Shown here one piece after another: positions 1 to 64,000 of a DNA stretch of 64,000 bases (its first letter is position 1; each line of letters opens with the position of its first letter). Location of the stretch: NCBI GenBank assembly GCA_029212745.1, contig JARGOL010000006.1, forward strand, positions 124,001-188,000, in the 5' to 3' direction. Both the position numbers and the translations under genes were made by a program. The notes beneath the pieces were generated by a model. That model had not been told where the DNA came from. It was given only the letters and a program-made list of their open reading frames with translations, and searched no databases. Origin of the DNA: Alcanivoracaceae bacterium. GTDB taxonomy: Bacteria > Pseudomonadota > Gammaproteobacteria > Pseudomonadales > Alcanivoracaceae.

Positions 1-6
1 AGCCCC

Positions 7-1062
7 TCATCGGGATTGCTCCGGCGCAGACCGGTAGTTTTCACGGCGCCGCAGCTGGTAATCACGCACCGCCTGCTCGTGCTCTTCGAGGGTTCGGGAA
101 AACTTGTGCGTGCCATCACCGCGGGCAACAAAGTACAGCGCCTCGGTGGCCGCCGGGTTCAACGCCGCCTGAATGGCATCCGCACCCGGCATGGCGATGG
201 GCGTGGGTGGCAAGCCGCGTATCACATAGGTGTTATAGGCAGTTTCCCGACGCAGGTCGGCCCGGCGCAGGTTGCCATCGTAGGCTTCGCCGAGGCCGTA
301 AATCACGGTCGGGTCTGTTTGCAGGCGCATGCCCTTTCGCAAGCGTGACACAAACACACCGGCAATCTCTGCGCGCTCATGGGCGGCGCCGGTTTCCTTC
401 TCGACAATCGACGCCATCACCAGGGCCTGGTAGGGGTTGTCATAGGGCAGCCCGGGCGCGCGGTCTTCCCAGGCGCTCTCAAGCAGGGCTTTCTGGCGTT
501 CGTGGGCGCGCTTGAGCAGGGCCAGGTCCTCGTCGCCGCGGGTGAAGAAATAGGTATCGGGCGCAAACTGGCCTTCCGGGTGCACACCGGGTGAACCCAC
601 GCGCTTCATGATCGCCGCATCGTTAAGTTCACTGGTGCTGTGGGCAAGACCCTGTACCTGCGCCAGTGCTGCGCGCAGTTCGCGGAAATTCCAGCCCTCC
701 ACCAGGGTGAAAGCACGCTGCAGCACGGCGCCGTTTTCCAGTTTTTCCAGCAAGGTCATCAGGGTGTCACCGGGTGCCAGCCGGTATTCGCCCACATGCA
801 TCTGCTGGGACACCCCCGAAAACAGGTCATACAGGCGCACACTGGCGCGGCGCAGGGCAGCCTCACGGGGCGCGCCCAGCCGGCCGTCCTGCTCCAGGCG
901 CACCAGCACACCCGACAGGCTGGCGCCGCGGGGCACGTCCACCAGGACGTCATCGTCCATTACCAGGGGCCGGTGCAGGTAGCCGGACAGCCAGGCACCT
1001 GCTGCAACCGTGACCACCAGCGCCAGCAGGGCCATCAGTGCCAGTCGCTTAATCGAACTCAT
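7..1062 (-). CDS. mltG: Endolytic murein transglycosylase MltG
   Basis: MltG is an inner-membrane lytic transglycosylase that cleaves nascent glycan strands and is thought to set their length. The 351-aa protein has one N-terminal membrane anchor (about residues 7-27), a LysM-like region, and the YceG/MltG catalytic domain with the ASIVEKET motif at 217-224; E221 is the expected catalytic glutamate. The length is normal for the family. Its ATG overlaps the pabC stop by 4 bases, so the two genes are translationally coupled at the end of the fab operon, as in Pseudomonas and E. coli. The gene is complete: its stop lies 7 bases inside the left edge. Confidence 0.96.
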   Translation of the reverse strand: MSSIKRLALMALLALVVTVAAGAWLSGYLHRPLVMDDDVLVDVPRGASLSGVLVRLEQDGRLGAPREAALRRASVRLYDLFSGVSQQMHVGEYRLAPGDTLMTLLEKLENGAVLQRAFTLVEGWNFRELRAALAQVQGLAHSTSELNDAAIMKRVGSPGVHPEGQFAPDTYFFTRGDEDLALLKRAHERQKALLESAWEDRAPGLPYDNPYQALVMASIVEKETGAAHERAEIAGVFVSRLRKGMRLQTDPTVIYGLGEAYDGNLRRADLRRETAYNTYVIRGLPPTPIAMPGADAIQAALNPAATEALYFVARGDGTHKFSRTLEEHEQAVRDYQLRRRENYRSAPEQSR

Positions 1063-1868
1063 GGGCTCAGGAACCAGTTCTCCACGGTGGATTGCAGGCG
1101 GCGGGCAAGATCACCCACGGGCCAGTGCCAGAGAGCCAGTTTACGGACCGGGAGCACGCCGGCAACCGCGTTGCAGGCAAAAATTTCATCCGCGTGACGC
1201 AGGTCTGCCAGCACCCGTGGCCGCCGGCACAGCTCAACGCCGGTGCCTGACAGCCCCGAGGCAAGAATACGTTGGCGCATCACCCCGTTGACGCCGGCGC
1301 GGTCCAGCGCGGGCGTCCACAGGCGATCACCGAAACGGGCAAACAGGTTCATGCTGGTGAGTTCCAGCGGGCGCTGGCGCGCGTCCAGCACCAGCCCTTC
1401 GTCCCAGCCATGGGCACGCACCTCGTCGGCGGCCAGCACCTGTTCCAGGCGCGCCAGGTGCTTGAGCCCGGCCAGCGCGCCAGCGTCGGCCAGCCGGGTT
1501 TTGCACACGCCAATGGCCATGCCCTGCTGGTACTGCAATTCAGGTCGCGGGCTATAGGGAAACACGGCGGCGGAGAGGCTCACCCGGGGATGTGCCGGAG
1601 ACGCATAACCACGTCCGCCACTGCCGGCGGTAAGCACCAGCTTGATCACGGACAGCGCATCCCCGGCCCGGGCCAGCCCCTGCGCAAGGGCCTGGTCGAA
1701 CTGTGCCGGGGTCAGCGGCAAACCCAACTGCTGAGCGCCGCGCAACATGCGCTGGCGATGGTCAGCCGCCAGCGGCGCGCGGCCGTGCTGCACGCGAATG
1801 GTCTCGAACAGCCCCTGCCCGTAGGCGAGGCCGCGATCGCTGAGCAAGGCCTGCGGCAGTGTCTCCAC
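1059..1868 (-). CDS. pabC: Aminodeoxychorismate lyase PabC
   Basis: PabC is a PLP enzyme that converts 4-amino-4-deoxychorismate to p-aminobenzoate and pyruvate for folate synthesis. It is a fold-type IV protein with the SDRGLAYGQGLFET start region typical of the family and the PLP lysine K136 in GLKHLARLEQ. No ATG fits the family start. I chose the GTG at 1868, four bases after the fabF stop, which gives 269 aa, the same as E. coli PabC. The reading frame stays open far upstream inside fabF, but that part has no similarity to the family. The gene lies between fabF and mltG, overlapping mltG by 4 bases. Confidence 0.9.
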   Translation of the reverse strand: METLPQALLSDRGLAYGQGLFETIRVQHGRAPLAADHRQRMLRGAQQLGLPLTPAQFDQALAQGLARAGDALSVIKLVLTAGSGGRGYASPAHPRVSLSAAVFPYSPRPELQYQQGMAIGVCKTRLADAGALAGLKHLARLEQVLAADEVRAHGWDEGLVLDARQRPLELTSMNLFARFGDRLWTPALDRAGVNGVMRQRILASGLSGTGVELCRRPRVLADLRHADEIFACNAVAGVLPVRKLALWHWPVGDLARRLQSTVENWFLSP

Positions 1869-1872
1869 CGGC

Positions 1873-3111
1873 TCAGACAGACCGGAAGACCAGCGAGCCG
1901 TTGGTGCCACCAAAACCGAAGCTGTTCGACAGCACGGTATTGATCGGGCGCTGTTGCGCCTGGTGGGCAACGAAATCCAGGTCGCAGTCCTGGTCGGGCG
2001 TATCCAGGTTGATGGTTGGCGGCGCCACATTGTCACGCATGGCCAGAATGGAGAAGATCGCCTCCACGGCGCCGGCCGCACCGAGCAGGTGGCCGATCAT
2101 GGATTTGGTCGAGCTCACCGCCAGCTTGTCGGCATGATCACCGAATACGCTGCGGATCGCCCTCGCCTCTGCCACGTCACCGGCCTTGGTGGAGGTGCCA
2201 TGAGCGTTGATGTAATCCACCTCATCACCGTTCAGGCCAGCGCTGATGAGCGCGTTCTTCATCGCCATGGCCGCGCCGCTGCCATCTTCCGGCGGTGCCG
2301 TCATGTGATAGGCGTCACCGCTCATGCCATAGCCCACCAGCTCGGCGTAGATATGGGCACCGCGGGCCTTTGCCGCCTCGTATTCTTCCAGCACCACAAT
2401 GCCGGCCCCGTCGGCCAGCACAAAACCATCGCGGTCCACATCCCAGGGCCGGCTGGCCGCCTGCGGATCATCATTGCGCGTGGACAGGGCCCTGGCAGCC
2501 GCAAAGCCGGCCATGCCCAGGGAACAGGACGCCTTTTCCGCGCCGCCGGCGACCATGGCATCCGCCAGGCCCAGCTGAATCTGCTGGGCGGCGAAACCGA
2601 TACTGTGGGTGCCCGTTGTGCAGGCCGTGACGGTGGCAAAATTGGGCCCCCTGAAACCGTACATGATGGACAGGTTTCCAGCGATCATGTTGATGATGGA
2701 GCCTGGGACGAAGAACGGCGATATCTTGCGCGGGCCGGAATCAAACAGTTTGCGGGCGTTTTCCTCGATGTTGGTCAGCCCGCCGATGCCGGACCCGATG
2801 GCAACGCCAATGCGGCCCGCCGTTTCCTCGGTGGCTTCAAGGCCACTGTCGCGCACGGCCTGGATGGCGGCCACCAGGCCGTATTGCACGAATACATCCA
2901 TCTTGCGGGCGTCCTTGGCCGGCATGAATTCGGCAATATCGAATGCCGGCACCATGCCGGCAAACTGGGTCGAAAAACCCTCGGTATCAAAATGGTCGAT
3001 GCTGCTGATACCGCTGGTACCGGCCGTGATGCCTTTCCAGCTCTCTTCTACGGAAGCCCCCAGGGGAGACAGCATCCCCAGGCCTGTGACAACAACCCGA
3101 CGTCCGGTCAC
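1873..3111 (-). CDS. fabF: 3-oxoacyl-ACP synthase II FabF
   Basis: FabF is the condensing enzyme that elongates acyl-ACP with malonyl-ACP in type II fatty-acid synthesis. The 412-aa thiolase-fold protein carries the Cys-His-His triad: C164 in [10 protein letters not shown]304 in [11 protein letters not shown] and H341 in [11 protein letters not shown]. The C-terminal FGFGGTN motif is present. It lies downstream of acpP, separated by about 217 bases that include an intrinsic terminator, so it is probably expressed from readthrough or its own promoter. pabC follows after 4 bases. Confidence 0.98.
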
Positions 3112-3274
3112 TTTCCTTCTCCTTACCTGGTCATTCTTTGCGGGCCCATCGGGCCGACGCCATGCTTACCGTTCCCTGGCGGGAAAACCAGTACGCAGGT
3201 ATTACAAAACATGTTGCCCGGCCGGCCCGTGGAAAACATCGCCATGCACCACCGATAATACCCGCCTTACAACG

Positions 3275-3308
3275 AAAAAAGCCGCAAGTTCGAGGAACCT
3301 GCGGCTTT
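3275..3308 (-). terminator. Intrinsic terminator after acpP
   Basis: On the minus strand a 13-bp stem (AAGCCGCAGGTTC paired with GAACTTGCGGCTT, one G-U wobble) with a 3-nt CTC loop is followed directly by a run of six T. It begins about 20 bases after the acpP stop, so acpP is expected to be made in excess over fabF. Confidence 0.88.
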
Positions 3309-3328
3309 GATCGACGATCGGTGTCCGA

Positions 3329-3562
3329 TCAGGAATGTGCCTTGATGTAATCCACGGCAGCCTGAACGGTGCTGATCTTTTCTGCTTCCTCATCCGGAAT
3401 CTCGGTTTCGAACTCTTCTTCCAGCGCCATTACCAGCTCGACGGTATCCAGTGAGTCGGCACCCAGGTCTTCCACGAAAGAGGATTCGGCCTTCACGTCT
3501 TCGGCTTTGACGCCCAGCTGCTCAACAATAATTTTGGCTACCCGTTCTTCGATGCTGCTCAT
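3329..3562 (-). CDS. acpP: Acyl carrier protein AcpP
   Basis: AcpP carries growing acyl chains on a 4'-phosphopantetheine arm in fatty-acid synthesis. The 77-aa acidic protein has the attachment serine S37 in the [12 protein letters not shown] motif. I chose ATG 3562 ([10 protein letters not shown]), the normal ACP start, rather than an upstream in-frame start that adds 12 non-conserved residues; an AGGAGAG ribosome site lies about 10 bases upstream. A likely promoter sits at 3611-3640 and a strong terminator follows the gene, fitting high independent expression. Confidence 0.97.
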
Positions 3563-3610
3563 GATGTGTAATCTCTCCTGTTGTCGGTGTCCGTGCACCT
3601 CTGTGCGGGT

Positions 3611-3640
3611 ATTCTAGGGGAACGTTTCCAAGCCTTGCAA
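3611..3640 (-). promoter_or_regulatory. Putative acpP promoter
   Basis: Minus-strand -35 TTGCAA and -10 TAGAAT are separated by 18 bases, giving a leader of roughly 40 nt before the acpP ATG. The spacer contains an imperfect palindrome (GGAAACGTTCC). This is a motif match only, not experimentally known. Confidence 0.5.
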
Positions 3641-3742
3641 GCCGCATTCCCGCCCCGTCCAGAGGTTTCTGTTTCGTAATGTTTTGGCCGTTTTTCCGCG
3701 CCCACATTCCCTTTGCAATCAACTAGATATGCTGCACACCTG

Positions 3743-4483
3743 TCAGCCGGTGAACATTCCGCCGTTGACATTGATGGTGGTGCCGGTGACATAGGCAGCG
3801 CCATCACTGGCCAGCCAGCACACCGCACTGGCTACTTCTTCAGCACTGCCGAGCCGGCCCAGCGGGATCTGCGACAGCAATGCCTCACGCTGGGCGTCAG
3901 GCAATTCGTCTGTCATGTCGGTCTGGATAAAGCCCGGTGCCACTGAATTGACCGTGATGTTGCGCGAGCCAATCTCACGGGCCAGCGAACGGGTATACCC
4001 CTCCACCCCGCCCTTCGCCGCGGCGTAATTGGCCTGGCCGGCATTGCCCATCAGGCCCACCACGGAGCTGATATTGATGATCCGCCCCCAGCGCGCCCGG
4101 GTCATGCCCTTGAGCACGCCACGGGTGACGCGAAACAGTGAGCTGAGATTGGTATTGATGACGTCATCCCACTCGTCTGCCTTCATTCGCAGCATGATGT
4201 TGTCGCGGGTAATACCGGCATTGTTGACCAGCACCAGTGGTGTGCCGAAGCGCTCTTGCACCGATTTCATTGCCTCAGTGACCGATTCCGCATCGGCCAC
4301 ATTCATGACCACGCCGCCGCCATCGTTACCCAGCTCGGCGAGGTAGGCATCAATGGTCGCAACACCTTTCTCTGCGGTGGCGGTACCCACCACGGTAAAT
4401 CCCTGGCCTGCCAGTGCCGCCGCGATGGCGCGACCAATGCCGCGACTTGCCCCGGTCACCAGGGCGATTTTCTTGTCACTCAT
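3743..4483 (-). CDS. fabG: 3-oxoacyl-ACP reductase FabG
   Basis: FabG is the NADPH-dependent reductase of 3-oxoacyl-ACP in the fatty-acid elongation cycle. The 246-aa short-chain dehydrogenase has the TGASRGIG nucleotide-binding motif (10-17), NNAG (87-90) and the catalytic S140, Y153, K157 set. It follows fabD after 17 bases and precedes acpP by 180 bases, the standard order. Length and start are typical of the family. Confidence 0.98.
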   Translation of the reverse strand: MSDKKIALVTGASRGIGRAIAAALAGQGFTVVGTATAEKGVATIDAYLAELGNDGGGVVMNVADAESVTEAMKSVQERFGTPLVLVNNAGITRDNIMLRMKADEWDDVINTNLSSLFRVTRGVLKGMTRARWGRIINISSVVGLMGNAGQANYAAAKGGVEGYTRSLAREIGSRNITVNSVAPGFIQTDMTDELPDAQREALLSQIPLGRLGSAEEVASAVCWLASDGAAYVTGTTINVNGGMFTG

Positions 4484-4500
4484 CCTGCTCCCCTTGTTCG

Positions 4501-5427
4501 TCAGCCGGCCAGCGCCGCATCAAAAGCGGCCCTGTTCTCCAGCGGTTGCACCGTCAACGAACGATCGATGCGCTTTGCCAGCCCTGCCAGCACCTTGCCC
4601 GGCCCGCATTCACAGGCGCGGGTCACATCTTTCTCTACCAGCGCGTGGACCGTTTCCACCCAGCGCACCGGCGAGTACAGCTGGCGCACCAGTGCATCGC
4701 GAATCATGTCCGGATCCGATTCCTCGGCGACATCCACATTGTTGATCACCGGCACTTCTGCGGCATGGAAACTGGTGGTCTCCAGCACCTCACGCAGCTG
4801 CTCCGCCGCCGGCTTCATCAGTGCGCAGTGGGACGGCACACTCACCGGCAACGGCATGGCGCGCTTGGCGCCGGCATCCTTGCAGGCGGTGATGGCCCGT
4901 TCGACGGCCTCGGCATCACCGGCAATCACCACCTGGCCGGGCGCGTTGAAGTTGACGGCTTCCACCACACCGCCCTGCGCTGCAGCGGCGCAAGCCTCAC
5001 GCACCTGCTGGTCATCCAGGCCCAACACCGCAGCCATCTTGCCAGCGCCCTTGGGCACCGCAGCCTGCATCAGCTGGCCGCGCTTTTCCACCAGGCGCAC
5101 ACCATCGCCAAGGTTGATGACACCTGCCGCCACCAGCGCCGTGTATTCGCCGAGGCTGTGCCCGGCCAGGAAGGCAGGTCGCGCGCCGCCCTCCTGCTGC
5201 CAGAGGCGCCACAGGGCAACACCGGCTGTGAGCAGCACAGGCTGGGTAATCTCGGTCTGGTTGAGACGCTCATCCGGGCCTTGCTGGGCCACTTCCCAGA
5301 TGTCATAGCCAAGCGCACCGGAGGCTTCCTGGAACGTCTGGCGCACCATGGTGGCATCGCCCAGGTCCGCCAGCATGCCGACGGTTTGCGAGCCCTGGCC
5401 GGGAAAAAGAAATGCGGACTTACTCAT
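4501..5427 (-). CDS. fabD: Malonyl-CoA:ACP transacylase FabD
   Basis: FabD moves malonyl groups from CoA to ACP to feed chain elongation. The 308-aa protein has the active-site GHSLGE motif with S91 and the catalytic H200 in VPSHCAL. I chose ATG 5427 because AGGGGAG lies at the right distance and MSKSAFLFPGQGSQ is the conserved start; an upstream in-frame start adds 9 residues. It lies between plsX and fabG in the fab operon. Confidence 0.97.
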   Translation of the reverse strand: MSKSAFLFPGQGSQTVGMLADLGDATMVRQTFQEASGALGYDIWEVAQQGPDERLNQTEITQPVLLTAGVALWRLWQQEGGARPAFLAGHSLGEYTALVAAGVINLGDGVRLVEKRGQLMQAAVPKGAGKMAAVLGLDDQQVREACAAAAQGGVVEAVNFNAPGQVVIAGDAEAVERAITACKDAGAKRAMPLPVSVPSHCALMKPAAEQLREVLETTSFHAAEVPVINNVDVAEESDPDMIRDALVRQLYSPVRWVETVHALVEKDVTRACECGPGKVLAGLAKRIDRSLTVQPLENRAAFDAALAG

Positions 5428-5514
5428 GTGTTCTCCCCTTTTCAGTGCGCGCATTATGCAGAAAAGTACGCGCGGGCACGTTGGCAGATTGAAACAAAAT
5501 CAGACAGACGCTGT

Positions 5515-6537
5515 TCAGTGATCCGTGGCACCCATATCGCCGATGGCATTGCCAATCAGTGCCGGCACATTGCGCCGCGCTTCCAGAATCGCCACCTCCA
5601 TGGCAGCAGCAAAACCGTTCTGGTCGGCGCCACCGTGGCTCTTGACCACAATGCCATTAAGGCCCACCAGGCTGGCGCCATTGTAGCGCTGCGGGTCGAG
5701 CCGCTTCTTGAGACCGGAAAGTACCGGTAACGCGGCGGCGCCGGACAACCGGGTAAGCAGGTTGCGGCCAATTTCCTCACGAATCATCTGGCCGATCATG
5801 CTGGCCACGCCTTCCATGGTCTTGAGCGCCACGTTGCCGACAAAACCGTCACAGACCACCACGTCGGCCTCACCGTCAAAGACGCTGTCGCCTTCTATGA
5901 AACCGGTGTAATTCAGGCCCGGCTGCGCCGCCAGCAGCGCCGCCGCTTCCTTGATCTGTTCATTGCCCTTGATGTCTTCCTCGCCAATGTTCAGCAACGC
6001 CACCCGCGGTGACTCGACACCATCGACGGCGCGCACCACCGCAGCGCCCATGAGGGCAAACTGCAGCAGGTGATGGGGCTCGGAATCCACATTGGCGCCC
6101 AGGTCGAGCATGTGACAGTGGCCGTCGCGGGCGGGAATGGCGGTGCAGATGGCGGGCCGGTCAATGCCCGGCAGGGTCTTGAGGACAAAGCGGCTGACCG
6201 CCATCAGGGCACCGGTATTACCGGCACTGACCGCGGCCATGGCAGAACCCTGCTTGACCTGGTTGATCGCCACACGCATGGAGGAATCTTTCTTGTTGCG
6301 CAGCGCCACGGCCACCGGGTCATCCATGCTGACGACCTGCGACGCCGGGCAGATTTCAATGGCGTGGTGCCCCAGCAAACCGTGCTCACCCAGGGCTGTT
6401 TTCAGGGCAACAGGTTCGCCAGCGAGCAGGACCTTGAGATCCTTGTGACTGTAAAGGGCGGTCTTGACGGCGGGAACAGTAACCGAAAGTCCATGGTCAC
6501 CGCCCATCGCGTCCACTGCGATTGTCAGCTCAGGCAT
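5515..6537 (-). CDS. plsX: Phosphate acyltransferase PlsX
   Basis: PlsX makes acyl-phosphate from acyl-ACP for glycerol-3-phosphate acylation, linking fatty-acid and phospholipid synthesis. The 340-aa protein starts with VDAMGGDHG, typical of the family, and keeps the SAGNTGALM, DLGANVDS and CDGFVGN blocks. It lies between rpmF and fabD. A UUCG-loop terminator immediately upstream separates it partly from rpmF transcription. Confidence 0.97.
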   Translation of the reverse strand: MPELTIAVDAMGGDHGLSVTVPAVKTALYSHKDLKVLLAGEPVALKTALGEHGLLGHHAIEICPASQVVSMDDPVAVALRNKKDSSMRVAINQVKQGSAMAAVSAGNTGALMAVSRFVLKTLPGIDRPAICTAIPARDGHCHMLDLGANVDSEPHHLLQFALMGAAVVRAVDGVESPRVALLNIGEEDIKGNEQIKEAAALLAAQPGLNYTGFIEGDSVFDGEADVVVCDGFVGNVALKTMEGVASMIGQMIREEIGRNLLTRLSGAAALPVLSGLKKRLDPQRYNGASLVGLNGIVVKSHGGADQNGFAAAMEVAILEARRNVPALIGNAIGDMGATDH

Positions 6538-6575
6538 GAAAGCGACTCACTGTAGCGGAATGAGACGATGATCCT

Positions 6576-6603
6576 AAACAAAAACGGGAGCCGAAGCTCC
6601 CGT
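6576..6603 (-). terminator. UUCG-capped terminator after rpmF
   Basis: On the minus strand an 8-bp GC-rich stem (ACGGGAGC / GCTCCCGT) capped by a TTCG tetraloop is followed by a T-rich tail. It lies 17 bases after the rpmF stop and before plsX, so it probably sets the ribosomal-protein to lipid-enzyme expression ratio by partial termination. Confidence 0.8.
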
Positions 6604-6619
6604 CTGCCGTAACAGGATG

Positions 6620-6814
6620 TTATTCCTGCTCGTCGTCGATATCCGCCGTCTGGATCACCTGGCGGCCACGGTAGTAGCCATCCGGGGAGATGTGGTGGCG
6701 ACGGTGAATCTCACCGCTGTTGCTGTCCTCGGTCAGGGTCGGCTTGGACAGCGCGTCGTGGGAACGACGCATACCACGACGGGAACGGGTAGTACGGTTT
6801 TGTTGAACAGCCAT
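6620..6814 (-). CDS. rpmF: 50S ribosomal protein L32
   Basis: L32 is a small structural protein of the large ribosomal subunit. The 64-aa basic protein has the [20 protein letters not shown] start and the [14 protein letters not shown] core of L32. It lacks the zinc-binding cysteines of the other L32 form. It follows yceD after 12 bases in the classical yceD-rpmF-plsX order. Confidence 0.98.
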
Positions 6815-6826
6815 GGTGTTCTCCTG

Positions 6827-7354
6827 TCAATCAGACCGGCCTTTTTTCAATTCAGCCAGCACAGCAAAAGGGTTGTCTGTGTCGCCCTTCTCGATCACCG
6901 GCGCCGGCTCTTCGGGCACGGGCAATGGATCAGGGCATGTGTCGTGCAACGCCACCAGCGGCAACGCCAACAACAATTCTTCCTCAAGCAATGATGCCAG
7001 CGGCATCTTTTCCTGAGTCACCAGAAAGGCTTCCCGGCTGTCCGGGAGACTGCGTTCCTGGGTTTCACTCCAGATCATTTCCAGGTTCACTGACGCATCC
7101 ACCGCGCACGTCACTGGCGCCAGGCAACGCTGACAGGGAAACGTCAGCTGCGTGGACACCGAGCCGGTGATGGTGCGTGCCCCGTCTTCCCTGTCCCTGG
7201 CAAAAACCAGCCGGACGTCGACAATCTCGTCCTGACTGTCTTCGAACTCGCTGAGCCGGGGCAGTGAAGCGACCGTGGTCTGACCCTCGATCGTGGCACC
7301 CTGGTCCGCCAGTTTCCGGACGTCCAGGTAGGGTGGCAGTTGGCCTGAAAACAT
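6827..7354 (-). CDS. yceD: 23S rRNA accumulation protein YceD (DUF177)
   Basis: YceD is a DUF177 protein needed for normal 23S rRNA levels in enterobacteria; the mechanism is not settled. The 175-aa protein has the family CQRC motif (FPCQRCLAPV) in the middle and an acidic proline-rich tail with the DNPFAVL segment. It is the first gene of the rpmF-fab operon. A near-consensus promoter ends so close to the ATG that the mRNA would have almost no leader. Confidence 0.93.
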   Translation of the reverse strand: MFSGQLPPYLDVRKLADQGATIEGQTTVASLPRLSEFEDSQDEIVDVRLVFARDREDGARTITGSVSTQLTFPCQRCLAPVTCAVDASVNLEMIWSETQERSLPDSREAFLVTQEKMPLASLLEEELLLALPLVALHDTCPDPLPVPEEPAPVIEKGDTDNPFAVLAELKKGRSD

Positions 7355-7363
7355 AAGCGCGCA

Positions 7364-7392
7364 ATTCTAGGGCCGGACAGCGGCCCTGTCAA
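7364..7392 (-). promoter_or_regulatory. Near-consensus sigma-70 promoter of yceD-rpmF-fab
   Basis: Minus-strand TTGACA and TAGAAT are separated by exactly 17 bases. The yceD ATG begins 10 bases beyond the -10, so transcription starting about 7 bases downstream would leave a leader of about 3 nt. Confidence 0.82.
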
Positions 7393-7491
7393 AGCCAATT
7401 TGAGCCTCTAAGCAATTGAACAAAAAGCAGTTTTGCTGAAAGTCGGCGCGACTGGGGGTACACTGCCCGCCGATTGGACAAGGAGAGCGGC

Positions 7492-8085
7492 ATGACAAGC
7501 CCTGAAAGGCCCCTGGTTCTGGCCTCTTCATCACCGTTCCGGCGCGAATTGCTGGCCCGGCTGGGCCTGCCCTTCACCTGTGACAGCCCGGATATCGATG
7601 AGACCCCGCTGCCCGGCGAGCCGCCGCAACAGCTGGTGGAAAGGCTGGCGCTGGAAAAGGCGCGGGCCGTGGCCGCCCGACATCCGGATGCACTGGTGAT
7701 CGGCTCCGACCAGGTGGCGGTGCTGGCCGACGATACGGTGCTGGGCAAGCCCGGCTCCGGGGAACAGGCCTGCGAGCAACTCAGGCGCGCCAGCGGCAGC
7801 CAGGTGCGCTTCCTCACTGGCCTGTGCCTGCTGGATGCCGCCAGCGGCGACTACCGCAGCTGCTGCGAGCCGTTCAGCGTGTATTTTCGCGACCTGGATG
7901 ACGCGCGCATACGCCGCTATGTAGACAAGGAGCAGCCTCTCAACTGCGCCGGCAGCTTCAAGTCGGAAGGACTGGGCATCACCCTGTTCGCCAGGCTGGC
8001 GGGCGATGACCCGAACGCGCTGATCGGCCTGCCGCTGATCCGGCTGACCGATTTCCTCGGCGACTTCGGCGTGCCACTACCCTGA
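7492..8085 (+). CDS. maf: Maf/YceF-type nucleotide pyrophosphatase
   Basis: Maf-family enzymes hydrolyse non-canonical or modified nucleoside triphosphates; the YceF branch prefers m7GTP. The 197-aa protein has the N-terminal LASSSPFRRELL motif, DIDE, and the SDQVA and KSEGLG signatures. I chose ATG 7492, preceded by AAGGAGAG; a TTG 18 bases upstream is the only alternative. It diverges from yceD, as in Pseudomonas. The YceF assignment rests on this neighbourhood and sequence style. Confidence 0.93.
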   Translation: MTSPERPLVLASSSPFRRELLARLGLPFTCDSPDIDETPLPGEPPQQLVERLALEKARAVAARHPDALVIGSDQVAVLADDTVLGKPGSGEQACEQLRRASGSQVRFLTGLCLLDAASGDYRSCCEPFSVYFRDLDDARIRRYVDKEQPLNCAGSFKSEGLGITLFARLAGDDPNALIGLPLIRLTDFLGDFGVPLP

Positions 8086-8098
8086 GCAGCGACCCCGA

Positions 8099-9064
8099 TT
8101 ACTTAAGCAGCGGGCCCTGGATACTGCCGGCAATCCCTGCCCCGACGCTGGCACCGAAATCACCCAGCAGCTGCTTCCAGGGATTTTCGCGCGGCGTGTA
8201 ATCAACAATCTTTTCTTCACCGACCACATCGCGCGCCACCTGCCCCGGACTGGCAAGACCGTCCACCAGGCCCAGCGACCTGGCACGCTCACCGGTCCAG
8301 AAAAGGCCGGAGAAAATTTCCGGATGCTGCTCGGCATCAATGCGCTCGCCACGCCCTTCCTTGACCGCATTGATGAACTGGACATGAATTTCATCCAGCA
8401 TGGTCTGCAGGTGCGCGCGCTGGCCTGGCTCCACGGGTTTGAACGGATCCATGATGGCCTTGTTCTCACCCGCGGTCATCACACGCCGCTCGACACCCAG
8501 CTTGTCTATGGCATCGGTAAACCCGAAGCCCGCCATGATCACGCCAATGCTGCCGACAATGCTGGCCGGGTCGGCATAGATTTCGTCCGCCGCGGAGGCA
8601 ATGTAGTACGCACCTGATGCGCCAATGTCGGTAATCACCGCATACAGTTTCTTGTCCGGGTATTCACCGCGCAGACGCTTGATTTCTGCATAGACATAGG
8701 AAGACTGCACCGGTGAGCCCCCGGGGCTGTTGATGCGCAGCACCACGGCCCTGGCGTTGTCCGATTCAAATGCTTCACGCAATCCGGTGACAATGCGGTC
8801 AGCCGATGCCTTGGCATCCGGCGCAATAACACCGGTGACATCAACAAATGCCGTGTGGGGCTCCGCCACTGACAGCGTGTTGCCGGCACCGCGTGGAATC
8901 ACCACCAGCAGCAACAGCGCAAACAGATACAGGAATGTCAGCCCCTTGAATATGTTGCCCCAGCGGCGCTGTTTTTTCTGTTCGTCCTGCATCGACAGCA
9001 CCAGCTTCTCGATCAGGTGCCACTCGCGGCTGGACTGCGGTGGTGTCGGGCGTTGTTCTTCCAT
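8099..9064 (-). CDS. sppA: Signal peptide peptidase SppA (short form)
   Basis: SppA is a membrane-bound serine protease that degrades cleaved signal peptides. This is the short 321-aa form with one transmembrane segment (about 40-58) and one peptidase domain. S150 in GASGAYY and K202 in TAGENKAIMDPF are the expected Ser-Lys dyad by comparison with Bacillus SppA. Its ATG shares one base with the stop of the upstream HAD gene (TGATG), so the two are coupled. It converges on maf with a 13-base gap. Confidence 0.94.
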   Translation of the reverse strand: MEEQRPTPPQSSREWHLIEKLVLSMQDEQKKQRRWGNIFKGLTFLYLFALLLLVVIPRGAGNTLSVAEPHTAFVDVTGVIAPDAKASADRIVTGLREAFESDNARAVVLRINSPGGSPVQSSYVYAEIKRLRGEYPDKKLYAVITDIGASGAYYIASAADEIYADPASIVGSIGVIMAGFGFTDAIDKLGVERRVMTAGENKAIMDPFKPVEPGQRAHLQTMLDEIHVQFINAVKEGRGERIDAEQHPEIFSGLFWTGERARSLGLVDGLASPGQVARDVVGEEKIVDYTPRENPWKQLLGDFGASVGAGIAGSIQGPLLK

Positions 9065-9732
9065 CAGGCTATCTCCAACTGCTGAAGTCCCAGCACTGGC
9101 ATCAGCTGGGCCATGGACTCAATCATCGCCAACGGCGCGCATTTGGCAAGCACGTCATGGTCGTGGGCACCATAGCTGACTGCCACACTGGCCACACCGG
9201 CATTATGTGCCATGTTCAGGTCGTGGGTCGTATCCCCCACCACCAGCGCCTGCTCGGGCGGGACAGAAAAGTGTGCCAGCAATTCGTGCACCATGGCCGG
9301 GTGGGGCTTGGAAAGACTTTCATCAGCACAGCGGGAGGCATCAAACAACGCACCGTAACCGGTATTGCGCCAGACGCGCTCCAGCCCTTTGCGGCTTTTA
9401 CCCGTGGCCACCGCCAGGTGCAGACCGTGCTCACGCAGGCGCTGCAGCACGTCGTGCACGTGCGGGAACAACGGGCTGGGCGAATGCTCTGCCTCAATGA
9501 AATGATGTGCATAGCGGTCTTTCATGGCGAGGCGTTGCGCCACCGGCGCCTGCGGGTAAAGGACGGCAATGGCTTCCGGCAACCCAAGCCCGATGATCTG
9601 GCGGATCTGCACCGGCGCCAGCGGCGGCAACCCGACATCCCGGGCCGCACTTTCCATGCACGCGACAATGCGCCCGGTGGAATCCATCACCGTGCCGTCC
9701 CAGTCAAAAATCACCAGCCTGTACGCTGTCAT
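9064..9732 (-). CDS. HAD-IA family phosphatase (phosphoglycolate phosphatase-like)
   Basis: The 222-aa protein is a haloacid dehalogenase hydrolase with FDWDGT near the N-terminus (D10 nucleophile, D12 acid/base), an ATGKSRKGLE motif II-III region and VVGDTTHDLN for magnesium. The substrate is not clear: the family covers phosphoglycolate and related small phosphoesters. The same gene lies between rluC and sppA in Pseudomonas. It overlaps rluC by 4 bases and sppA by 1 base, forming one transcription unit. Confidence 0.9.
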   Translation of the reverse strand: MTAYRLVIFDWDGTVMDSTGRIVACMESAARDVGLPPLAPVQIRQIIGLGLPEAIAVLYPQAPVAQRLAMKDRYAHHFIEAEHSPSPLFPHVHDVLQRLREHGLHLAVATGKSRKGLERVWRNTGYGALFDASRCADESLSKPHPAMVHELLAHFSVPPEQALVVGDTTHDLNMAHNAGVASVAVSYGAHDHDVLAKCAPLAMIESMAQLMPVLGLQQLEIA

Positions 9733-10691
9733 CCGTCACTGTCCTCCCGGTCCAGCCACGCCAGCGCCTGCTCAAAAGGCGCGTCCAGCGGTGCCTCAAT
9801 ATGGAGTTTCTTGCCGGTGTCCGGGTGCACCAGCGACAAACTATGGGCATGCAGGAACATGCGCCCCAGTCCGGCCTTGCGCAGTTCGTCATTGACGCGC
9901 GGGTTGCCGTACTTGGGATCCCCCATGAGCGGAAAGCCGCCGTGCTGGGCATGAACACGGATCTGGTGGGTGCGCCCGGTTTCCAGGGTGGCCTCCACCA
10001 GCTGTCCGTGCCTGAGTCGGCGGAGCAAGCGAAACCGGGTGAGGGATGGTTTACCGTCCCGGGAGACCCGCACCACCCGCTCACTGCCCTGCATGGTTTT
10101 CAGCAGTGGCGCATCGATGTCCCGGCTGCCGCCACGGAACCCGTCGCACAACAGCCAGTAGGTCTTGACCATGTCGCCCTGCTGCATGGCCTTCTGCAGT
10201 TTGCGCAGGAAGGGACGCTGGCGCGCCACCATGATGCAGCCGGAGGTATCGCGGTCGAGCCGGTGAACCAGCTCCAGCCCGGTCTCCTGCGGCCGCAGTG
10301 CGCGCAGGGTCTCGATCAGGCCCAGCTGGATGCCACTGCCGCCATGCACTGCCAGGCCCGCCGGCTTGTTGTACACCAGCAGTTTGCTGTCTTCATACAG
10401 AAGGGCCCGTGAAAGACGTTCCGCCAGGGCATCACCCACCGCTGGCGCCACCGGCCGGTCAGCCGTGCGCACTGGCGGTATACGCACCTGGTCACCGGTC
10501 TGCAGCCGCTGGCCCTGCTTGGCACGCTTGCGGTTCACGCGGACCTGGCCGTCACGGATGATGCGATAGATGCGGGATTTCGGCACCCCCTTGAGGTGGC
10601 CGATCAGGAAGTTGTCGAGCCTCTGGCCGTCACGGTCGGCGCCAATGTCCACGTAGACGACCCCGGGGCGCGGGGCGGATTGTTCAGGCAT
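9729..10691 (-). CDS. rluC: 23S rRNA pseudouridine synthase RluC
   Basis: RluC makes pseudouridines at positions 955, 2504 and 2580 (E. coli numbering) of 23S rRNA. The 320-aa protein has an N-terminal S4 RNA-binding domain (about 21-75) and the catalytic HRLDRDTSG motif with D146. It heads the rluC-HAD-sppA unit and diverges from rne, the usual arrangement. The ATG lies 7 bases after a TAAAAT -10, so the mRNA may be leaderless. Confidence 0.96.
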   Translation of the reverse strand: MPEQSAPRPGVVYVDIGADRDGQRLDNFLIGHLKGVPKSRIYRIIRDGQVRVNRKRAKQGQRLQTGDQVRIPPVRTADRPVAPAVGDALAERLSRALLYEDSKLLVYNKPAGLAVHGGSGIQLGLIETLRALRPQETGLELVHRLDRDTSGCIMVARQRPFLRKLQKAMQQGDMVKTYWLLCDGFRGGSRDIDAPLLKTMQGSERVVRVSRDGKPSLTRFRLLRRLRHGQLVEATLETGRTHQIRVHAQHGGFPLMGDPKYGNPRVNDELRKAGLGRMFLHAHSLSLVHPDTGKKLHIEAPLDAPFEQALAWLDREDSDG

Positions 10692-10697
10692 GCGGGG

Positions 10698-10725
10698 ATT
10701 TTAGGGAACGCCGGCAGAACCGCAA
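10698..10725 (-). promoter_or_regulatory. Putative rluC promoter
   Basis: Minus-strand TTGCGG and TAAAAT are separated by 16 bases. The -10 ends 6 bases before the rluC ATG, putting the expected start site on the A of the start codon. Confidence 0.55.
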
Positions 10726-10791
10726 GCGGTTACTGGCCCGGGGCCCGCAAACAGCGGCCCGGGGGCGCCCCGGCCAACCCTGCCTATCTCA

Positions 10792-10821
10792 TTGATCTGG
10801 CGCTGGTTTCACTGATATAGT
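10792..10821 (+). promoter_or_regulatory. Putative rne promoter
   Basis: TTGATC and TATAGT are separated by 18 bases on the plus strand. If used, it gives rne a leader of about 545 nt. The 681-base stretch between rluC and rne holds no convincing gene. Confidence 0.45.
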
Positions 10822-10827
10822 GCGCTG

Positions 10828-11372
10828 TCGGCCAGATTCTGCCCAGCGGCGACGCGCTGCGAACATTCGCCGGATATGCTGAACACGAGCAAGGGCGGAA
10901 CTGCACCGACAGACAGCATGGAACGGCTGCGAAGCCCCCGGCACTCCTATTACCGGCGGCCCGGCGGTTCCAAGACGGCACAACACGCCGCCCACAGGCT
11001 GACAGAACCGGGGTTTCCATCAGGCCCAATGCCTGGGTGAAACCGAGAACAGAACCGGTGGCCTGTGTACCCGCCCTGGAGGCGGACGAGACAGACGAAA
11101 AAGGTTACCAAAAGCCGTTTTTTCATGGTGCCCGATATCACGGCACCCGGCAGAAACAGTTTTGCCTGACCGGCGCAATCCGCCGGCAGGAACAGAACAG
11201 GCATTGAGCCCGCTTCGGGAGATTCCCGACCGGCAAAGCCTGCACAAGCAGAGGAGCCAGCAACCACGCGGTTGCCAGCTCCGGGATTGCGCAAGCCGGT
11301 CAGAACTCCGCTGTTCGTCCCGCCATTACCATGGCTGGTCACAGTGCTGCCACGTACAGTGGTACGCAACAC
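10828..11372 (+). promoter_or_regulatory. Long structured rne 5' leader
   Basis: This is the non-coding stretch from the putative rne start site to the rne ATG. It contains a hairpin at 11127-11147 (GGTGCC/GGCACC arms) and a longer two-part hairpin at 11253-11282: GGAGC/GCTCC outer arms, symmetric CA/CA internal loop, GCAACC/GGTTGC inner arms. In E. coli a 361-nt rne leader with conserved hairpins lets RNase E control its own mRNA decay; a similar role here is inferred from position and structure. Confidence 0.5.
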
Positions 11373-14327
11373 ATGAAACGCATACTCATCAACGCAACGC
11401 ACACGGAAGAAGTGCGTGTCGCCCTGGTAGACGGCCAGCGTCTTTACGATCTGGATATTGAACACCGGGCACGCGAACAGAAGAAAGCCAACATCTACAA
11501 GGGAAAGATCACCCGCGTAGAGCCTTCACTGGAAGCTGCCTTTGTCGACTTCGGCGCCGAGCGCCACGGCTTCCTGCCGCTGAAGGAAATCTCCCGCCAG
11601 TACTTCCGCAAGGACCCGAAAGACATCCAGGGTCGCATCAACATCAAGGAAGTGATCAAGGAAGGCCAGGAAGTCATTGTCCAGGTGGACAAGGAAGAAC
11701 GTGGCAACAAGGGTGCTGCCCTGTCCACGTTCATCAGCCTGGCCGGCCGTTACCTGGTACTGATGCCCAACAATCCCCGTGCCGGCGGCATTTCCCGCCG
11801 CATCGAGGGCGAGGAACGCCAGCAGCTGAAAGCAGCCCTGGACAGCCTCACCATTCCTGACGACATGGGCGTGATTGTCCGTACTGCCGGCCTGGGGCGC
11901 TCCCCGGAAGAACTGCAGTGGGACCTGGATTACCTGCTCAAGCTCTGGTCCTCGATTCATGAGGCCTCCGAAGGCCGCAAGGCTCCCTTCCTGATCTACC
12001 AGGAAAGCAACGTCATCATCCGCGCCATCCGCGATTACCTGCGCAAGGATATTGGCGAGGTGCTGATTGATGCCGAGGAGACCTACAAGGAAGCCCAGGC
12101 CTTCGTCCAGCAGGTGATGAGCGACTTCGAACACAAGATCAAGATTTACCAGGACGAAACGCCCCTGTTCTCCCGCTTCCAGATCGAATCGCAGATCGAG
12201 ACCGCGTTTGAGCGCGAGGTGAAGCTGCCCTCCGGTGGCTCCATTGTCATCGACCCCACCGAAGCGCTGGTGTCCATCGACATCAACTCCTCCCGCGCCA
12301 CCAAGGGTGCGGACATCGAGGAGACCGCGCTGCAGACCAACCTGGAGGCGGCCGACGAAATCGCCCGCCAGCTGCGCCTGCGTGATATCGGCGGCCTGAT
12401 CGTGGTGGACTTCATCGACATGGGCCCGCAACGCGCCCAGCGCGAAGTGGAAAACCGCATGCGTGAAGCGCTGGAATCCGATCGTGCCCGCATCCAGGTG
12501 GGACGGATTTCACGCTTCGGCCTGATGGAGCTGTCGCGCCAGCGACTGCGTCCGTCACTGGGCGAAACCTCGGCCATCGTCTGCCCGCGCTGCACCGGCC
12601 AGGGTCACATCCGTAACGTCAACTCGCTGGCACTGTCCATCCTTCGCCTGATCGAGGAAGAAGTGATGAAAGAGCGCACCGGCGAGATCCAGGCACAGGT
12701 GCCGGTCGCCGTGGCGTCCTACCTGCTCAACGAAAAGCGGGCCCAGCTGCGCGAGATGGAAGACCGCTACAAGTGCCGCATCCTGATCATTCCGAACCCG
12801 AACATGGAAACACCGCACTTTGAAGTGCAGCGTGTCCGTGACGATCAGGTGGATGCTGACCTGGTCAGCCACCAGGTGGACCTGCTGGAGGTTGAGGACC
12901 CGTCCAACAATCCGGTGCAGGAAACCGAGATCAAGACCCAGGAGCCGGCCGTCAAGCTGGTCACCCCCGACTCCGCCGCGCCAGCGCCGCGCCCGCAGCC
13001 GGCGCCGGCGCCCGCTGCCCCGGCAACCCCGGGCCTGCTTGAGCGCTTTGTCGCCTGGCTCAAGGCCATTTTTGCCGAGCCCGAGCCGCAGCCGGCGCGC
13101 AAGCAGTCGCCAGCCAACAAGCGCCAGGGCGACAATCGCTCGCGCAACCGCAACCGTAACCGTGCAGACGGCAAGCGTGACGAGCGCTCCGACAAGCGCA
13201 AGGACGGCGGCCGGCCGCCACGCAACAAGGACGGCCAGGACAACAACCGCCGTCAGCAGAACCGTTCCCGTAAGGACGGCAACGAAGACAAGCGCCAGGG
13301 CCAGCAACAGGGCAACCAGCAGAAGAAAGCCGGCGGTGAAGACAGCCGCGCGGACAATCGTAACGACAATCGCGGCAACGACAATCGCGGCAATGACAAC
13401 CGCGGCAACGAGAGCCGTGGCAACGACAACCGCGGTGAGCGCAAGGGCGGCAACCGCCGCAACCGTGGCCGTGATCGTGATGACAAGCGCCAGGACAAGG
13501 CCGCCCAGGGCAATCACCTGGACAACGAGTCCAGCGCCGGCGAACAGGTGGACCAGGGTGCCCGCGCCGAGCGCCGCACCGATGTGAAGGACGACCGCCC
13601 ACGCCGCGAGCGTCACCGCCCGCGTCGCAAGGAGCGTGAGGAAGAAAAGGCCCAGGCACCTGCCGATGCCGGCAGTGGCAACAGCCAGGACGCGGCCATG
13701 CCGGTAAAAGCCGAGAGCAATACCGGCACAACGGCAGCGGCTGGCGAGCAGAAGCCCGAGCAGGCCAGCAGCCCGGCCCGGGTGCAGCCTGCAGAAGCGT
13801 CTGTTCCGCAGAACCGTGACAAGGCTGATCCGTCACCCCGCCTGGTAACCGAAGCCACCGCGCCGCAGGATAAAGCGGCCGCCCCGGCGAAGGCGCCTGT
13901 CAGTGAGACCCCGGCAGCACCGGCGCAGGAAACGGCAAAGGAACCGTCAAAAGCACCTGTCAAAGAAGCGGCCAGCAAGCCGGTAGAACAACCGGCAGCG
14001 GCCAGCGATACGAAAGCGACGCCAGCAGCCCCTGCCCCGCGCGCAGACGCCCCGGCAGAAAAGCCGGCCAGCCCTGCTACGGCAGCAGAGAAACCGGCGC
14101 AACCCGCCGCGCAGGAAAAGGCCGCTACGCCGCCCGCACAGAAGCCGGTGCAGCCCGCTCCGGCGGCTGAGCAGGCGCCCGCGAGCGCCGAGCCGGCTGC
14201 GGCGCCCGCCAAGCCCGCGGAACCACCTGCGGCAGGCGGCCGGGCCAGCAATGATCCGCGCCTGAAACGGCGACAGCAACAGGCCGCCGAGCAAGCGGCA
14301 AAGGCATCGGAAAACAACGACGCCTGA
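11373..14327 (+). CDS. rne: Ribonuclease E
   Basis: RNase E is the main endonuclease for mRNA decay and rRNA/tRNA processing and the scaffold of the degradosome. The 984-aa protein has an S1 domain (about 36-118), DNase I-like metal residues D303 and D346, and the Zn-link CPRC with C404 and C407, all at the same numbers as in E. coli. Residues 554-568 form an amphipathic helix ([15 protein letters not shown]) like the E. coli membrane-targeting segment A. Next comes an Arg/Asn-rich RNA-binding stretch with repeated NDNRG units, then a long Ala/Pro/Lys-rich disordered tail. I chose ATG 11373 ([10 protein letters not shown]), the conserved start. A bidirectional terminator follows. Confidence 0.97.
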
Positions 14328-14330
14328 AAC

Positions 14331-14362
14331 AAAAAAACCGGGCCATTGGCCCGGTTTTTTTT
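14331..14362. terminator. Bidirectional terminator between rne and murB
   Basis: A 7-bp GC stem (CCGGGCC / GGCCCGG, ATT loop) is flanked by seven A on one side and eight T on the other, so it can stop transcription from both convergent genes. Confidence 0.92.
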
Positions 14363-14377
14363 CGTCTGGCTAATGCC

Positions 14378-15403
14378 TCAATCGAACAGGACCGGCTCCT
14401 GCTCAAGGGTGACGCCAAACTTGTCACTGACCGCCTGGCGAACCCGTCCGGCAAACCGCCGCACCTGCTCGGCGCTGGCGTCGCCATGATTGACCAGCAC
14501 CAGCGCCTGGCGTGCATGCATGCCCAACGCACCGTCCCGCAGCCCCTTGAAACCCGCCTGCTCGATCAACCAGCCTGCCGCCAGCTTCCAGTCCCCACCG
14601 GGCTGCGCATAGCTGACAAGTCCCGGGAACCGCGCCTTGAGCGCCTGATGCTGTGCCGCTGGTATCACCGGGTTCTTGAAAAAACTGCCGGCATTGGGCA
14701 GCTCAGCGGGATCAGGAAGCTTGTCCTGGCGGATACGGATGACAAGCTGGCGCAGGCCATCGGCATCCTGTTGCGCCGCCGGCAAGGCCGCGAATTGCTG
14801 TTGCAGTTCACCGTATCCCAGCTGCGGCCGGAAGTGCCTGGACAGGCGCAAACGCACACGCCATATCAGCCAGCGCCCTGCCTGGGACGACTTGAACACA
14901 CTGTCGCGATAGGCAAACCCGCATTGCGCACGGGAAAATGTGTGCGCGACACCGTCCTGCAGCGAAACGGCATCCAGGTCCTCGAGGACGTCCGCCAGCT
15001 CGACACCGTAGGCGCCGATGTTCTGGAACGGAGATGCGCCGACACTGCCGGGAATCAACGACAGGTTTTCCAGGCCGTACCAGCCCTTGTCGACACAATG
15101 GCCGACAAACGCGTCCCAGTTCTCACCGGCCGCCACTTCCACCAGCACCGTGTCATCGGTCTGTTCGAGGCAACGGATACCGCGATTGGCCGGCTGCAGA
15201 ACCAGCGCATCGAGATACGCTGCAAGCACCACGTTGCTGCCCTCCCCCAATACCCGCACCGGGCACTGCTCGGTACGGGCAGACGCCAACGCAGCAGCCA
15301 CCTCTTCAAGGCTCTCCGGGCGGGCCAGGTAACGGGCAACACAGGGCAGCGCCAGGGTATTGCCCGCAGACAGGTCGGCATGCTCCAGCAGGCGCATGGT
15401 CAA
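14378..15403 (-). CDS. murB: UDP-N-acetylenolpyruvoylglucosamine reductase MurB
   Basis: MurB reduces enolpyruvyl-UDP-GlcNAc to UDP-MurNAc with FAD and NADPH, the second committed step of peptidoglycan precursor synthesis. The 341-aa protein is the E. coli-like long form. It has the FAD-binding GEGSNVVL (53-60) and IPGSVGASPFQNIGAYG blocks, R166 in FAYRDSVFK, and S240 in NAGSFFKNP, the expected proton donor. It overlaps the phosphatase gene by 4 bases at the end of the exbB-msbA-lpxK-kdsB unit. Confidence 0.97.
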   Translation of the reverse strand: MTMRLLEHADLSAGNTLALPCVARYLARPESLEEVAAALASARTEQCPVRVLGEGSNVVLAAYLDALVLQPANRGIRCLEQTDDTVLVEVAAGENWDAFVGHCVDKGWYGLENLSLIPGSVGASPFQNIGAYGVELADVLEDLDAVSLQDGVAHTFSRAQCGFAYRDSVFKSSQAGRWLIWRVRLRLSRHFRPQLGYGELQQQFAALPAAQQDADGLRQLVIRIRQDKLPDPAELPNAGSFFKNPVIPAAQHQALKARFPGLVSYAQPGGDWKLAAGWLIEQAGFKGLRDGALGMHARQALVLVNHGDASAEQVRRFAGRVRQAVSDKFGVTLEQEPVLFD

Positions 15404-15867
15404 CCCTGCTCCAGGGCCTGGATCAGGCCGTCGCTGGCACCCTCGATCAGGTCCAGCACCTGGCGGAAGCCGTCATCGCCGCCGTAATACGGATCAGGCA
15501 CTTCCCGCACCGGGGGTTGCGGGTGGTAATCCAGGAACAGGCCCAGCTCGCAGCTGGCATCGTCAGGACACTGGCTGCGCAGATCGGTGAGATTGTCCCG
15601 GTCCATGGCCAGAATCAGGTCGAAGCGCCGGAAGTCATCCGCCGCCACCTGACGCGCGCGCAGGGCTGACAGGTCATACCCCCGTTGCGCCGCCGCAGCC
15701 ATGGCACGGGCATCCGGCGCCTTTCCCACATGCCAGTCGCCGGTACCGGCGCTGTCCAGCTGGAGCGTGTCGAGCAGACCCGCGTCATGGGCTCGCGCGC
15801 GGAACACCGCTTCCGCCGTTGGCGAGCGACAGATATTGCCCAGACAGACGAAAAGGATGCGTGTCAT
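15400..15867 (-). CDS. Low-molecular-weight protein tyrosine phosphatase
   Basis: The 155-aa protein has the LMW-PTP signature CLGNICRS at residues 8-15 (C8 nucleophile, R14) and the general-acid loop VPDPYYGG. Enzymes of this family dephosphorylate protein tyrosines, in some bacteria on kinases of polysaccharide export; the target here is unknown. I chose ATG 15867, overlapping the kdsB stop by 4 bases; the open frame extends further upstream but only as a shadow of kdsB. It overlaps murB by 4 bases. Confidence 0.95.
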
Positions 15868-16628
15868 GACGCCGGCCCGAACATCGCCGCTACCCGGTCC
15901 AGGTCGGCCTGGGTATCCACACCACCGGGGACGTCCGCACAGGCGGGCTGTACGGCAATGGCAACCCCGTTGGCCATGGCCCGCAGCTGCTCCAGGGACT
16001 CCGTGGTTTCCAGCGCCGCAGGCGGCCAGTTGACGAAATCGTGCAGCAGGCCCGCCCGGTAGGCGTAGATGCCAATGTGTCGCCACCAGGTTCCAGCTGG
16101 CAGGGACGCTGTCTTGTCATCAAAGCCATCACGCCACCAGGGCATGGGCGCGCGGGAAAAATACAGCGCGCGACCACTGGCATCGAACACGGTTTTCACC
16201 ACATTGGGGTTGAACACATCATCACGGGATGTGATCGGCTCACACAGGGTGGCGATGCCGAAACGGTCGTCCGCCGAAAGCAGGCTTGCCACCTGGTCAA
16301 TGACAGCAGCAGGAATCAGCGGCTCATCGCCCTGCACGTTGACCACGATGGCGTCATCAGCAAGTGCCAGATGGTTGGCCACCTCTTCCAGCCGGTCCGT
16401 CCCGGATACGTGATCATCGCGGGTCATCAAAGCCCGGCCGCCCGCTGCCTCGACCACATCGGCAATACGCTTGTCGTCGGTGGCAACCACCACCGAGGTG
16501 GCGCCACTTTCCTGGCATCGTTCCAGCACCCGCACAATCATCGGCTTGCCGGCGATGTCGTGCAGGGGCTTTCCAGGCAAGCGTGTGGAGGCAAACCGGG
16601 CCGGGATAACAACATGGAAATCAGTCAC
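15864..16628 (-). CDS. kdsB: CMP-KDO synthetase KdsB
   Basis: KdsB activates KDO as CMP-KDO for lipid A-core assembly. The 254-aa nucleotidyltransferase begins with the conserved [16 protein letters not shown] and has VVATDD, NVQGDEP and the HIGIYAYR block. It overlaps lpxK and the downstream phosphatase by 4 bases each. The small YcaR-like gene found between lpxK and kdsB in Pseudomonas and E. coli is not present. Confidence 0.97.
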
Positions 16629-17617
16629 TGCTTGCGCCTCACCTTTTCCAGCAAGTCATTGGTAAGCACCGTGGGCAGGCGCGCTGCCACCGGCAGGTAC
16701 CAGGCATGGGGCAGCGGCAGCTCACGGCACTTAACCGCATCTTTCTCTGTCATCAGGATGACACCGTCGGCGAACGCGTCGAAATCACTGATGGCATAGG
16801 CATGATGGTCAGGGAAAGGATGCGGAACAACCCGGAAGCCCTGCCCCTCCAATGCCGAAAAGAATCGTCCGGGATTGCCGATGCCGGCCACCGCATGGAT
16901 CACCGGAAAGCGCACCGCGAAATCCTCCAGCGCCATGGCTTCACCACTGCGCAGGTTGACCGGATCACTGATGTCGAGATGCATGATGACGCCGTCGACG
17001 CTACTGCTGTGCTCATCACCGTTGATGATCACCCAGTCGCACAGGGCAAGTCGCTCTGCCGGCTCGCGCAGGGGCCCAACCGGCAGGCAATAGCCATTAC
17101 CAAGGCCACGCTGGCCATCAACCACGGCAATATCCACGGTGCGGGGAAGATCGTAATGCTGCAGGCCATCGTCACTGATGACGACATCGGGCTTGTGCGT
17201 ATCGATCGCGTACTGAAGGGCGCGGCGACGGCGCGGATCAATCACCACCGGGGCACCGGTGCGCTGGGCAATCAGCAGCGGCTCGTCGCCACAGGTCGCC
17301 GCGTCACCGTCCGCGTCCACCGTGAAAGGCACGGTCGCATGGCGCACACCGTAGCCACGGCTGATCACCGCAACCCGCAAACCGTTACGCTGGAAAAACT
17401 CACACAGCGTCACCACCAGCGGCGTCTTGCCGGTGCCACCCACTGTCACATTTCCCACCACCACCACCGGTACCGGCGGCGCTTCCGCCGCTGCCCGGAA
17501 GCGTCGCAACCGTCGCCGTGCCACCGCGGCAGTGAGCCAGGCAAGCGGCAGCAGTGGCCAGGGCCGCGGACCCTTGCCGTACCAGCCGCTCTCGATCCAT
17601 TGGCTCAGTCGGGACAT
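16625..17617 (-). CDS. lpxK: Tetraacyldisaccharide 4'-kinase LpxK
   Basis: LpxK phosphorylates the 4' position of the lipid A disaccharide to give lipid IVA at the inner membrane. The 330-aa protein has a P-loop, [12 protein letters not shown] (55-66), with the catalytic region SDDGLQHY further on and a hydrophobic N-terminal segment. It follows msbA after 11 bases and overlaps kdsB by 4 bases, the standard lipid A gene group. Confidence 0.96.
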
Positions 17618-17628
17618 GGAAAAGACTC

Positions 17629-19371
17629 TCAGCTGTCTTCGAAATTCATGCGATACAGTTGGGTATAGAAGCCGTTCTTGGCCAGCAGTTCCTGGTGCGT
17701 GCCACTCTCCACCACACGCCCCTGGTCCAGCACCAGAATACGGTCCGCCTTTTCAATGGTGGACAGGCGATGGGCGATCACCAGCGTGGTGCGCCCTTCC
17801 ATGACATGCTCCAGGGCCTGCTGGATACGATACTCACTTTCGGTATCCAGCGCCGAGGTGGCTTCATCCAGGATCAGGATAGGGGCATCCTTGAGCAGCG
17901 CACGGGCAATGGCCAGGCGCTGGCGCTGGCCACCGGACAGCTGGGCGCCGTCCTGGCCGATCTCCGTATCCAGGCCCTGCTCCAGGGTGCTGACGAATTC
18001 CCAGGCATGGGCATCCTTGAGCGCCTGGATGATCTGCTCCTCGGTGCGCGATTGCAGTTCACCATAGGCAACGTTGTTGCGCACGGTGTCGTTGAACAGC
18101 ACCACTTTCTGGCTGACCATCGCCACCTGCTGGCGCAGGTCCGACAGGACGTATTCGTTCAGCGCCACGCCATCCAGGGTAATGCGGCCACCCAGCGGGT
18201 CATGGAATCGGGGCAGCATTGCCGAAATGGTGCTCTTGCCGGCACCGGAGCGCCCTACCAGTGCGATGGTCTCGCCCGCACTGATGCTGAAGCTGACACC
18301 CTTGAGCACCGGTTCGTCTGCGGTGTAGCCGAACACCACATCGTCAAAAGCGAGATCACCACGGGCACGGCCCACAGGCACCGCGCCATCATCCCGTTCT
18401 TTCTCGGCGTCAAGCAGTTCAAACAGGGAGCGGGCACCGGTCAGACCACGCTGGATTTTCACATTGACATCGGTGAGCTGCTTGATGGGCTTCTGCACCA
18501 TGCCCACACCGGTGATGAAGGCAATGAATTCGGACACCGAAATATCACCGCCCATGATCCGGAAATACAGGAAGATGATCAGGCCCACGCCACTGGAAAT
18601 GGCAATCTGCACAGACACGGTACTGGCGATCTTGCCCGCCACCAGCTTGACGTTCTGCTTCTCGAACCGGCGACTGGCATGCTCGAAACGTTTCTGCTCC
18701 TGCTTCTGGCCGCCGTAAATCTTGACCACCTGATGGCCATCAATGGCCTCACCCAGGAACTGCGTGATACTGCCCATGCTGTTCTGGATCTTCCTGGCAA
18801 TCTTGCGAAAACGCTTGCTGGTAACACTGACCACCCAGGCGATAACCGGCCCCACCGTCAACAGGATCAGGGTCAGTTTCCAGTTCATGTACAACAGGTA
18901 GCCAAGCAGGAAAATGACCGTCAGGCCTTCACGAATAATTACCAGCACGGCATCGGTGCCCGCGGTACTGATCTGCTGGGCGTCATAAATGATCTTGGAC
19001 ATGATGCGGCCGCTGCCGCTACTGGAGAACATCCCCAGCGGGAACCGCAACACGTGCTGGAACACTTCGTTGCGCACCTTGTAGACCACATGCTGGCCCA
19101 CCCAGGCCAGTGAATAGCCGCCCATGAACTGGCCCACCGCCTGGATGGTAGCGATGACGGCCGGGGCAACGGACACCAGCAGGATCATTGCCGGCTCGGG
19201 ATTCTGTATGGTTTCAACCAGTATCCCCATGAAGTGCGGTATCACGGGTTGCATGCCGGAGTGGATCAGGTTCCCCACCACCGCCGCAATCAGGATCGGC
19301 CAGTACGGTAAAACGTACGCCAGCAGACGCCGATAGATATCAACGTAGGATTCGTTCGCTTCGCTGCTCAT
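17629..19371 (-). CDS. msbA: Lipid A flippase MsbA
   Basis: MsbA is the ABC exporter that flips core-lipid A across the inner membrane. The 580-aa half-transporter has six transmembrane helices (about 20-300), then one nucleotide-binding domain: Walker A GRSGAGKST (373-381), LSGGQ (478-482), Walker B ILILDE (498-503). I chose ATG 19371 (MSSEANESYV), 8 bases beyond the exbD stop; the upstream in-frame start lies inside exbD. The exbB-exbD-msbA-lpxK order supports the lipid A role. Confidence 0.95.
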   Translation of the reverse strand: MSSEANESYVDIYRRLLAYVLPYWPILIAAVVGNLIHSGMQPVIPHFMGILVETIQNPEPAMILLVSVAPAVIATIQAVGQFMGGYSLAWVGQHVVYKVRNEVFQHVLRFPLGMFSSSGSGRIMSKIIYDAQQISTAGTDAVLVIIREGLTVIFLLGYLLYMNWKLTLILLTVGPVIAWVVSVTSKRFRKIARKIQNSMGSITQFLGEAIDGHQVVKIYGGQKQEQKRFEHASRRFEKQNVKLVAGKIASTVSVQIAISSGVGLIIFLYFRIMGGDISVSEFIAFITGVGMVQKPIKQLTDVNVKIQRGLTGARSLFELLDAEKERDDGAVPVGRARGDLAFDDVVFGYTADEPVLKGVSFSISAGETIALVGRSGAGKSTISAMLPRFHDPLGGRITLDGVALNEYVLSDLRQQVAMVSQKVVLFNDTVRNNVAYGELQSRTEEQIIQALKDAHAWEFVSTLEQGLDTEIGQDGAQLSGGQRQRLAIARALLKDAPILILDEATSALDTESEYRIQQALEHVMEGRTTLVIAHRLSTIEKADRILVLDQGRVVESGTHQELLAKNGFYTQLYRMNFEDS

Positions 19372-19378
19372 GATGGCG

Positions 19379-19798
19379 CTACCGGTTACCCGGCTCCTGG
19401 GTGGTAATGCTGAGATTGCTGAAACCAAGCCGCCCGGCCACATCCATGACGGTCACCACCGCCTGGTGGCTGGCATTGGCATCGGCGGAAATGACAAAGG
19501 GACGATCCGTCCCTTCCTGGGCGATGCGCAAAAGTACTGAACGAAGTGTCTCGGCGTCAGAGCGCACCAGCTTTTCACCGTTGACCGCGTACTCGCCACC
19601 CTCGGCCACCGCCACCTCGACAATCAGCGCCTCATCGATGGCCGCCACACCTTCTGCTTCAGGCAACTCCACCGATAACCGCGTCTCGCGGGTGAAGGTG
19701 GTGGATACCATGAAGAAGATCAACAACAGGAACACCACATCAATCAGCGGTGTCAGGTTGACCTCCACCGAGTCCTTGCGTTGACGCGGGAAATTCAC
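19379..19798 (-). CDS. exbD: ExbD/TolR family biopolymer transport protein
   Basis: ExbD-type proteins couple proton flow to outer-membrane energisation together with an ExbB partner. The 139-aa protein has one transmembrane helix with the key aspartate D20 in NLTPLIDVVFLLLIFF, followed by a periplasmic domain. It overlaps exbB by 4 bases. The copy next to msbA/lpxK is common in gammaproteobacteria and has no TonB in the operon, so its exact partner is unclear. Confidence 0.93.
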   Translation of the reverse strand: MNFPRQRKDSVEVNLTPLIDVVFLLLIFFMVSTTFTRETRLSVELPEAEGVAAIDEALIVEVAVAEGGEYAVNGEKLVRSDAETLRSVLLRIAQEGTDRPFVISADANASHQAVVTVMDVAGRLGFSNLSITTQEPGNR

Positions 19799-20430
19799 TT
19801 GGCACCCGCCTTGCCGGGTGTTTCTGCGCGATCACCGTGCACCATGTCGATCAGGTGAACGGCCTGCTGCTCCATGGCGACCGTAATTTCATCCACGCGA
19901 CGAACAAAGAAACGATGGAAAAACATCGCCGGAATCGCCACGGTCAGGCCCGCCGCGGTGGTAATCAGTGCTTTGGAAATACCGCCGGCCAGCAACGCCG
20001 TGTTACCGGCACCGTGGGCCATGATGGCGGTAAAAACATCAATCATGCCCACCACCGTGCCGAGCAAACCCAGCATGGGCGTAATCGCCGCCACCGTGCC
20101 CAGCGTGTTGAGGAAGCGCTCCAGCTCGTGCACCACCTGCGAGGCCACTTCCTGGATACTTTCCTTCATGATGTCCCGGCCGTGGCGCGCATTGACCACA
20201 CCAGTGGCGAGGATGCGGCCCAGGGGAGAGCCGTCGGCCAGGGCCTGGACCTGCTTCTGTTCGAGCCGGCCACCGGCCAGCATCTTGCGCACCTGCCCGG
20301 AGAGACCCGGGGGTGCCAGCTTCCTGCCCTGCAGGGTCCAGAAACGCTCGACAATGATGGCCATTGCCACCAGCGAGCAGAGCACGATCGGGAGCATCAA
20401 CCAGCCCCCGGACTTAACGATTTCCCACAC
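19795..20430 (-). CDS. exbB: ExbB/TolQ/MotA family proton channel
   Basis: The 211-aa protein is the inner-membrane proton-channel partner of ExbD, with one N-terminal helix (about 10-29) and two further helices around 105-175 (AAITPMLGLLGTVVGMI and ITTAAGLTVAIPAMFF). The start is GTG 20430, with GGGGAG 8-9 bases upstream. It leads the exbB-exbD-msbA-lpxK-kdsB-PTP-murB run, 27 bases after comEC on the same strand. Confidence 0.93.
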   Translation of the reverse strand: MWEIVKSGGWLMLPIVLCSLVAMAIIVERFWTLQGRKLAPPGLSGQVRKMLAGGRLEQKQVQALADGSPLGRILATGVVNARHGRDIMKESIQEVASQVVHELERFLNTLGTVAAITPMLGLLGTVVGMIDVFTAIMAHGAGNTALLAGGISKALITTAAGLTVAIPAMFFHRFFVRRVDEITVAMEQQAVHLIDMVHGDRAETPGKAGAK

Positions 20431-20457
20431 GAAAAAACTCCCCTTTCGAATCGCTCG

Positions 20458-22713
20458 CTACTCTACCACAGGCGCGCCCTGACGCCACGGATAGACATGC
20501 GCCTGGCGCCAGCGCGTCAACACCCCGCTGGCGTCGATGTGGATGGCACCAGCCACTGCCGTGTTGACCACATCAGCGCCAAATGACTGCCAGCGCGCAA
20601 CCACCGAAGGCGCGGGATGGGAGAAGCGGTTTTTCCAACCCGCGCTGACCAGCGCATAGCGCGGCTGCAAACGACGGATCCCGGCAAAGGAGGAACTGCT
20701 GCGGCTGCCGTGATGCGGCACCGTGACCACATCCGCGGGCGCCAGTCCGTTCTCCAGCAACCAGTATTCCACCGGCTTTTCGATATCGCCGCTGAGCACA
20801 ACGGAGAAGTCACCGTTACTGACACGCAGGACACAACTGTTGTTGTTGGCTGTCGCCATGCGCCTGTCCACCGGCGGCCAGAGCACGCTGAACACAACGC
20901 CATCGTGCTGCCAGCGCTGCCCGCGGCGACACGCGGAAAAACCGGGCAGGCGCTGCGGCTGTCCCGACAGTTTCCACCGGAATGACAACGCCGGGACCAG
21001 CCGTGCCACACCGCCGGCGTGGTCGCTGTCTCCGTGGCTGACCACCAGCATGCGCTCGCCCTGCGGCTGGCGCAGCAGCCAGGGCAGCAGCTGGCGTGCC
21101 GCCAGTGCCCCGTCCGGCCCGGTGTCGTAGAGCAGCAAGGTGTTGCGCGTGCGAATGGCCACTGACTGGCCCTGGCCAACATCAAACGCCAGCAGGTCAA
21201 ACTGTCCGGTCTCTGGCCGCTGCTGCAGCGTCGGCACCAGCAACAGCGCTGCCAGCGGCAATAACCAGCGCGCCCCCGGCAGCCCCGGACGCACCGCCAG
21301 CACCGCCGCCGCCAGCAATGCCAGCATCACCAGCTGCGACACCGGCAGCGGCAGGCCGGGCAGCCGCGCGGCTGCCTGCAACGCCGGCCAGAGGCCATCA
21401 AGAATCCAGGCACAGAGATGCAGCAATGCATCGGCGCCGGGCAGCAGGCTGCCTGACAGGGCCAGCGGAATGACCAGCACGGCGAACAGCGGCACCATGA
21501 CCAGGTTCACCAGCAACGCAGACAGGCTCCAGTGGGCAAACCAGGCACCGGCCACCAGCCCCACGCCCAGGGTCATCAGTGCGTGGCCCTGCAGCAACGG
21601 CCGCGGCAGCCCGGCGAGCACACCCAGTAATGCCACAGCCAGCACCGATAACCAGAAACCCGGCATCAGTGACAGGCCCGGCTGCAACGCCAATAACAGC
21701 GCCAATGCCAGTGCCAGGATGCGCCCCACCGACAGGCGCCAACCGCTCGCGCGCAGGGCAAACACCAGCAGCGCCATGACCAGCGCACGCAGGGTGGGCG
21801 CGCTGAACCCCGCCAGCCAGGCATAGCCCAGCGCCATCAGTGAGGCCGGCACCAGCGCCAGCACTGCGGCGTCATGGCGGCCTGCGGAGAACGCCGCAGG
21901 CAGGGCCAGCAGCCAGCGGGCCAGCCACCAGACAAGCCAGGCCACCAGACTGACATGCAAACCGCTGATCGCCACCAGGTGGACCGTGCCAGTGCGGCGC
22001 AGTACCTGCCAGTGCTGCTCGTCCAGGAAACGCCGGTCACCCACCACCAGGGCGGGCACCAGCGCAGCAGCAACGCCCTGCCCCAGGGTGTTACGCAAAC
22101 GCTCGCTGAGGCGCTGGCGCCGGTCATTGCAGGCGACCTGTGGCGCGCCTTGCAGGGCTTCCACACGGGCGTAGCCGTCAACACCCCGCGCCAGCAGGTT
22201 GCGCGCCCTGTCCGCAGCATAGGGATTGAGCGGCCCGCGCGGTGGCCGCAGTCGCAGCTGCACGGCCAGTGACTGGCCCATGCAGGGCCGCTGCGCCTGC
22301 GCCGAATACCAGGAAACACGCAACCGCCGCACCGCTGGCAATGACGGCAAGGGTGCCTGCAATTGCAGGTCGAAGCGCCAGCCATCGGCCCCGCCCGGGA
22401 ACCCGTCCAGGCGACGGGGCAGCGAGACAATCACGCCGGTGGCGCTGACACTGCGGTCAGCAGCCTGCACCGGCACCCGTGCAGACAGTGCCTGTTGCAG
22501 CCAGGCACTGCCGATACAGCCGCCGGCCAGGGATGCCGCCAACAGCACGCAACAGGACGTGCGCGCGCGCACCAGCAGGCAGCCGAGCACGGCCGCGGCC
22601 AGCAGCATGCCGACCTGCCCCCAGGTCGCCAGCGTCACCGCAACAACAAAACTGGCAGCGGCCAGCACGAAATCCTCCCCATCTGGGCATGAGGCATGTA
22701 ACCGGGCAGCCAA
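20458..22713 (-). CDS. comEC: DNA internalization protein ComEC/Rec2
   Basis: ComEC is the inner-membrane channel for single-stranded DNA uptake in natural transformation. The 751-aa protein has an N-terminal hydrophobic region and OB-like domain, a multi-helix competence domain (about 200-480) and a C-terminal metallo-beta-lactamase domain with FDVGQGQ and SHGDSDHAGG. The start shown is a TTG; another start within the first 50 residues is possible. Other competence genes are not in the window, so function in transformation is not assured. Confidence 0.9.
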   Translation of the reverse strand: MAARLHASCPDGEDFVLAAASFVVAVTLATWGQVGMLLAAAVLGCLLVRARTSCCVLLAASLAGGCIGSAWLQQALSARVPVQAADRSVSATGVIVSLPRRLDGFPGGADGWRFDLQLQAPLPSLPAVRRLRVSWYSAQAQRPCMGQSLAVQLRLRPPRGPLNPYAADRARNLLARGVDGYARVEALQGAPQVACNDRRQRLSERLRNTLGQGVAAALVPALVVGDRRFLDEQHWQVLRRTGTVHLVAISGLHVSLVAWLVWWLARWLLALPAAFSAGRHDAAVLALVPASLMALGYAWLAGFSAPTLRALVMALLVFALRASGWRLSVGRILALALALLLALQPGLSLMPGFWLSVLAVALLGVLAGLPRPLLQGHALMTLGVGLVAGAWFAHWSLSALLVNLVMVPLFAVLVIPLALSGSLLPGADALLHLCAWILDGLWPALQAAARLPGLPLPVSQLVMLALLAAAVLAVRPGLPGARWLLPLAALLLVPTLQQRPETGQFDLLAFDVGQGQSVAIRTRNTLLLYDTGPDGALAARQLLPWLLRQPQGERMLVVSHGDSDHAGGVARLVPALSFRWKLSGQPQRLPGFSACRRGQRWQHDGVVFSVLWPPVDRRMATANNNSCVLRVSNGDFSVVLSGDIEKPVEYWLLENGLAPADVVTVPHHGSRSSSSFAGIRRLQPRYALVSAGWKNRFSHPAPSVVARWQSFGADVVNTAVAGAIHIDASGVLTRWRQAHVYPWRQGAPVVE

Positions 22714-22757
22714 TCACGGCATAATAGCCGCGCCAGCGAGGGGACCCGGGAAGTCGC

Positions 22758-23279
22758 ATGCCCAAACACCTGTTCAAAAAGTATCTGCCTTCACCGGAAA
22801 GCATCCGGCGGAACAGGAGCCTGCATTTTCTCGGGGAGATGCTAACGGACCCCAACCTGTGGCATATCAACCGTCACTCACTGGCGGGCGCCGCCTTTAT
22901 CGGTATTTTCTGTGCGCTGTTGCCGATCCCCCTGCAGATGGTGGTGGCCGCCGTCCTGGCGCTGCGCTTCAAGTGCAACCTGCCGCTGTCCATGCTGCTG
23001 GTCTGGTTCACCAACCCGCTGACCTACGTGCCGGTGTTCTACTTCACCTATCGGGTGGGGGCCTGGATGCTGGGTGGTGCGGTATCGGCACCGGAGAGTG
23101 TCAATGTGGCGTGGCTGCTGGAGCAGCTGATTCCGTTGTGGCTGGGGTCGGTGGCCTGTGGCCTGGTATTCGGCCTGCTTGGGTGGGCCACCGTCAAAGT
23201 GACCTGGCGCTACGCCGTGGTTCGCAGCTGGCGCAAGCGCCAGCGTCGTCGCAACAACCCTTCAGATATCAGCGACTGA
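22758..23279 (+). CDS. DUF2062 membrane protein
   Basis: The 173-aa protein is a DUF2062 member with about three transmembrane helices (44-70, 78-100, 120-147) and the family segment [11 protein letters not shown]. Its function is unknown. It diverges from comEC, as in Pseudomonas, with only 44 bases between the starts. Its last 18 bases overlap the end of lolD on the opposite strand. Confidence 0.88.
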
Positions 23280-23951
23280 CGCCAGGCGTCCTTCGTGCAG
23301 GGACAGCACCCGCTGGCACTGTTCGGCGAAGGCACTGTCGTGGGTGACCACCAGAAACGCGGTGCCCAGCCGCCGGTTCAAATCCAGCATCAGGGCTTGC
23401 ACCTGGCCGGCGGTACGCTCATCCAGGTTACCCGTGGGCTCATCCGCCAGCACCAGGTCCGGATTGGTCACCAGGGCCCGGGCAATGGCCACGCGCTGGC
23501 GCTCGCCACCACTGAGCTCACCGGGCTTGTGTGATACCCGCTCGGCCAGCCCCACCTGGGACAGCAGATCAGAGGCGTCCGCCAGCGCCGCAGCCGGACG
23601 ATCACCACGAATCAGCAACGGCATGGCCACGTTTTCCAGCGCACTGAACTCCGGCAGCAGATGGTGGAACTGGTAGATGAAACCCAGGTGCCGGTTACGG
23701 AACTGGCAGCGCTGCTTCTCGTTCATGTTGATCAGGTCGGCCCCACAGATGGTGACCTCACCTTCGCTGGGACGGTCCAGGCCACCGAGCAGGTTGAGCA
23801 AGGTGGACTTGCCCGAACCCGATGCCCCCACCACGGCCACCAGGTCGCCGGCAGCAAGCTCCAGGTTGATATCCTGCAGGACGTTGACGGCGCTGGCGCC
23901 CTCGTCATAGGTACGCGCCAGGTGCCGTGCCGATACCACCGCTTCACTCAT
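23262..23951 (-). CDS. lolD: Lipoprotein-releasing ATPase LolD
   Basis: LolD powers extraction of outer-membrane lipoproteins from the inner membrane for hand-off to LolA. The 229-aa ABC protein has Walker [10 protein letters not shown] (42-50), the Lol-type signature [15 protein letters not shown] and Walker [15 protein letters not shown] chose ATG 23951, which overlaps the permease gene end by 8 bases; the open frame upstream is a shadow of that gene. It converges with the DUF2062 gene with an 18-base overlap. Confidence 0.95.
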
Positions 23952-25179
23952 AGCGCAGCGCCTCCGCCGGTTGCACCTTGCTGGCCCGCCAGGACGGGTA
24001 CAGGGTAGCGAGGAAGGAAATGGACATGGCGATGACCACGATGGTGATGACATCACTCCACAACAGCACACTGGGCAGGTAGTTGACGAAGTAGGCGTCA
24101 AACTTCACCGCATCCACACTGGACTCCAGCCAGCGTGCCACCGCACTGATATTGCTCGCCAGCAGCACCCCGAACAGCGTGCCCAGGCCCGTTCCCACCA
24201 GGCCCACCAGGCTGCCCTGGACCATGAAGAGACGCATCACCTGCCCGGGGGTGGCACCGAGGGTGCGCAGCACGGCGATATTGGCGCGCTTCTCCGTCAC
24301 CAGCATGACCTGGCTGGAAATGATGTTGAACGCAGCCACCGCGACGATGAATGACAACAGCAATGTCATCATGGTTTTTTCCATGCGGATGGCCTGGAAC
24401 AGGTTGCCGTGGGTGCGGGTCCAGTCGCTGGTGTAGAAGCCCGGGCCCAGCTCCTGTTCCAGCTGCCAGCCCACCAGCGGCGCCCGGAACAGGTCATCCA
24501 GCTTCAGGCGCAGGCCCTCCACAGACCCCTTGTGGCGGGCCAGTCGGGCAGCGTCTTCCACGTGGACGTAGGCAAGCAGGCTGTCCACCTCTGCCCGCAC
24601 CCGGAAAACCCCACTGACGGTGAAGCGCTTGAACCGGGGAATCACCCCGGCCGGGGACATGCTGGCCTCGGGCAGGACCAGGGTAATCTTGTCGCCCACT
24701 TCCGCACCCAGGCGCCGGGCCAGCCCATAGCCCAACACGACATTGAAAGCACCCGGGGCCAGTGCACCGAGGTCGCCCTCCTGCATGTAATCGCCAACAA
24801 TGGAGACACGTTTCTCGGCGTCCGGCTCGACCCCGGTGACCAGCACGCCGGTCACCCGTCCCTTGTGACTGAGCATGCCTTCCAGCTGCCGGTACGGTGC
24901 CGCAGCGATAACATCATCGCGACGTTCCACCCGGGCCGCCAGCGACTGCCAGTCGGTCACCGGCTCACGCCCGTGCACGGTCAGGTGGGTGACCATGCCG
25001 AGGATCCGGGTCTGCAACTCACGGTCGAAACCGTTCATCACCGACAACACCGTGATCAGCACGGTCACACCAAGCATGAGGCCCAGCACGGACGCCAGCG
25101 TCATCACGGAAATGAAGCTGTTGCGTGAACGGGCACCGGTATAGCGCAGGCCGATATAGAGCGACAGGGGACGAAACAT
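23944..25179 (-). CDS. lolC: Lipoprotein-releasing permease LolC/LolE (possibly LolF-type)
   Basis: This is the integral membrane partner of LolD. The 411-aa FtsX-fold protein has an N-terminal helix (about 20-45), a periplasmic MacB-like domain and three C-terminal helices near 270-400, the family layout. I chose ATG 25179 ([13 protein letters not shown]) by family similarity; ATG 25188 would add three residues. Only one permease gene accompanies lolD here, unlike the lolCDE set. It may act as a homodimer (LolF-type) or have a partner elsewhere. Confidence 0.9.
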
Positions 25180-25389
25180 GGCGCGCATTTAAGCACTATC
25201 GGGCCGGGGAAAACAGCCTGTCAGGGGCGAAAATCATCACCGCGCGCCCCGCCCGGGCGCCACGCGGTCGCCGGGCCGGCGGCCGCCGCTGGCGCCCGGG
25301 ACTCCTGCCAACGCCCCCCACCACTGCGGTTTTCCTGCAGACATGCCCCGGCTGTGAAACAGGTCCGCGCCGCAAAATCGCCAAAATGG

Positions 25390-25418
25390 TTGAATAAACG
25401 TCGCTAACTTTCTAATAT
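25390..25418 (+). promoter_or_regulatory. Putative promoter of the Ala/Pro-rich exported protein gene
   Basis: TTGAAT and TAATAT are separated by exactly 17 bases, giving a leader of about 27 nt to the ATG at 25452. The stretch is AT-rich in an otherwise GC-rich intergenic region. Confidence 0.6.
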
Positions 25419-25451
25419 CACTTGAAATTGCACCTCCTCGGGGGAAAGGGA

Positions 25452-26636
25452 ATGCGTATAAAAATAACCGCCATGCTGATTGCTGGCGCCCTCAGTCTGC
25501 CGGCTATCTCCATGGCGGCTGGCGAGCTGCCCAAGCGTGGCATGACCCAGGACCAGATCCGGCAGCAGTACGGCCAACCCAATGAGATGGTTCCCCCGGT
25601 GGGCAAGCCCGCCATCAGCCGGTGGGTCTATGACGATTTCACGGTCTATTTCGAAGACCGCTTTTCCCTGCATGCCGTGGAGCACAAACGCCCCGAGCCA
25701 CAACCCCAGCCGGACGCCGCACCGGCCGCCGTCGCCACCCCCGCAGACGAACTGCCGCCCATTGAGGCCGTGGACGATGGCATGGACACCAGTACTGCGG
25801 CTGACACCACCGACGCCGCGGATGCCGGTGACACCGCCAGCACCGGTGCGGCCGCCGCCGGCGCTGCTGCTGCCGGGGAAAGCACCTTCCGCTTCGACCC
25901 CACCAGCGGGCGTATCATCGAGATCGGCCCGGATGGCAAGCCGGTGAAATCACCCACTGAACAGGAAGGCCCGGCAACGCAAGCGCCTGCCGCCAGCGAC
26001 GCAGAAGCAACCGCGCCAGAGGCTGCCACCCAGGAGCCTGCGGAACAGGCCGCCGAAGCCGAGGCACCGGCCACAGAAACCACCGATACATCCAGCGCTG
26101 CGGAAGACCAGGCAGAAACGCCGGTTGAGCCTGCACCCGAGCCTGAACCCGAGCCGGCCAGCGCCGCGCCCGAGGCAACGGAACCCGCTCCCGAACCGAA
26201 AAAGCCGGCCAGCGCCGACACGGATGCGGGCAAAGCGGCCGCTGGCGCTGCCGCCGCTGGAGCGGCCAGCTCTGCGCCGGCCGCCAGCAGTGCCCCAAGC
26301 ACACCGGCACCCGCACCGGGCGCGCGTCCCTCATTCCGATTCGACCCGACCACCGGGCGCATCGTGGTAGACGACCCGGCGCCAGCACCGGCGGCCAGCG
26401 AGCCGGCCAAGCAGACGGCACCGGCTGAAGAAACCGCGCCCGCCAGCGAGGCAGCGGCGGAGCCTGCCCCGGAACCGGCGGCAAAGACCGAGCAACCGGC
26501 TCAGCCCGCCCCGGAACCTGAACCCGCACCCGAGCCGGCACCTGAACCGGAGCCTGCACCGGCGGAAGACAGCGCGTCCAGCACGGACAGTGGCGACAGC
26601 GATGACGGTGAGAGTGGCTTCAGCCTCCAGTGGTAA
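25452..26636 (+). CDS. Exported Ala/Pro/Glu-rich protein with BamE-like N-terminus and two FRFDPT repeats
   Basis: I do not recognise this 394-aa protein as a named family. Residues 1-23 look like a signal peptide. Residues 29-75 (RGMTQDQIRQQYGQPNE ... VYDDFTVYFEDRF) resemble the SmpA/OmlA (BamE) fold often used in small envelope proteins. The rest is low complexity: Ala, Pro, Glu and Thr blocks with PEPEPEPA runs. Two copies of FRFDPT(S/T)GRI, the first near residue 147 and the second near residue 295, are spaced by disordered sequence. I chose ATG 25452 for its purine-rich ribosome site and signal peptide. aguA follows 21 bases later, perhaps in one transcript. An envelope role is inferred. 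Confidence 0.75.
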   Translation: MRIKITAMLIAGALSLPAISMAAGELPKRGMTQDQIRQQYGQPNEMVPPVGKPAISRWVYDDFTVYFEDRFSLHAVEHKRPEPQPQPDAAPAAVATPADELPPIEAVDDGMDTSTAADTTDAADAGDTASTGAAAAGAAAAGESTFRFDPTSGRIIEIGPDGKPVKSPTEQEGPATQAPAASDAEATAPEAATQEPAEQAAEAEAPATETTDTSSAAEDQAETPVEPAPEPEPEPASAAPEATEPAPEPKKPASADTDAGKAAAGAAAAGAASSAPAASSAPSTPAPAPGARPSFRFDPTTGRIVVDDPAPAPAASEPAKQTAPAEETAPASEAAAEPAPEPAAKTEQPAQPAPEPEPAPEPAPEPEPAPAEDSASSTDSGDSDDGESGFSLQW

Positions 26637-26657
26637 CCCCACTACCCCGGTACGCCC

Positions 26658-27662
26658 ATGACCCTGCTTCCTGAATGGCACCCCCAATGGGGGGTGCTGC
26701 TGGCGTGGCCTCACGCGGCCACCGACTGGCGCCATATGCTGCCACAGGCAGACCACACCTATACGGCGCTGGGCAAGGCAATCCTTGATCATGAACAGTT
26801 ATTGGTGATCTGCCGGGACCCGGCGCATGAGGCCCATGTGCGCGAACGGCTCCATGCCGCTGGCGCCCGCACGCAGGGGCTGCAGTGCCTGCACGCCCCC
26901 TTCAACGACACCTGGGCAAGGGACTTTGGCCCCCTGGTAGTAGAACGCGACGGTGCCACCCTGGCCCTGGACTTCATCTTCAACGGCTGGGGAAACAAGT
27001 TTCCCAGCCAGGACGACAACGCCCTGACAGCACAGCTGCCATTGCGCATAGACCGCAAAGTCGTGGACATGGTGCTCGAGGGTGGCTCGGTGGAATCCAA
27101 CGGCGAGGGCCTGCTGCTGACCACCGAACAGTGCCTGCTCAACCCGAACCGCAACCCTGACATGGACAGGCTCGCCGTTGAACGGGCGCTGGCAGACACC
27201 CTTGGCGCCGAGAACGTGCTGTGGCTCAGGGACGGCGACCTCGAGGGTGACGATACCGATGCCCATATCGATACCCTGGCGCGCTTCTGCGACCCGCAAA
27301 CCATTGCCTATGTGCAATGCACCGACAGCAACGACAGCCACTACCCCGCCCTGCAGGCCATGGAACAGCAACTGCAGGCACTGGCCGAACGCCACCGACT
27401 GTCCCTGGTGCCCCTGCCCATGGCGACGGCCCAGTACGACGCGGACGGGCAGCGCCTGCCGGCAACCTATGCCAATTTCCTGATCATCAACGGCGCTGTG
27501 CTGGTACCGACCTATGAATGCGCCACGGATGAAGCAGCACTGGCGGCCCTGCGTGGCGTTTTTCCCGAGCGACGGGTTATCGGCATACCGTGCCGGCCAT
27601 TGATCGAGCAGCACGGCAGCCTGCACTGTGTCACTATGCAGCTACCCGAAGGGGTGCTATAA
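26658..27662 (+). CDS. aguA: Agmatine deiminase
   Basis: AguA hydrolyses agmatine to N-carbamoylputrescine and ammonia. The 334-aa pentein-fold protein (family PF04371) has NDTWARDFGP, the EGGSVESNG block and the C-terminal GSLHCVT with catalytic C324. It is followed by aguB, the next enzyme, with 34 bases between the aguA stop and the aguB ATG. Together they turn arginine-derived agmatine into putrescine. Confidence 0.96.
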   Translation: MTLLPEWHPQWGVLLAWPHAATDWRHMLPQADHTYTALGKAILDHEQLLVICRDPAHEAHVRERLHAAGARTQGLQCLHAPFNDTWARDFGPLVVERDGATLALDFIFNGWGNKFPSQDDNALTAQLPLRIDRKVVDMVLEGGSVESNGEGLLLTTEQCLLNPNRNPDMDRLAVERALADTLGAENVLWLRDGDLEGDDTDAHIDTLARFCDPQTIAYVQCTDSNDSHYPALQAMEQQLQALAERHRLSLVPLPMATAQYDADGQRLPATYANFLIINGAVLVPTYECATDEAALAALRGVFPERRVIGIPCRPLIEQHGSLHCVTMQLPEGVL

Positions 27663-27696
27663 ACGCCGACCTTTTTTCAACCGGAGGCTGGTTCCC

Positions 27697-28593
27697 ATGC
27701 GCGTCGCCGTGATTCAGCAAAGCAACAGCGCCGACCTGTCGGCCAACCTGGACCGCAGCGAGCAGCTGGTTCGTGAGGCGGCCGCGCAGGGCGCACAACT
27801 GGTCCTGCTGCAGGAACTGCACCGCAGCCTGTACTTCTGCCAGACCGAAGACACCACCGCGTTCGATCTTGCCGAGACCATCCCCGGCCCCTCCACGGAC
27901 CGCTTCGGCGCCCTCGCCCGCGAACTGGGTATCGTGCTCGTCACCAGCCTGTTCGAAAAACGCGCCGCCGGCCTCTATCACAACACCGCAGTGGTCCTGG
28001 ACAGCGACGGCAGCATTGCCGGCAGCTACCGCAAGATGCACATACCGGATGACCCGGGCTTCTACGAGAAGTTCTATTTCACCCCCGGCGACGCCGTGCG
28101 CAACGATGGCGAAAGCGGCTTTACGCCGGTGGATACCTCACTGGGGCGGCTGGGTGTGCTGGTGTGCTGGGATCAGTGGTATCCGGAGGCGGCCAGGCTG
28201 ATGGCCCTGGCCGGCGCAGAAATGTTGCTCTATCCCACCGCCATCGGTTGGGACCCGTCTGACGAGACAGCGGAACAGGCACGCCAGCTGGACGCCTGGA
28301 TCACCATCCAGCGCAGCCACGCCGTCGCCAACGGGCTGCCTGTGCTGGTGGCCAACCGCACCGGCTTCGAGACCAGCCCAGACCCGCAGGCGGACGGCGT
28401 CCGTTTCTGGGGCAACAGTTTTGTCTGCGGCCCCCAGGGCGAAATGCTCGGGCAGCTTCCCGACGCCCAGGAAGGCCCCCTGGTGGTGGACATCGACACT
28501 GCACGAACCGAGTCGGTGCGGCGCATCTGGCCGTACCTGCGCGATCGGCGTATTGATGGCTATGCCGACCTGCTCAAGCGCTACCGGCGCTGA
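27697..28593 (+). CDS. aguB: N-carbamoylputrescine amidase
   Basis: AguB cleaves N-carbamoylputrescine to putrescine, CO2 and ammonia. The 298-aa nitrilase-fold enzyme has the Glu-Lys-Cys triad: E40 in LLQELH, K113 in YRKMHIPDD, C157 in VCWDQW. I chose ATG 27697 because GGAGG lies 9 bases upstream and MRVAVIQ is the conserved start; an upstream in-frame start would overlap aguA. It ends flush against the convergent adaptor gene. Confidence 0.96.
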   Translation: MRVAVIQQSNSADLSANLDRSEQLVREAAAQGAQLVLLQELHRSLYFCQTEDTTAFDLAETIPGPSTDRFGALARELGIVLVTSLFEKRAAGLYHNTAVVLDSDGSIAGSYRKMHIPDDPGFYEKFYFTPGDAVRNDGESGFTPVDTSLGRLGVLVCWDQWYPEAARLMALAGAEMLLYPTAIGWDPSDETAEQARQLDAWITIQRSHAVANGLPVLVANRTGFETSPDPQADGVRFWGNSFVCGPQGEMLGQLPDAQEGPLVVDIDTARTESVRRIWPYLRDRRIDGYADLLKRYRR

Positions 28594-29808
28594 TTACAGG
28601 TTGGTGCGCACCCGCGCGCCATCGGACAGGGCATTGTCCGGGTGACGCACGACCTGCTCGCCGGCCTGCAGGCCGTCAGTGACCTGCACCAGGAAGCCAT
28701 CGCTGCGACCGGTGGTCACGGCTCGACGGCTGACAACGCCGTCGGCAATGACAAACACCATGGCCTGCCCGTCTTCCTCGAACACAGCGGAGGCGGGCAT
28801 CACCAGCACGTCGGGCTGCTGCCAGAGAATGAAATGGGCATCCACGCGGTAGCCGTCACCCAGTGATTGCCACGCCTCCCGGGGTGCGCTGATATCCACC
28901 ACCACCCGCACGCGTTGTTCCTCAACACCCAGTGCTGACACATCCGTAAAGCCCACCGGCTCCACGGTGCGCACAACAGCGGCCAGCCTGTCGCCGCCCC
29001 ACCCGGCCAGCTCCACCGGCATGCCCGGCTTGATCCGCACCGCGTCAAAGCTCTGCACGTCCACCACCACCTCCAGTGCCGTCGGGTCACCCAGCTCCAG
29101 CAACGGCTGACCCGGGCTGACGACACCTTCGCTCTGGCGCAGACGTTGCAGCACAGCGCCGGCAATGGGCGAGCGAATCGCCACCAGCTCGGTGCCACCA
29201 TCACCACCAGACGCCGCAGACACATCCAGGCGTGTTTGCGCCGCCGCCAGTTCATGGCGTGCCACATCCACGCCAAACCGGGCCGAGCGCAGGTTGGCCG
29301 ACGAGCGCTGTACCGCCGCCTCGGCCTTTTGCAGGGTTTCTGCTGACACCAGCTGGTCGGCGGCCAGCTTCTGCAGCCGGGCAAGATCGCTCTGCGCCAG
29401 GTCATGGTCCGCCGCTGCCGCTGCCACCTGTTCCTCGGCTGCGGCCAATGACGCACGCGAAGCCGCCACATGGGCACGGGCCTCGGCCCGCGAGCGTGCA
29501 TCCAGCACCGTGCTCTTGAGCGGTTCGAGCTGTGTCAGCAACTGCTGTGGCATGACGCGGTCACCCACCTGCAACTCGATCCGGCGCAGGTAGCCTGCCA
29601 CCGGCGCGGAGACCACATAGCGGTCCTTCACGCGGGTGTGCCCTTCCTCGATGATGGTCACGGTCAGGGCCTGTCGCGAGACCGCCACCGCGTCCACCCA
29701 CACCGGCTGCGGGCGCAGGGTCATGAACAGCACCAGCAATGCCAGCAGTGCGGCCATGCCCCAGAACACCATGCGCCCGCGGGCACTTTTCCAGTTACTC
29801 TCCGCCAT
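28594..29808 (-). CDS. HlyD-family periplasmic adaptor of an ABC export module
   Basis: The 404-aa membrane-fusion protein has one N-terminal helix (about 13-31), a biotinyl/lipoyl half-motif (YVVSAPVAGYLRRIELQVGD), an Ala-rich coiled-coil hairpin (about 95-190), a second lipoyl half-motif and beta-barrel domains. It is 3 bases downstream of the FtsX-type permease gene and shares an operon with it and an ABC ATPase, a MacAB-like export arrangement. Substrate unknown. No outer-membrane channel is encoded nearby. Confidence 0.9.
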   Translation of the reverse strand: MAESNWKSARGRMVFWGMAALLALLVLFMTLRPQPVWVDAVAVSRQALTVTIIEEGHTRVKDRYVVSAPVAGYLRRIELQVGDRVMPQQLLTQLEPLKSTVLDARSRAEARAHVAASRASLAAAEEQVAAAAADHDLAQSDLARLQKLAADQLVSAETLQKAEAAVQRSSANLRSARFGVDVARHELAAAQTRLDVSAASGGDGGTELVAIRSPIAGAVLQRLRQSEGVVSPGQPLLELGDPTALEVVVDVQSFDAVRIKPGMPVELAGWGGDRLAAVVRTVEPVGFTDVSALGVEEQRVRVVVDISAPREAWQSLGDGYRVDAHFILWQQPDVLVMPASAVFEEDGQAMVFVIADGVVSRRAVTTGRSDGFLVQVTDGLQAGEQVVRHPDNALSDGARVRTNL

Positions 29809-29811
29809 GTG

Positions 29812-32184
29812 CTACTCCCTTGTTTTCAGTACCTGCACCAGGTCCAGTCGCGCCACGCGCAGCACCGCCACCAGTGCCGACAACAATGCCGAACACACCA
29901 CCACCGTGGCCGACAGGCCGAGGGTTCGTTCGGTAAACAGCAGCGGCACCCGGTACAGCTCGGTCTGCATCAACGTTATCAGCAACAGCGACAGGTATTT
30001 GCCGATCAGCCAGCCCAGCGGGATGCCCATGATCATCAACAACGCCAGCTCACCGAGCAGAATATGGTCCACCTCTGCCGGACGGTAGCCAAGTACCCGC
30101 AGGCTGGCCAGCTCACGGCCGCGCTCCGCCAGGGAAATGCGCACCGTGTTGTAGATCACGCCGAACGCGATCACGCCGCCAAGCAAGGCATTGACGAAGG
30201 TAAACGTCAGGAAAGTGCGCCCGAGGGTGTCATAGAACGCATCCAGCATGGTGCGCCGCTCACTCACGCCGGCCACCAGCGGACGCTCCTCCAGGGTACG
30301 CACCACAGCAAGCCTCTGGTCCGGTGCCACATTCAGCTGCAGCTGGTTGACGCGCTCGCCATCCCCGCGCAACCGGTTCAGTGCCGGCAGGGTCATGTAG
30401 GCGCCGACACCGAGAAATTCGCGACTGGTGCCGCTGACCTGGACGCGGGCAATGTCACCGGAACCGTCCAGCCATTCCACCGTCAGCGTATCGCCCGGCG
30501 CGACCCCCAGCTCGCTGGCCAGGTACTCGGTCAACAACAGGCCCTCCCCGGTCACCGGCAAGGGTGCCAGGGTCGTGTCCACGCGCCGCAACAGGCGACT
30601 GTCCTCAGGCAACCCGGTGATGGCCGTGCGCCACTGGCGGTGACCGGCGCGCAGGCGCGCAGGCAGCATGCGGTTGGCCTCGACGTAACGCACGCCCGGC
30701 AGACGCGCCACCTCATTGACCACCGAACGGTGACGGTCCTGTTCCAGGGTGACGGTCATGTCTGCCTGCTGCACACGCTCGAACTGGCTGTGGACCATCA
30801 GCGCCACCGAATCGAACTGGAATGTGCCCAGCACAACGATGGCCGTGGCCAGGGCGATACCCAGCACCGACAGGAAAGAGCGCAATGGCCGCCGCTCCAG
30901 CTGCCGCAGGATCATCCGCGACGGCTGTCGCAGCCGGCCCCTGAGGGCCAGCCGCTCGAGCCAGGTCTCACGGTACTCCGGCGGCGTTTCCGGGCGCATG
31001 GCTTCCGCCGGAGGCAGGCGCACCGCCGCGGATACCGCACGCCAGGCGCCGGCCCAGCTGACCAGCAAGGCAATCACCAGGACCACGGCGGCAAGGTCAT
31101 AGGGCACCACGAAGCGCAGCACCGGGAAACGGAAGTAATCCATGTACATGATCGCCATGAGCTGGCCAAGCCACAGGCCCAGGGCGACCCCAATCACCAG
31201 TCCGAGCAGCACGATCAGGGTTACCAGCTTGCCGAAATGCATGCCCACCTGGGTGTTGCTGTAACCGAATGCCTTCAGCACCGCGATGATGTCGCGCTGC
31301 GTCGATACCATGCGCCCCACCACCACGTTGATCAGGAACATGGCCACTGTCATGAAAATGGCCGGGAACAGGATGGCCATGGTGCGCAGCTGCTTGAGCT
31401 CGTCACTGAGGAAACGGTCGGAAAAATGGTGGGCGCGGCCATAGGCACCGGTGGTGCCGTAGTCCCGCAGCAGGCGATCCAGCGCATCAATCACCCCCGG
31501 CTCGCTGGCCCCGGGCTTGAGCGACAGGTGCACACTGTTGAAGGCGCCCTGCATATCCAGCGCCGCCGCCAGCGGCTCGCGCGCCATCCACAGCACGGCA
31601 TAGCGCGAGTAATCCGGCAACATGCTGCCCGGCGGAATGACATAGATGGATTCCGGCGACTCAGCCACGCCGACAATGCGCAGCTGCTGCCAGCGTCCGT
31701 TGATAATGGCGGCAAGGGAATCACCCAGCGCCAGCTCATGGGCTTCGGCAAAGCTGCCCACCACCACCACTTCATCATCCCGGCGCGGGTCCGGCAGTCG
31801 CCCCTGACGCATGTACAGGGTATCCAGCCGGGCCCGGCCGGTCGCCGGCACCGACGACACACGTCCCTTCACCGGCTCGGCATAATCCGCCAGGCGCAGC
31901 TTGAGCGGCGCCTGGATGCGACTCTGTGCCAGCGCCACGCCGTCAATGGCCTGCACCTGGGCCAGCAGGCGCTCGGGGGCCCGCACCAGTTCCACAAACA
32001 CATCGGCAAACTGGTGCTCTTCATAGTAGGTGACACGGGTATGATCCAGCGTGCGGTAGTTGACCAGCGACATGATGCACACAGCCACGCCACCGGCGAT
32101 CACCAAGGCAATGGCCAGCACCTGGCCACGGGTGTGCCAGATATCACGAAACAGTTTCCTGTCCAGCGGCGCCAGCATGGTCAC
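29812..32184 (-). CDS. Two-core FtsX-family ABC permease
   Basis: The 790-aa membrane protein contains two FtsX/MacB-like cores: an N-terminal helix (about 15-38) with three helices near 265-400, then a helix near 432-455 with three more near 660-780, each core holding a periplasmic domain. This duplicated layout is seen in DUF214-type permeases of lipid or lipoprotein handling and of some antibiotic exporters. It overlaps the ABC ATPase gene by 4 bases and precedes the adaptor by 3 bases. Substrate unknown. A second start six bases in is possible. Confidence 0.88.
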
Positions 32185-32903
32185 CAGCTCAGGCTGGCCG
32201 GATCCGCCCGGGATGCGTTTTCACGCACTTCCGAGACACGTCCGTCGCTCAGCGTAATCACCCGGTCTGCCATGTCGGCAATGCTGGCGTTGTGGGTAAT
32301 GATGACCGTGGCGGTGCCGAGTTGCTGATTGACCTGGGCCAGGGCCTCGAGCACCTTGATACCGGTGTGCGAGTCCAGCGCACCGGTGGGTTCATCGCAC
32401 AACAGCACCGCCGGCCGCTTGGCGATGGCCCGGGCAATGGCCACCCGTTGCTGTTCGCCGCCGGACAGCTGGCCCGGGAATGAATGGCCGCGCTGGCCGA
32501 GCCCCACCAGGCCCAGCGCCTCGGCCACCGGCATGGGGTTGTCCACCAGTTCAGTGGCCACCAGCACGTTTTCTGCCGCAGTGAGACTGGCAATCAGGTT
32601 ATAGAACTGGAACACGAAGCCGACGTGGTGGCGGCGGTATTCGGTGAGCTGGCGCTCCCCGGCACGGCTCAGGTCCAGGTCGCGATAATGGACCTCACCG
32701 TCAGTGGCGGTGTCCAGCCCCCCGAGGATGTTCAGCAACGTGGACTTGCCGGAGCCGGACGCGCCCAGAAGCACCACAAGCTCCCCCGGAAAGAGGTCGA
32801 CATCGACCCCGCGCAGGGCCTGGACGGCCAGCTTGCCCTCACCGAACACGCGGGTGACGCCGCGGGCCCGGAAGACACTGTCTGTGTGGTTGGTGTTTGT
32901 CAT
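32181..32903 (-). CDS. MacB/LolD-type ABC transporter ATPase
   Basis: The 240-aa nucleotide-binding protein has Walker [10 protein letters not shown], signature [15 protein letters not shown] and Walker [14 protein letters not shown], typical of MacB/LolD/FtsE-type ATPases serving FtsX-fold permeases. I chose ATG 32903 (MTNTNHTD), the usual start distance from the first beta strand; an upstream in-frame start adds 16 residues. It is first in the ATPase-permease-adaptor operon. Confidence 0.9.
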
Positions 32904-33051
32904 CAGCCCATTATGCACAGCAAATGGCCGGTGAAACTTGATCAGCGACAAATTCAGGCATGGCCGGCACTTTTGCTTTGCCGGGCATGGACGCCAGTGT
33001 CATCTGCGCTTCATACTCGGGGATAAAAATAACGATGTGGACATGTTCTGT

Positions 33052-33816
33052 ATGCCCGTTGCCATTGTTGGCCATCGCGGTGCCCGGGGAGAGGCACCGG
33101 AAAACACCCTGGCCAGCTTCCAGCTTGCCATCGACGCCGGCGTGCCGGAGATCGAGCTGGACGTGCGCCTGTCCTCGGATGGCCACCTGATCGTCCTGCA
33201 CGACAAGGATGTGGACCGCACCACCACCGTCCGTGGCGGTGCACAGAAATACACCCTGGCCGAGCTGTCAGTGATGGACGCCCGGCGCAACACCCCCGGC
33301 TGGCACCGCACCACACCCATCCCTGCCCTCGCCGACGTCGTGGACATGTGCCCGCCGGACATGCGCTTCCAGTTCGAGGTCAAACGTGCCTCCCGGCACC
33401 TGATGCACCAGAAAGCGGCGCGTATCAAGAAGCTGATTGATGAACGGGACCTGTACGAACGCGTGGTGGTGACATCAAGCTCCAGCACCTTCCTGCGCAT
33501 GATGCGCACAACCTCGGACCGGGTGCAGCTGGGTTACGTGTGCCAGTACCGCTACATGCAGCCGCTGCGCCGTGCCGATGCCCTGCGCTGTGACTGGGTG
33601 ATCCTGCATCACAGCCTGGCCACGGAGTCCCTGATCCGGCGCGCACATCGGCGCCGCATGGGCGTGTCGGTATGGACGGTAAACGACCTGACCACGGCGG
33701 AAAAGCTGCTGTCGCTGGGCGTCGACAGCATCATCACGGATTACCCCAGCGCCTTCATGACGCACTTCGCGCAACGGGCACTGCGCTCGACGATGGCAGC
33801 TCAAGGAAGTCCCTGA
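33052..33816 (+). CDS. Glycerophosphodiester phosphodiesterase
   Basis: The enzyme hydrolyses glycerophosphodiesters from phospholipid breakdown to glycerol-3-phosphate and an alcohol. The roughly 254-aa TIM-barrel protein has the GDPD signatures GHRGARGEAPENT, EIELDVRLSSDG and LHDKDVDRTT. No signal peptide is visible, so it is probably cytoplasmic like UgpQ. The start is uncertain: ATG 33052 or ATG 33043 three codons upstream, both without a strong ribosome site. Its last 62 bases overlap the end of the convergent patatin gene. Confidence 0.88.
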   Translation: MPVAIVGHRGARGEAPENTLASFQLAIDAGVPEIELDVRLSSDGHLIVLHDKDVDRTTTVRGGAQKYTLAELSVMDARRNTPGWHRTTPIPALADVVDMCPPDMRFQFEVKRASRHLMHQKAARIKKLIDERDLYERVVVTSSSSTFLRMMRTTSDRVQLGYVCQYRYMQPLRRADALRCDWVILHHSLATESLIRRAHRRRMGVSVWTVNDLTTAEKLLSLGVDSIITDYPSAFMTHFAQRALRSTMAAQGSP

Positions 33817-34966
33817 TCTCCTGCTCGCGGGCCATGGCATCGCGATAACCGAGACTCATCAGCGTGCGGCAGAAACCGGGTTCGAACAGCAGATAACTGA
33901 CCGCGGATGCGCCCGGTGAGCGCGTTGCCCCGGAGCCGCGCAGGAAGAAGCGCAGGGTACGCGGCAAGCGGTCGATGTAGCGCGAGGCAATCTCGTCGAT
34001 GGGCTCGGACGGATAGATTTTCAGCACATCCACCTCACGCAGGGCGATACCCTGCTTGCGCCGCGTTGATGCCGGAATCGCATGCAGGGTGTTGTTGATG
34101 CGTTCCAGCCGCTCAACATCCGCCTCAAGGGTATCCACGAACACACTGTTGAGGATATGCCCCAGCACCTGGGCCAGCGACGGATAACCACTGATCTCGC
34201 GCTGCCGGCCATGGGCGGCATTGCCGGAGACACCCACCACCAGCACGCGCTCAGCGCCCAGGTGCAATGCCGGGCTCACCGGCGCCAGTTGACGCACGGC
34301 ACCGTCACCGTAATAGCGGTCATGTACCCGGGCCGCCGGAAACAGGATCGGAATCGCGGATGAACCCAGCAGGTGCGCCGCATTGATGCGGGTCTTGCGG
34401 CCCAGGCGGCGGGCACGGGTCCATTCTTCCAGGTTTTCCTGGCCCTGGAAAAACGCCACCGACTCACCGGTGGCGTAGCTGCTGGCCGTGATTGACAGCG
34501 CGCGCAGGTCACCGGCCTCGATGGCCTGCTGGATACGGGGGAAATTGATCACCAGGTTGAGCAGCTTTTCCAGCGGCTCACTGTCCAGCAGCGCCGAGTG
34601 CACCGGGGTATCACCGGTAAGCACGCCACTCAGGGACCACTTGATGATCGACTTGAGAAAGGTCCAGAAATCGGTGCGATACACCTGTTCCGGCGTGATG
34701 TTGGCCCAGACCCGCTCAAGGCCGCGCACGGCCATGCGGTAATTGTGCGCGTTGGCAGACAGGGCCGCCGCATTGATGGCGCCGGCGGAGGTACCGCAGA
34801 TGACGGGAAATGGATTGCGGGTGCCACGGGGTACCAGGTCGGCCAACGCCATGAGCACGCCGACCTGGTAGGCCGCGCGGGCGCCACCGCCGGAAAGGAT
34901 AAGACCTGTGATGCGTGCGTCCTGTGCCACAGGGTGCCCCCGCTTGCCCGTGAATGCGTGCTGCAT
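33755..34966 (-). CDS. Patatin-like phospholipase
   Basis: The 403-aa protein is a patatin-family lipid acyl hydrolase with the oxyanion loop SGGGARAAYQ (25-34), the nucleophile GTSAG with S60, and the Ser-Asp dyad partner D221 in YYGDGAVR. No signal peptide is seen. Proteins of this kind can release fatty acids from phospholipids; the substrate here is unknown. The C-terminal extension after residue 300 is longer than the core domain. It converges on the glycerophosphodiesterase, a possibly functional pairing in phospholipid turnover. Confidence 0.9.
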   Translation of the reverse strand: MQHAFTGKRGHPVAQDARITGLILSGGGARAAYQVGVLMALADLVPRGTRNPFPVICGTSAGAINAAALSANAHNYRMAVRGLERVWANITPEQVYRTDFWTFLKSIIKWSLSGVLTGDTPVHSALLDSEPLEKLLNLVINFPRIQQAIEAGDLRALSITASSYATGESVAFFQGQENLEEWTRARRLGRKTRINAAHLLGSSAIPILFPAARVHDRYYGDGAVRQLAPVSPALHLGAERVLVVGVSGNAAHGRQREISGYPSLAQVLGHILNSVFVDTLEADVERLERINNTLHAIPASTRRKQGIALREVDVLKIYPSEPIDEIASRYIDRLPRTLRFFLRGSGATRSPGASAVSYLLFEPGFCRTLMSLGYRDAMAREQEIRDFLELPSSSAVPVARSAS

Positions 34967-35021
34967 TCACTTTAACAGAAGCACTGCCCAGCACCAGCGT
35001 GGCCGCGCGACGGCGGAGCGG

Positions 35022-35261
35022 TCAGAGGCTGCGCTGGTTGGCGTCGTAGGCCTGCGGCAGGGGCCTTGCCGATGCGTTCTTCTGCGTGGTGTCGCACTTG
35101 CTGTCGTCACCACCGCAGATCTCGCAGCCCTCTTTCATGCCCAGTGCATTGAGACCGCCACAGGAGCCCTTGATGGGCTTGTTGGAAAAGATCACGCCAA
35201 CCGCCATGCCGGCAAACAGCAGCATGATGACAACGACAGCGGCTACAACGGTTTCAATCAT
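35022..35261 (-). CDS. nqrM: Na+-NQR maturation protein NqrM
   Basis: NqrM is a small membrane protein needed to mature Na+-NQR, probably by delivering iron to the NqrD/NqrE site. The 79-aa protein has one N-terminal helix (2-24) and four cysteines in the family pattern (SCGGLNALG ... CEICGGDDSKC). I chose ATG 35261, preceded by GGAGGTG and overlapping the apbE stop by 8 bases. It is last in the nqr operon. Confidence 0.95.
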   Translation of the reverse strand: MIETVVAAVVVIMLLFAGMAVGVIFSNKPIKGSCGGLNALGMKEGCEICGGDDSKCDTTQKNASARPLPQAYDANQRSL

Positions 35262-36285
35262 GGGCACCTCCGGTGACCAGTGCTTCAAAGGCCGGGGAAC
35301 GGACTTCCTGGAAGCCACCGCCCTCCCGTACGACAAATAATACCGCGAGGTTGCGCTCGCGGGCAAAAGCCAGCCCCTGTTCGGGGCCCAGCACCGACAG
35401 TGCCGTGGCCAGGGCGTCGGCATGGGCGCAGCGCGGATGCAACACCGTCACCGAGCCAGTGCCATGCCCCACCGGCTGGCCGGTGCGCGGGTCAATGATG
35501 TGCGGGTAGTTAACCCCGTCCACAGTGAAAAAGTTGCGATAGTCGCCGGAGGTGGCCACAGCCATGTCCACCAGCTCAAGCACCCGCCCGGTTTCGCGGA
35601 TACCGGGCACCGGCTGTTCTACAGCAATGCGCCAGGCACTGCCGTCCGGCTTGTGTCCGGCAGAGCGCAGTTCACCGCCGATCTCCACCAGGTACGCCTG
35701 CTGGCCCCGGGCCTCGAGAAAATCCGCCAGCTTGTCGACGGCATAGCCCTTGGCCACCGAGCTGAAATCCAGGTAGACACCGCCGGGCTGCAGCACGGCC
35801 TGCTTGTCCCGATCCACCTGCACACGCTGGTAACCGACGCGCGCACGCGCGTCCTCGAGCACCTGGTCGTCCGGCCGCTGCAGGCGCATGGCCCCGGGGC
35901 CAAACCCCCAGGCATTCACCAGCGGCCCCACGGTGGGGTCATAGGCGCCCCCGGTCTGGCCAGCGAGCTCAAGCGACAACGACAACACGGCCATGAAATC
36001 CGCCGACACCTGCTGCCACTGCCCAGCGGCCAGACGGTTATAGCGGGAGATTTCAGCATCATCCTGGTAGGTGCTCATCTGGTTGTTGATGGTCACCAGC
36101 AAGGCCATCAGGTCCTGCTGCAGTGCCGGCAAGGTGGTCCCCGCCGGCAGACCCACGGTCTTCACCGACCAGGTCGTCCCCATGGTCTGGCCACTGAGCG
36201 TGTAGATATGCTCACGGTCCGGCTGGCACGCCACCAGCAGCAGACAGAAAAACAGGGCCAGCAGGCCCCGTTTTTCAGAATGCAC
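35254..36285 (-). CDS. apbE: FAD:protein FMN transferase ApbE (lipoprotein)
   Basis: ApbE attaches FMN covalently to threonines of NqrB and NqrC. The 343-aa protein has a lipoprotein signal (lipobox LVAC near residue 20), the MGTTWSVK motif and the C-terminal DPRTGQPVGHG. No suitable ATG exists between nqrF and the signal peptide; I chose GTG 36285, 16 bases after the nqrF stop. An ATG 63 bases upstream would overlap nqrF and add a charged non-signal stretch. Position and partners match the Na+-NQR role. Confidence 0.93.
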   Translation of the reverse strand: MHSEKRGLLALFFCLLLVACQPDREHIYTLSGQTMGTTWSVKTVGLPAGTTLPALQQDLMALLVTINNQMSTYQDDAEISRYNRLAAGQWQQVSADFMAVLSLSLELAGQTGGAYDPTVGPLVNAWGFGPGAMRLQRPDDQVLEDARARVGYQRVQVDRDKQAVLQPGGVYLDFSSVAKGYAVDKLADFLEARGQQAYLVEIGGELRSAGHKPDGSAWRIAVEQPVPGIRETGRVLELVDMAVATSGDYRNFFTVDGVNYPHIIDPRTGQPVGHGTGSVTVLHPRCAHADALATALSVLGPEQGLAFARERNLAVLFVVREGGGFQEVRSPAFEALVTGGAHD

Positions 36286-36301
36286 GGCTCGGCGGGAACA
36301 A

Positions 36302-37531
36302 TCAGCCACCGAAGTCGTCCAGCATGATGTTCTCTTTCTCCACACCAAGATCTTCCAGCATCTTGATGACCGCGGCGTTCATCATCGGCGGACCACACAT
36401 GTAGAACTCGCAGTCTTCCGGCGCCGGATGGTCTTTCAGGTACTGCTCGAAGAGCACATTGTGGATAAAGCCGGTGAGGCCGTTCCAGTTGTCTTCCGGT
36501 TGCGGGTCAGACAACGCCAGGTGCCACTCGAAGTTGTCATTTTCTTCGGCCAGCTGGTCGTATTCCTCGCTGTAGAACGCCTCGCGCATGGAGCGCGCAC
36601 CGTACCAGAAGCTGATCTTGCGCTTGGAATCAAGACGCTTGAGCTGGTCAAAGATATGGCTGCGCATGGGCGCCATACCGGCACCACCGCCGATGAACAC
36701 CATCTCGGCGTCGGTATCCTTGGCAAAGAACTCACCGAAGGGCCCCATCACCGTGACCTTGTCACCCGGCTTCAGGTTGAACACGAACGACGACATGATG
36801 CCCGGCGGAATGTCCGACTTGCCCGGAGGCGGTGTGGCGATCCGGATGTTGAACTTGAGAATGCCCTTCTCTTCCGGATAGTTGGCCATTGAATAGGCCC
36901 GGATTACTGTCTCGTCGTTCTTTGCCTTCAGGTCAAAGAACTTGAATCGCTCCCAGTCGCCACGGTATTCCTCGGGAATATCGAAGTCACTGAAATTGAT
37001 ATCGTACGGCGGCGCTTCCAGCTGCACATAACCACCGGCGCGGAAGTTGACGTCCTCGCCCTCCGGCAATTTCAGGGTCAGCTCCTTGATGAAGGTCGCC
37101 ACGTTGTCGTTGGCGATGACTTCACATTCCCACTTCTTGACGCCGAAGAACTCCTCCGGCACCTCGATCTTCATGTCCTGCTTGACGTTGACCTGGCAGG
37201 AAAGACGCCAGCCGTCGCGAATCTCGCGCTTGGTGAAGTGGCCTTCCTCGGTGGGCAGGATGTCACCACCGCCTTCCATAACACGGCACTTGCACTGGGC
37301 ACAGGAGCCACCACCGCCGCAGGCAGAAGACAGGAAAATGCCCTCACCGGCCAGGGTCTGCAGCAGCTTGCCACCAGCGGCGGCATCCATGCTTTTCTCT
37401 GGATCGTCATTGATCTCGATATGTACGTCACCGGTGCTGACCAGTCGCGATCGTGCCACCAGAATGATCGCCACCAGCGCCAGCACGATGGCGGTGAACA
37501 TGAAAACGCTGAAAAGAATCTCGAAGTTCAT
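36302..37531 (-). CDS. nqrF: Na+-NQR subunit F
   Basis: NqrF is the NADH-oxidising entry subunit of Na+-NQR. The 409-aa protein has one N-terminal membrane helix (about 6-26), a [2Fe-2S] ferredoxin domain with C71, C77, C80 and C112, and a ferredoxin-reductase-like FAD/NADH domain with RAYSMANYP and [12 protein letters not shown]. It lies 27 bases after nqrE and is followed by apbE. Confidence 0.98.
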
Positions 37532-37558
37532 TTCTGCTCCGTTCTGTCGTGCTGACGA

Positions 37559-38179
37559 TTAAAGCTGTACGCCCGAGAAGGACATGAAGCCCAGGGACAT
37601 CAAGCCTACGGTGATAAAGGTGATGCCCAGACCCTTCAGGCCGTCCGGCACATCGCTGTACTTGAGCTTTTCGCGAATACCCGCCAGCAGCACGATGGCC
37701 AGCGCCCAGCCCACACCGGCACCAACACCGTAGACCAGGGATTCACCGAAATCATAGTCACGCTCGACCATGAACAGCGACGCGCCAAGGATGGCACAGT
37801 TCACCGTGATCAACGGGAGAAAGATGCCGAGGGCGTTGTAGAGCGACGGCACATACTTGTCGAGCACCATCTCCAGGATCTGCACCATGGCTGCGATCAC
37901 GCCGATGTAGCTGAGCAGCCCCAGGAAACGCAGGTCCAGTCGGGCGAGAGACTCGATACCGGTCCAGGCCAGCGCACCCTCGTCGAGCAGATAAGTGAGG
38001 ATCAGGTTATTGACCGGCACGGTGATGGTCAGCACCACTACCACGGCAATACCCAGGCCGATGGCCGTCTCGATTTTCTTCGAGATGGCAATGAAGGTGC
38101 ACATGCCCAGGAAGAAGGCCAGCGCCATGTTCTCGACAAACACGGCACGGACGAACAGGCTCAGATAATGTTCAAACAT
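37559..38179 (-). CDS. nqrE: Na+-NQR subunit E
   Basis: NqrE is a six-helix membrane subunit that, with NqrD, holds the intramembrane iron centre. The 206-aa protein has the conserved cysteines C27 and C128 (NCAILGAS). It sits between nqrD (11-base gap) and nqrF. Confidence 0.98.
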
Positions 38180-38190
38180 GTCTCGTCCCC

Positions 38191-38862
38191 TTAAAACGCT
38201 TCACTGGTGCGCGTGTGCGCAGCCATCTTGAACTGGTCTTCTTCCACCTGCTCGGTCTTCACCGCGCGGATGCCCCAGATGATGAAACCGATCAGGAAGA
38301 ACGCACTGGGCGGCAACAGCATCAGGCCATTGGGAATGTACCAGCCACCCTCAGTCACCTTGTCGAGAATCTGCACGCCGAACAGCGAGCCGGCGCCGAG
38401 CAGTTCCCGCAGGAAACCAAGCACCAGCAGGATGAAGCTGTAACCCAGGCCGTTACCGACACCATCGAGAAACGACGGAATCGGCGGGCTCTTCATGGCG
38501 AATGCTTCAGCGCGTCCCATGACGATGCAGTTGGTGATGATCAGGCCCACGAACACCGACAGCTGCTTGGAGATGTCATAGGCGTATGCGCGCAGGAACT
38601 GGTCCACCACAATCACCAGCGAGGCGATAATGGTCATCTGTACGATGATTCGGATACTGCCCGGAATCTGGTTGCGGATCAGGGACACGAAGAAATTCGA
38701 AAACGCCGTTACCAGTGTCAGTGCAATACACATGGTGACCGTCGTTGTCAGATTACTGGTGACCGCCAGCGCCGAGCAGATACCGATGATTTGCAGGGCA
38801 ATCGGGTTGTTGTCAAAGATCGGCTTGAAAAGCAGGTCTTTTGCGCCGTTTGAATCTGCCAT
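38191..38862 (-). CDS. nqrD: Na+-NQR subunit D
   Basis: NqrD is the six-helix partner of NqrE. The 223-aa protein has the iron-site cysteines C29 ([10 protein letters not shown]) and C111 ([14 protein letters not shown]). It follows nqrC after 9 bases. Confidence 0.98.
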
Positions 38863-38871
38863 ATCGCCCCC

Positions 38872-39693
38872 TTATTGCGCTGCCAGCGCGACGGCGCTGT
38901 CAGTAGTGGTTGATTGAGCCGCCAGGTCACCCTTGCGAACACGGTCGAGGAACGGTTCGAAGCCGTTTTCACCGACCCAGAAACGCACCAGGTTATCGAC
39001 ACCCTTGGTGGTCAGCGTGGCGCCCGCCAGGCCATCCACCTTGTGCTCGGCATCCGGCGCAGCAGGGTCCACAGTGCCCTTGATCACGTTGATGGCGACG
39101 TCGCCCTGCTCGTCATAGAGCTTCTTGCCGGGCCACTGCGCCTTCCACTTCGGGTTGTCCACTTCCCCGCCCAGGCCGGGGGTTTCGGCATGCTCGTAGA
39201 AACCAAGACCAGCCACGGTGTTGGCATCCGGCTCCAGAGCGATGAAACCGTACAGCGTGGACCAGAGGCCATAACCGTGGATCGGCAGGATGATCTTGCT
39301 CAGGGAGCCATCCTCGTTGCGGGCCAGATACACCTCGGCCACCTTGGCCTGGCGCTTGATACTGGCCACATCCTCGTCGACATCGAGGACAATGTTTTCC
39401 GCCGGATCCTTGGCCGCTTTGCGCTGGTCATAGGAATCAGGCTTTTCCACCATCTCGCCGGTCTCGATGGAGACGAAGCGGCGATCAATGGTTTCGAACG
39501 CGGCTTTCACATCCATGCCCGGCTGATACAGGCCAGCGGCCTGCAGAATGTTGATCTGGCGGTCCAGGGTCTTGTTCTTTTCCTGAACAGGACGCAGGGA
39601 CACCGCCGCTGTTGCCACCACAATGGCGCACACCAGGCACACCAGAAAGGCGACGGTGATGGTGCGGGTAACGGATTCACTCTTGCCAGCCAT
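38872..39693 (-). CDS. nqrC: Na+-NQR subunit C
   Basis: NqrC carries a covalent FMN on the periplasmic side. The 273-aa protein has one N-terminal helix (about 11-32) and the flavin attachment motif DGLAGATLT, where T226 is the expected FMN-bearing residue modified by ApbE. Its ATG shares one base with the nqrB stop (TAATG). Confidence 0.97.
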   Translation of the reverse strand: MAGKSESVTRTITVAFLVCLVCAIVVATAAVSLRPVQEKNKTLDRQINILQAAGLYQPGMDVKAAFETIDRRFVSIETGEMVEKPDSYDQRKAAKDPAENIVLDVDEDVASIKRQAKVAEVYLARNEDGSLSKIILPIHGYGLWSTLYGFIALEPDANTVAGLGFYEHAETPGLGGEVDNPKWKAQWPGKKLYDEQGDVAINVIKGTVDPAAPDAEHKVDGLAGATLTTKGVDNLVRFWVGENGFEPFLDRVRKGDLAAQSTTTDSAVALAAQ

Positions 39694-40940
39694 TACGCCA
39701 GTCCTCCCGTGCGACGCAGGCGACGACGGATGTTCGCCCGGGTTACGAAGTAGTCAATCAGCGGCGCACACAGGTTGCCGAACAGGATTGCCAGCATGAT
39801 GCCTTCCGGGAACGCCGGGTTGATCACCCGGATAAGCACGGTCATGACACCAATCAGCGCGCCAAATACGAACTTGCCGGTGTTGGTCATGGACGCGGAT
39901 ACCGGGTCCGTGGCCATGAACACCATGCCGAAGGCAAAACCGCCAATGGTCAGGTGCCAGTACCAGGGCATGGCAAACATGGCATTGGTGTCAGAGCCGA
40001 TCACGTTGAACAGCAGGCTCATGGCCACCATGCCGCCGAACACGCCGGCCATGATGCGCCAGGAGGCGATGCGGGTGAGCAGCAGGCCCACGGCACCGAT
40101 GGCGATGGCCAGGGTGGAGGTTTCACCGATACAGCCCTGGATACCGCCCAGTGCGGTCTGCATCCAGGTCAGGTCAACGCCGGCAGAGGTGCCGGCCACG
40201 CCGGTCAGGCCAGCGGCATAATCGAGCCCGCCAGCAGCGGCCATGCCCAGCGGCGTGGCGCCGGAGAAGTTGTCAGCCGCCGTCCAGATGGCGTCACCGG
40301 ACATCTGCGCCGGGTAGGCGAAGTACAGGAATGCCCGGCCCACCAGCGCCGGGTTGAGGAAGTTCTTGCCGGTACCACCGAAGACTTCCTTGCCCACCAC
40401 AACACCGAAGGAAATGCCAAGGAACACCTGCCACAGGGGAATGGCCGGCGGCAGAATCAGCGAGAACAGGATACCAGTGACGAAGAAACCCTCGTTCACC
40501 TCATGGCCACGCTTCCAGGCAAACAGCCCTTCCCAGATGAAACCGCCGATGTAGACGGTCAGCACGATAGGTACGTAATAGACAGCGCCATGGATGAAAT
40601 TGGCGATGAAACTGGTCTGGTCAAAGCCGGTCAGGGCCGCGACGATATCGGTGCGCCAGCCGGGAATGGCCTGGAAACCGAATTCACTGATCTGCAGGTT
40701 GGCCTGGTAGCCGGTGTTGTAGATGCCGAACAGCAGTGCCGGCCAGGCACAGAACCAGACCGTCATCATCACCCGCTTTAGATCAATGCCGTCACGCACA
40801 TGGGCGGACGCCTTGGTCACCGTGTCAGGGCTGTAAAGCATGGTGTCGAACATTTCATAGAAGGTGTAGTACTTCTCGAACTTGCCACCTTCGTGGAAAT
40901 GCGGTGCCACCTTGTCGTCAATAAAGTTTCTCAAGCCCAT
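39693..40940 (-). CDS. nqrB: Na+-NQR subunit B
   Basis: NqrB is the large membrane subunit that carries covalent FMN and riboflavin and takes part in Na+ translocation. The 415-aa protein has many transmembrane helices and the flavinylation motif SGATPL with T229. It lies 2 bases after nqrA and overlaps nqrC by 1 base. Confidence 0.98.
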   Translation of the reverse strand: MGLRNFIDDKVAPHFHEGGKFEKYYTFYEMFDTMLYSPDTVTKASAHVRDGIDLKRVMMTVWFCAWPALLFGIYNTGYQANLQISEFGFQAIPGWRTDIVAALTGFDQTSFIANFIHGAVYYVPIVLTVYIGGFIWEGLFAWKRGHEVNEGFFVTGILFSLILPPAIPLWQVFLGISFGVVVGKEVFGGTGKNFLNPALVGRAFLYFAYPAQMSGDAIWTAADNFSGATPLGMAAAGGLDYAAGLTGVAGTSAGVDLTWMQTALGGIQGCIGETSTLAIAIGAVGLLLTRIASWRIMAGVFGGMVAMSLLFNVIGSDTNAMFAMPWYWHLTIGGFAFGMVFMATDPVSASMTNTGKFVFGALIGVMTVLIRVINPAFPEGIMLAILFGNLCAPLIDYFVTRANIRRRLRRTGGLA

Positions 40941-40942
40941 GG

Positions 40943-42289
40943 TCAGCCCTCCACCTCGATACGGGTCAGGTTGTCACGCAGGATCGGGCCGTACTCGTAC
41001 TTGCCCACGCACACATAGGTGCACAGGGCCAGATCCTCTTCCACCAGCTCCAGCGCGCCCAGTGCCTGGGCACTGTCGGTGTCACCGACAATCAGGGAGC
41101 GCAGCAGCTGCGTGGGCAGAATGTCCAGCGGCATGACCTTCTCGTACGCACCAATGGGCACCATGGCCCGCTCGGAACCGTTGGTGTTGGTGGTCATGGC
41201 CAGCCGCTTGCCCGGCATCAGCTTGGACAGGTAGATATTCATAACCGAGTGGCGGTTAATCCCCGGTGAAATGTAGCCGAACAGCTGGCGGTCACGGCCT
41301 TCACGCAGCACGGTTACCTGGTTGCTGTTGCGCGACAGGTAGGCCACCGGGCCACGGGCGTTGTGGCCGGCAAATACCGAGCCGGCGATGATGCGGTTGT
41401 CGCCTTCCAGCACCTGGCCGGCGGTCAGTTGCTCGAGGCTGGCACCGACGCGGGTGCGCATCAGGCGCGGTTCCCGCACCTGCGGCCCTGCCAGGGCGAT
41501 GACACGTTCCAGGTTGAGCTTGCCGGTGGTGAACAGGCGGCCGATGGCAATCACGTCCTGGTAATTCACGCTCCAGACAGTCTTGCCCGGGCCCACCGGA
41601 TCAAGATGGTGGATATGGGTGCCGGCGAGACCGGCCGGGTGCGGCCCGGCAAACGTCTCTTCACGCACCTGCCCTTGCTGGAACGACGGCTGGCGGCTGC
41701 CATGCTTCTTGCACACCCAGACCGGCCCATCGGTGAGACAGGTCAGCACGGCGAGACCGTCACGGAAATCCTGTTCTGCCTCGGCGATGATCACATCCGG
41801 GTCGGCAGCCAGCGGATTGGTATCCATGGCGGTGACAAAAATGGAATTGGGCGCGGAGCCGGGAGACGGCACCTTGCCGAACGGGCGGCTACGCAGGGTG
41901 GTCCAGAGGCCGGAGTCCACCAGCTGCTGCTGCGCCGCGTCGCGGTCGATGCTGCCCAGCGCGCTACGCTCATGGCTGGCGAAGGTGACTTCCTCTTCCT
42001 GCTCGGCCACTTCGATGACCACGGACAGCAGGACACGCTTGTGGCCACGGTTCACCGCCTTGACGGTGCCACCGGCCGGGGCGGTGTACTTCACCCCTTC
42101 GGTCTTCTTGTCCGTGAACAGCAACTGGCCTTTCTTGACCGTATCGCCTTCACGCACTTCCATGGTCGGCTTCATACCCGGGTAGTCACCACCAACAATG
42201 GCAACCTCACGGATGCTGGGCCCCTCACTGATAACCTGACGCGGCTCACCCGCGATAGGAAGATCAAGTCCCCGCTTGATTTTGATCAT
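40943..42289 (-). CDS. nqrA: Na+-NQR subunit A
   Basis: NqrA is the soluble quinone-site subunit. The 448-aa protein starts with the conserved [15 protein letters not shown] chose ATG 42289, which has GAGAGG just upstream; an upstream in-frame start adds 40 residues with no family similarity and lies within the leader. It is first in the nqrABCDEF-apbE-nqrM operon. Confidence 0.97.
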
Positions 42290-42407
42290 AGCCTCTCGCC
42301 CGTCTGCGAACTGTTCTGGAATTGCCCGACGCTGGACACACTGGCCTTCCATGACCGGCTCAGGGCAACCAGCACTGCCCTGCCCGGCCCACTGCCCGGC
42401 GCGCGAC

Positions 42408-42436
42408 ATTATAGTGGTGCGCCTGCTGGGTTGCCA
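42408..42436 (-). promoter_or_regulatory. Putative nqr operon promoter
   Basis: Minus-strand -10 is a perfect TATAAT, with a weak -35 TGGCAA 17 bases upstream. The leader to nqrA would be about 112 nt. Confidence 0.6.
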
Positions 42437-42518
42437 GCCAACTCTCGGATTTTCGGCGTGTTTTCACGCTGTTTAACGTGCCTTTGACGCGCATCAAGAG
42501 CTGCACCACTGGCACCAC

Positions 42519-42545
42519 AAAAAAGGCCCGCATGGCAGGCCTTTT
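42519..42545 (-). terminator. Intrinsic terminator after gap
   Basis: On the minus strand a 9-bp stem (AAGGCCTGC / GCGGGCCTT, one U-G pair) with a CAT loop is followed by a T run. It begins about 12 bases after the gap stop. Confidence 0.82.
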
Positions 42546-42556
42546 CTGAGTACTGC

Positions 42557-43996
42557 TTATTCCCAGGGGTACCCGGGATACTCGACGCCGGAAATCTGCT
42601 GCAGGATGCGCATGACCTGGCAGCTGTAGCCGAACTCGTTGTCGTACCAGACGTACAGCACGCAGTAGCGGCCATCCACCAGGGTCGCCTCGGCATCAAT
42701 CACGGACGCGTGGCGTGAGCCGACAAAGTCGGTGGACACGGCATCCGGCGAGCTGACGTAGTCAATCTGGCGCTGCAGGGGTGAATGCAGGGACACCCAG
42801 CGCAGGTAGTCATTCAACTCGTCCAGCGAGGTTTCCTTGCCCAGCGTCAGGTTGAGGATCGCCAGGGACACGTTCGGCGTCGGCACACGGATGGAGTTGC
42901 CGGACAGCTTGCCCGCCAGCTCCGGCAGCGCCTTGGCGGCCGCCGTGGCCGCACCGGTCTCGGTGATGACCATGTTCAGCGGTGCCGCACGCCCACGACG
43001 CGGGCCCTTGTGGAAGTTATCCAGCAGGTTCTGGTCGTTGGTGTAGGAGTGCACCGTTTCCACGTGGCCGTGCTCGATGCCGAACTTGTCGTTCAGCGCC
43101 TTCAGCGGCGGCACGATGGCGTTGGTGGTGCAGCTGGCCGCCGAGATGATCTTGTCGTCGTCACTGATCAGGTCGTTGTTGACCCCGTGAACGATGTTCT
43201 TCAGGTCACCCTTGCCCGGCGCCGTCAGGATCACCCGGTCGATGCCCGGACGGGACAGGTGCACACCCAGGCCCTCGGCATCCCGCCACTTGCCGGTGTT
43301 GTCGATGAGGATGGCGTTGTTGAGGCCATACTCGGTGTAATCCACCTCGGACGGGTCGTTGGCGTAGATCACCTTGATGAAGTTGCCATTGGCGATCAGG
43401 GCATTATCTTCCTCGTCCACGGCGATGGTGCCATGGAACGGGCCGTGAACCGAGTCGCGGCGCATCAGGCTGGCGCGCTTTTGCAGGTCGTTCTTGCCGG
43501 ATTCACGTACCACGATGGCCTTCAGGCGCAGGCCATGGCCGGAGCCGACCTTCTCGATCAGCAGGCGGGCCAGGATACGGCCGATACGACCGAAGCCGTA
43601 CAGCACCACGTCGGTGGGCTCGGGCAGGTCGATCTTGTTCTCCACCGCCGATTTCAGCTCCTCGGCGACGAACTCGGCCACGGACAGGCCGCGGTTGTCG
43701 GTCTTGAAGGCCACCGCCACCTTGCCGATGTCGATGCGGCTGGGCCCCAGGTCCAGCTTCACCACTTCCTGCAGGATCGGGAAGGTATCCACCACGGACA
43801 GCTCGGCATCCTCGATCTGCTTGACGAACCGGTGCGTCTTGAGGATCTGGATAACGGACTTGTTAACCAGGGTGCGACTGTAAACGGTAGTGGTGACGTT
43901 CTTCTCGCGATAGAGCTTGCCGATCATGGGAATCATGGCTTCAGCAATTTCTTCGCGGTTTTTCCAGCGTCCGAAGTGGTCTTCCTGCTTGTTCAC
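42557..43996 (-). CDS. gap: Glyceraldehyde-3-phosphate dehydrogenase, large form
   Basis: The enzyme oxidises glyceraldehyde-3-phosphate with NAD(P)+ or runs in reverse for gluconeogenesis. The 479-aa protein has an extra N-terminal domain of about 128 residues before the Rossmann motif GFGRIGR (134-140); the catalytic cysteine is C289 in AASCTTNAI. This long form next to nqr and mfd is also found in Pseudomonas and differs from the usual 330-aa enzyme. Coenzyme choice and direction are not shown by the sequence. Confidence 0.93.
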   Translation of the reverse strand: MNKQEDHFGRWKNREEIAEAMIPMIGKLYREKNVTTTVYSRTLVNKSVIQILKTHRFVKQIEDAELSVVDTFPILQEVVKLDLGPSRIDIGKVAVAFKTDNRGLSVAEFVAEELKSAVENKIDLPEPTDVVLYGFGRIGRILARLLIEKVGSGHGLRLKAIVVRESGKNDLQKRASLMRRDSVHGPFHGTIAVDEEDNALIANGNFIKVIYANDPSEVDYTEYGLNNAILIDNTGKWRDAEGLGVHLSRPGIDRVILTAPGKGDLKNIVHGVNNDLISDDDKIISAASCTTNAIVPPLKALNDKFGIEHGHVETVHSYTNDQNLLDNFHKGPRRGRAAPLNMVITETGAATAAAKALPELAGKLSGNSIRVPTPNVSLAILNLTLGKETSLDELNDYLRWVSLHSPLQRQIDYVSSPDAVSTDFVGSRHASVIDAEATLVDGRYCVLYVWYDNEFGYSCQVMRILQQISGVEYPGYPWE

Positions 43997-44067
43997 GGTA
44001 GGGCCTCTCGGTTTAGGGGGGGTTCGACGGGGCCCACCGCCGGTGGCGGGCCCTCTTCGGGGCGCGA

Positions 44068-44096
44068 ATTCTAACCGCTTGCGGCGCCGCTATCCA
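44068..44096 (-). promoter_or_regulatory. Putative gap promoter
   Basis: Minus-strand TGGATA and TAGAAT are separated by 17 bases, about 65 bases before the gap ATG. Confidence 0.4.
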
Positions 44097-44120
44097 CTGG
44101 TGAAGGGCACCATTGATCAG

Positions 44121-44714
44121 CTAGCGGAAGGCACGAGCCACCGCAGCCCGCAGGGCCGGCACCACCTGCTCGTCAAACCAGGGCCGCTGGGCCAGCCAGC
44201 GCCGGTTGCGCGGGCTCGGATGGGGCAAGGCAAACAGGCCGTCGGGATGCTCCTGCCAGGCAGCCACATTGGCGGAGACACTGCCCTGCCACTGTGGCAG
44301 GTAGTGGCGCTGGGCATACTGGCCGATCAGCAGCGTCAGGCGGATGGCCGGCAGCTGGGCCAGCAGGGGCCGGTGCCAGGTGGCAGCACATTCCGGCCGG
44401 GGTGGCAGATCCCCTCCTCGTCCGCGCCCCGGATAACAGAAGCCCATCGGCATGATGGCGACGCGGGCCGGGTCATAGAAGGTGTCCCGGTCCATCTGCA
44501 GCCAGTCACGCAAACGCTCACCGGAGGGGTCATTCCAGGGAATGCCGGTCTCATGCACCCGGGTGCCGGGGGCCTGGCCAATCACCAGCAGGCGGGCGCT
44601 GGGCGCCATCTGCAGCACCGGGCGTGGACCCAGTGGCAGGTGCGGCTGGCACAGCCGGCAGGCGCGCACCTCGTCCAGCAGGGCAATCCGCTCAGACACG
44701 GGGCTCCTGCTCAT
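44121..44714 (-). CDS. Uracil-DNA glycosylase family protein with four conserved-spacing cysteines
   Basis: The 197-aa protein belongs to the UDG superfamily (PF03167): GQAPG motif near 46-50 and PHPSPRN near the C-terminus. C19, C22, C93 and C109 fit the Cys-X2-Cys-Xn-Cys-X15-Cys spacing of iron-sulfur UDGs of families 4 and 5. Activity on uracil is likely but unproven, since the first motif is GQAPG rather than GEAPG. It overlaps the tesB end by 23 bases, so the two are probably co-transcribed. Confidence 0.85.
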   Translation of the reverse strand: MSRSPVSERIALLDEVRACRLCQPHLPLGPRPVLQMAPSARLLVIGQAPGTRVHETGIPWNDPSGERLRDWLQMDRDTFYDPARVAIMPMGFCYPGRGRGGDLPPRPECAATWHRPLLAQLPAIRLTLLIGQYAQRHYLPQWQGSVSANVAAWQEHPDGLFALPHPSPRNRRWLAQRPWFDEQVVPALRAAVARAFR

Positions 44715-45567
44715 GCAGGCGCATCAGCCCCTCCTGCACCACCGACGCCACCAGCGTGCCGTCCTGGCGATAGATCAAGCCGCGATTGATGCCACGCGCG
44801 CCAGTGGCCGTGGGCGCATCAGTGGCGTACAGCAGCCATTCGTCCACCCGGAACGGGCGGTGGAACCACATGGCATGGTCCAGGCTGGCGGCCTGCACAT
44901 GGGGCTGAAAGAAGTTCATGCCGTGGGGCAGCATGGCAGTGCCCATCAGGCCGAAGTCGGAGCAGAACGTCAGCAACGCCCGGTTGGTGGCTTCATCCAC
45001 GTCAATCCGGTCACTGATGCGAAACCAGGCCAGCCGGGTCGGGTCCTGGGGCTCGGCCTCGAAGCTGTTGGCCGGCTTGATCGGCCGGAACTCCACCGGC
45101 CGCTCCTGCAGGAAGGCGGCGCGGAACTTGTCCGGGATACGCTCGGCAAACTGCCGGCGAATGGCGTCATCGCTTTCCAGTGTCTCCGGCGCCGGCACGT
45201 CCGGCATGTCCGTCTGGTGCTCGACGCCCTCTTCCGGCTCCTGGTAGCTGGCCGCCAGGCTGAAAATGGCTTTACCGTGCTGGATGGCATTGACCCGCCG
45301 GGTGGTGAAGCTCTTGCCGTCACGAATGCGATCGACGTCGTAGATGATGGGCACGGAGAAGTCCCCCGGGCGCAGGAAATAGGCATGCAGCGAATGCACC
45401 GGACGGGCGTCCGGCACTGTGCGTGAGGCCGCCATCAGCGCCTGGCCGGCCACCAGGCCGCCAAATATGCTGCGCTGGCCGGTGGCCACGGTCTGGCCAC
45501 GAAACAGGTTCTGCTCCAGCTGTTCCAGCTGGATGATATCCAAAAGGCCACGGACTACTTCTCTCAT
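44692..45567 (-). CDS. tesB: Acyl-CoA thioesterase II TesB
   Basis: TesB hydrolyses medium and long acyl-CoA to free fatty acid and CoA. The 291-aa double-hotdog protein has the FGGLVAGQAL motif and the aspartate-containing TFCSDFGLMGT segment of the active site. I chose ATG 45567 (MREVVRGLLDI), preceded by GGGAGAG; an upstream in-frame start adds 22 residues. It diverges from mfd. Confidence 0.95.
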   Translation of the reverse strand: MREVVRGLLDIIQLEQLEQNLFRGQTVATGQRSIFGGLVAGQALMAASRTVPDARPVHSLHAYFLRPGDFSVPIIYDVDRIRDGKSFTTRRVNAIQHGKAIFSLAASYQEPEEGVEHQTDMPDVPAPETLESDDAIRRQFAERIPDKFRAAFLQERPVEFRPIKPANSFEAEPQDPTRLAWFRISDRIDVDEATNRALLTFCSDFGLMGTAMLPHGMNFFQPHVQAASLDHAMWFHRPFRVDEWLLYATDAPTATGARGINRGLIYRQDGTLVASVVQEGLMRLHEQEPRV

Positions 45568-45724
45568 GACGCTCTCCCGGGCAAATGACAAGGGCCGCCA
45601 TGATAGCGGCTGGCGCCAGTGAATGCGTGCCATTAATCAGGCCGCCAATGATGCCTTCGCGGGTGTTACCGGCCGCTGCTTTGGCTACAATACGCCGCCT
45701 TCGCTTCCCAGCCACGGATTCCGG

Positions 45725-48700
45725 ATGACCCTGTTACCCCAGCAAGCCCTGTTCCCCACCGGTCCCGACCGTCACCGGGACTGGGCCGGCCTGGACCAGG
45801 GCAATGCCGCCGCGGTGCTGGCCGAACTGGCGCCGCAACAGGAAGGTCCGCTGCTGGTGGTGACACCGGATTCCAGCAGCGCCCAGCAACTGTTTGACGC
45901 GCTCGGCTTCTACCTCGCCGATGAAAGCGTGGAGGTGCTGTTCTTCCCGGACTGGGAAACCCTGCCCTACGACCTGTTCTCGCCGCACCAGGACATCATC
46001 AGCGACCGCATCAGTGTGCTGCACCGCCTGCCGCGTATCCGCCAGGGCATTGTCATTGCCCCGGTGAACACCCTGATGCAGCGTCTGGCCCCGCGCCCCC
46101 ACGTGGAAGGCAACAGCTTCCTGCTCAAGCGCGGCGAGCGGTTCGACCTGGAAACCACACGCGAGCAACTGGCCGCCTGCGGCTATCGCCAGCGTGACAA
46201 TGTCTACGAGCATGGCGAATTCGCCGTCCGTGGCGCCATCGTCGATATCTTCCCCATGGGGGCCGAACAGCCGTTCCGGGTGGAGCTGTTCGATGACGAG
46301 ATCGAGTCGCTGCGCCTGTTCGACCCGGAGACCCAGCGCAGTTCCGAACAGGTCCAGGAGCTGCGGCTGCTGCCGGCGGCGGAATACCCGCTCACCGAAG
46401 ACGGCATCGACCAGTTCCGCCGGCGCTTTCGCGACACCTTTGACGTCGACCACCGCAACTGCCCGCTCTACCAGGACATTGCCGAGGGCCATGCCACTGC
46501 CGGTGTCGAGTACTACCTGCCCCTGTTCTTCGATGAACTCAGCCAGCTGTTCGACTACCTGCCGGCCAACAGCCAGATCGTCCAGCTCAAGGGCACCGAC
46601 GATGCCGCCAGCCACTTCTGGGAGGAAGTGCAGTCGCGCTATGAAAGCCGTCGCCACGACATCCAGCGGCCGCTGCTGGCACCGAGCGCCATCTTCCTGC
46701 GCCCGGACGAACTGAACGGCCAGTACAACCGCTACCCGCGTGCGCGCATTGCCGACAAGGGCATCGACTTCCCGTTCCAGCAATCCCCGGTGTTCCAGGC
46801 GGACAAGGACGGCAACCCGGCCACCGCCCTGAAGGCCTGGCTGCAACAGCATCCTGACCTGCGCGTGTTGTTGTGTGCAGAAACCGCTGGCCGCCGCGAA
46901 GCCTTGCTGACACTGGCCCAGAAAGCCGGCCTGCAACCGGAAATGGTGGATGGCTGGCAGGCCTTCGACCGTGGCCATGCACCGCTGTGCCTGACCGTGG
47001 GCGAGCTGGACCAGGGCTTCGTGGCTGAAGACTATGGCGTTGCCGTGATTGCCGAAGCGCAGCTGTACGGCGACCGGGTGATGCAACGCCGCCGCCGGCG
47101 CACCACGGAAACCACCAACGAGCAGGCATTCCGCTCCCTGGGCGAACTCACCACCGGCTCACCGGTGGTGCACATTGATCACGGTGTGGGCCGTTACCAG
47201 GGCCTGGTGCACATGGACATCGACAACCAGCCGCACGAATTCCTGCTGCTGGAATACGCCGGCGGCGACAAGCTGTATGTGCCGGTTTCGTCACTGCACC
47301 TGATCAGTCGCTACGGCGCTGGCGACCCGGATCATGCGCCGCTCACTCGCCTGGGCTCGGAACAATGGAGCAAGGCACGCCAGAAAGCCGCCGAGAAAGT
47401 GAACGACGTGGCGGCAGAACTGCTCAACACCTATGCCCGTCGCGAAGCCCGTGAGGGCCGGCGTTTCAAGGTGGAGGAAGCCGACTACCAGCGCTTTGCC
47501 GCCGGCTTTCCGTTCGAGGAAACACCGGACCAGCAGCTGGCCATCAAGAATGTCCTGCTGGACCTGGAAGCGGGCCGCCCCATGGATCGCCTGGTCTGCG
47601 GTGACGTCGGCTTTGGCAAGACCGAAGTGGCCATGCGCGCCGCGTTCGTGGCAGTGCAGAACGGCGCCCAGGTGGCCATCCTCGTGCCCACCACCCTGCT
47701 CGCCCAGCAGCATTTCGAATCCTTCAGCGACCGCTTTGCCGACTGGCCGGTAACCATCGAGGTGATGAGCCGTTTTCGCAGCAACAAGGAACGCGAGGCG
47801 GTGTTGCAGCGTCTCGCCGAGGGCAAGGTGGACATCGTCGTCGGCACCCACCAGTTGCTGCAACCGGGCATTACCTTCAAGGACCTGGGCCTGCTGGTGG
47901 TGGACGAAGAACACCGCTTCGGCGTCCGTCACAAGGAACGCCTGAAGGAATTACGCGCCGAGTGCGACATCCTCACCATGACCGCCACACCGATCCCGCG
48001 CACACTGAACATGTCGCTCTCGGGTATGCGTGACATTTCCATCATCGCCACGCCGCCGGAAAAACGGCTGTCGGTGAAGACCTTCGTGCAGCAGAAAGAC
48101 AGCGGCATCATCCGCGAGGCCATCCTGCGCGAGCTGCTCCGCGGTGGCCAGGTGTATTACCTGCACAACGACATCGAACGCATGGAACGCACCGCCGAAG
48201 AGATTCATGAACTGGTACCCGATGCGCGTGTGGTCACCGCCCATGGCCAGATGCGCGAGCGCGACCTGGAAGCAGTGATGAGCGATTTCTATCACCGCCG
48301 CTTCAACGTGCTGGTGTGCTCCACCATTATCGAGACCGGCATCGATGTGCCCAGTGCCAACACCATTGTCATCGAGCGCGCTGACAAGTTCGGCCTGGCA
48401 CAGCTGCACCAGCTGCGTGGTCGCGTGGGCCGTTCCCATCACCAGGCCTATGCCTACCTGCTGACACCGCCGCCGAAGGTGATGACAAAGGACGCGCGCA
48501 AACGGCTGGAAGCGATCGAGTCGGCAAGCGACCTGGGTGCCGGCTTCATGCTTGCCAGCCATGACCTGGAGATCCGCGGAGCCGGCGAGTTGCTTGGCGA
48601 TGAACAGCACGGCCATATCGAGTCCATCGGCTTTTCCCTCTATATGGAGATGCTGGAGCAGGCAGTGGAGTCCCTGCGCCGGGGCGAGCAGCCGGACACC

Positions 48701-49162
48701 AGCAAGCCCCTGTCCGGCGGGCCGGATGTTAACCTGCGCATCCCGGCGCTCATTCCGGATGACTACCTGCCGGACGTATTTACCCGCCTGACCCTGTACA
48801 AACGCATTGCCGGCTGCCGCAACCACGACCAGCTGGACGCCCTGCAAGTGGAAATGATTGACCGTTTCGGCCTGCTGCCGCAGCAGGTGAAATACCTGTT
48901 TGCCGTGACCGAACTGCGCCTGCGGGCGGAACAGCTGGGTATCGCCAAGGTCGACACCACGGCGAAGAGCACCCGGCTGGAATTTTCCGAGAAAACAGCG
49001 GTCGACCCACTGGTACTGGTGAAACTGGTACAGTCGGCGCCGACCCGCTACAAGCTGGAGGGCGCCACGGCGCTGAAGTTCATTGCCGACGCGGACAGCT
49101 ACGACGAACGCCTCGAGGTTGTGAACGGATTACTGGACACACTGGCCGGCACCAGCAGATAG
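45725..49162 (+). CDS. mfd: Transcription-repair coupling factor Mfd
   Basis: Mfd displaces RNA polymerase stalled at DNA damage and recruits UvrA. The 1145-aa protein has UvrB-like N-terminal domains, the RNA-polymerase-interacting Tudor-like domain (around 480-560), a translocase with Walker A GDVGFGKTEVA and DEEH box (VVDEEHRFG), QLRGRVGRS in motif VI, and the C-terminal TRCF domain. I chose ATG 45725; the frame extends 34 codons upstream without family similarity. A TACAAT -10-like element lies at 45686-45691. Confidence 0.98.
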   Translation: MTLLPQQALFPTGPDRHRDWAGLDQGNAAAVLAELAPQQEGPLLVVTPDSSSAQQLFDALGFYLADESVEVLFFPDWETLPYDLFSPHQDIISDRISVLHRLPRIRQGIVIAPVNTLMQRLAPRPHVEGNSFLLKRGERFDLETTREQLAACGYRQRDNVYEHGEFAVRGAIVDIFPMGAEQPFRVELFDDEIESLRLFDPETQRSSEQVQELRLLPAAEYPLTEDGIDQFRRRFRDTFDVDHRNCPLYQDIAEGHATAGVEYYLPLFFDELSQLFDYLPANSQIVQLKGTDDAASHFWEEVQSRYESRRHDIQRPLLAPSAIFLRPDELNGQYNRYPRARIADKGIDFPFQQSPVFQADKDGNPATALKAWLQQHPDLRVLLCAETAGRREALLTLAQKAGLQPEMVDGWQAFDRGHAPLCLTVGELDQGFVAEDYGVAVIAEAQLYGDRVMQRRRRRTTETTNEQAFRSLGELTTGSPVVHIDHGVGRYQGLVHMDIDNQPHEFLLLEYAGGDKLYVPVSSLHLISRYGAGDPDHAPLTRLGSEQWSKARQKAAEKVNDVAAELLNTYARREAREGRRFKVEEADYQRFAAGFPFEETPDQQLAIKNVLLDLEAGRPMDRLVCGDVGFGKTEVAMRAAFVAVQNGAQVAILVPTTLLAQQHFESFSDRFADWPVTIEVMSRFRSNKEREAVLQRLAEGKVDIVVGTHQLLQPGITFKDLGLLVVDEEHRFGVRHKERLKELRAECDILTMTATPIPRTLNMSLSGMRDISIIATPPEKRLSVKTFVQQKDSGIIREAILRELLRGGQVYYLHNDIERMERTAEEIHELVPDARVVTAHGQMRERDLEAVMSDFYHRRFNVLVCSTIIETGIDVPSANTIVIERADKFGLAQLHQLRGRVGRSHHQAYAYLLTPPPKVMTKDARKRLEAIESASDLGAGFMLASHDLEIRGAGELLGDEQHGHIESIGFSLYMEMLEQAVESLRRGEQPDTSKPLSGGPDVNLRIPALIPDDYLPDVFTRLTLYKRIAGCRNHDQLDALQVEMIDRFGLLPQQVKYLFAVTELRLRAEQLGIAKVDTTAKSTRLEFSEKTAVDPLVLVKLVQSAPTRYKLEGATALKFIADADSYDERLEVVNGLLDTLAGTSR

Positions 49163-49184
49163 TGTCGCCTGCGGAGGACTTACC

Positions 49185-50090
49185 ATGCGTTACCTTTTGA
49201 TTGCGGTGTTCAGCCTGTTGCCGGCCCTGACCGTGGCGAATGCGGCAGCGGAAACGGAGACGGCCAGCAACCCCTACACCGAGCTGTCGGCGCCGGAGCT
49301 TCGTCGCAAGATCGCGGCGGTGGACGAGATCTACAAGGAAAACTGGTACCAGGTGGAGCTGGTGGCGTTTTCCCGCCGCAGTGCCATCACCCAGGAATAC
49401 TGGCGCCTGGACAAGCGTCCCCAGCTGAATGCCGACAACGCCATTCACCCGGCCGCCGGCACACCTGCCACCCTGCCTGAGCAAAGCGATGCCATTGACC
49501 AGAAAGCGGCAGCCTCAGGCGCCTGGCGTGTCATCGACAATGCCGACATGTCGCTGGACAGCATGGCCACGCGCATGGCCGATAGCGGCGAATACCGCAT
49601 CCTGCTGCAGACGGCCTGGCGCCAACCGGTGCGCGAGCGCAGCGTGGCGTTCCCGGTCTACGTCCGCGGCGGTGACGCCATCGCGGTATTCCCCGAGCAG
49701 CCGGATGCTGATGGCACCCTGCCCACTGGCGCAGACAGCGCCGGGCAATCCGGCTTGCCGCCGCTGGAGCTGAACGAAGGCATCAACGACCCGATTGCAG
49801 AACAGATGCCCGACGCCCTGCAGGTGGACGCCACCGAACCGGAATTCCAGGCACTGCTGCGCATCCACCTGTCGCGTTACCTGCATATCGAGCCCGACGC
49901 CTGGTTCACCGATACCAGCGCCGACGGCCAGCGTTTCTGGGTCAACATCGACCAGAAGCGACGCATGCGCAGCGAGGAACTGCACTACCTGGATCACCCG
50001 CTGTTCGGCCTGCTGGTGCGACTGATGCCCTACGAGACTGACGAGCAGAAACAACTGGCGTTGATGGAAAAGGCGCTGAAGGCGAAGTAA
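49185..50090 (+). CDS. csiV: CsiV-family exported protein
   Basis: CsiV proteins are periplasmic partners of cell-envelope factors; the family was described around a D-amino-acid sensitive step in Vibrio. The 301-aa protein has a signal peptide (cleavage likely after about residue 21), the family block NWYQVELVAFSR and a C-terminal segment with the YLDHPLFG and IDQKRRMRSEELHYLDH motifs. It follows mfd after 22 bases, as in Pseudomonas, with a GGAGG site. The exact function in this organism is not known. Confidence 0.85.
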   Translation: MRYLLIAVFSLLPALTVANAAAETETASNPYTELSAPELRRKIAAVDEIYKENWYQVELVAFSRRSAITQEYWRLDKRPQLNADNAIHPAAGTPATLPEQSDAIDQKAAASGAWRVIDNADMSLDSMATRMADSGEYRILLQTAWRQPVRERSVAFPVYVRGGDAIAVFPEQPDADGTLPTGADSAGQSGLPPLELNEGINDPIAEQMPDALQVDATEPEFQALLRIHLSRYLHIEPDAWFTDTSADGQRFWVNIDQKRRMRSEELHYLDHPLFGLLVRLMPYETDEQKQLALMEKALKAK

Positions 50091-50177
50091 CGGCAGCAGA
50101 TTGCCGGGAGGGTTCGCGGCGTGCACGCCGCGCCTGCGGTCATCGAGGGTTGGCGGTTTGGTCAGGGTGTGGGGATG

Positions 50178-50328
50178 CCCTCACCCTGTCCCTCACCCTC
50201 ACCCTGACCCTCTCCCACCGGGAGAGGGGACTCTCGAGGAAGCGTGCAGGGACACTCCCCTCCCCACCCGACACCACAGCAATCAAAAAAACGCCCCCTC
50301 TCCCTCCGGGAGAGGGCCGGGGTGAGGG
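50178..50328. repeat. Inverted pair of REP-like elements
   Basis: The first copy has arms at 50208-50216 (CCCTCTCCC) and 50220-50228 and is preceded by repeated CCCTCACCCTG units. The second, in opposite orientation, has the same arms at 50296-50304 and 50308-50316 and is followed by CCGGGGTGAGGG. The pair sits in the 271-base gap between convergent csiV and mtnP and may act as a transcription end or mRNA stabiliser. A third copy is at 59503-59537. Confidence 0.8.
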
Positions 50329-50361
50329 CCCGCCAAACGGCTGCATCGCCCCTCGCCGCCG

Positions 50362-51676
<1,315 letters not shown>

Positions 51677-51680
<4 letters not shown>

Positions 51681-52783
51681 TGGCCCTCCCCCGCCGGCGC
51701 ATCGGCCGACTCGTTGAACACATGCAGCGTCCGTGTGGGGAAAGCGAACTCGGCGCCATGCTCTTCGACAATGGCCATCACCTTCAAAAGAATTTCCTGC
51801 TTGATCTCATGGAAGCGCACCCAATCCGTGGTCTTGGTAAAGGTGTAGATAAAGAACTCCAGGTGCGAGGCGCCGTAACTGTCGAAGTTCACCATCAGGG
51901 TGTGACCAGTCTCGATCTCCGGGTGGTTCTCCAGCATCTTGCGCACATCCTTGCAGATCGGCTCCATCAGGTGCCCATCGCTGTAGCGGATGCCGAGCTT
52001 TTCATAAATGCGGCGATTGAGCATGCGTGACGGGTTCTCCACCACGATGGAGGCAAACATGGAGTTGGGAATGTACAGCGGCCGCTTGTCGAACGTGCGG
52101 ATGCGCGTCAGCCGCCAGCCGATGTCCTCCACCGTGCCCTCGATGGCACGGTCCGGGGAGCGCACCCAGTCACCCACCTTGAAGGGCTTGTCCAGGTAGA
52201 TCATCAGGCCACCGAAGAAGTTGGCCAGCAGATCCTTGGCAGCAAAACCCACTGCCACGCCACCGACGCCACCAAAGGCCAGCACCCCGGAAATGGAGTA
52301 ACCCAGGGTCTGCAGGATGATCAGCAACGCCGTGATGATGACGGACACGCGCAACAGCTTGGCAATGGCCTTGGCCGTGGTCTTGTCCATGGGCTTGGAC
52401 AGACGCTCCGGATTAATGACGTTGGTTTCGGCAAACGAGATGAAGCGGGTAAAGAACATGGCGATGATAACAATATGCGCCACTTCCCGTGCTTGGGGCA
52501 GGTAGTTGAACAGCTCCGTCTCGGTGACGTTCTGCAGCACGCGCACGGCAAACGAAATACCGATGGTCCAGACAAACAGGCGCACCGGGATCCGGGCAGC
52601 CTCCAGCAAGGCGTCGTCCCACAGGCTTTCCGACTTGGCGACGATACGATCGGCCAGGTCAACCAGACGCATGAGGATGAAATTGCTCGCCACGGTCAGA
52701 AAGACGATGACAAACACCTGCGTCAGCCACACCTCGGTATCGGTGGACGGCTGAAAGAAACTGCTCAACTGAATGCTGTCCAT
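51677..52783 (-). CDS. MscS-family mechanosensitive channel
   Basis: The 368-aa protein has N-terminal transmembrane helices (about 21-45, 65-88, 100-120, 140-165) and the Gly/Ala-rich pore helix typical of MscS (GVLAFGGVGGVAVGFAAKDL), followed by the cytoplasmic beta domain with KPFKVGDWV. It probably protects against hypo-osmotic shock. It lies 3 bases after nagZ and overlaps hpt by 4 bases. Confidence 0.93.
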
Positions 52784-52786
52784 GGA

Positions 52787-53794
52787 TTACCCCAGCAGTT
52801 GTTGGGCCCGCGCTTGCGCATCGGCAAGCGCCAGGGACGAAGACGGTTGGCTGGCAGACAAGGTCGTGGCGGCCACCAGCGATGCATCAGGCTGCCATTG
52901 CTCGAGACTCTGTGCCACCTGCACAGCACCGGCACGGTCGTTGCAGACCAGCACCATGTCACACCCGGCACCCAGCGCGGCACGGGCACGGGCCGGGTAA
53001 TCACCGGCGAAGGCGGCGCCGGCCATGGCCAGGTCATCGGAGAAGATCACGCCCTTGAAGCCCAGTTCCTGGCGCAACACGTCCTGCAACCAGAAACGGG
53101 AAAACCCGGCCGGATTGTCATCCGCCGCCGTGTACACCACATGCGCAGGCATGATGCCTTTCAGGCGCGCCGCCAGGTGCTTGAACGGCAGCAGGTCCTG
53201 GGCGCGGATATCCGCCAGGGAACGCTCATCCACCGGCAGTTCCAGGTGCGAATCCGCCGCCACATGGCCATGCCCGGGGAAGTGCTTGCCGGTGGCCGCC
53301 ATGCCGGCATCCGCCATGCCATCAATGAATGCGCCGGCCAGTGCCACCACCTGCCCCGGCTCCCGGCCAAACGCCCGGTCGCCGATGACCTCGGAGTGAC
53401 CAAAGTCCAGGTCCAGCACCGGGGCAAAACTGATATCGATGCCGCAGTCCACCAGTTCGCTGGCCATCAACGCACCCAGCTGGCGGGCAGCCAGAGCGCC
53501 CTCGGCGCGATCACGGGCATACAGCTCGCCCAGCGCCGCCATGGGTGGCAGCCGTGTGAAGCCGTCACGGAAGCGCTGCACGCGCCCGCCTTCCTGGTCC
53601 ACGGCGATGAGAATATCGGGACGCACGGCACGGACGGCATCCACCAGCGCGCACAGCTGCGCACGGTCTTCGTAGTTGCGGGTAAAGAAGATCAGGCCGC
53701 CGGTGGCCGGGTGCGCCAGTAGCTCGCGGTCTTCGGCGGTGAGTTCGGTGCCGTCGATGTCGAGCATCAGGACGGGGGCAATGGCATCAGGCAT
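52787..53794 (-). CDS. nagZ: Beta-N-acetylglucosaminidase NagZ
   Basis: NagZ removes GlcNAc from recycled anhydro-muropeptides in the cytoplasm; its products can induce AmpC beta-lactamase. The 335-aa GH3 enzyme has [14 protein letters not shown] with the catalytic histidine loop and the nucleophile motif SDDLAM. It lies 8 bases after the LD-transpeptidase gene in the psrA operon. Confidence 0.96.
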
Positions 53795-53802
53795 GACGGG
53801 CC

Positions 53803-54279
53803 TTATTCTTCGATGACGACGGGACAGCCCACGGTGACGCGATCAAACAGGTCGATGATATCGGCGTTGCGCATGCGCACACAGCCATGACTGCGCGGCA
53901 CGCCCATGGGTTCGCTGTCAGGTGTGCCGTGAATATAGATGAAGCGTCGCATGGAATCCACGGACCCGAGCCGGTTGCGGCCCGGCTCGCACCCGCTCAA
54001 CCAGAGGATACGTGACAGGATCCAGTCCCGGCCGGGATGGGCCTCAGCGAGCGCCGGGGAATACACCTCACCGGTGGGCCGGCGGCCGACAAACACGGCG
54101 TTCTCCGGCTGGCCGGCGCCGATGCGCGCACGAATGACGTGACTGCCGCGCGGCGTGCAATTGCTGCCTTCGGCCTCACCCGGGCCGTTGGCGGCTGTGG
54201 AGACCGGCCAGGTGGTCACCCCGCCCTGGTCATCGGTCAGGGTAAGGATCTGCTCGGCAATGCTGACGCGTATCTGCAT
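53803..54279 (-). CDS. L,D-transpeptidase catalytic-domain protein (YkuD)
   Basis: The 158-aa protein has the YkuD catalytic motif SHGCVRM with C133 and H131 and the upstream conserved [11 protein letters not shown] (H117). The family makes 3-3 crosslinks or attaches lipoproteins in peptidoglycan. No signal peptide is visible at the chosen start, which is odd for a periplasmic enzyme; no clear in-frame alternative was seen. It lies 5 bases after psrA and 8 bases before nagZ. Confidence 0.88.
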
Positions 54280-54284
54280 GGCAT

Positions 54285-54917
54285 TCAGGATGCCTGCACC
54301 GACGCGCGGATACCACCGGCCAGGAAGGCGATCAGGCGCTTGTCCACATCCCCTGGCCCGAGGTCATCACCGAAGTCGGCCTTGCAGATGGCACGCAGGC
54401 TGTCCATGCCCGAGAGGGTAAAGATGGTGGAGCCGAGGGCGAAGTGCACGCGCCAGAACAGTTCCATGGGCGAGACATCCGGCACCGCCTGCTGCAGGCG
54501 CATCAGGAAGCGGGTAAAGACATCGCCGTAACGCTCGCGCAGGAACTTGCGCAGGTGGCCCTGCCCCTGGGTGTAGCCCAGGCCGGACAGGCGGAAGAAG
54601 ATGGCCACGCGGCGGGCATCACCCTGCTGGGCCGCCACCGAAGTGTGCGACACCAGCGACAGCAGGGCTTCCAGGCTGACCTCGTCATCGGCCATGTCGC
54701 GCAGCTTTTCGTCCAGGCGCACACAGAAGGCCTCCAGGAAGCGCTGGAAAACGGCCTGTATCAGCGCCTCCTTGGAGCCGAAGTGGTAATTCACCGCCGC
54801 CAGGTTGACCCCTGCCTTGCTGGTGATGGCACGCAGGCTGGTCTCGGCAAAGCCTTTCTCGGCAAACAGGGCCTCGGCGGTATCCAGGATACGGTCAACG
54901 GTGGAGCTTGGTGGCAT
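54285..54917 (-). CDS. psrA: TetR-family transcriptional regulator PsrA
   Basis: PsrA senses long-chain fatty acids and controls beta-oxidation genes and, in Pseudomonas, rpoS; it represses itself. The 210-aa protein has the PsrA-type HTH block FAETSLRAITSKAGVNLAAVNYHFGSKEALIQ and a ligand domain. I chose ATG 54917 (MPPSSTVDRIL); the open frame upstream is longer but lacks similarity. It heads psrA-ldt-nagZ-mscS-hpt-mtnP. A perfect PsrA-type operator lies in the divergent upstream region at 54975-54988. Confidence 0.93.
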   Translation of the reverse strand: MPPSSTVDRILDTAEALFAEKGFAETSLRAITSKAGVNLAAVNYHFGSKEALIQAVFQRFLEAFCVRLDEKLRDMADDEVSLEALLSLVSHTSVAAQQGDARRVAIFFRLSGLGYTQGQGHLRKFLRERYGDVFTRFLMRLQQAVPDVSPMELFWRVHFALGSTIFTLSGMDSLRAICKADFGDDLGPGDVDKRLIAFLAGGIRASVQAS

Positions 54918-54974
54918 GGCAGGTCCCCAGCTGGCGCAACAGTCGGGCGCCATGGGCACCCGGATCAGCAAACA

Positions 54975-54988
54975 CAAACAAACGTTTG
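54975..54988. promoter_or_regulatory. PsrA operator match
   Basis: CAAAC, four bases (AAAC), then GTTTG matches the published PsrA consensus (G/C)AAAC-N2-4-GTTT(G/C). It contains the palindrome CAAACGTTTG at 54979-54988. It lies between divergent psrA and the reductase gene, so it can control both. Confidence 0.8.
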
Positions 54989-55113
54989 AAACGTCTGTAT
55001 GTTGGCGCAACCGCCCGGCCCGGGCAACCCTTCGCGCCGGCATCACACACAGGGGCGCGTGAAGGGTGTACCATGCCGCTTCACGTGAATAACCGCCCTG
55101 AGGGAGTCTTTCC

Positions 55114-56343
55114 ATGTCAGACAAGCCGTTCCAGATCGTCGTTTTCGGTGCCACCAGCTTTGTGGGCCAGATCATCTGCCAGTACCTGACAGACACCTAC
55201 GGCGTGGACGGCGACGTCAAATGGGCCGCCGCCGGGCGCAACCCGGACAAGCTGGAGCAGGTAAAGGCCTCCCTGGGCAGCAAGGCCGCCGCCCTGCCCC
55301 TGCTGCAGGCAGATGCCAATGACCCGGGCCAGCTGGCCGACCTGTGCAACATGACCGATGTGGTGCTCTCCACCGTCGGCCCCTATGCCCTGTACGGCGA
55401 GCCCATGGTGAAAGCCTGCGTGGAAACCGGCACCGACTATGTGGACCTCACCGGTGAAACCCAGTGGATCCGCGCCATGCTGCTCAAGTACGAAGCCAAG
55501 GCGAAAGAATCCGGCGCCCGCATCGTGAACTGCTGCGGCTTTGACTCCATCCCTTCCGACCTTGGCGTGCACTTCCTGCAGAAGCAGGCCCAGGAGCAGT
55601 TCGGCGCGCCCTGCACGCGCGTCAAGATGCGCGTCAAAGCCGCCAAAGGCGCCATGTCTGGCGGCACCGTGGCGAGCATGCTCAACATTGCCCAGGAAGC
55701 GGCAAAGGACAAGGAACTGCGCAAGCAGCTGGCCAACCCCTACGCCCTGTGCATCGACAATGCCGTAAGCAGCGAACGCCAGCCCGATGTGAAATCCGCC
55801 ACCTTTGATGACGACTTCGGCGTTTGGCTGGCCCCGTTCGTGATGGCCGCCATCAACACCCGTGTGGTGCACCGCTCCAACGCCCTGCTCAATGGCACCT
55901 ACGGCAACAACTTCGCCTACGACGAGGCCATGATCACCGGCAAAGGCACCAAGGGCTGGCTGGCGGCCCAGAGCATCACCGCTGCCATGGGCGGCTTCCT
56001 GGTGGCGTCCGTGATCAAGCCCACCCGCTGGCTGATGGAAAAGACCTTCCTGCCCGCCCCCGGCGAAGGCCCGAGCCCGGAAGCGCAAGAGAAAGGTTTC
56101 TACGACATCCGCCTCCATGGCATCACCGACAAGGGCGATGTGATTCGCACCAAGGTCACCGGTGACCGTGATCCGGGCTATGGCTCTACTGCGAAGATGA
56201 TTTCAGAGGCGGCGCTTTGCCTGGCAACGGAAACGCCGCGAACGCTCAAGCCTGGTGGCTTCTGGACGCCGGCAACGGCGCTGGGGGATAACCTGATTGA
56301 GCGGTTGGAGGCGAAGGCTGGCGTGCATTTCAGCGGGCAGTAA
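55114..56343 (+). CDS. Saccharopine dehydrogenase-family reductase (trans-acting enoyl reductase-like)
   Basis: The 409-aa protein has an N-terminal Rossmann nucleotide site (VVFGATSFVG), the STVGPYALYGEP block, DLTGETQWIR and a CCGFDSIPSDLG motif of the saccharopine dehydrogenase-like family. Some members act as trans-acting enoyl reductases in lipid synthesis; others are of unknown function. The ATG has GAGGGAG upstream. It diverges from psrA across a PsrA operator, hinting at a lipid-linked role. Its last 80 bases recur at 57504-57583. Confidence 0.85.
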   Translation: MSDKPFQIVVFGATSFVGQIICQYLTDTYGVDGDVKWAAAGRNPDKLEQVKASLGSKAAALPLLQADANDPGQLADLCNMTDVVLSTVGPYALYGEPMVKACVETGTDYVDLTGETQWIRAMLLKYEAKAKESGARIVNCCGFDSIPSDLGVHFLQKQAQEQFGAPCTRVKMRVKAAKGAMSGGTVASMLNIAQEAAKDKELRKQLANPYALCIDNAVSSERQPDVKSATFDDDFGVWLAPFVMAAINTRVVHRSNALLNGTYGNNFAYDEAMITGKGTKGWLAAQSITAAMGGFLVASVIKPTRWLMEKTFLPAPGEGPSPEAQEKGFYDIRLHGITDKGDVIRTKVTGDRDPGYGSTAKMISEAALCLATETPRTLKPGGFWTPATALGDNLIERLEAKAGVHFSGQ

Positions 56344-56347
56344 AGCT

Positions 56348-56374
56348 GCCCATTGTCCGTCAGGCACAATGGGC
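56348..56374 (+). terminator. Hairpin after the reductase gene
   Basis: Nine-base arms GCCCATTGT and ACAATGGGC flank a 9-nt loop 4 bases after the stop. There is no T run, so it may stabilise the mRNA end rather than terminate by itself. Confidence 0.45.
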
Positions 56375-56471
56375 GGATTCAGGTCCCGGCGCTTGGCGTG
56401 ACTGGCCCCGGTTGCTCCAGTCTCGCTCCATTACGATGGTGGCTCAGAACCCGGGGCCAGAACCCACGCCC

Positions 56472-56852
56472 TTATGCGGCGCTGCTGTCATGGTTGGAAC
56501 GGTGTTTGATCAGACTCTCCGCTGGAATCGAGAACCTGTCGTGGAGCCCCTCGATCATCCGGAGTGTCAAAGGACGTTTACGGGCCAGCACCTCGTAAAC
56601 CCGGTTCTTGCGCCCGATTACCGGTACCAGATCATCAACGGTAAGACCCTGCTGCTCCATCCTGAACTTGATCGCCTCAACCGGATCAGGGAAATCGACC
56701 GGATAATGCTGCCGCTCGTAGGCCTCAACCAACGTTACCAGGACATCCAGTCGATCCCCCTCCTCTGAACCAGCCTCCGCCGACATGAGGGATTCAATCT
56801 CCTTCAGTGTCGCCTGGTAGTCGGCTTCTGTCTTAACCGGACGGATGTCCAT
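56472..56852 (-). CDS. higA: HigA-family antitoxin
   Basis: HigA binds and neutralises HigB and represses the operon. The 126-aa protein has an N-terminal antitoxin part and a C-terminal XRE-type HTH (about 60-120) with EAIKFRMEQQGLTVDDLVPVIG. I chose ATG 56852 (MDIRPVKTEADY) with GAGGTG 7 bases upstream. It lies 8 bases after the toxin gene; toxin-first order is characteristic of higBA. It converges on the reductase gene. Confidence 0.93.
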   Translation of the reverse strand: MDIRPVKTEADYQATLKEIESLMSAEAGSEEGDRLDVLVTLVEAYERQHYPVDFPDPVEAIKFRMEQQGLTVDDLVPVIGRKNRVYEVLARKRPLTLRMIEGLHDRFSIPAESLIKHRSNHDSSAA

Positions 56853-56860
56853 AAAGCACC

Positions 56861-57163
56861 TCATACTGTCTGTGCATCAATCGCATCGTATTGCTTATGC
56901 GTGCCGATGAATCGAATGTACACGACGCGATAGGGGTAATTAATCCAGACCACGAGTCTGTATTTGTTGCCGGCAATGTTGAAAACCACCCGGCCATCCT
57001 TAAGGATGCTCGCGTTCGAAAATTGCGCCTTCACCTCATTTGGACTGGCCCAATCAGCCCTCAGCGCTTCCCGGTACCAGGCCAACCCGGGGTCGACGGA
57101 GTCGGCATATTCCGGGGCACTCGCCCAGAATGCCTTTAGCGTCGACAAAGCGATAATACGCAT
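56861..57163 (-). CDS. higB: HigB-family mRNA interferase toxin
   Basis: HigB toxins cut mRNA, often at the ribosome. The 100-aa protein has the family layout: MRIIALSTLKAFW start, NASILKDGRVVFNIAGNKYRLVVWI core and C-terminal RFIGTHKQYDAID with the KQYD region. I chose ATG 57163; it has no Shine-Dalgarno, but the promoter -10 ends 6 bases upstream, so a leaderless mRNA is expected. Upstream open frame is not part of the family. Confidence 0.92.
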   Translation of the reverse strand: MRIIALSTLKAFWASAPEYADSVDPGLAWYREALRADWASPNEVKAQFSNASILKDGRVVFNIAGNKYRLVVWINYPYRVVYIRFIGTHKQYDAIDAQTV

Positions 57164-57169
57164 AACACG

Positions 57170-57198
57170 AATATAGTCCCAAATTGGGACCAGTGCAA
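57170..57198 (-). promoter_or_regulatory. higBA promoter with operator in the spacer
   Basis: Minus-strand TTGCAC and TATATT are separated by exactly 17 bases. The spacer contains the 15-base inverted repeat 57176-57190 (GTCCCAA, one base, TTGGGAC), placed where HigA binding would block RNA polymerase. HigA binding is inferred from position. Confidence 0.75.
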
Positions 57199-57394
57199 TA
57201 TCAGCTTCTTCCTCAGGAACAATGGACCGCTGGAAATAATTGCGTAAGCGCACGGATCGATAGCGAAGGCTGGCACCAGCTGACGCCTGGGTTGTGTCAC
57301 GACATCCTCCCTGATATGCCCGAACACTCTCTAGCGTACCGGATCGGAAAGGGAGGGATACCCGTGATCGCCTAGCGCGCCGTGAGAGACGGAT
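57199..57394. other. Gene-free stretch upstream of higBA
   Basis: The 463 bases between the higB start and the next gene hold the higBA promoter, tandem repeats and a gene remnant. In this sub-stretch I see no convincing coding sequence, only short open frames without ribosome sites or recognisable protein features. Confidence 0.6.
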
Positions 57395-57411
57395 TAATCA
57401 GTGGGTATCCC
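57395..57411 (+). repeat. Degenerate third copy of the tandem unit
   Basis: TAATCAGTGGGTATCCC matches the first part of the unit repeated at 57447-57505 with three mismatches (AG for GA, A for G). Confidence 0.45.
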
Positions 57412-57446
57412 TGTCTATTCTTGCACTCTGCGCCCACGACACTCCG

Positions 57447-57505
57447 CTAATCGATGGGTGTCCCAGCTTTTGGGTCCCTAATCGATGGGTGTCCCAGCTT
57501 TTGGG
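57447..57505 (+). repeat. Two tandem 31-base repeats
   Basis: The unit starting CTAATCGATGGGTGTCCCAG runs 57447-57477 and again from 57478; 28 bases to 57505 are identical. Each copy contains GGGTGTCCC and ends in TTTTGGG. The second copy abuts the gene remnant at 57504-57583. Confidence 0.9.
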
Positions 57506-57583
57506 ACGCCGGCCACGGCGCTGGGGGATAACCTGATCACGCGGCTGGAGGCGAAGGCTGGGGTGCATTTTAGCGGGCAATAA
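57504..57583 (+). pseudogene. Remnant 3' end of a second saccharopine-dehydrogenase-like gene
   Basis: These 80 bases align without gaps to 56264-56343, the end of the intact reductase gene, with 8 mismatches. Read in the same frame they encode the last 26 residues and the TAA stop; six of the seven changed codons are synonymous and one changes Glu to Thr. This pattern is expected from an old functional paralogue that was later lost except for its tail, not from a fresh duplication. Confidence 0.85.
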
Positions 57584-57626
57584 TCACCTGCCTCTTTCAT
57601 GGTAAGAAACCGGCGCCAATGCTAAC

Positions 57627-58235
57627 TCAGGCATTGCTTTCATGCCGCTCTGCAGGGTTGGCATTGGCACCCATTTTCTGAACAAGCCGAACAACCGACT
57701 GCACCTTACTCGCGTTCATAGGGCAGATAATCAGCATTCCGTTTGGCCCAATCTCACCGCTGCATTGACTACCATGAAGCTGACCCAGGACTTCTCTGAC
57801 AAACTTCCTCACGCCATCCGCACGACCAGAAGAAGAACGCCAGCCACTCATTTCAGGTATCTCGCGCGTAACAGGCTTTCCGTACCCAACATCAAAATAT
57901 CGAGAAACTTCAGATGTAAGACAGCAGACAGACTGGGCGTTACGGATTAACGGAGAGAACACAAAAACCATCTCTTTTTCGTAACCAGGAACCCCCGTCA
58001 CAAAACCTGCAACCCCCGCGCATAGACCTTGAGAGCCGGGGATTCGAAAGCACTTCGATTCATGTATTGTAATCAAAAGCGATAAATCAAACGATGAAGA
58101 TTCAGGGAGGCGATCAGCTCTTTCAGCTTCCAAACCAGAAAAAACTTCATCTATGCTGCTTCTTCTCACTCTCCGGTAGACCAAGAAACCGACAGCACAA
58201 AATATCACCAATGCTAGAAAAATTGCGTCATTCAT
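57627..58235 (-). CDS. Orphan membrane-anchored protein 1
   Basis: I do not recognise this 202-aa protein. Residues about 4-21 form one transmembrane helix followed by a basic stop-transfer stretch (RRVRRSS), so the remaining roughly 175 residues are probably cytoplasmic. It has several cysteines, including SVCCLTSE and the segment GSQCSGEIG. Base composition is visibly more AT-rich than the flanking genes, a sign of recent acquisition. It is 51 bases after a second orphan of the same design on the same strand. Confidence 0.7.
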   Translation of the reverse strand: MNDAIFLALVIFCAVGFLVYRRVRRSSIDEVFSGLEAERADRLPESSSFDLSLLITIHESKCFRIPGSQGLCAGVAGFVTGVPGYEKEMVFVFSPLIRNAQSVCCLTSEVSRYFDVGYGKPVTREIPEMSGWRSSSGRADGVRKFVREVLGQLHGSQCSGEIGPNGMLIICPMNASKVQSVVRLVQKMGANANPAERHESNA

Positions 58236-58286
58236 TGGTCACACCTGCTTTCGTTGCGCTCAATCTCCAGGATGATTCCAGGCAGA

Positions 58287-58871
58287 CTAGCTCACCTGTG
58301 GCCGCTGTATCGTCTGAGCGAGGGCTCCGCTCCGCCGATACTCCCTTACTATCTCTATGGCCTGCTCAACATCCTCAGATCGCCAACCACAGGAAACAAG
58401 CAGCAGCGACTCAACAATTTCAATAGAGACCTTTTTTCGCCACCTTTCGACGAAAGCCAGAAAGGCTTCGGCGTCCGACGTATCTTCAAATACAACGATG
58501 TTGAATTGTGTATCATTTAGCAGCGTGCCGGCCGCCTCGTAACCCTTTCCATATACTCTTCTAGCCTCATCGGTCAACGCCATTACCTGAGATGGCACAG
58601 GTAAAATCTTGCCGACTACTATATGCCCAGGAAACGAAAACGCGGCTCGACCAGAATCAAAACCGCAGCGCGACACATAGATATCATCTTCTGTCTTTAG
58701 CCAATGGGCTCTTACTTGAACCTGTTTCAATAGCTCTGACTTATCAACATCCAGTTCCAACTGAGGACATGTTCTCAGCCCTAAAGAAATCGCTGCAGCC
58801 TTAAATTCTTGCCGCCAGAGGAAATATAAAATAGGCAAAGCGAAGAGTAGGATAATCAAAACAGCATTCAT
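58287..58871 (-). CDS. Orphan membrane-anchored protein 2
   Basis: This 194-aa protein is also unrecognised. One N-terminal helix (about 3-19) is followed by a soluble part with NIVVFEDTSDAEAFL and a C-terminal helical region. Its size, single anchor and orientation match the neighbouring orphan, suggesting a functional pair or distant paralogues. The DNA is AT-richer than the core genome. 104 bases without features separate it from the methyltransferase gene upstream. Confidence 0.7.
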   Translation of the reverse strand: MNAVLIILLFALPILYFLWRQEFKAAAISLGLRTCPQLELDVDKSELLKQVQVRAHWLKTEDDIYVSRCGFDSGRAAFSFPGHIVVGKILPVPSQVMALTDEARRVYGKGYEAAGTLLNDTQFNIVVFEDTSDAEAFLAFVERWRKKVSIEIVESLLLVSCGWRSEDVEQAIEIVREYRRSGALAQTIQRPQVS

Positions 58872-58975
58872 TTCGCAGAGTCCTCATTCATTATCCAAAT
58901 AGAGCAAATGAAAATGAGTTAGGCAGCAATAAATTCAGCAAATGTGCCAAATGGGGTCAGACCTCCCATTTCCCT

Positions 58976-59425
58976 CTAAACCAACCACCGCGGCACCCGC
59001 TCACAAAACACCGACCACTGCTCGGCAAACTTCTCCGCCATGGCCCGCTCTTCCGCCGGAATCTGCAACGCATTCATATAGATCACGAACATCGGCCAGG
59101 CGATCAACAACCAAAGGGAAGAAACAGCAAACGCGCCGGCGATCAGCCAGAAGCAGAAGCCGACATACATGGGGTTGCGGGAGATGCGGTACAGGCCGTC
59201 GGTGACCAGGGCTTCGGTCTTTTCGGGATTACGGGGGTCGACGGTGGTGCCGGCGCGCCTGAATGATATGGCGGCGGGCAGAACGAAGATGGCTCCGACG
59301 AGACCGAAGAACGTGACCGCACCCCAGCGGGCTGCATCGGGCATAGCTGTTGTTGGCAGCACGTGTGCCAGCGGCACCATGGCCAGCAGCATCAGTGCGA
59401 CGACGAGCAGTGGTGGTATGCGCAT
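58976..59425 (-). CDS. Isoprenylcysteine carboxyl methyltransferase-family membrane protein
   Basis: The 149-aa protein has about four hydrophobic helices and the ICMT/PEMT signature block DGLYRISRNPMYVGF, with the C-terminal EERAMAEKF segment. Bacterial members methylate unknown, probably lipid or small-molecule, targets with S-adenosylmethionine. Function here is not known. It stands alone on the minus strand between the orphan pair and a REP-like element. Confidence 0.88.
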   Translation of the reverse strand: MRIPPLLVVALMLLAMVPLAHVLPTTAMPDAARWGAVTFFGLVGAIFVLPAAISFRRAGTTVDPRNPEKTEALVTDGLYRISRNPMYVGFCFWLIAGAFAVSSLWLLIAWPMFVIYMNALQIPAEERAMAEKFAEQWSVFCERVPRWLV

Positions 59426-59502
59426 GGATGTCCCCTTCCCCTGTGTTTAATCATGCAGGGTGGGGTTGGGGATTTCCAGAGGGTGTTGGGAGTAAGGCTG
59501 TG

Positions 59503-59537
59503 CCCTCACCCCAACCCCTCTCCCGGAGGGAGAGGGG
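59503..59537. repeat. Single REP-like element
   Basis: CCCTCACCCCAA is followed by a hairpin with 10-base arms (CCCCTCTCCC at 59515-59524 and its complement at 59528-59537, GGA loop). It is the same family as the pair at 50178-50328. Confidence 0.8.
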
Positions 59538-59549
59538 CTTTGTCGGGGC

Positions 59550-60836
59550 CTAGAAGTAGTAGACGACTTCCAGTTGGATGTTGTCTTCCTGGCCGTAGAT
59601 GGACAGCGGGGTTTCCGGCGGGATTTCCTGCAGGGAGGCGCCAACGATCTGTTCCACCGTGGGTGGCTCGCCGGTGTTGCTGTAGATGCGGCTCTCCAGG
59701 CTCACCTTGAAGCGGTCACCAATGCGACGGCTGGTTTCCAGGCTCCAGGCCCGCTCTTCGGTTTCCGGGTCCCACACCACACCCCACAGCACTTCCGTGG
59801 ACGCGATGTCATTGAAGGTCAGGCGGTTCCCCAGCAGCACATCATGCTCGAACGGCGAGGCCAGCAGCTCATCGCGGTCTTCCCACAGGTATTCGACAAT
59901 CCAGCCCAGGTCCAGGTCACTTTCGAAGATGCCCACCTGGGTGTATTCCAGGCCACCATCAAGGGCGGTGAAACGATCGCCCTGCCCGCTGCGACTGATC
60001 ACTTCCAGTTTCCACAACCAGCCGCCACTGACGTACTGCGCCTCAAGGCCACTCTGGTCGATCACCTCGTAGACCGGAATGAAACGCGGCTTGTAGCCGG
60101 CAGGCAGCTGGCCGGTCACGGCGAAGGCACCCAGCTGCGCCTGGCTGAGCTGGAAGGTGTTCAGCGCCAGCAGCGGCTCGCGGGTGGTGCCCGAGAAATG
60201 GCTCAGCCCGAACTGCCAGTCCCCCATCCAGAACTGCCAGCGAATGGCGGCGTCCACCCGTTTCTGCTCGGCACCGGATTCATAGATCGGGTCGTCCGTG
60301 TCCACCGGCACCGCCAGTGACGGGCGGCCGTCTTCGCCGGGGAAAGTACGCTCACGGAAACCGGGCAGGATGAACACATCAAGAATGCCCCAGTCACGCA
60401 CGGTGGAGACATTGATCATCGGCTGGCCGAGTTTCTCTTCCTGGTCGATCTGCTCCACCAGGTCGGTCTGGTTGATGATATCCACCAGGTGACGCCCTTC
60501 GGTCACGCCCCAGAACACCTTGGAGACGCCGACGCGGGATTCCCAGCCGTCAGCCACATGGATCCAGCTCAGCTCACGGATATCCGCATGGGTGCGGTTC
60601 TCGTCATGCTCGTCCTGGCGGGCAAAGGGAATGAACACGAACTGGTCGTCGCGGTCGTTCCACTCATGGAACAGCTCCGCCTTGGCATACACCGAGCCGT
60701 TGTGCCAGTAGCCGGCGGTGCCGGGGCCGTCGGTAAAGTAACGCCCTTCCACGCCGGTCTCGCCGCGGAATTCCCAGGCACTGGCCGTGCTCGCCAGGGC
60801 GATGCCCGTGAGAGCCAGTAAAAAGCGGTGGGTCAT
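59550..60836 (-). CDS. Putative outer-membrane beta-barrel protein
   Basis: The 428-aa protein has a signal peptide (cleavage after about residue 20, ASA-WEF), many alternating aromatic strands and a C-terminal EVVYYF ending with Phe, the outer-membrane sorting signal. I cannot assign a precise family or substrate. It follows the LolA-like gene on the same strand, separated by a terminator, so the two are probably related in function. Confidence 0.78.
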   Translation of the reverse strand: MTHRFLLALTGIALASTASAWEFRGETGVEGRYFTDGPGTAGYWHNGSVYAKAELFHEWNDRDDQFVFIPFARQDEHDENRTHADIRELSWIHVADGWESRVGVSKVFWGVTEGRHLVDIINQTDLVEQIDQEEKLGQPMINVSTVRDWGILDVFILPGFRERTFPGEDGRPSLAVPVDTDDPIYESGAEQKRVDAAIRWQFWMGDWQFGLSHFSGTTREPLLALNTFQLSQAQLGAFAVTGQLPAGYKPRFIPVYEVIDQSGLEAQYVSGGWLWKLEVISRSGQGDRFTALDGGLEYTQVGIFESDLDLGWIVEYLWEDRDELLASPFEHDVLLGNRLTFNDIASTEVLWGVVWDPETEERAWSLETSRRIGDRFKVSLESRIYSNTGEPPTVEQIVGASLQEIPPETPLSIYGQEDNIQLEVVYYF

Positions 60837-60871
60837 GGTGTCTTCCTCACGCGCGCAGGTTTAGCAGGTAC

Positions 60872-60901
60872 AAAAAAACGGGAGCCGCGCGGCTCCCGTT
60901 T
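60872..60901 (-). terminator. Terminator between LolA-like and barrel genes
   Basis: On the minus strand a 9-bp stem (ACGGGAGCC / GGCTCCCGT, GCGC loop) is followed by seven T, 12 bases after the LolA-like stop. Downstream expression of the barrel gene would need readthrough or its own promoter. Confidence 0.85.
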
Positions 60902-60912
60902 CGGGTCGTGGA

Positions 60913-61710
60913 TCAACGCAGGCGCTTGAGCGCGTTCTGGTCGAAATCAGATTCGGTCAGGCCGGTGTCATACCGGTAGTCGGTCCAGTACAGCTTGGTG
61001 GACTTGCCGGTCTGGTGGTTCACCATTTCCATTTCGTCCGGGCGCCAGAACTTGTCCTTGTACTGCTGGTAGCCGGACATGGTCAGCGTCTTCAGGTGGC
61101 TCTTCTTGCGGTCAAAGTATTCGATTTTCTGCACCCGGTACTCGGCCTGGTCCATCCACACCACCTGGCGGGTATAACCGGAATACTTGTCGGTGGGGTA
61201 ACGCTCGAACACGAAGCAGGTCAGCTCGCCGCAGGCTTCGTCACGCAGGTACTTGTAGGTGTACTTCTCCACTTCCTGGGCACGCATGTCCTCGAACGCG
61301 AACTCGGAGCCCATGAAGGAACCGGACTGGTTGCGCGAGGCGATGGTCTTCACCCGGCGCAGGGCCGGCAGGTACAGCCACTGGTCGTCGTCCTGGGTCT
61401 TGTAGCTCCAGGTCAGCAGCGCGGTGCCGCGCACGTCACGCGGGGTATCAAAGATGGTCAGGCTCTTGTCGCCTTCGGTCTCGCCGGTGCCTTCCAGGGT
61501 CATCACCCGCAGCTCGCGCTCGGAGGTATCGCCGCGCTTGGAGATCAGCACCATGCGCATGCCGGCCTGGAAATCACCAAAGCCCTCACCGCGGGCGTCG
61601 GCTTCACGCGCGATCTCGAGACCTTTCTCTTCAGGTGTCTGCGCCGGGGTCTCGGCCAGGGCCGGGAGGGGCAACAGGGCCAGCATGGCCAGGGACAGGG
61701 TTCTCAGCAT
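60913..61710 (-). CDS. LolA-like outer membrane lipoprotein-sorting family protein
   Basis: The 265-aa exported protein (signal peptide about 1-19) belongs to the LolA-like family PF17131, with the blocks DDQWLYLPALRRVKTI and SFMGSEFAFEDM. These are usually encoded next to MMPL/RND transporters and may carry lipids or lipid-like cargo across the periplasm. No such transporter lies next to it here. A palindromic operator overlaps its predicted promoter. Confidence 0.88.
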   Translation of the reverse strand: MLRTLSLAMLALLPLPALAETPAQTPEEKGLEIAREADARGEGFGDFQAGMRMVLISKRGDTSERELRVMTLEGTGETEGDKSLTIFDTPRDVRGTALLTWSYKTQDDDQWLYLPALRRVKTIASRNQSGSFMGSEFAFEDMRAQEVEKYTYKYLRDEACGELTCFVFERYPTDKYSGYTRQVVWMDQAEYRVQKIEYFDRKKSHLKTLTMSGYQQYKDKFWRPDEMEMVNHQTGKSTKLYWTDYRYDTGLTESDFDQNALKRLR

Positions 61711-61756
61711 GATTGCCTCCGGGGCGATATCGCCTTCAGGTGATCAATATTCATTT

Positions 61757-61773
61757 AGTGACGGACCGTCACT
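61757..61773. promoter_or_regulatory. Perfect palindromic operator
   Basis: AGTGACGG, one base, CCGTCACT: two 8-base arms. It lies just downstream of and overlapping a -10-like element, a classic repressor position; TetR-type regulators use sites of this form. Confidence 0.7.
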
Positions 61774-61798
61774 CTAGCATGACGGGCCGCGGGGTCAA
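61771..61798 (-). promoter_or_regulatory. Putative promoter of the LolA-like gene
   Basis: Minus-strand TTGACC and TAGAGT are separated by 16 bases; the expected start site falls inside the palindrome. The leader would be about 55 nt. Confidence 0.55.
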
Positions 61799-61883
61799 GG
61801 CATGAAAACGTGAAAAACTGTCGAAAAATCAACGCACAAGAGCGGCTCAGCAAGGCATGAGCAGGGCTCATGCAAATGCGTAC

Positions 61884-62555
61884 TCAGACGTTGTTGGGCA
61901 GGTTGTCCTCGCCGGTCTCAGGCTCGCTGCGGAAGGCATCCATGACCACATGGAAGGCGTCTTCGACGTCATCGGTCAGGTGAAACAGCTCCAGGTCGCC
62001 CGGCGAGATGCAGCCGTCTTCCAGCATGCGCTCGCGCATCCAGTCCACCAGGCCAGACCAGTAGGCGGTGCCGATCAGGACAATGGGGAATGAGCGGATC
62101 TTGCGGGTCTGCACCAGGGTAAGCGCCTCGAACAGCTCGTCCATGGTGCCAAAGCCCCCGGGAAACACCACGAATCCCGCGGCGTGCTTGACGAACATGA
62201 GCTTGCGGACAAAGAAGTAGCGAAAATCCAGGCCCAGGTCCTGGAACCGGTTGGCGCCCTGCTCATGGGGCAACTCGATGTTCAGGCCGATGGAACAGGC
62301 GCCGTTGCCCAGCGCCCCACGGTTGGCGCCTTCCATGATGCCCGGGCCACCGCCGGTGAGCACGTTCAGGCCGGCGCGGGCAAACTTCTCGCCCAGGGCA
62401 CTGGCCTGCTGGTAATACGGCGAGTCGGGCCCGAGACGGGCACTGCCGAACACGGTCACCGACGGGCCAATGTGTGACAGGTGCTGGATGCCATCCACCA
62501 GCTCGGACTGAATGCGCAACACGCGCCAGGCTTCGCGACCGCGATTGGGCTCCAT
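61884..62555 (-). CDS. LOG-family protein (TIGR00730)
   Basis: The 223-aa Rossmann-fold protein has GGGPGIMEGANRGA and PGGFGTMDE, the signature of LOG/lysine-decarboxylase-like proteins that release adenine or cytokinin bases from nucleotides. I chose ATG 62555, which has GGAGGAG upstream and shares one base with the stop of the previous gene. The biological substrate in this bacterium is unknown. Confidence 0.92.
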   Translation of the reverse strand: MEPNRGREAWRVLRIQSELVDGIQHLSHIGPSVTVFGSARLGPDSPYYQQASALGEKFARAGLNVLTGGGPGIMEGANRGALGNGACSIGLNIELPHEQGANRFQDLGLDFRYFFVRKLMFVKHAAGFVVFPGGFGTMDELFEALTLVQTRKIRSFPIVLIGTAYWSGLVDWMRERMLEDGCISPGDLELFHLTDDVEDAFHVVMDAFRSEPETGEDNLPNNV

Positions 62556-63070
62556 CACCACTCCTCCGTGTAGGCTGCCATTTCCTGCAACAGGACACCC
62601 ACCCGCTGCACTGCGGCATCCAGGCGCGCCATGTCGCCGTCCGCCAGCGGCAGGTTCGGGTCTTCCACGGCGAACGTCAGGGATGCCTCCTCACTGCGCG
62701 GCGCCGGCCGGTGAGCCAGGCCCGAGGCACCGCAGGCGGCATTTATTTCCCGGTGCAGCCAGTGAATCACGTCAGCGGGATCGTTCAGGGCGCTGCGCAG
62801 GATGGCCAGCTCCGGGCGCTCGCTGTCGGCCAGCGTGTCATTGAGCACCGCAAGGCTGAGGCGGTCATCCAGGTCAGTAGCAGACGCCTGGCGGACGGCG
62901 CCGACCAGTGCGCTGTAAAGATGGAACAGCACCGCGCCACGCAACGCCAGCAGGCCACCCCGTGGGGCGCCACCGTCTTGCTGCTGGCGCAGCTGTTTGA
63001 GCAGTGACTGGGCAAACCAGTGGCGCTCCCTGAGGCCACTGGTCTGGCTTTCTCGCACCATGCGCGACAT
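62555..63070 (-). CDS. DUF6586-family protein
   Basis: The 171-aa mostly helical protein matches the small uncharacterised gene found next to topA in Pseudomonas (DUF6586). It has no signal peptide or membrane segment. It lies 30 bases after topA and is translationally coupled to the LOG gene. Function unknown. Confidence 0.8.
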   Translation of the reverse strand: MSRMVRESQTSGLRERHWFAQSLLKQLRQQQDGGAPRGGLLALRGAVLFHLYSALVGAVRQASATDLDDRLSLAVLNDTLADSERPELAILRSALNDPADVIHWLHREINAACGASGLAHRPAPRSEEASLTFAVEDPNLPLADGDMARLDAAVQRVGVLLQEMAAYTEEW

Positions 63071-63100
63071 GCGGCGCTCCTCCGGCCGATGACGTTGCTG

Positions 63101-64000
63101 TTACTCAGCCGCCTTCTTGCTCGCGGCTTTCTTCCTGGCAGCTTTCTTTTTTGCCGCCTTTTTCTTCGGTGCTTTTTTCTTGGCGGCCTTCTTCTTCGCC
63201 GCTTTCTTCTTTGGCTTGTCCTCGATTTCCCACTTGCCGTCGCGGTAGAACGCCGCCCAGCCGGTGGGTTTGCCGTCTTCCTCGGTCATCACGTACTGCT
63301 CTTTCGCCTTGCGGCTGTAGCGCAGTACGGCCTTGCGTCCCTTGCTGTCTTCCGCCGGCGCGTCGGCCAGGTACACGTGCTTGGGATCAAGCTTGTCTTT
63401 GACCGAGCGCACTTCTTCCACGGTGGGTGCCCGCGTCTCGCGGTTCTTCGGGAACTTGCTTGCCGCCAGGAACAGGCCGGAGGCACCGTCGCGCAGCAGG
63501 TAGAAGTCATCCACCTTCTCGCATTGCAGGTGCTCCATGGGAATCGGGTCGGCGCGCGGCGGAGCCGGCTCGCCATTGCGCAGCAGCTTGCGGGTGTTGC
63601 CACAGGCCTCGTTGGTGCACTTGAAGTACTTGCCGAAACGGCCGGAGCGCAACTGCATTTCGCTCTGGCACTTTTCACATTCCAGCGTCGGCCCTTCATA
63701 GCCCTTGATGCGGAACTTGCCCTGCTCCACCACAAAGCCGCTGCAATCCGGATTGTTACCGCACACGTGCAGCTTGCGGGTTTCATCGATCAGGTAGCTG
63801 TCCATGGCGGTGTTGCACTTCGGGCAGCGCTTCTTGCGCCGTTGCGCCAGTGCTTCCGCCTCGTCGTCATCCACGTCAATGGCTTCTTCGCCGGGCAGCA
63901 GGTTGAGCGTCTTGGTGCAGCGCTCTTTCGGCGGCAAGGCATAGCCGGAGCAGCCCAGGAACACACCGGTGGAGCCGGTGCGGATCTGCATCAGCCGGCC
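63101..64000 (-). CDS. topA: DNA topoisomerase I, C-terminal part (cut by window edge)
   Basis: Only the last 299 residues are in the window; the gene continues past the right edge. Visible are two C4 zinc-ribbon units ([12 protein letters not shown] ... CGNNPDC and CEKCQSEM ... CTNEAC), a further topoisomerase C-terminal repeat region, and a Lys/Ala-rich tail of KKAAKKK units over the last 40 residues. TopA relaxes negative supercoils; the tail probably adds DNA affinity. The frame is open to the edge. Confidence 0.95.

Follow-up and report, generated by a model that had tools for sequence, protein, structure and literature searches.

A diverged duplicate of a reductase gene end lies across a higBA toxin–antitoxin module in an Alcanivoracaceae genome

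Results and Discussion

In the 64,000-nucleotide stretch of an Alcanivoracaceae genome that was analysed here (the window), the last 80 bp of an intact reductase gene occur a second time, as a diverged in-frame copy on the far side of a higBA toxin–antitoxin (TA) module. One reductase gene and one insertion-duplication may explain this arrangement, and we tentatively favour this over a lost tandem paralogue. The picture resembles the ordinary scar of foreign DNA that entered a gene end, rather than proving that a twin gene was lost.

The end of the reductase gene is duplicated

The intact gene (55114–56343, plus strand) encodes a saccharopine-dehydrogenase-like protein of 409 aa (PF03435, E 5.8e-15), whose closest relative, in genome G012, is 73% identical. 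As the original prediction had it, the last 80 bp of this gene (tail A, 56264–56343, plus strand) are matched again at 57504–57583 on the same strand (tail B). The repeat search and codon comparison define a direct repeat of 80 nt with 8 mismatches (90% identity) and no gaps. The predicted coding character of this divergence was also confirmed, as six of the seven changed codons are synonymous and the stop codon TAA is retained. The codon pairs in tails A and B are GCA/GCC, ATT/ATC, GAG/ACG (Glu to Thr), TTG/CTG, GGC/GGG, TTC/TTT and CAG/CAA. When 8 random substitutions were placed over 75 coding bases in 100,000 draws, at most one nonsynonymous codon was obtained in 0.068% of the draws (P 0.00068), the mean being 5.4. 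A probability of about 0.0007 for so few amino-acid changes suggests that the tails diverged mainly while both were translated. This supports the view that tail B is the remnant of a second, diverged reductase sequence that was once under protein-level selection. The mismatches lie at sites 11, 35, 36, 37, 42, 59, 68 and 77 of the 80, with one in the left 34 positions and seven in the right 46, a weak imbalance (one-sided P 0.07, two-sided 0.13). The homology between the tails is limited by the stop codon on the right and by a hairpin repeat on the left, and no similarity was visible by eye 3' of the stop codon.

In its own genome, strong matches to the tail are found at two sites only, and the next match is 21 bases long (E 0.01). 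A search of 46 genomes of the family (its own included, none of them a second genome of the genus) with a 174-bp query from the gene end revealed three weaker matches besides tails A and B, all of which lie inside reductase genes by their coordinates (75% over 156 query bases in G012, 69% in G040 and 74% over 62 bases in G031). This rules out the tail as a dispersed repeat, the contrary outcome that had been raised together with the original prediction: no such element was found in its own genome or in the 45 other genomes of the family.

Other reductase loci hold a single copy

Tail B had originally been read as the end of a second, functional reductase copy in tandem, possibly replaced by higBA. 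According to this explanation, the reductase gene was duplicated and the two copies diverged while both still functioned; later, DNA carrying higBA and short repeats took the place of the second copy except for its final 80 bp. The coding-type divergence and the retained stop codon fit this history, and tail B is as low in third-position C as tail A (see below), as expected of a close sibling. However, it requires two events, a duplication and a replacement, and nothing is visibly common to the 3' flanks of both gene ends. We examined 78 reductase loci, 77 without the window's own, three pairs of which share identical 200-mers, with two genomes or sets of near-identical strains sampled at least twice. 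Their flanks of 1.5 kb or up to 5 kb, shorter at contig ends, contained a second reductase match or tail at 0/77 of the other loci. Reductase matches at most 5 kb apart were likewise absent from 93 other genomes in the match table as read, in which some matches lie at contig ends, and the repeat search between 56344 and 57503 revealed no further pieces of a second reductase gene, neither a 5' remnant nor any other. The original prediction is thus upheld for a diverged second sequence under protein-level selection and not for its position in tandem, and the replacement of a paralogue by higBA is unsupported. The sampled loci do not point to a tandem pair, and an unsampled lineage may have one; overall, we consider a tandem paralogue rather unlikely. 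Since a second copy or tail is missing at all 77 loci, the site does not count as a known hotspot of insertion.

A shift in codon usage is shared by both tails

The 3' part of the reductase gene (56167–56343, plus strand) is set off by a sharp drop in third-position C, from 0.56 to 0.17 at 56167 in a change-point test, which was matched by 0/2000 permutations. In the convergent methyltransferase gene, third-position C falls from 0.49 to 0.06 at 59080 (0/2000 permutations). The two convergent genes that flank the block thus both lose third-position C abruptly at their 3' ends (56167–56343 in the reductase gene, 58976–59080 in the methyltransferase gene). Values of at most 0.175 over the last 54 codons were found for 3/61 ORFs, all three within the reductase-to-methyltransferase block, in an ORF set that was compiled mechanically and includes some non-genes. 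Tail B has a third-position C of 0.16, as low as tail A. As this usage is common to both tails, composition cannot tell which of them is native, and we dropped the change at 56167 as a mark of insertion. The shift in C is probably older than the duplication.

The same change at 56167 could mark the recombination point of an allelic exchange. In that case, DNA of a sister species, consisting of a reductase allele followed by higBA, would have recombined homologously upstream and joined illegitimately within the native gene at 57504, using a GGA microhomology at the hairpin repeat and leaving the native tail behind. The 10% divergence between the tails fits an allele from a sister species, and the junction does lie at the hairpin repeat. 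However, tail B is low in C like tail A and unlike the gene body, which indicates that the change at 56167 probably predates the event. Moreover, the residue identity of the 3' part to 73 orthologues is normal, with a mean of 0.613 versus 0.590 for the body. We therefore regard such an exchange as unlikely.

An ordinary higBA module lies between the tails

The approximately 1.2 kb between the gene ends contain higBA and short repeats, as originally described. From left to right, the interval consists of a hairpin after the stop codon, higA and higB on the minus strand, some 300 bp of unassigned DNA and, in contact with tail B, a cluster of short repeats. The toxin gene higB (56861–57163, minus strand, 100 aa) overlaps the antitoxin gene higA (56472–56864, minus strand, 130 aa) by 4 bp. 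HigB matches PF09907 (E 1.2e-30, in a scan that used a longer ORF of 130 aa) and solved HigB chains (E 1.3e-6), and has no match in NCBIfam at a threshold of 0.01. The higA product has no matches in Pfam or NCBIfam; we named it HigA because residues 57–115 match solved HigA chains (E 1.7e-5 and 2e-5) and because of its position and its relatives. Of the PADLOC models, PD-Lambda-2_A matches higB along its length, and the match of PD-Lambda-2_B to higA is confined to model positions 1–125 of 402. In this family, HigB proteins are mRNA-cleaving toxins and HigA proteins are repressors and antitoxins. The order of the genes, toxin and then antitoxin, is the same at 29 other HigBA loci. An operator-like palindrome core, TCCCAAATTGGGA (57177–57189), is found upstream of higB, and its pattern of TCCCA, three bases and TGGGA occurs in this position in the window and at 31/41 other HigBA loci. 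Going by its family, the higBA of the window should work as an ordinary toxin–antitoxin pair.

The whole window contains two TCCCA/TGGGA palindromes with at most eight bases between the arms, namely the operator-like one and a second at 57492–57506. The latter is formed at the junction of the repeat and tail B and has five bases between the arms rather than the three at higB, and we take it as a curiosity.

The block that the module has in common with other HigBA loci is 56473–57200 at its widest and includes higA. As this block ends at 57200, the DNA from 57201 to 57503 comes from elsewhere or is specific to this locus. Relatives of the module were matched in 99 plasmid records and at 12 loci on viral contigs. 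Plasmids yielded no match for 57200–57510 and phages none for 57200–57640, and the viral contigs contained no relative of the reductase gene, of the tail pattern or of the two unmatched proteins encoded downstream.

Direct repeats also surround some other HigBA modules. A direct repeat that spans the module (E at most 1e-9) was found at 6/29 other HigBA loci, drawn from the best 30 of 53 matches with the window's own among the 30, versus 1/100 control loci (Fisher P 0.0005), which were other genes with similar but not identical flank lengths. The repeat looks like a higA remnant in G123, a family in a four-copy array in G261 and a short palindromic repeat in G339; the other three are in G244, G161 and G367. 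None of the six was shown to be the end of a host gene, and they thus support mobility in general and not a mechanism that involves gene ends. Duplication of a host gene end as a habit of HigBA modules is therefore unsupported, with the remnant of a second higA in G123 as the nearest parallel. There, higBA follows a copy that is 94–96% identical to most of the module's higA and to its 3' flank (300 and 54 bp; L240:4100–5776), which by our reading may be the remnant of a tandem TA pair. The four-copy family of 93-nt repeats in G261 is presumably attC-like. An integron cassette origin was rejected for the window's module, as the repeat search shows no flanking repeat comparable to that in G261.

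Hairpin repeats mark the junction with tail B

A terminator-like hairpin follows directly after the reductase stop codon (56346–56378), and the DNA fold of 56340–56475 contains two hairpins, with a z of −3.74 for the whole stretch. Further to the right, the inverted pair GGGATACCC / GGGTATCCC forms a hairpin at 57353–57411 (DNA fold of 57320–57420, z −2.35) that holds a repeat motif at 57402. Two copies of TGGGTGTCCC follow on the plus strand (57447–57505). They belong to a perfect repeat of 28 bp, with copies at 57447–57474 and 57478–57505 (spacing 31), the second of which abuts the left edge of tail B. The sequence TGGGTRTCCC is common to these repeats and to the third copy at 57402, and this 10-base core has one further occurrence in the window, at 42790. 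With at most one mismatch, the 16-base repeat pattern has three matches in its own genome, all at this locus. It occurs without mismatch in none of the other genomes searched, and with at most one mismatch in 57/94 genomes (120 matches versus 35 for the reversed control, by hand count). As the repeats of the relatives are all at least one base off the 16-base pattern, kinship with them rests mainly on the 10-base core. No tRNA or known RNA family was found at the junction, and an 18-base piece of the junction repeat had no match in viral contigs. G013 has an exact 18-mer of the repeat as well, within sequence read as coding, and this match was taken as chance.

In relatives, similar repeats are often found beside transposase genes. 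An ORF related to REP-associated tyrosine transposases is present at 11/20 loci with the exact core (7/14 and 4/6), versus 0/248 other loci (1.43 Mb). The 20 loci, two of them near-identical, are those with the exact core among 26 motif loci, of which 20 were picked automatically and six by hand, mostly for their clusters of motifs. Transposase-related genes share loci L270, L271, L272 and L273 with TGGGTGTCCC repeats, and the three full-length ones scanned do not reach the curated cut-offs of either Pfam or NCBIfam. Their products match NF047646 with E 2.6e-10, 1.2e-9 and 1.5e-11, under its curated cut-off, and Y1_Tnp with E 0.0025–0.0077. In the window's own genome, Y1_Tnp had no match at E 0.001; as this limit is stricter than the scores of the relatives' transposases, the negative result proves nothing.

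These repeats raise the question of whether tail B was captured through them. A REP-associated tyrosine transposase acting at TGGGTRTCCC hairpins would have moved or deleted DNA, leaving a gene-end fragment at the edge of the repeat cluster. Tail B does begin on its left where the second repeat ends, as this explanation would have it, and the transposase genes at 11 of the 20 motif loci and none of the 248 others are in line with it. However, the three occurrences of the 16-base pattern in its own genome are all at this locus, and no transposase was recognised in that genome by a search too strict to exclude one. The mismatches in the relatives' repeats, which reduce the kinship mainly to the 10-base core, also argue against repeat-mediated capture, and we consider it improbable.

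The locus is a variable site

Among 20 relatives in which TetR neighbourhoods were compared, eight have TetR followed by the relative of the window's 59550 gene, with 148–389 bp between match ends, and then by the relative of the 60913 gene. Genes for an LD-transpeptidase and NagZ are also present in five of these eight. The other 12/20 relatives have NagZ, LD-transpeptidase and TetR, and relatives of the 59550 and 60913 genes are not shown there. In the window, TetR and the 59550 gene are 4.6 kb apart, separated by the reductase gene, higBA, tail B, genes for two proteins without a Pfam match and the methyltransferase gene. As the outer neighbours occur together without this block in eight relatives, the block was acquired or is lineage-specific. 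The whole reductase-to-methyltransferase block (54917–59550) is thus a variable site, absent between TetR and the 59550 gene in these eight relatives.

The two genes without a Pfam match (57627–58235 and 58287–58871) are low in G+C, and their products have a hydrophobic N-terminus as read. The product of the first has one other match, a weak one (E 0.009), among 390 genomes of the order, its own included. PADLOC had no match for the two proteins encoded at 57627–58871. Near the right edge of the block, a short repeat at 59502–59540 recurs on a different contig of its own genome (L008), in direct and inverted orientation, with 92% identity over 39 bp.

A single insertion may have duplicated the gene end

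An insertion-duplication would account for these features as follows. Incoming foreign DNA would have carried higBA and a slightly different reductase end, comprising the final 80 bp or a little more. By a crossover in the gene end common to both, this DNA would have joined the chromosome, and the chromosomal reductase gene would have kept its body and adopted the incoming tail as tail A. As the newcomer's tail was taken over, the reductase gene would have stayed intact. The former native tail would have ended up beyond the insert and may survive there as tail B. An integrase could have been responsible, as for the prophage e14 at icd, or else a circle could have recombined by homology alone. 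We infer the insertion, its direction and its agent; what is observed is the duplication with its coding-type divergence, the intact gene, the TA module and the junction repeat.

Several observations argue for an insertion-duplication. An intact gene faces its own diverged in-frame end across an insert, with mostly synonymous divergence, and the homology is bounded by the stop codon on the right and by a repeat boundary on the left. The insert carries cargo of a mobile type, with relatives on plasmids and viral contigs. The concentration of mismatches to the right of position 34 is weakly in favour as well, as the left side of the repeat, with its single mismatch, would be the putative crossover core. 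Against it, e14 is far larger than the 1.24-kb insert, and a duplicated tail is found at none of the 77 other reductase loci. Apart from higB and higA, the ORFs of at least 50 aa within 56344–57503 do not exceed 118 aa. No recombinase was found among the eight ORFs scanned besides higB and higA, one of which had a weak thioesterase-like match below the cut-off. With no recombinase recognised in the insert and no sister strain among the genomes covered, the event is unproven. For the lack of a recombinase, the locus was also not filed as an integrative element.

The unit in its present form spans 1.24 kb, and its boundary is a hairpin repeat of a putatively transposase-associated type. A bolder idea is that it represents a minimal non-autonomous mobile TA cassette, a circle made up solely of higBA, hairpin repeats and an extra gene end. 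Such a cassette would enter the 3' end of a gene, mend the gene with its own tail and exit by recombination of the ends, with the TA pair punishing its loss. We think this very improbable.

The locus shows that a diverged gene-end fragment can pass for a lost tandem paralogue, although a single insertion at the gene end yields the same picture. As a small and testable case, it also illustrates how a TA pair may settle in a chromosome while leaving the gene unbroken, and it links a type of hairpin repeat of this bacterial family to REP-associated tyrosine transposases. Otherwise, it is an ordinary scar of genome rearrangement.

Comparison with known systems

The module resembles type II HigBA modules (PF09907; 5ycl, 5ifg) in that the toxin gene comes first, the antitoxin gene overlaps it, a palindrome lies upstream and both partners are matched, and it shows nothing unusual among them. 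With REP sequences and their associated tyrosine transposases, the locus has in common its short hairpin repeats in direct and inverted orientation, whose motif, mainly by its 10-base core, lies beside such transposase genes in relatives. REP sequences with these transposases (Nunvar et al. 2010, PMC2817692) usually number more than 100 copies per genome. The locus differs in its copy number, with three copies in its own genome, where no cognate transposase was recognised.

The closest comparison for the favoured insertion-duplication is the cryptic prophage e14 in icd of E. coli K-12, with its icdC remnant. As described in PMC11148124, e14 is inserted in the reading frame, and a duplicated segment of 165 bp lies beyond the insert, with an intact frame upstream. 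This segment is described there as having 12 nucleotide exchanges and two conservative residue changes. A second source states that the prophage provides the 3' end of icd (PMC6379469). The two cases differ in that e14 is a prophage, whereas the window's insert is 1.24 kb with only higBA, with no recombinase found and no empty site observed. The likeness is that an intact gene adjoins the insert and its in-frame end is duplicated across it. Residue changes are few in both, with 12/165 nt and two residues in e14/icd and 8/80 nt and one residue in the window.
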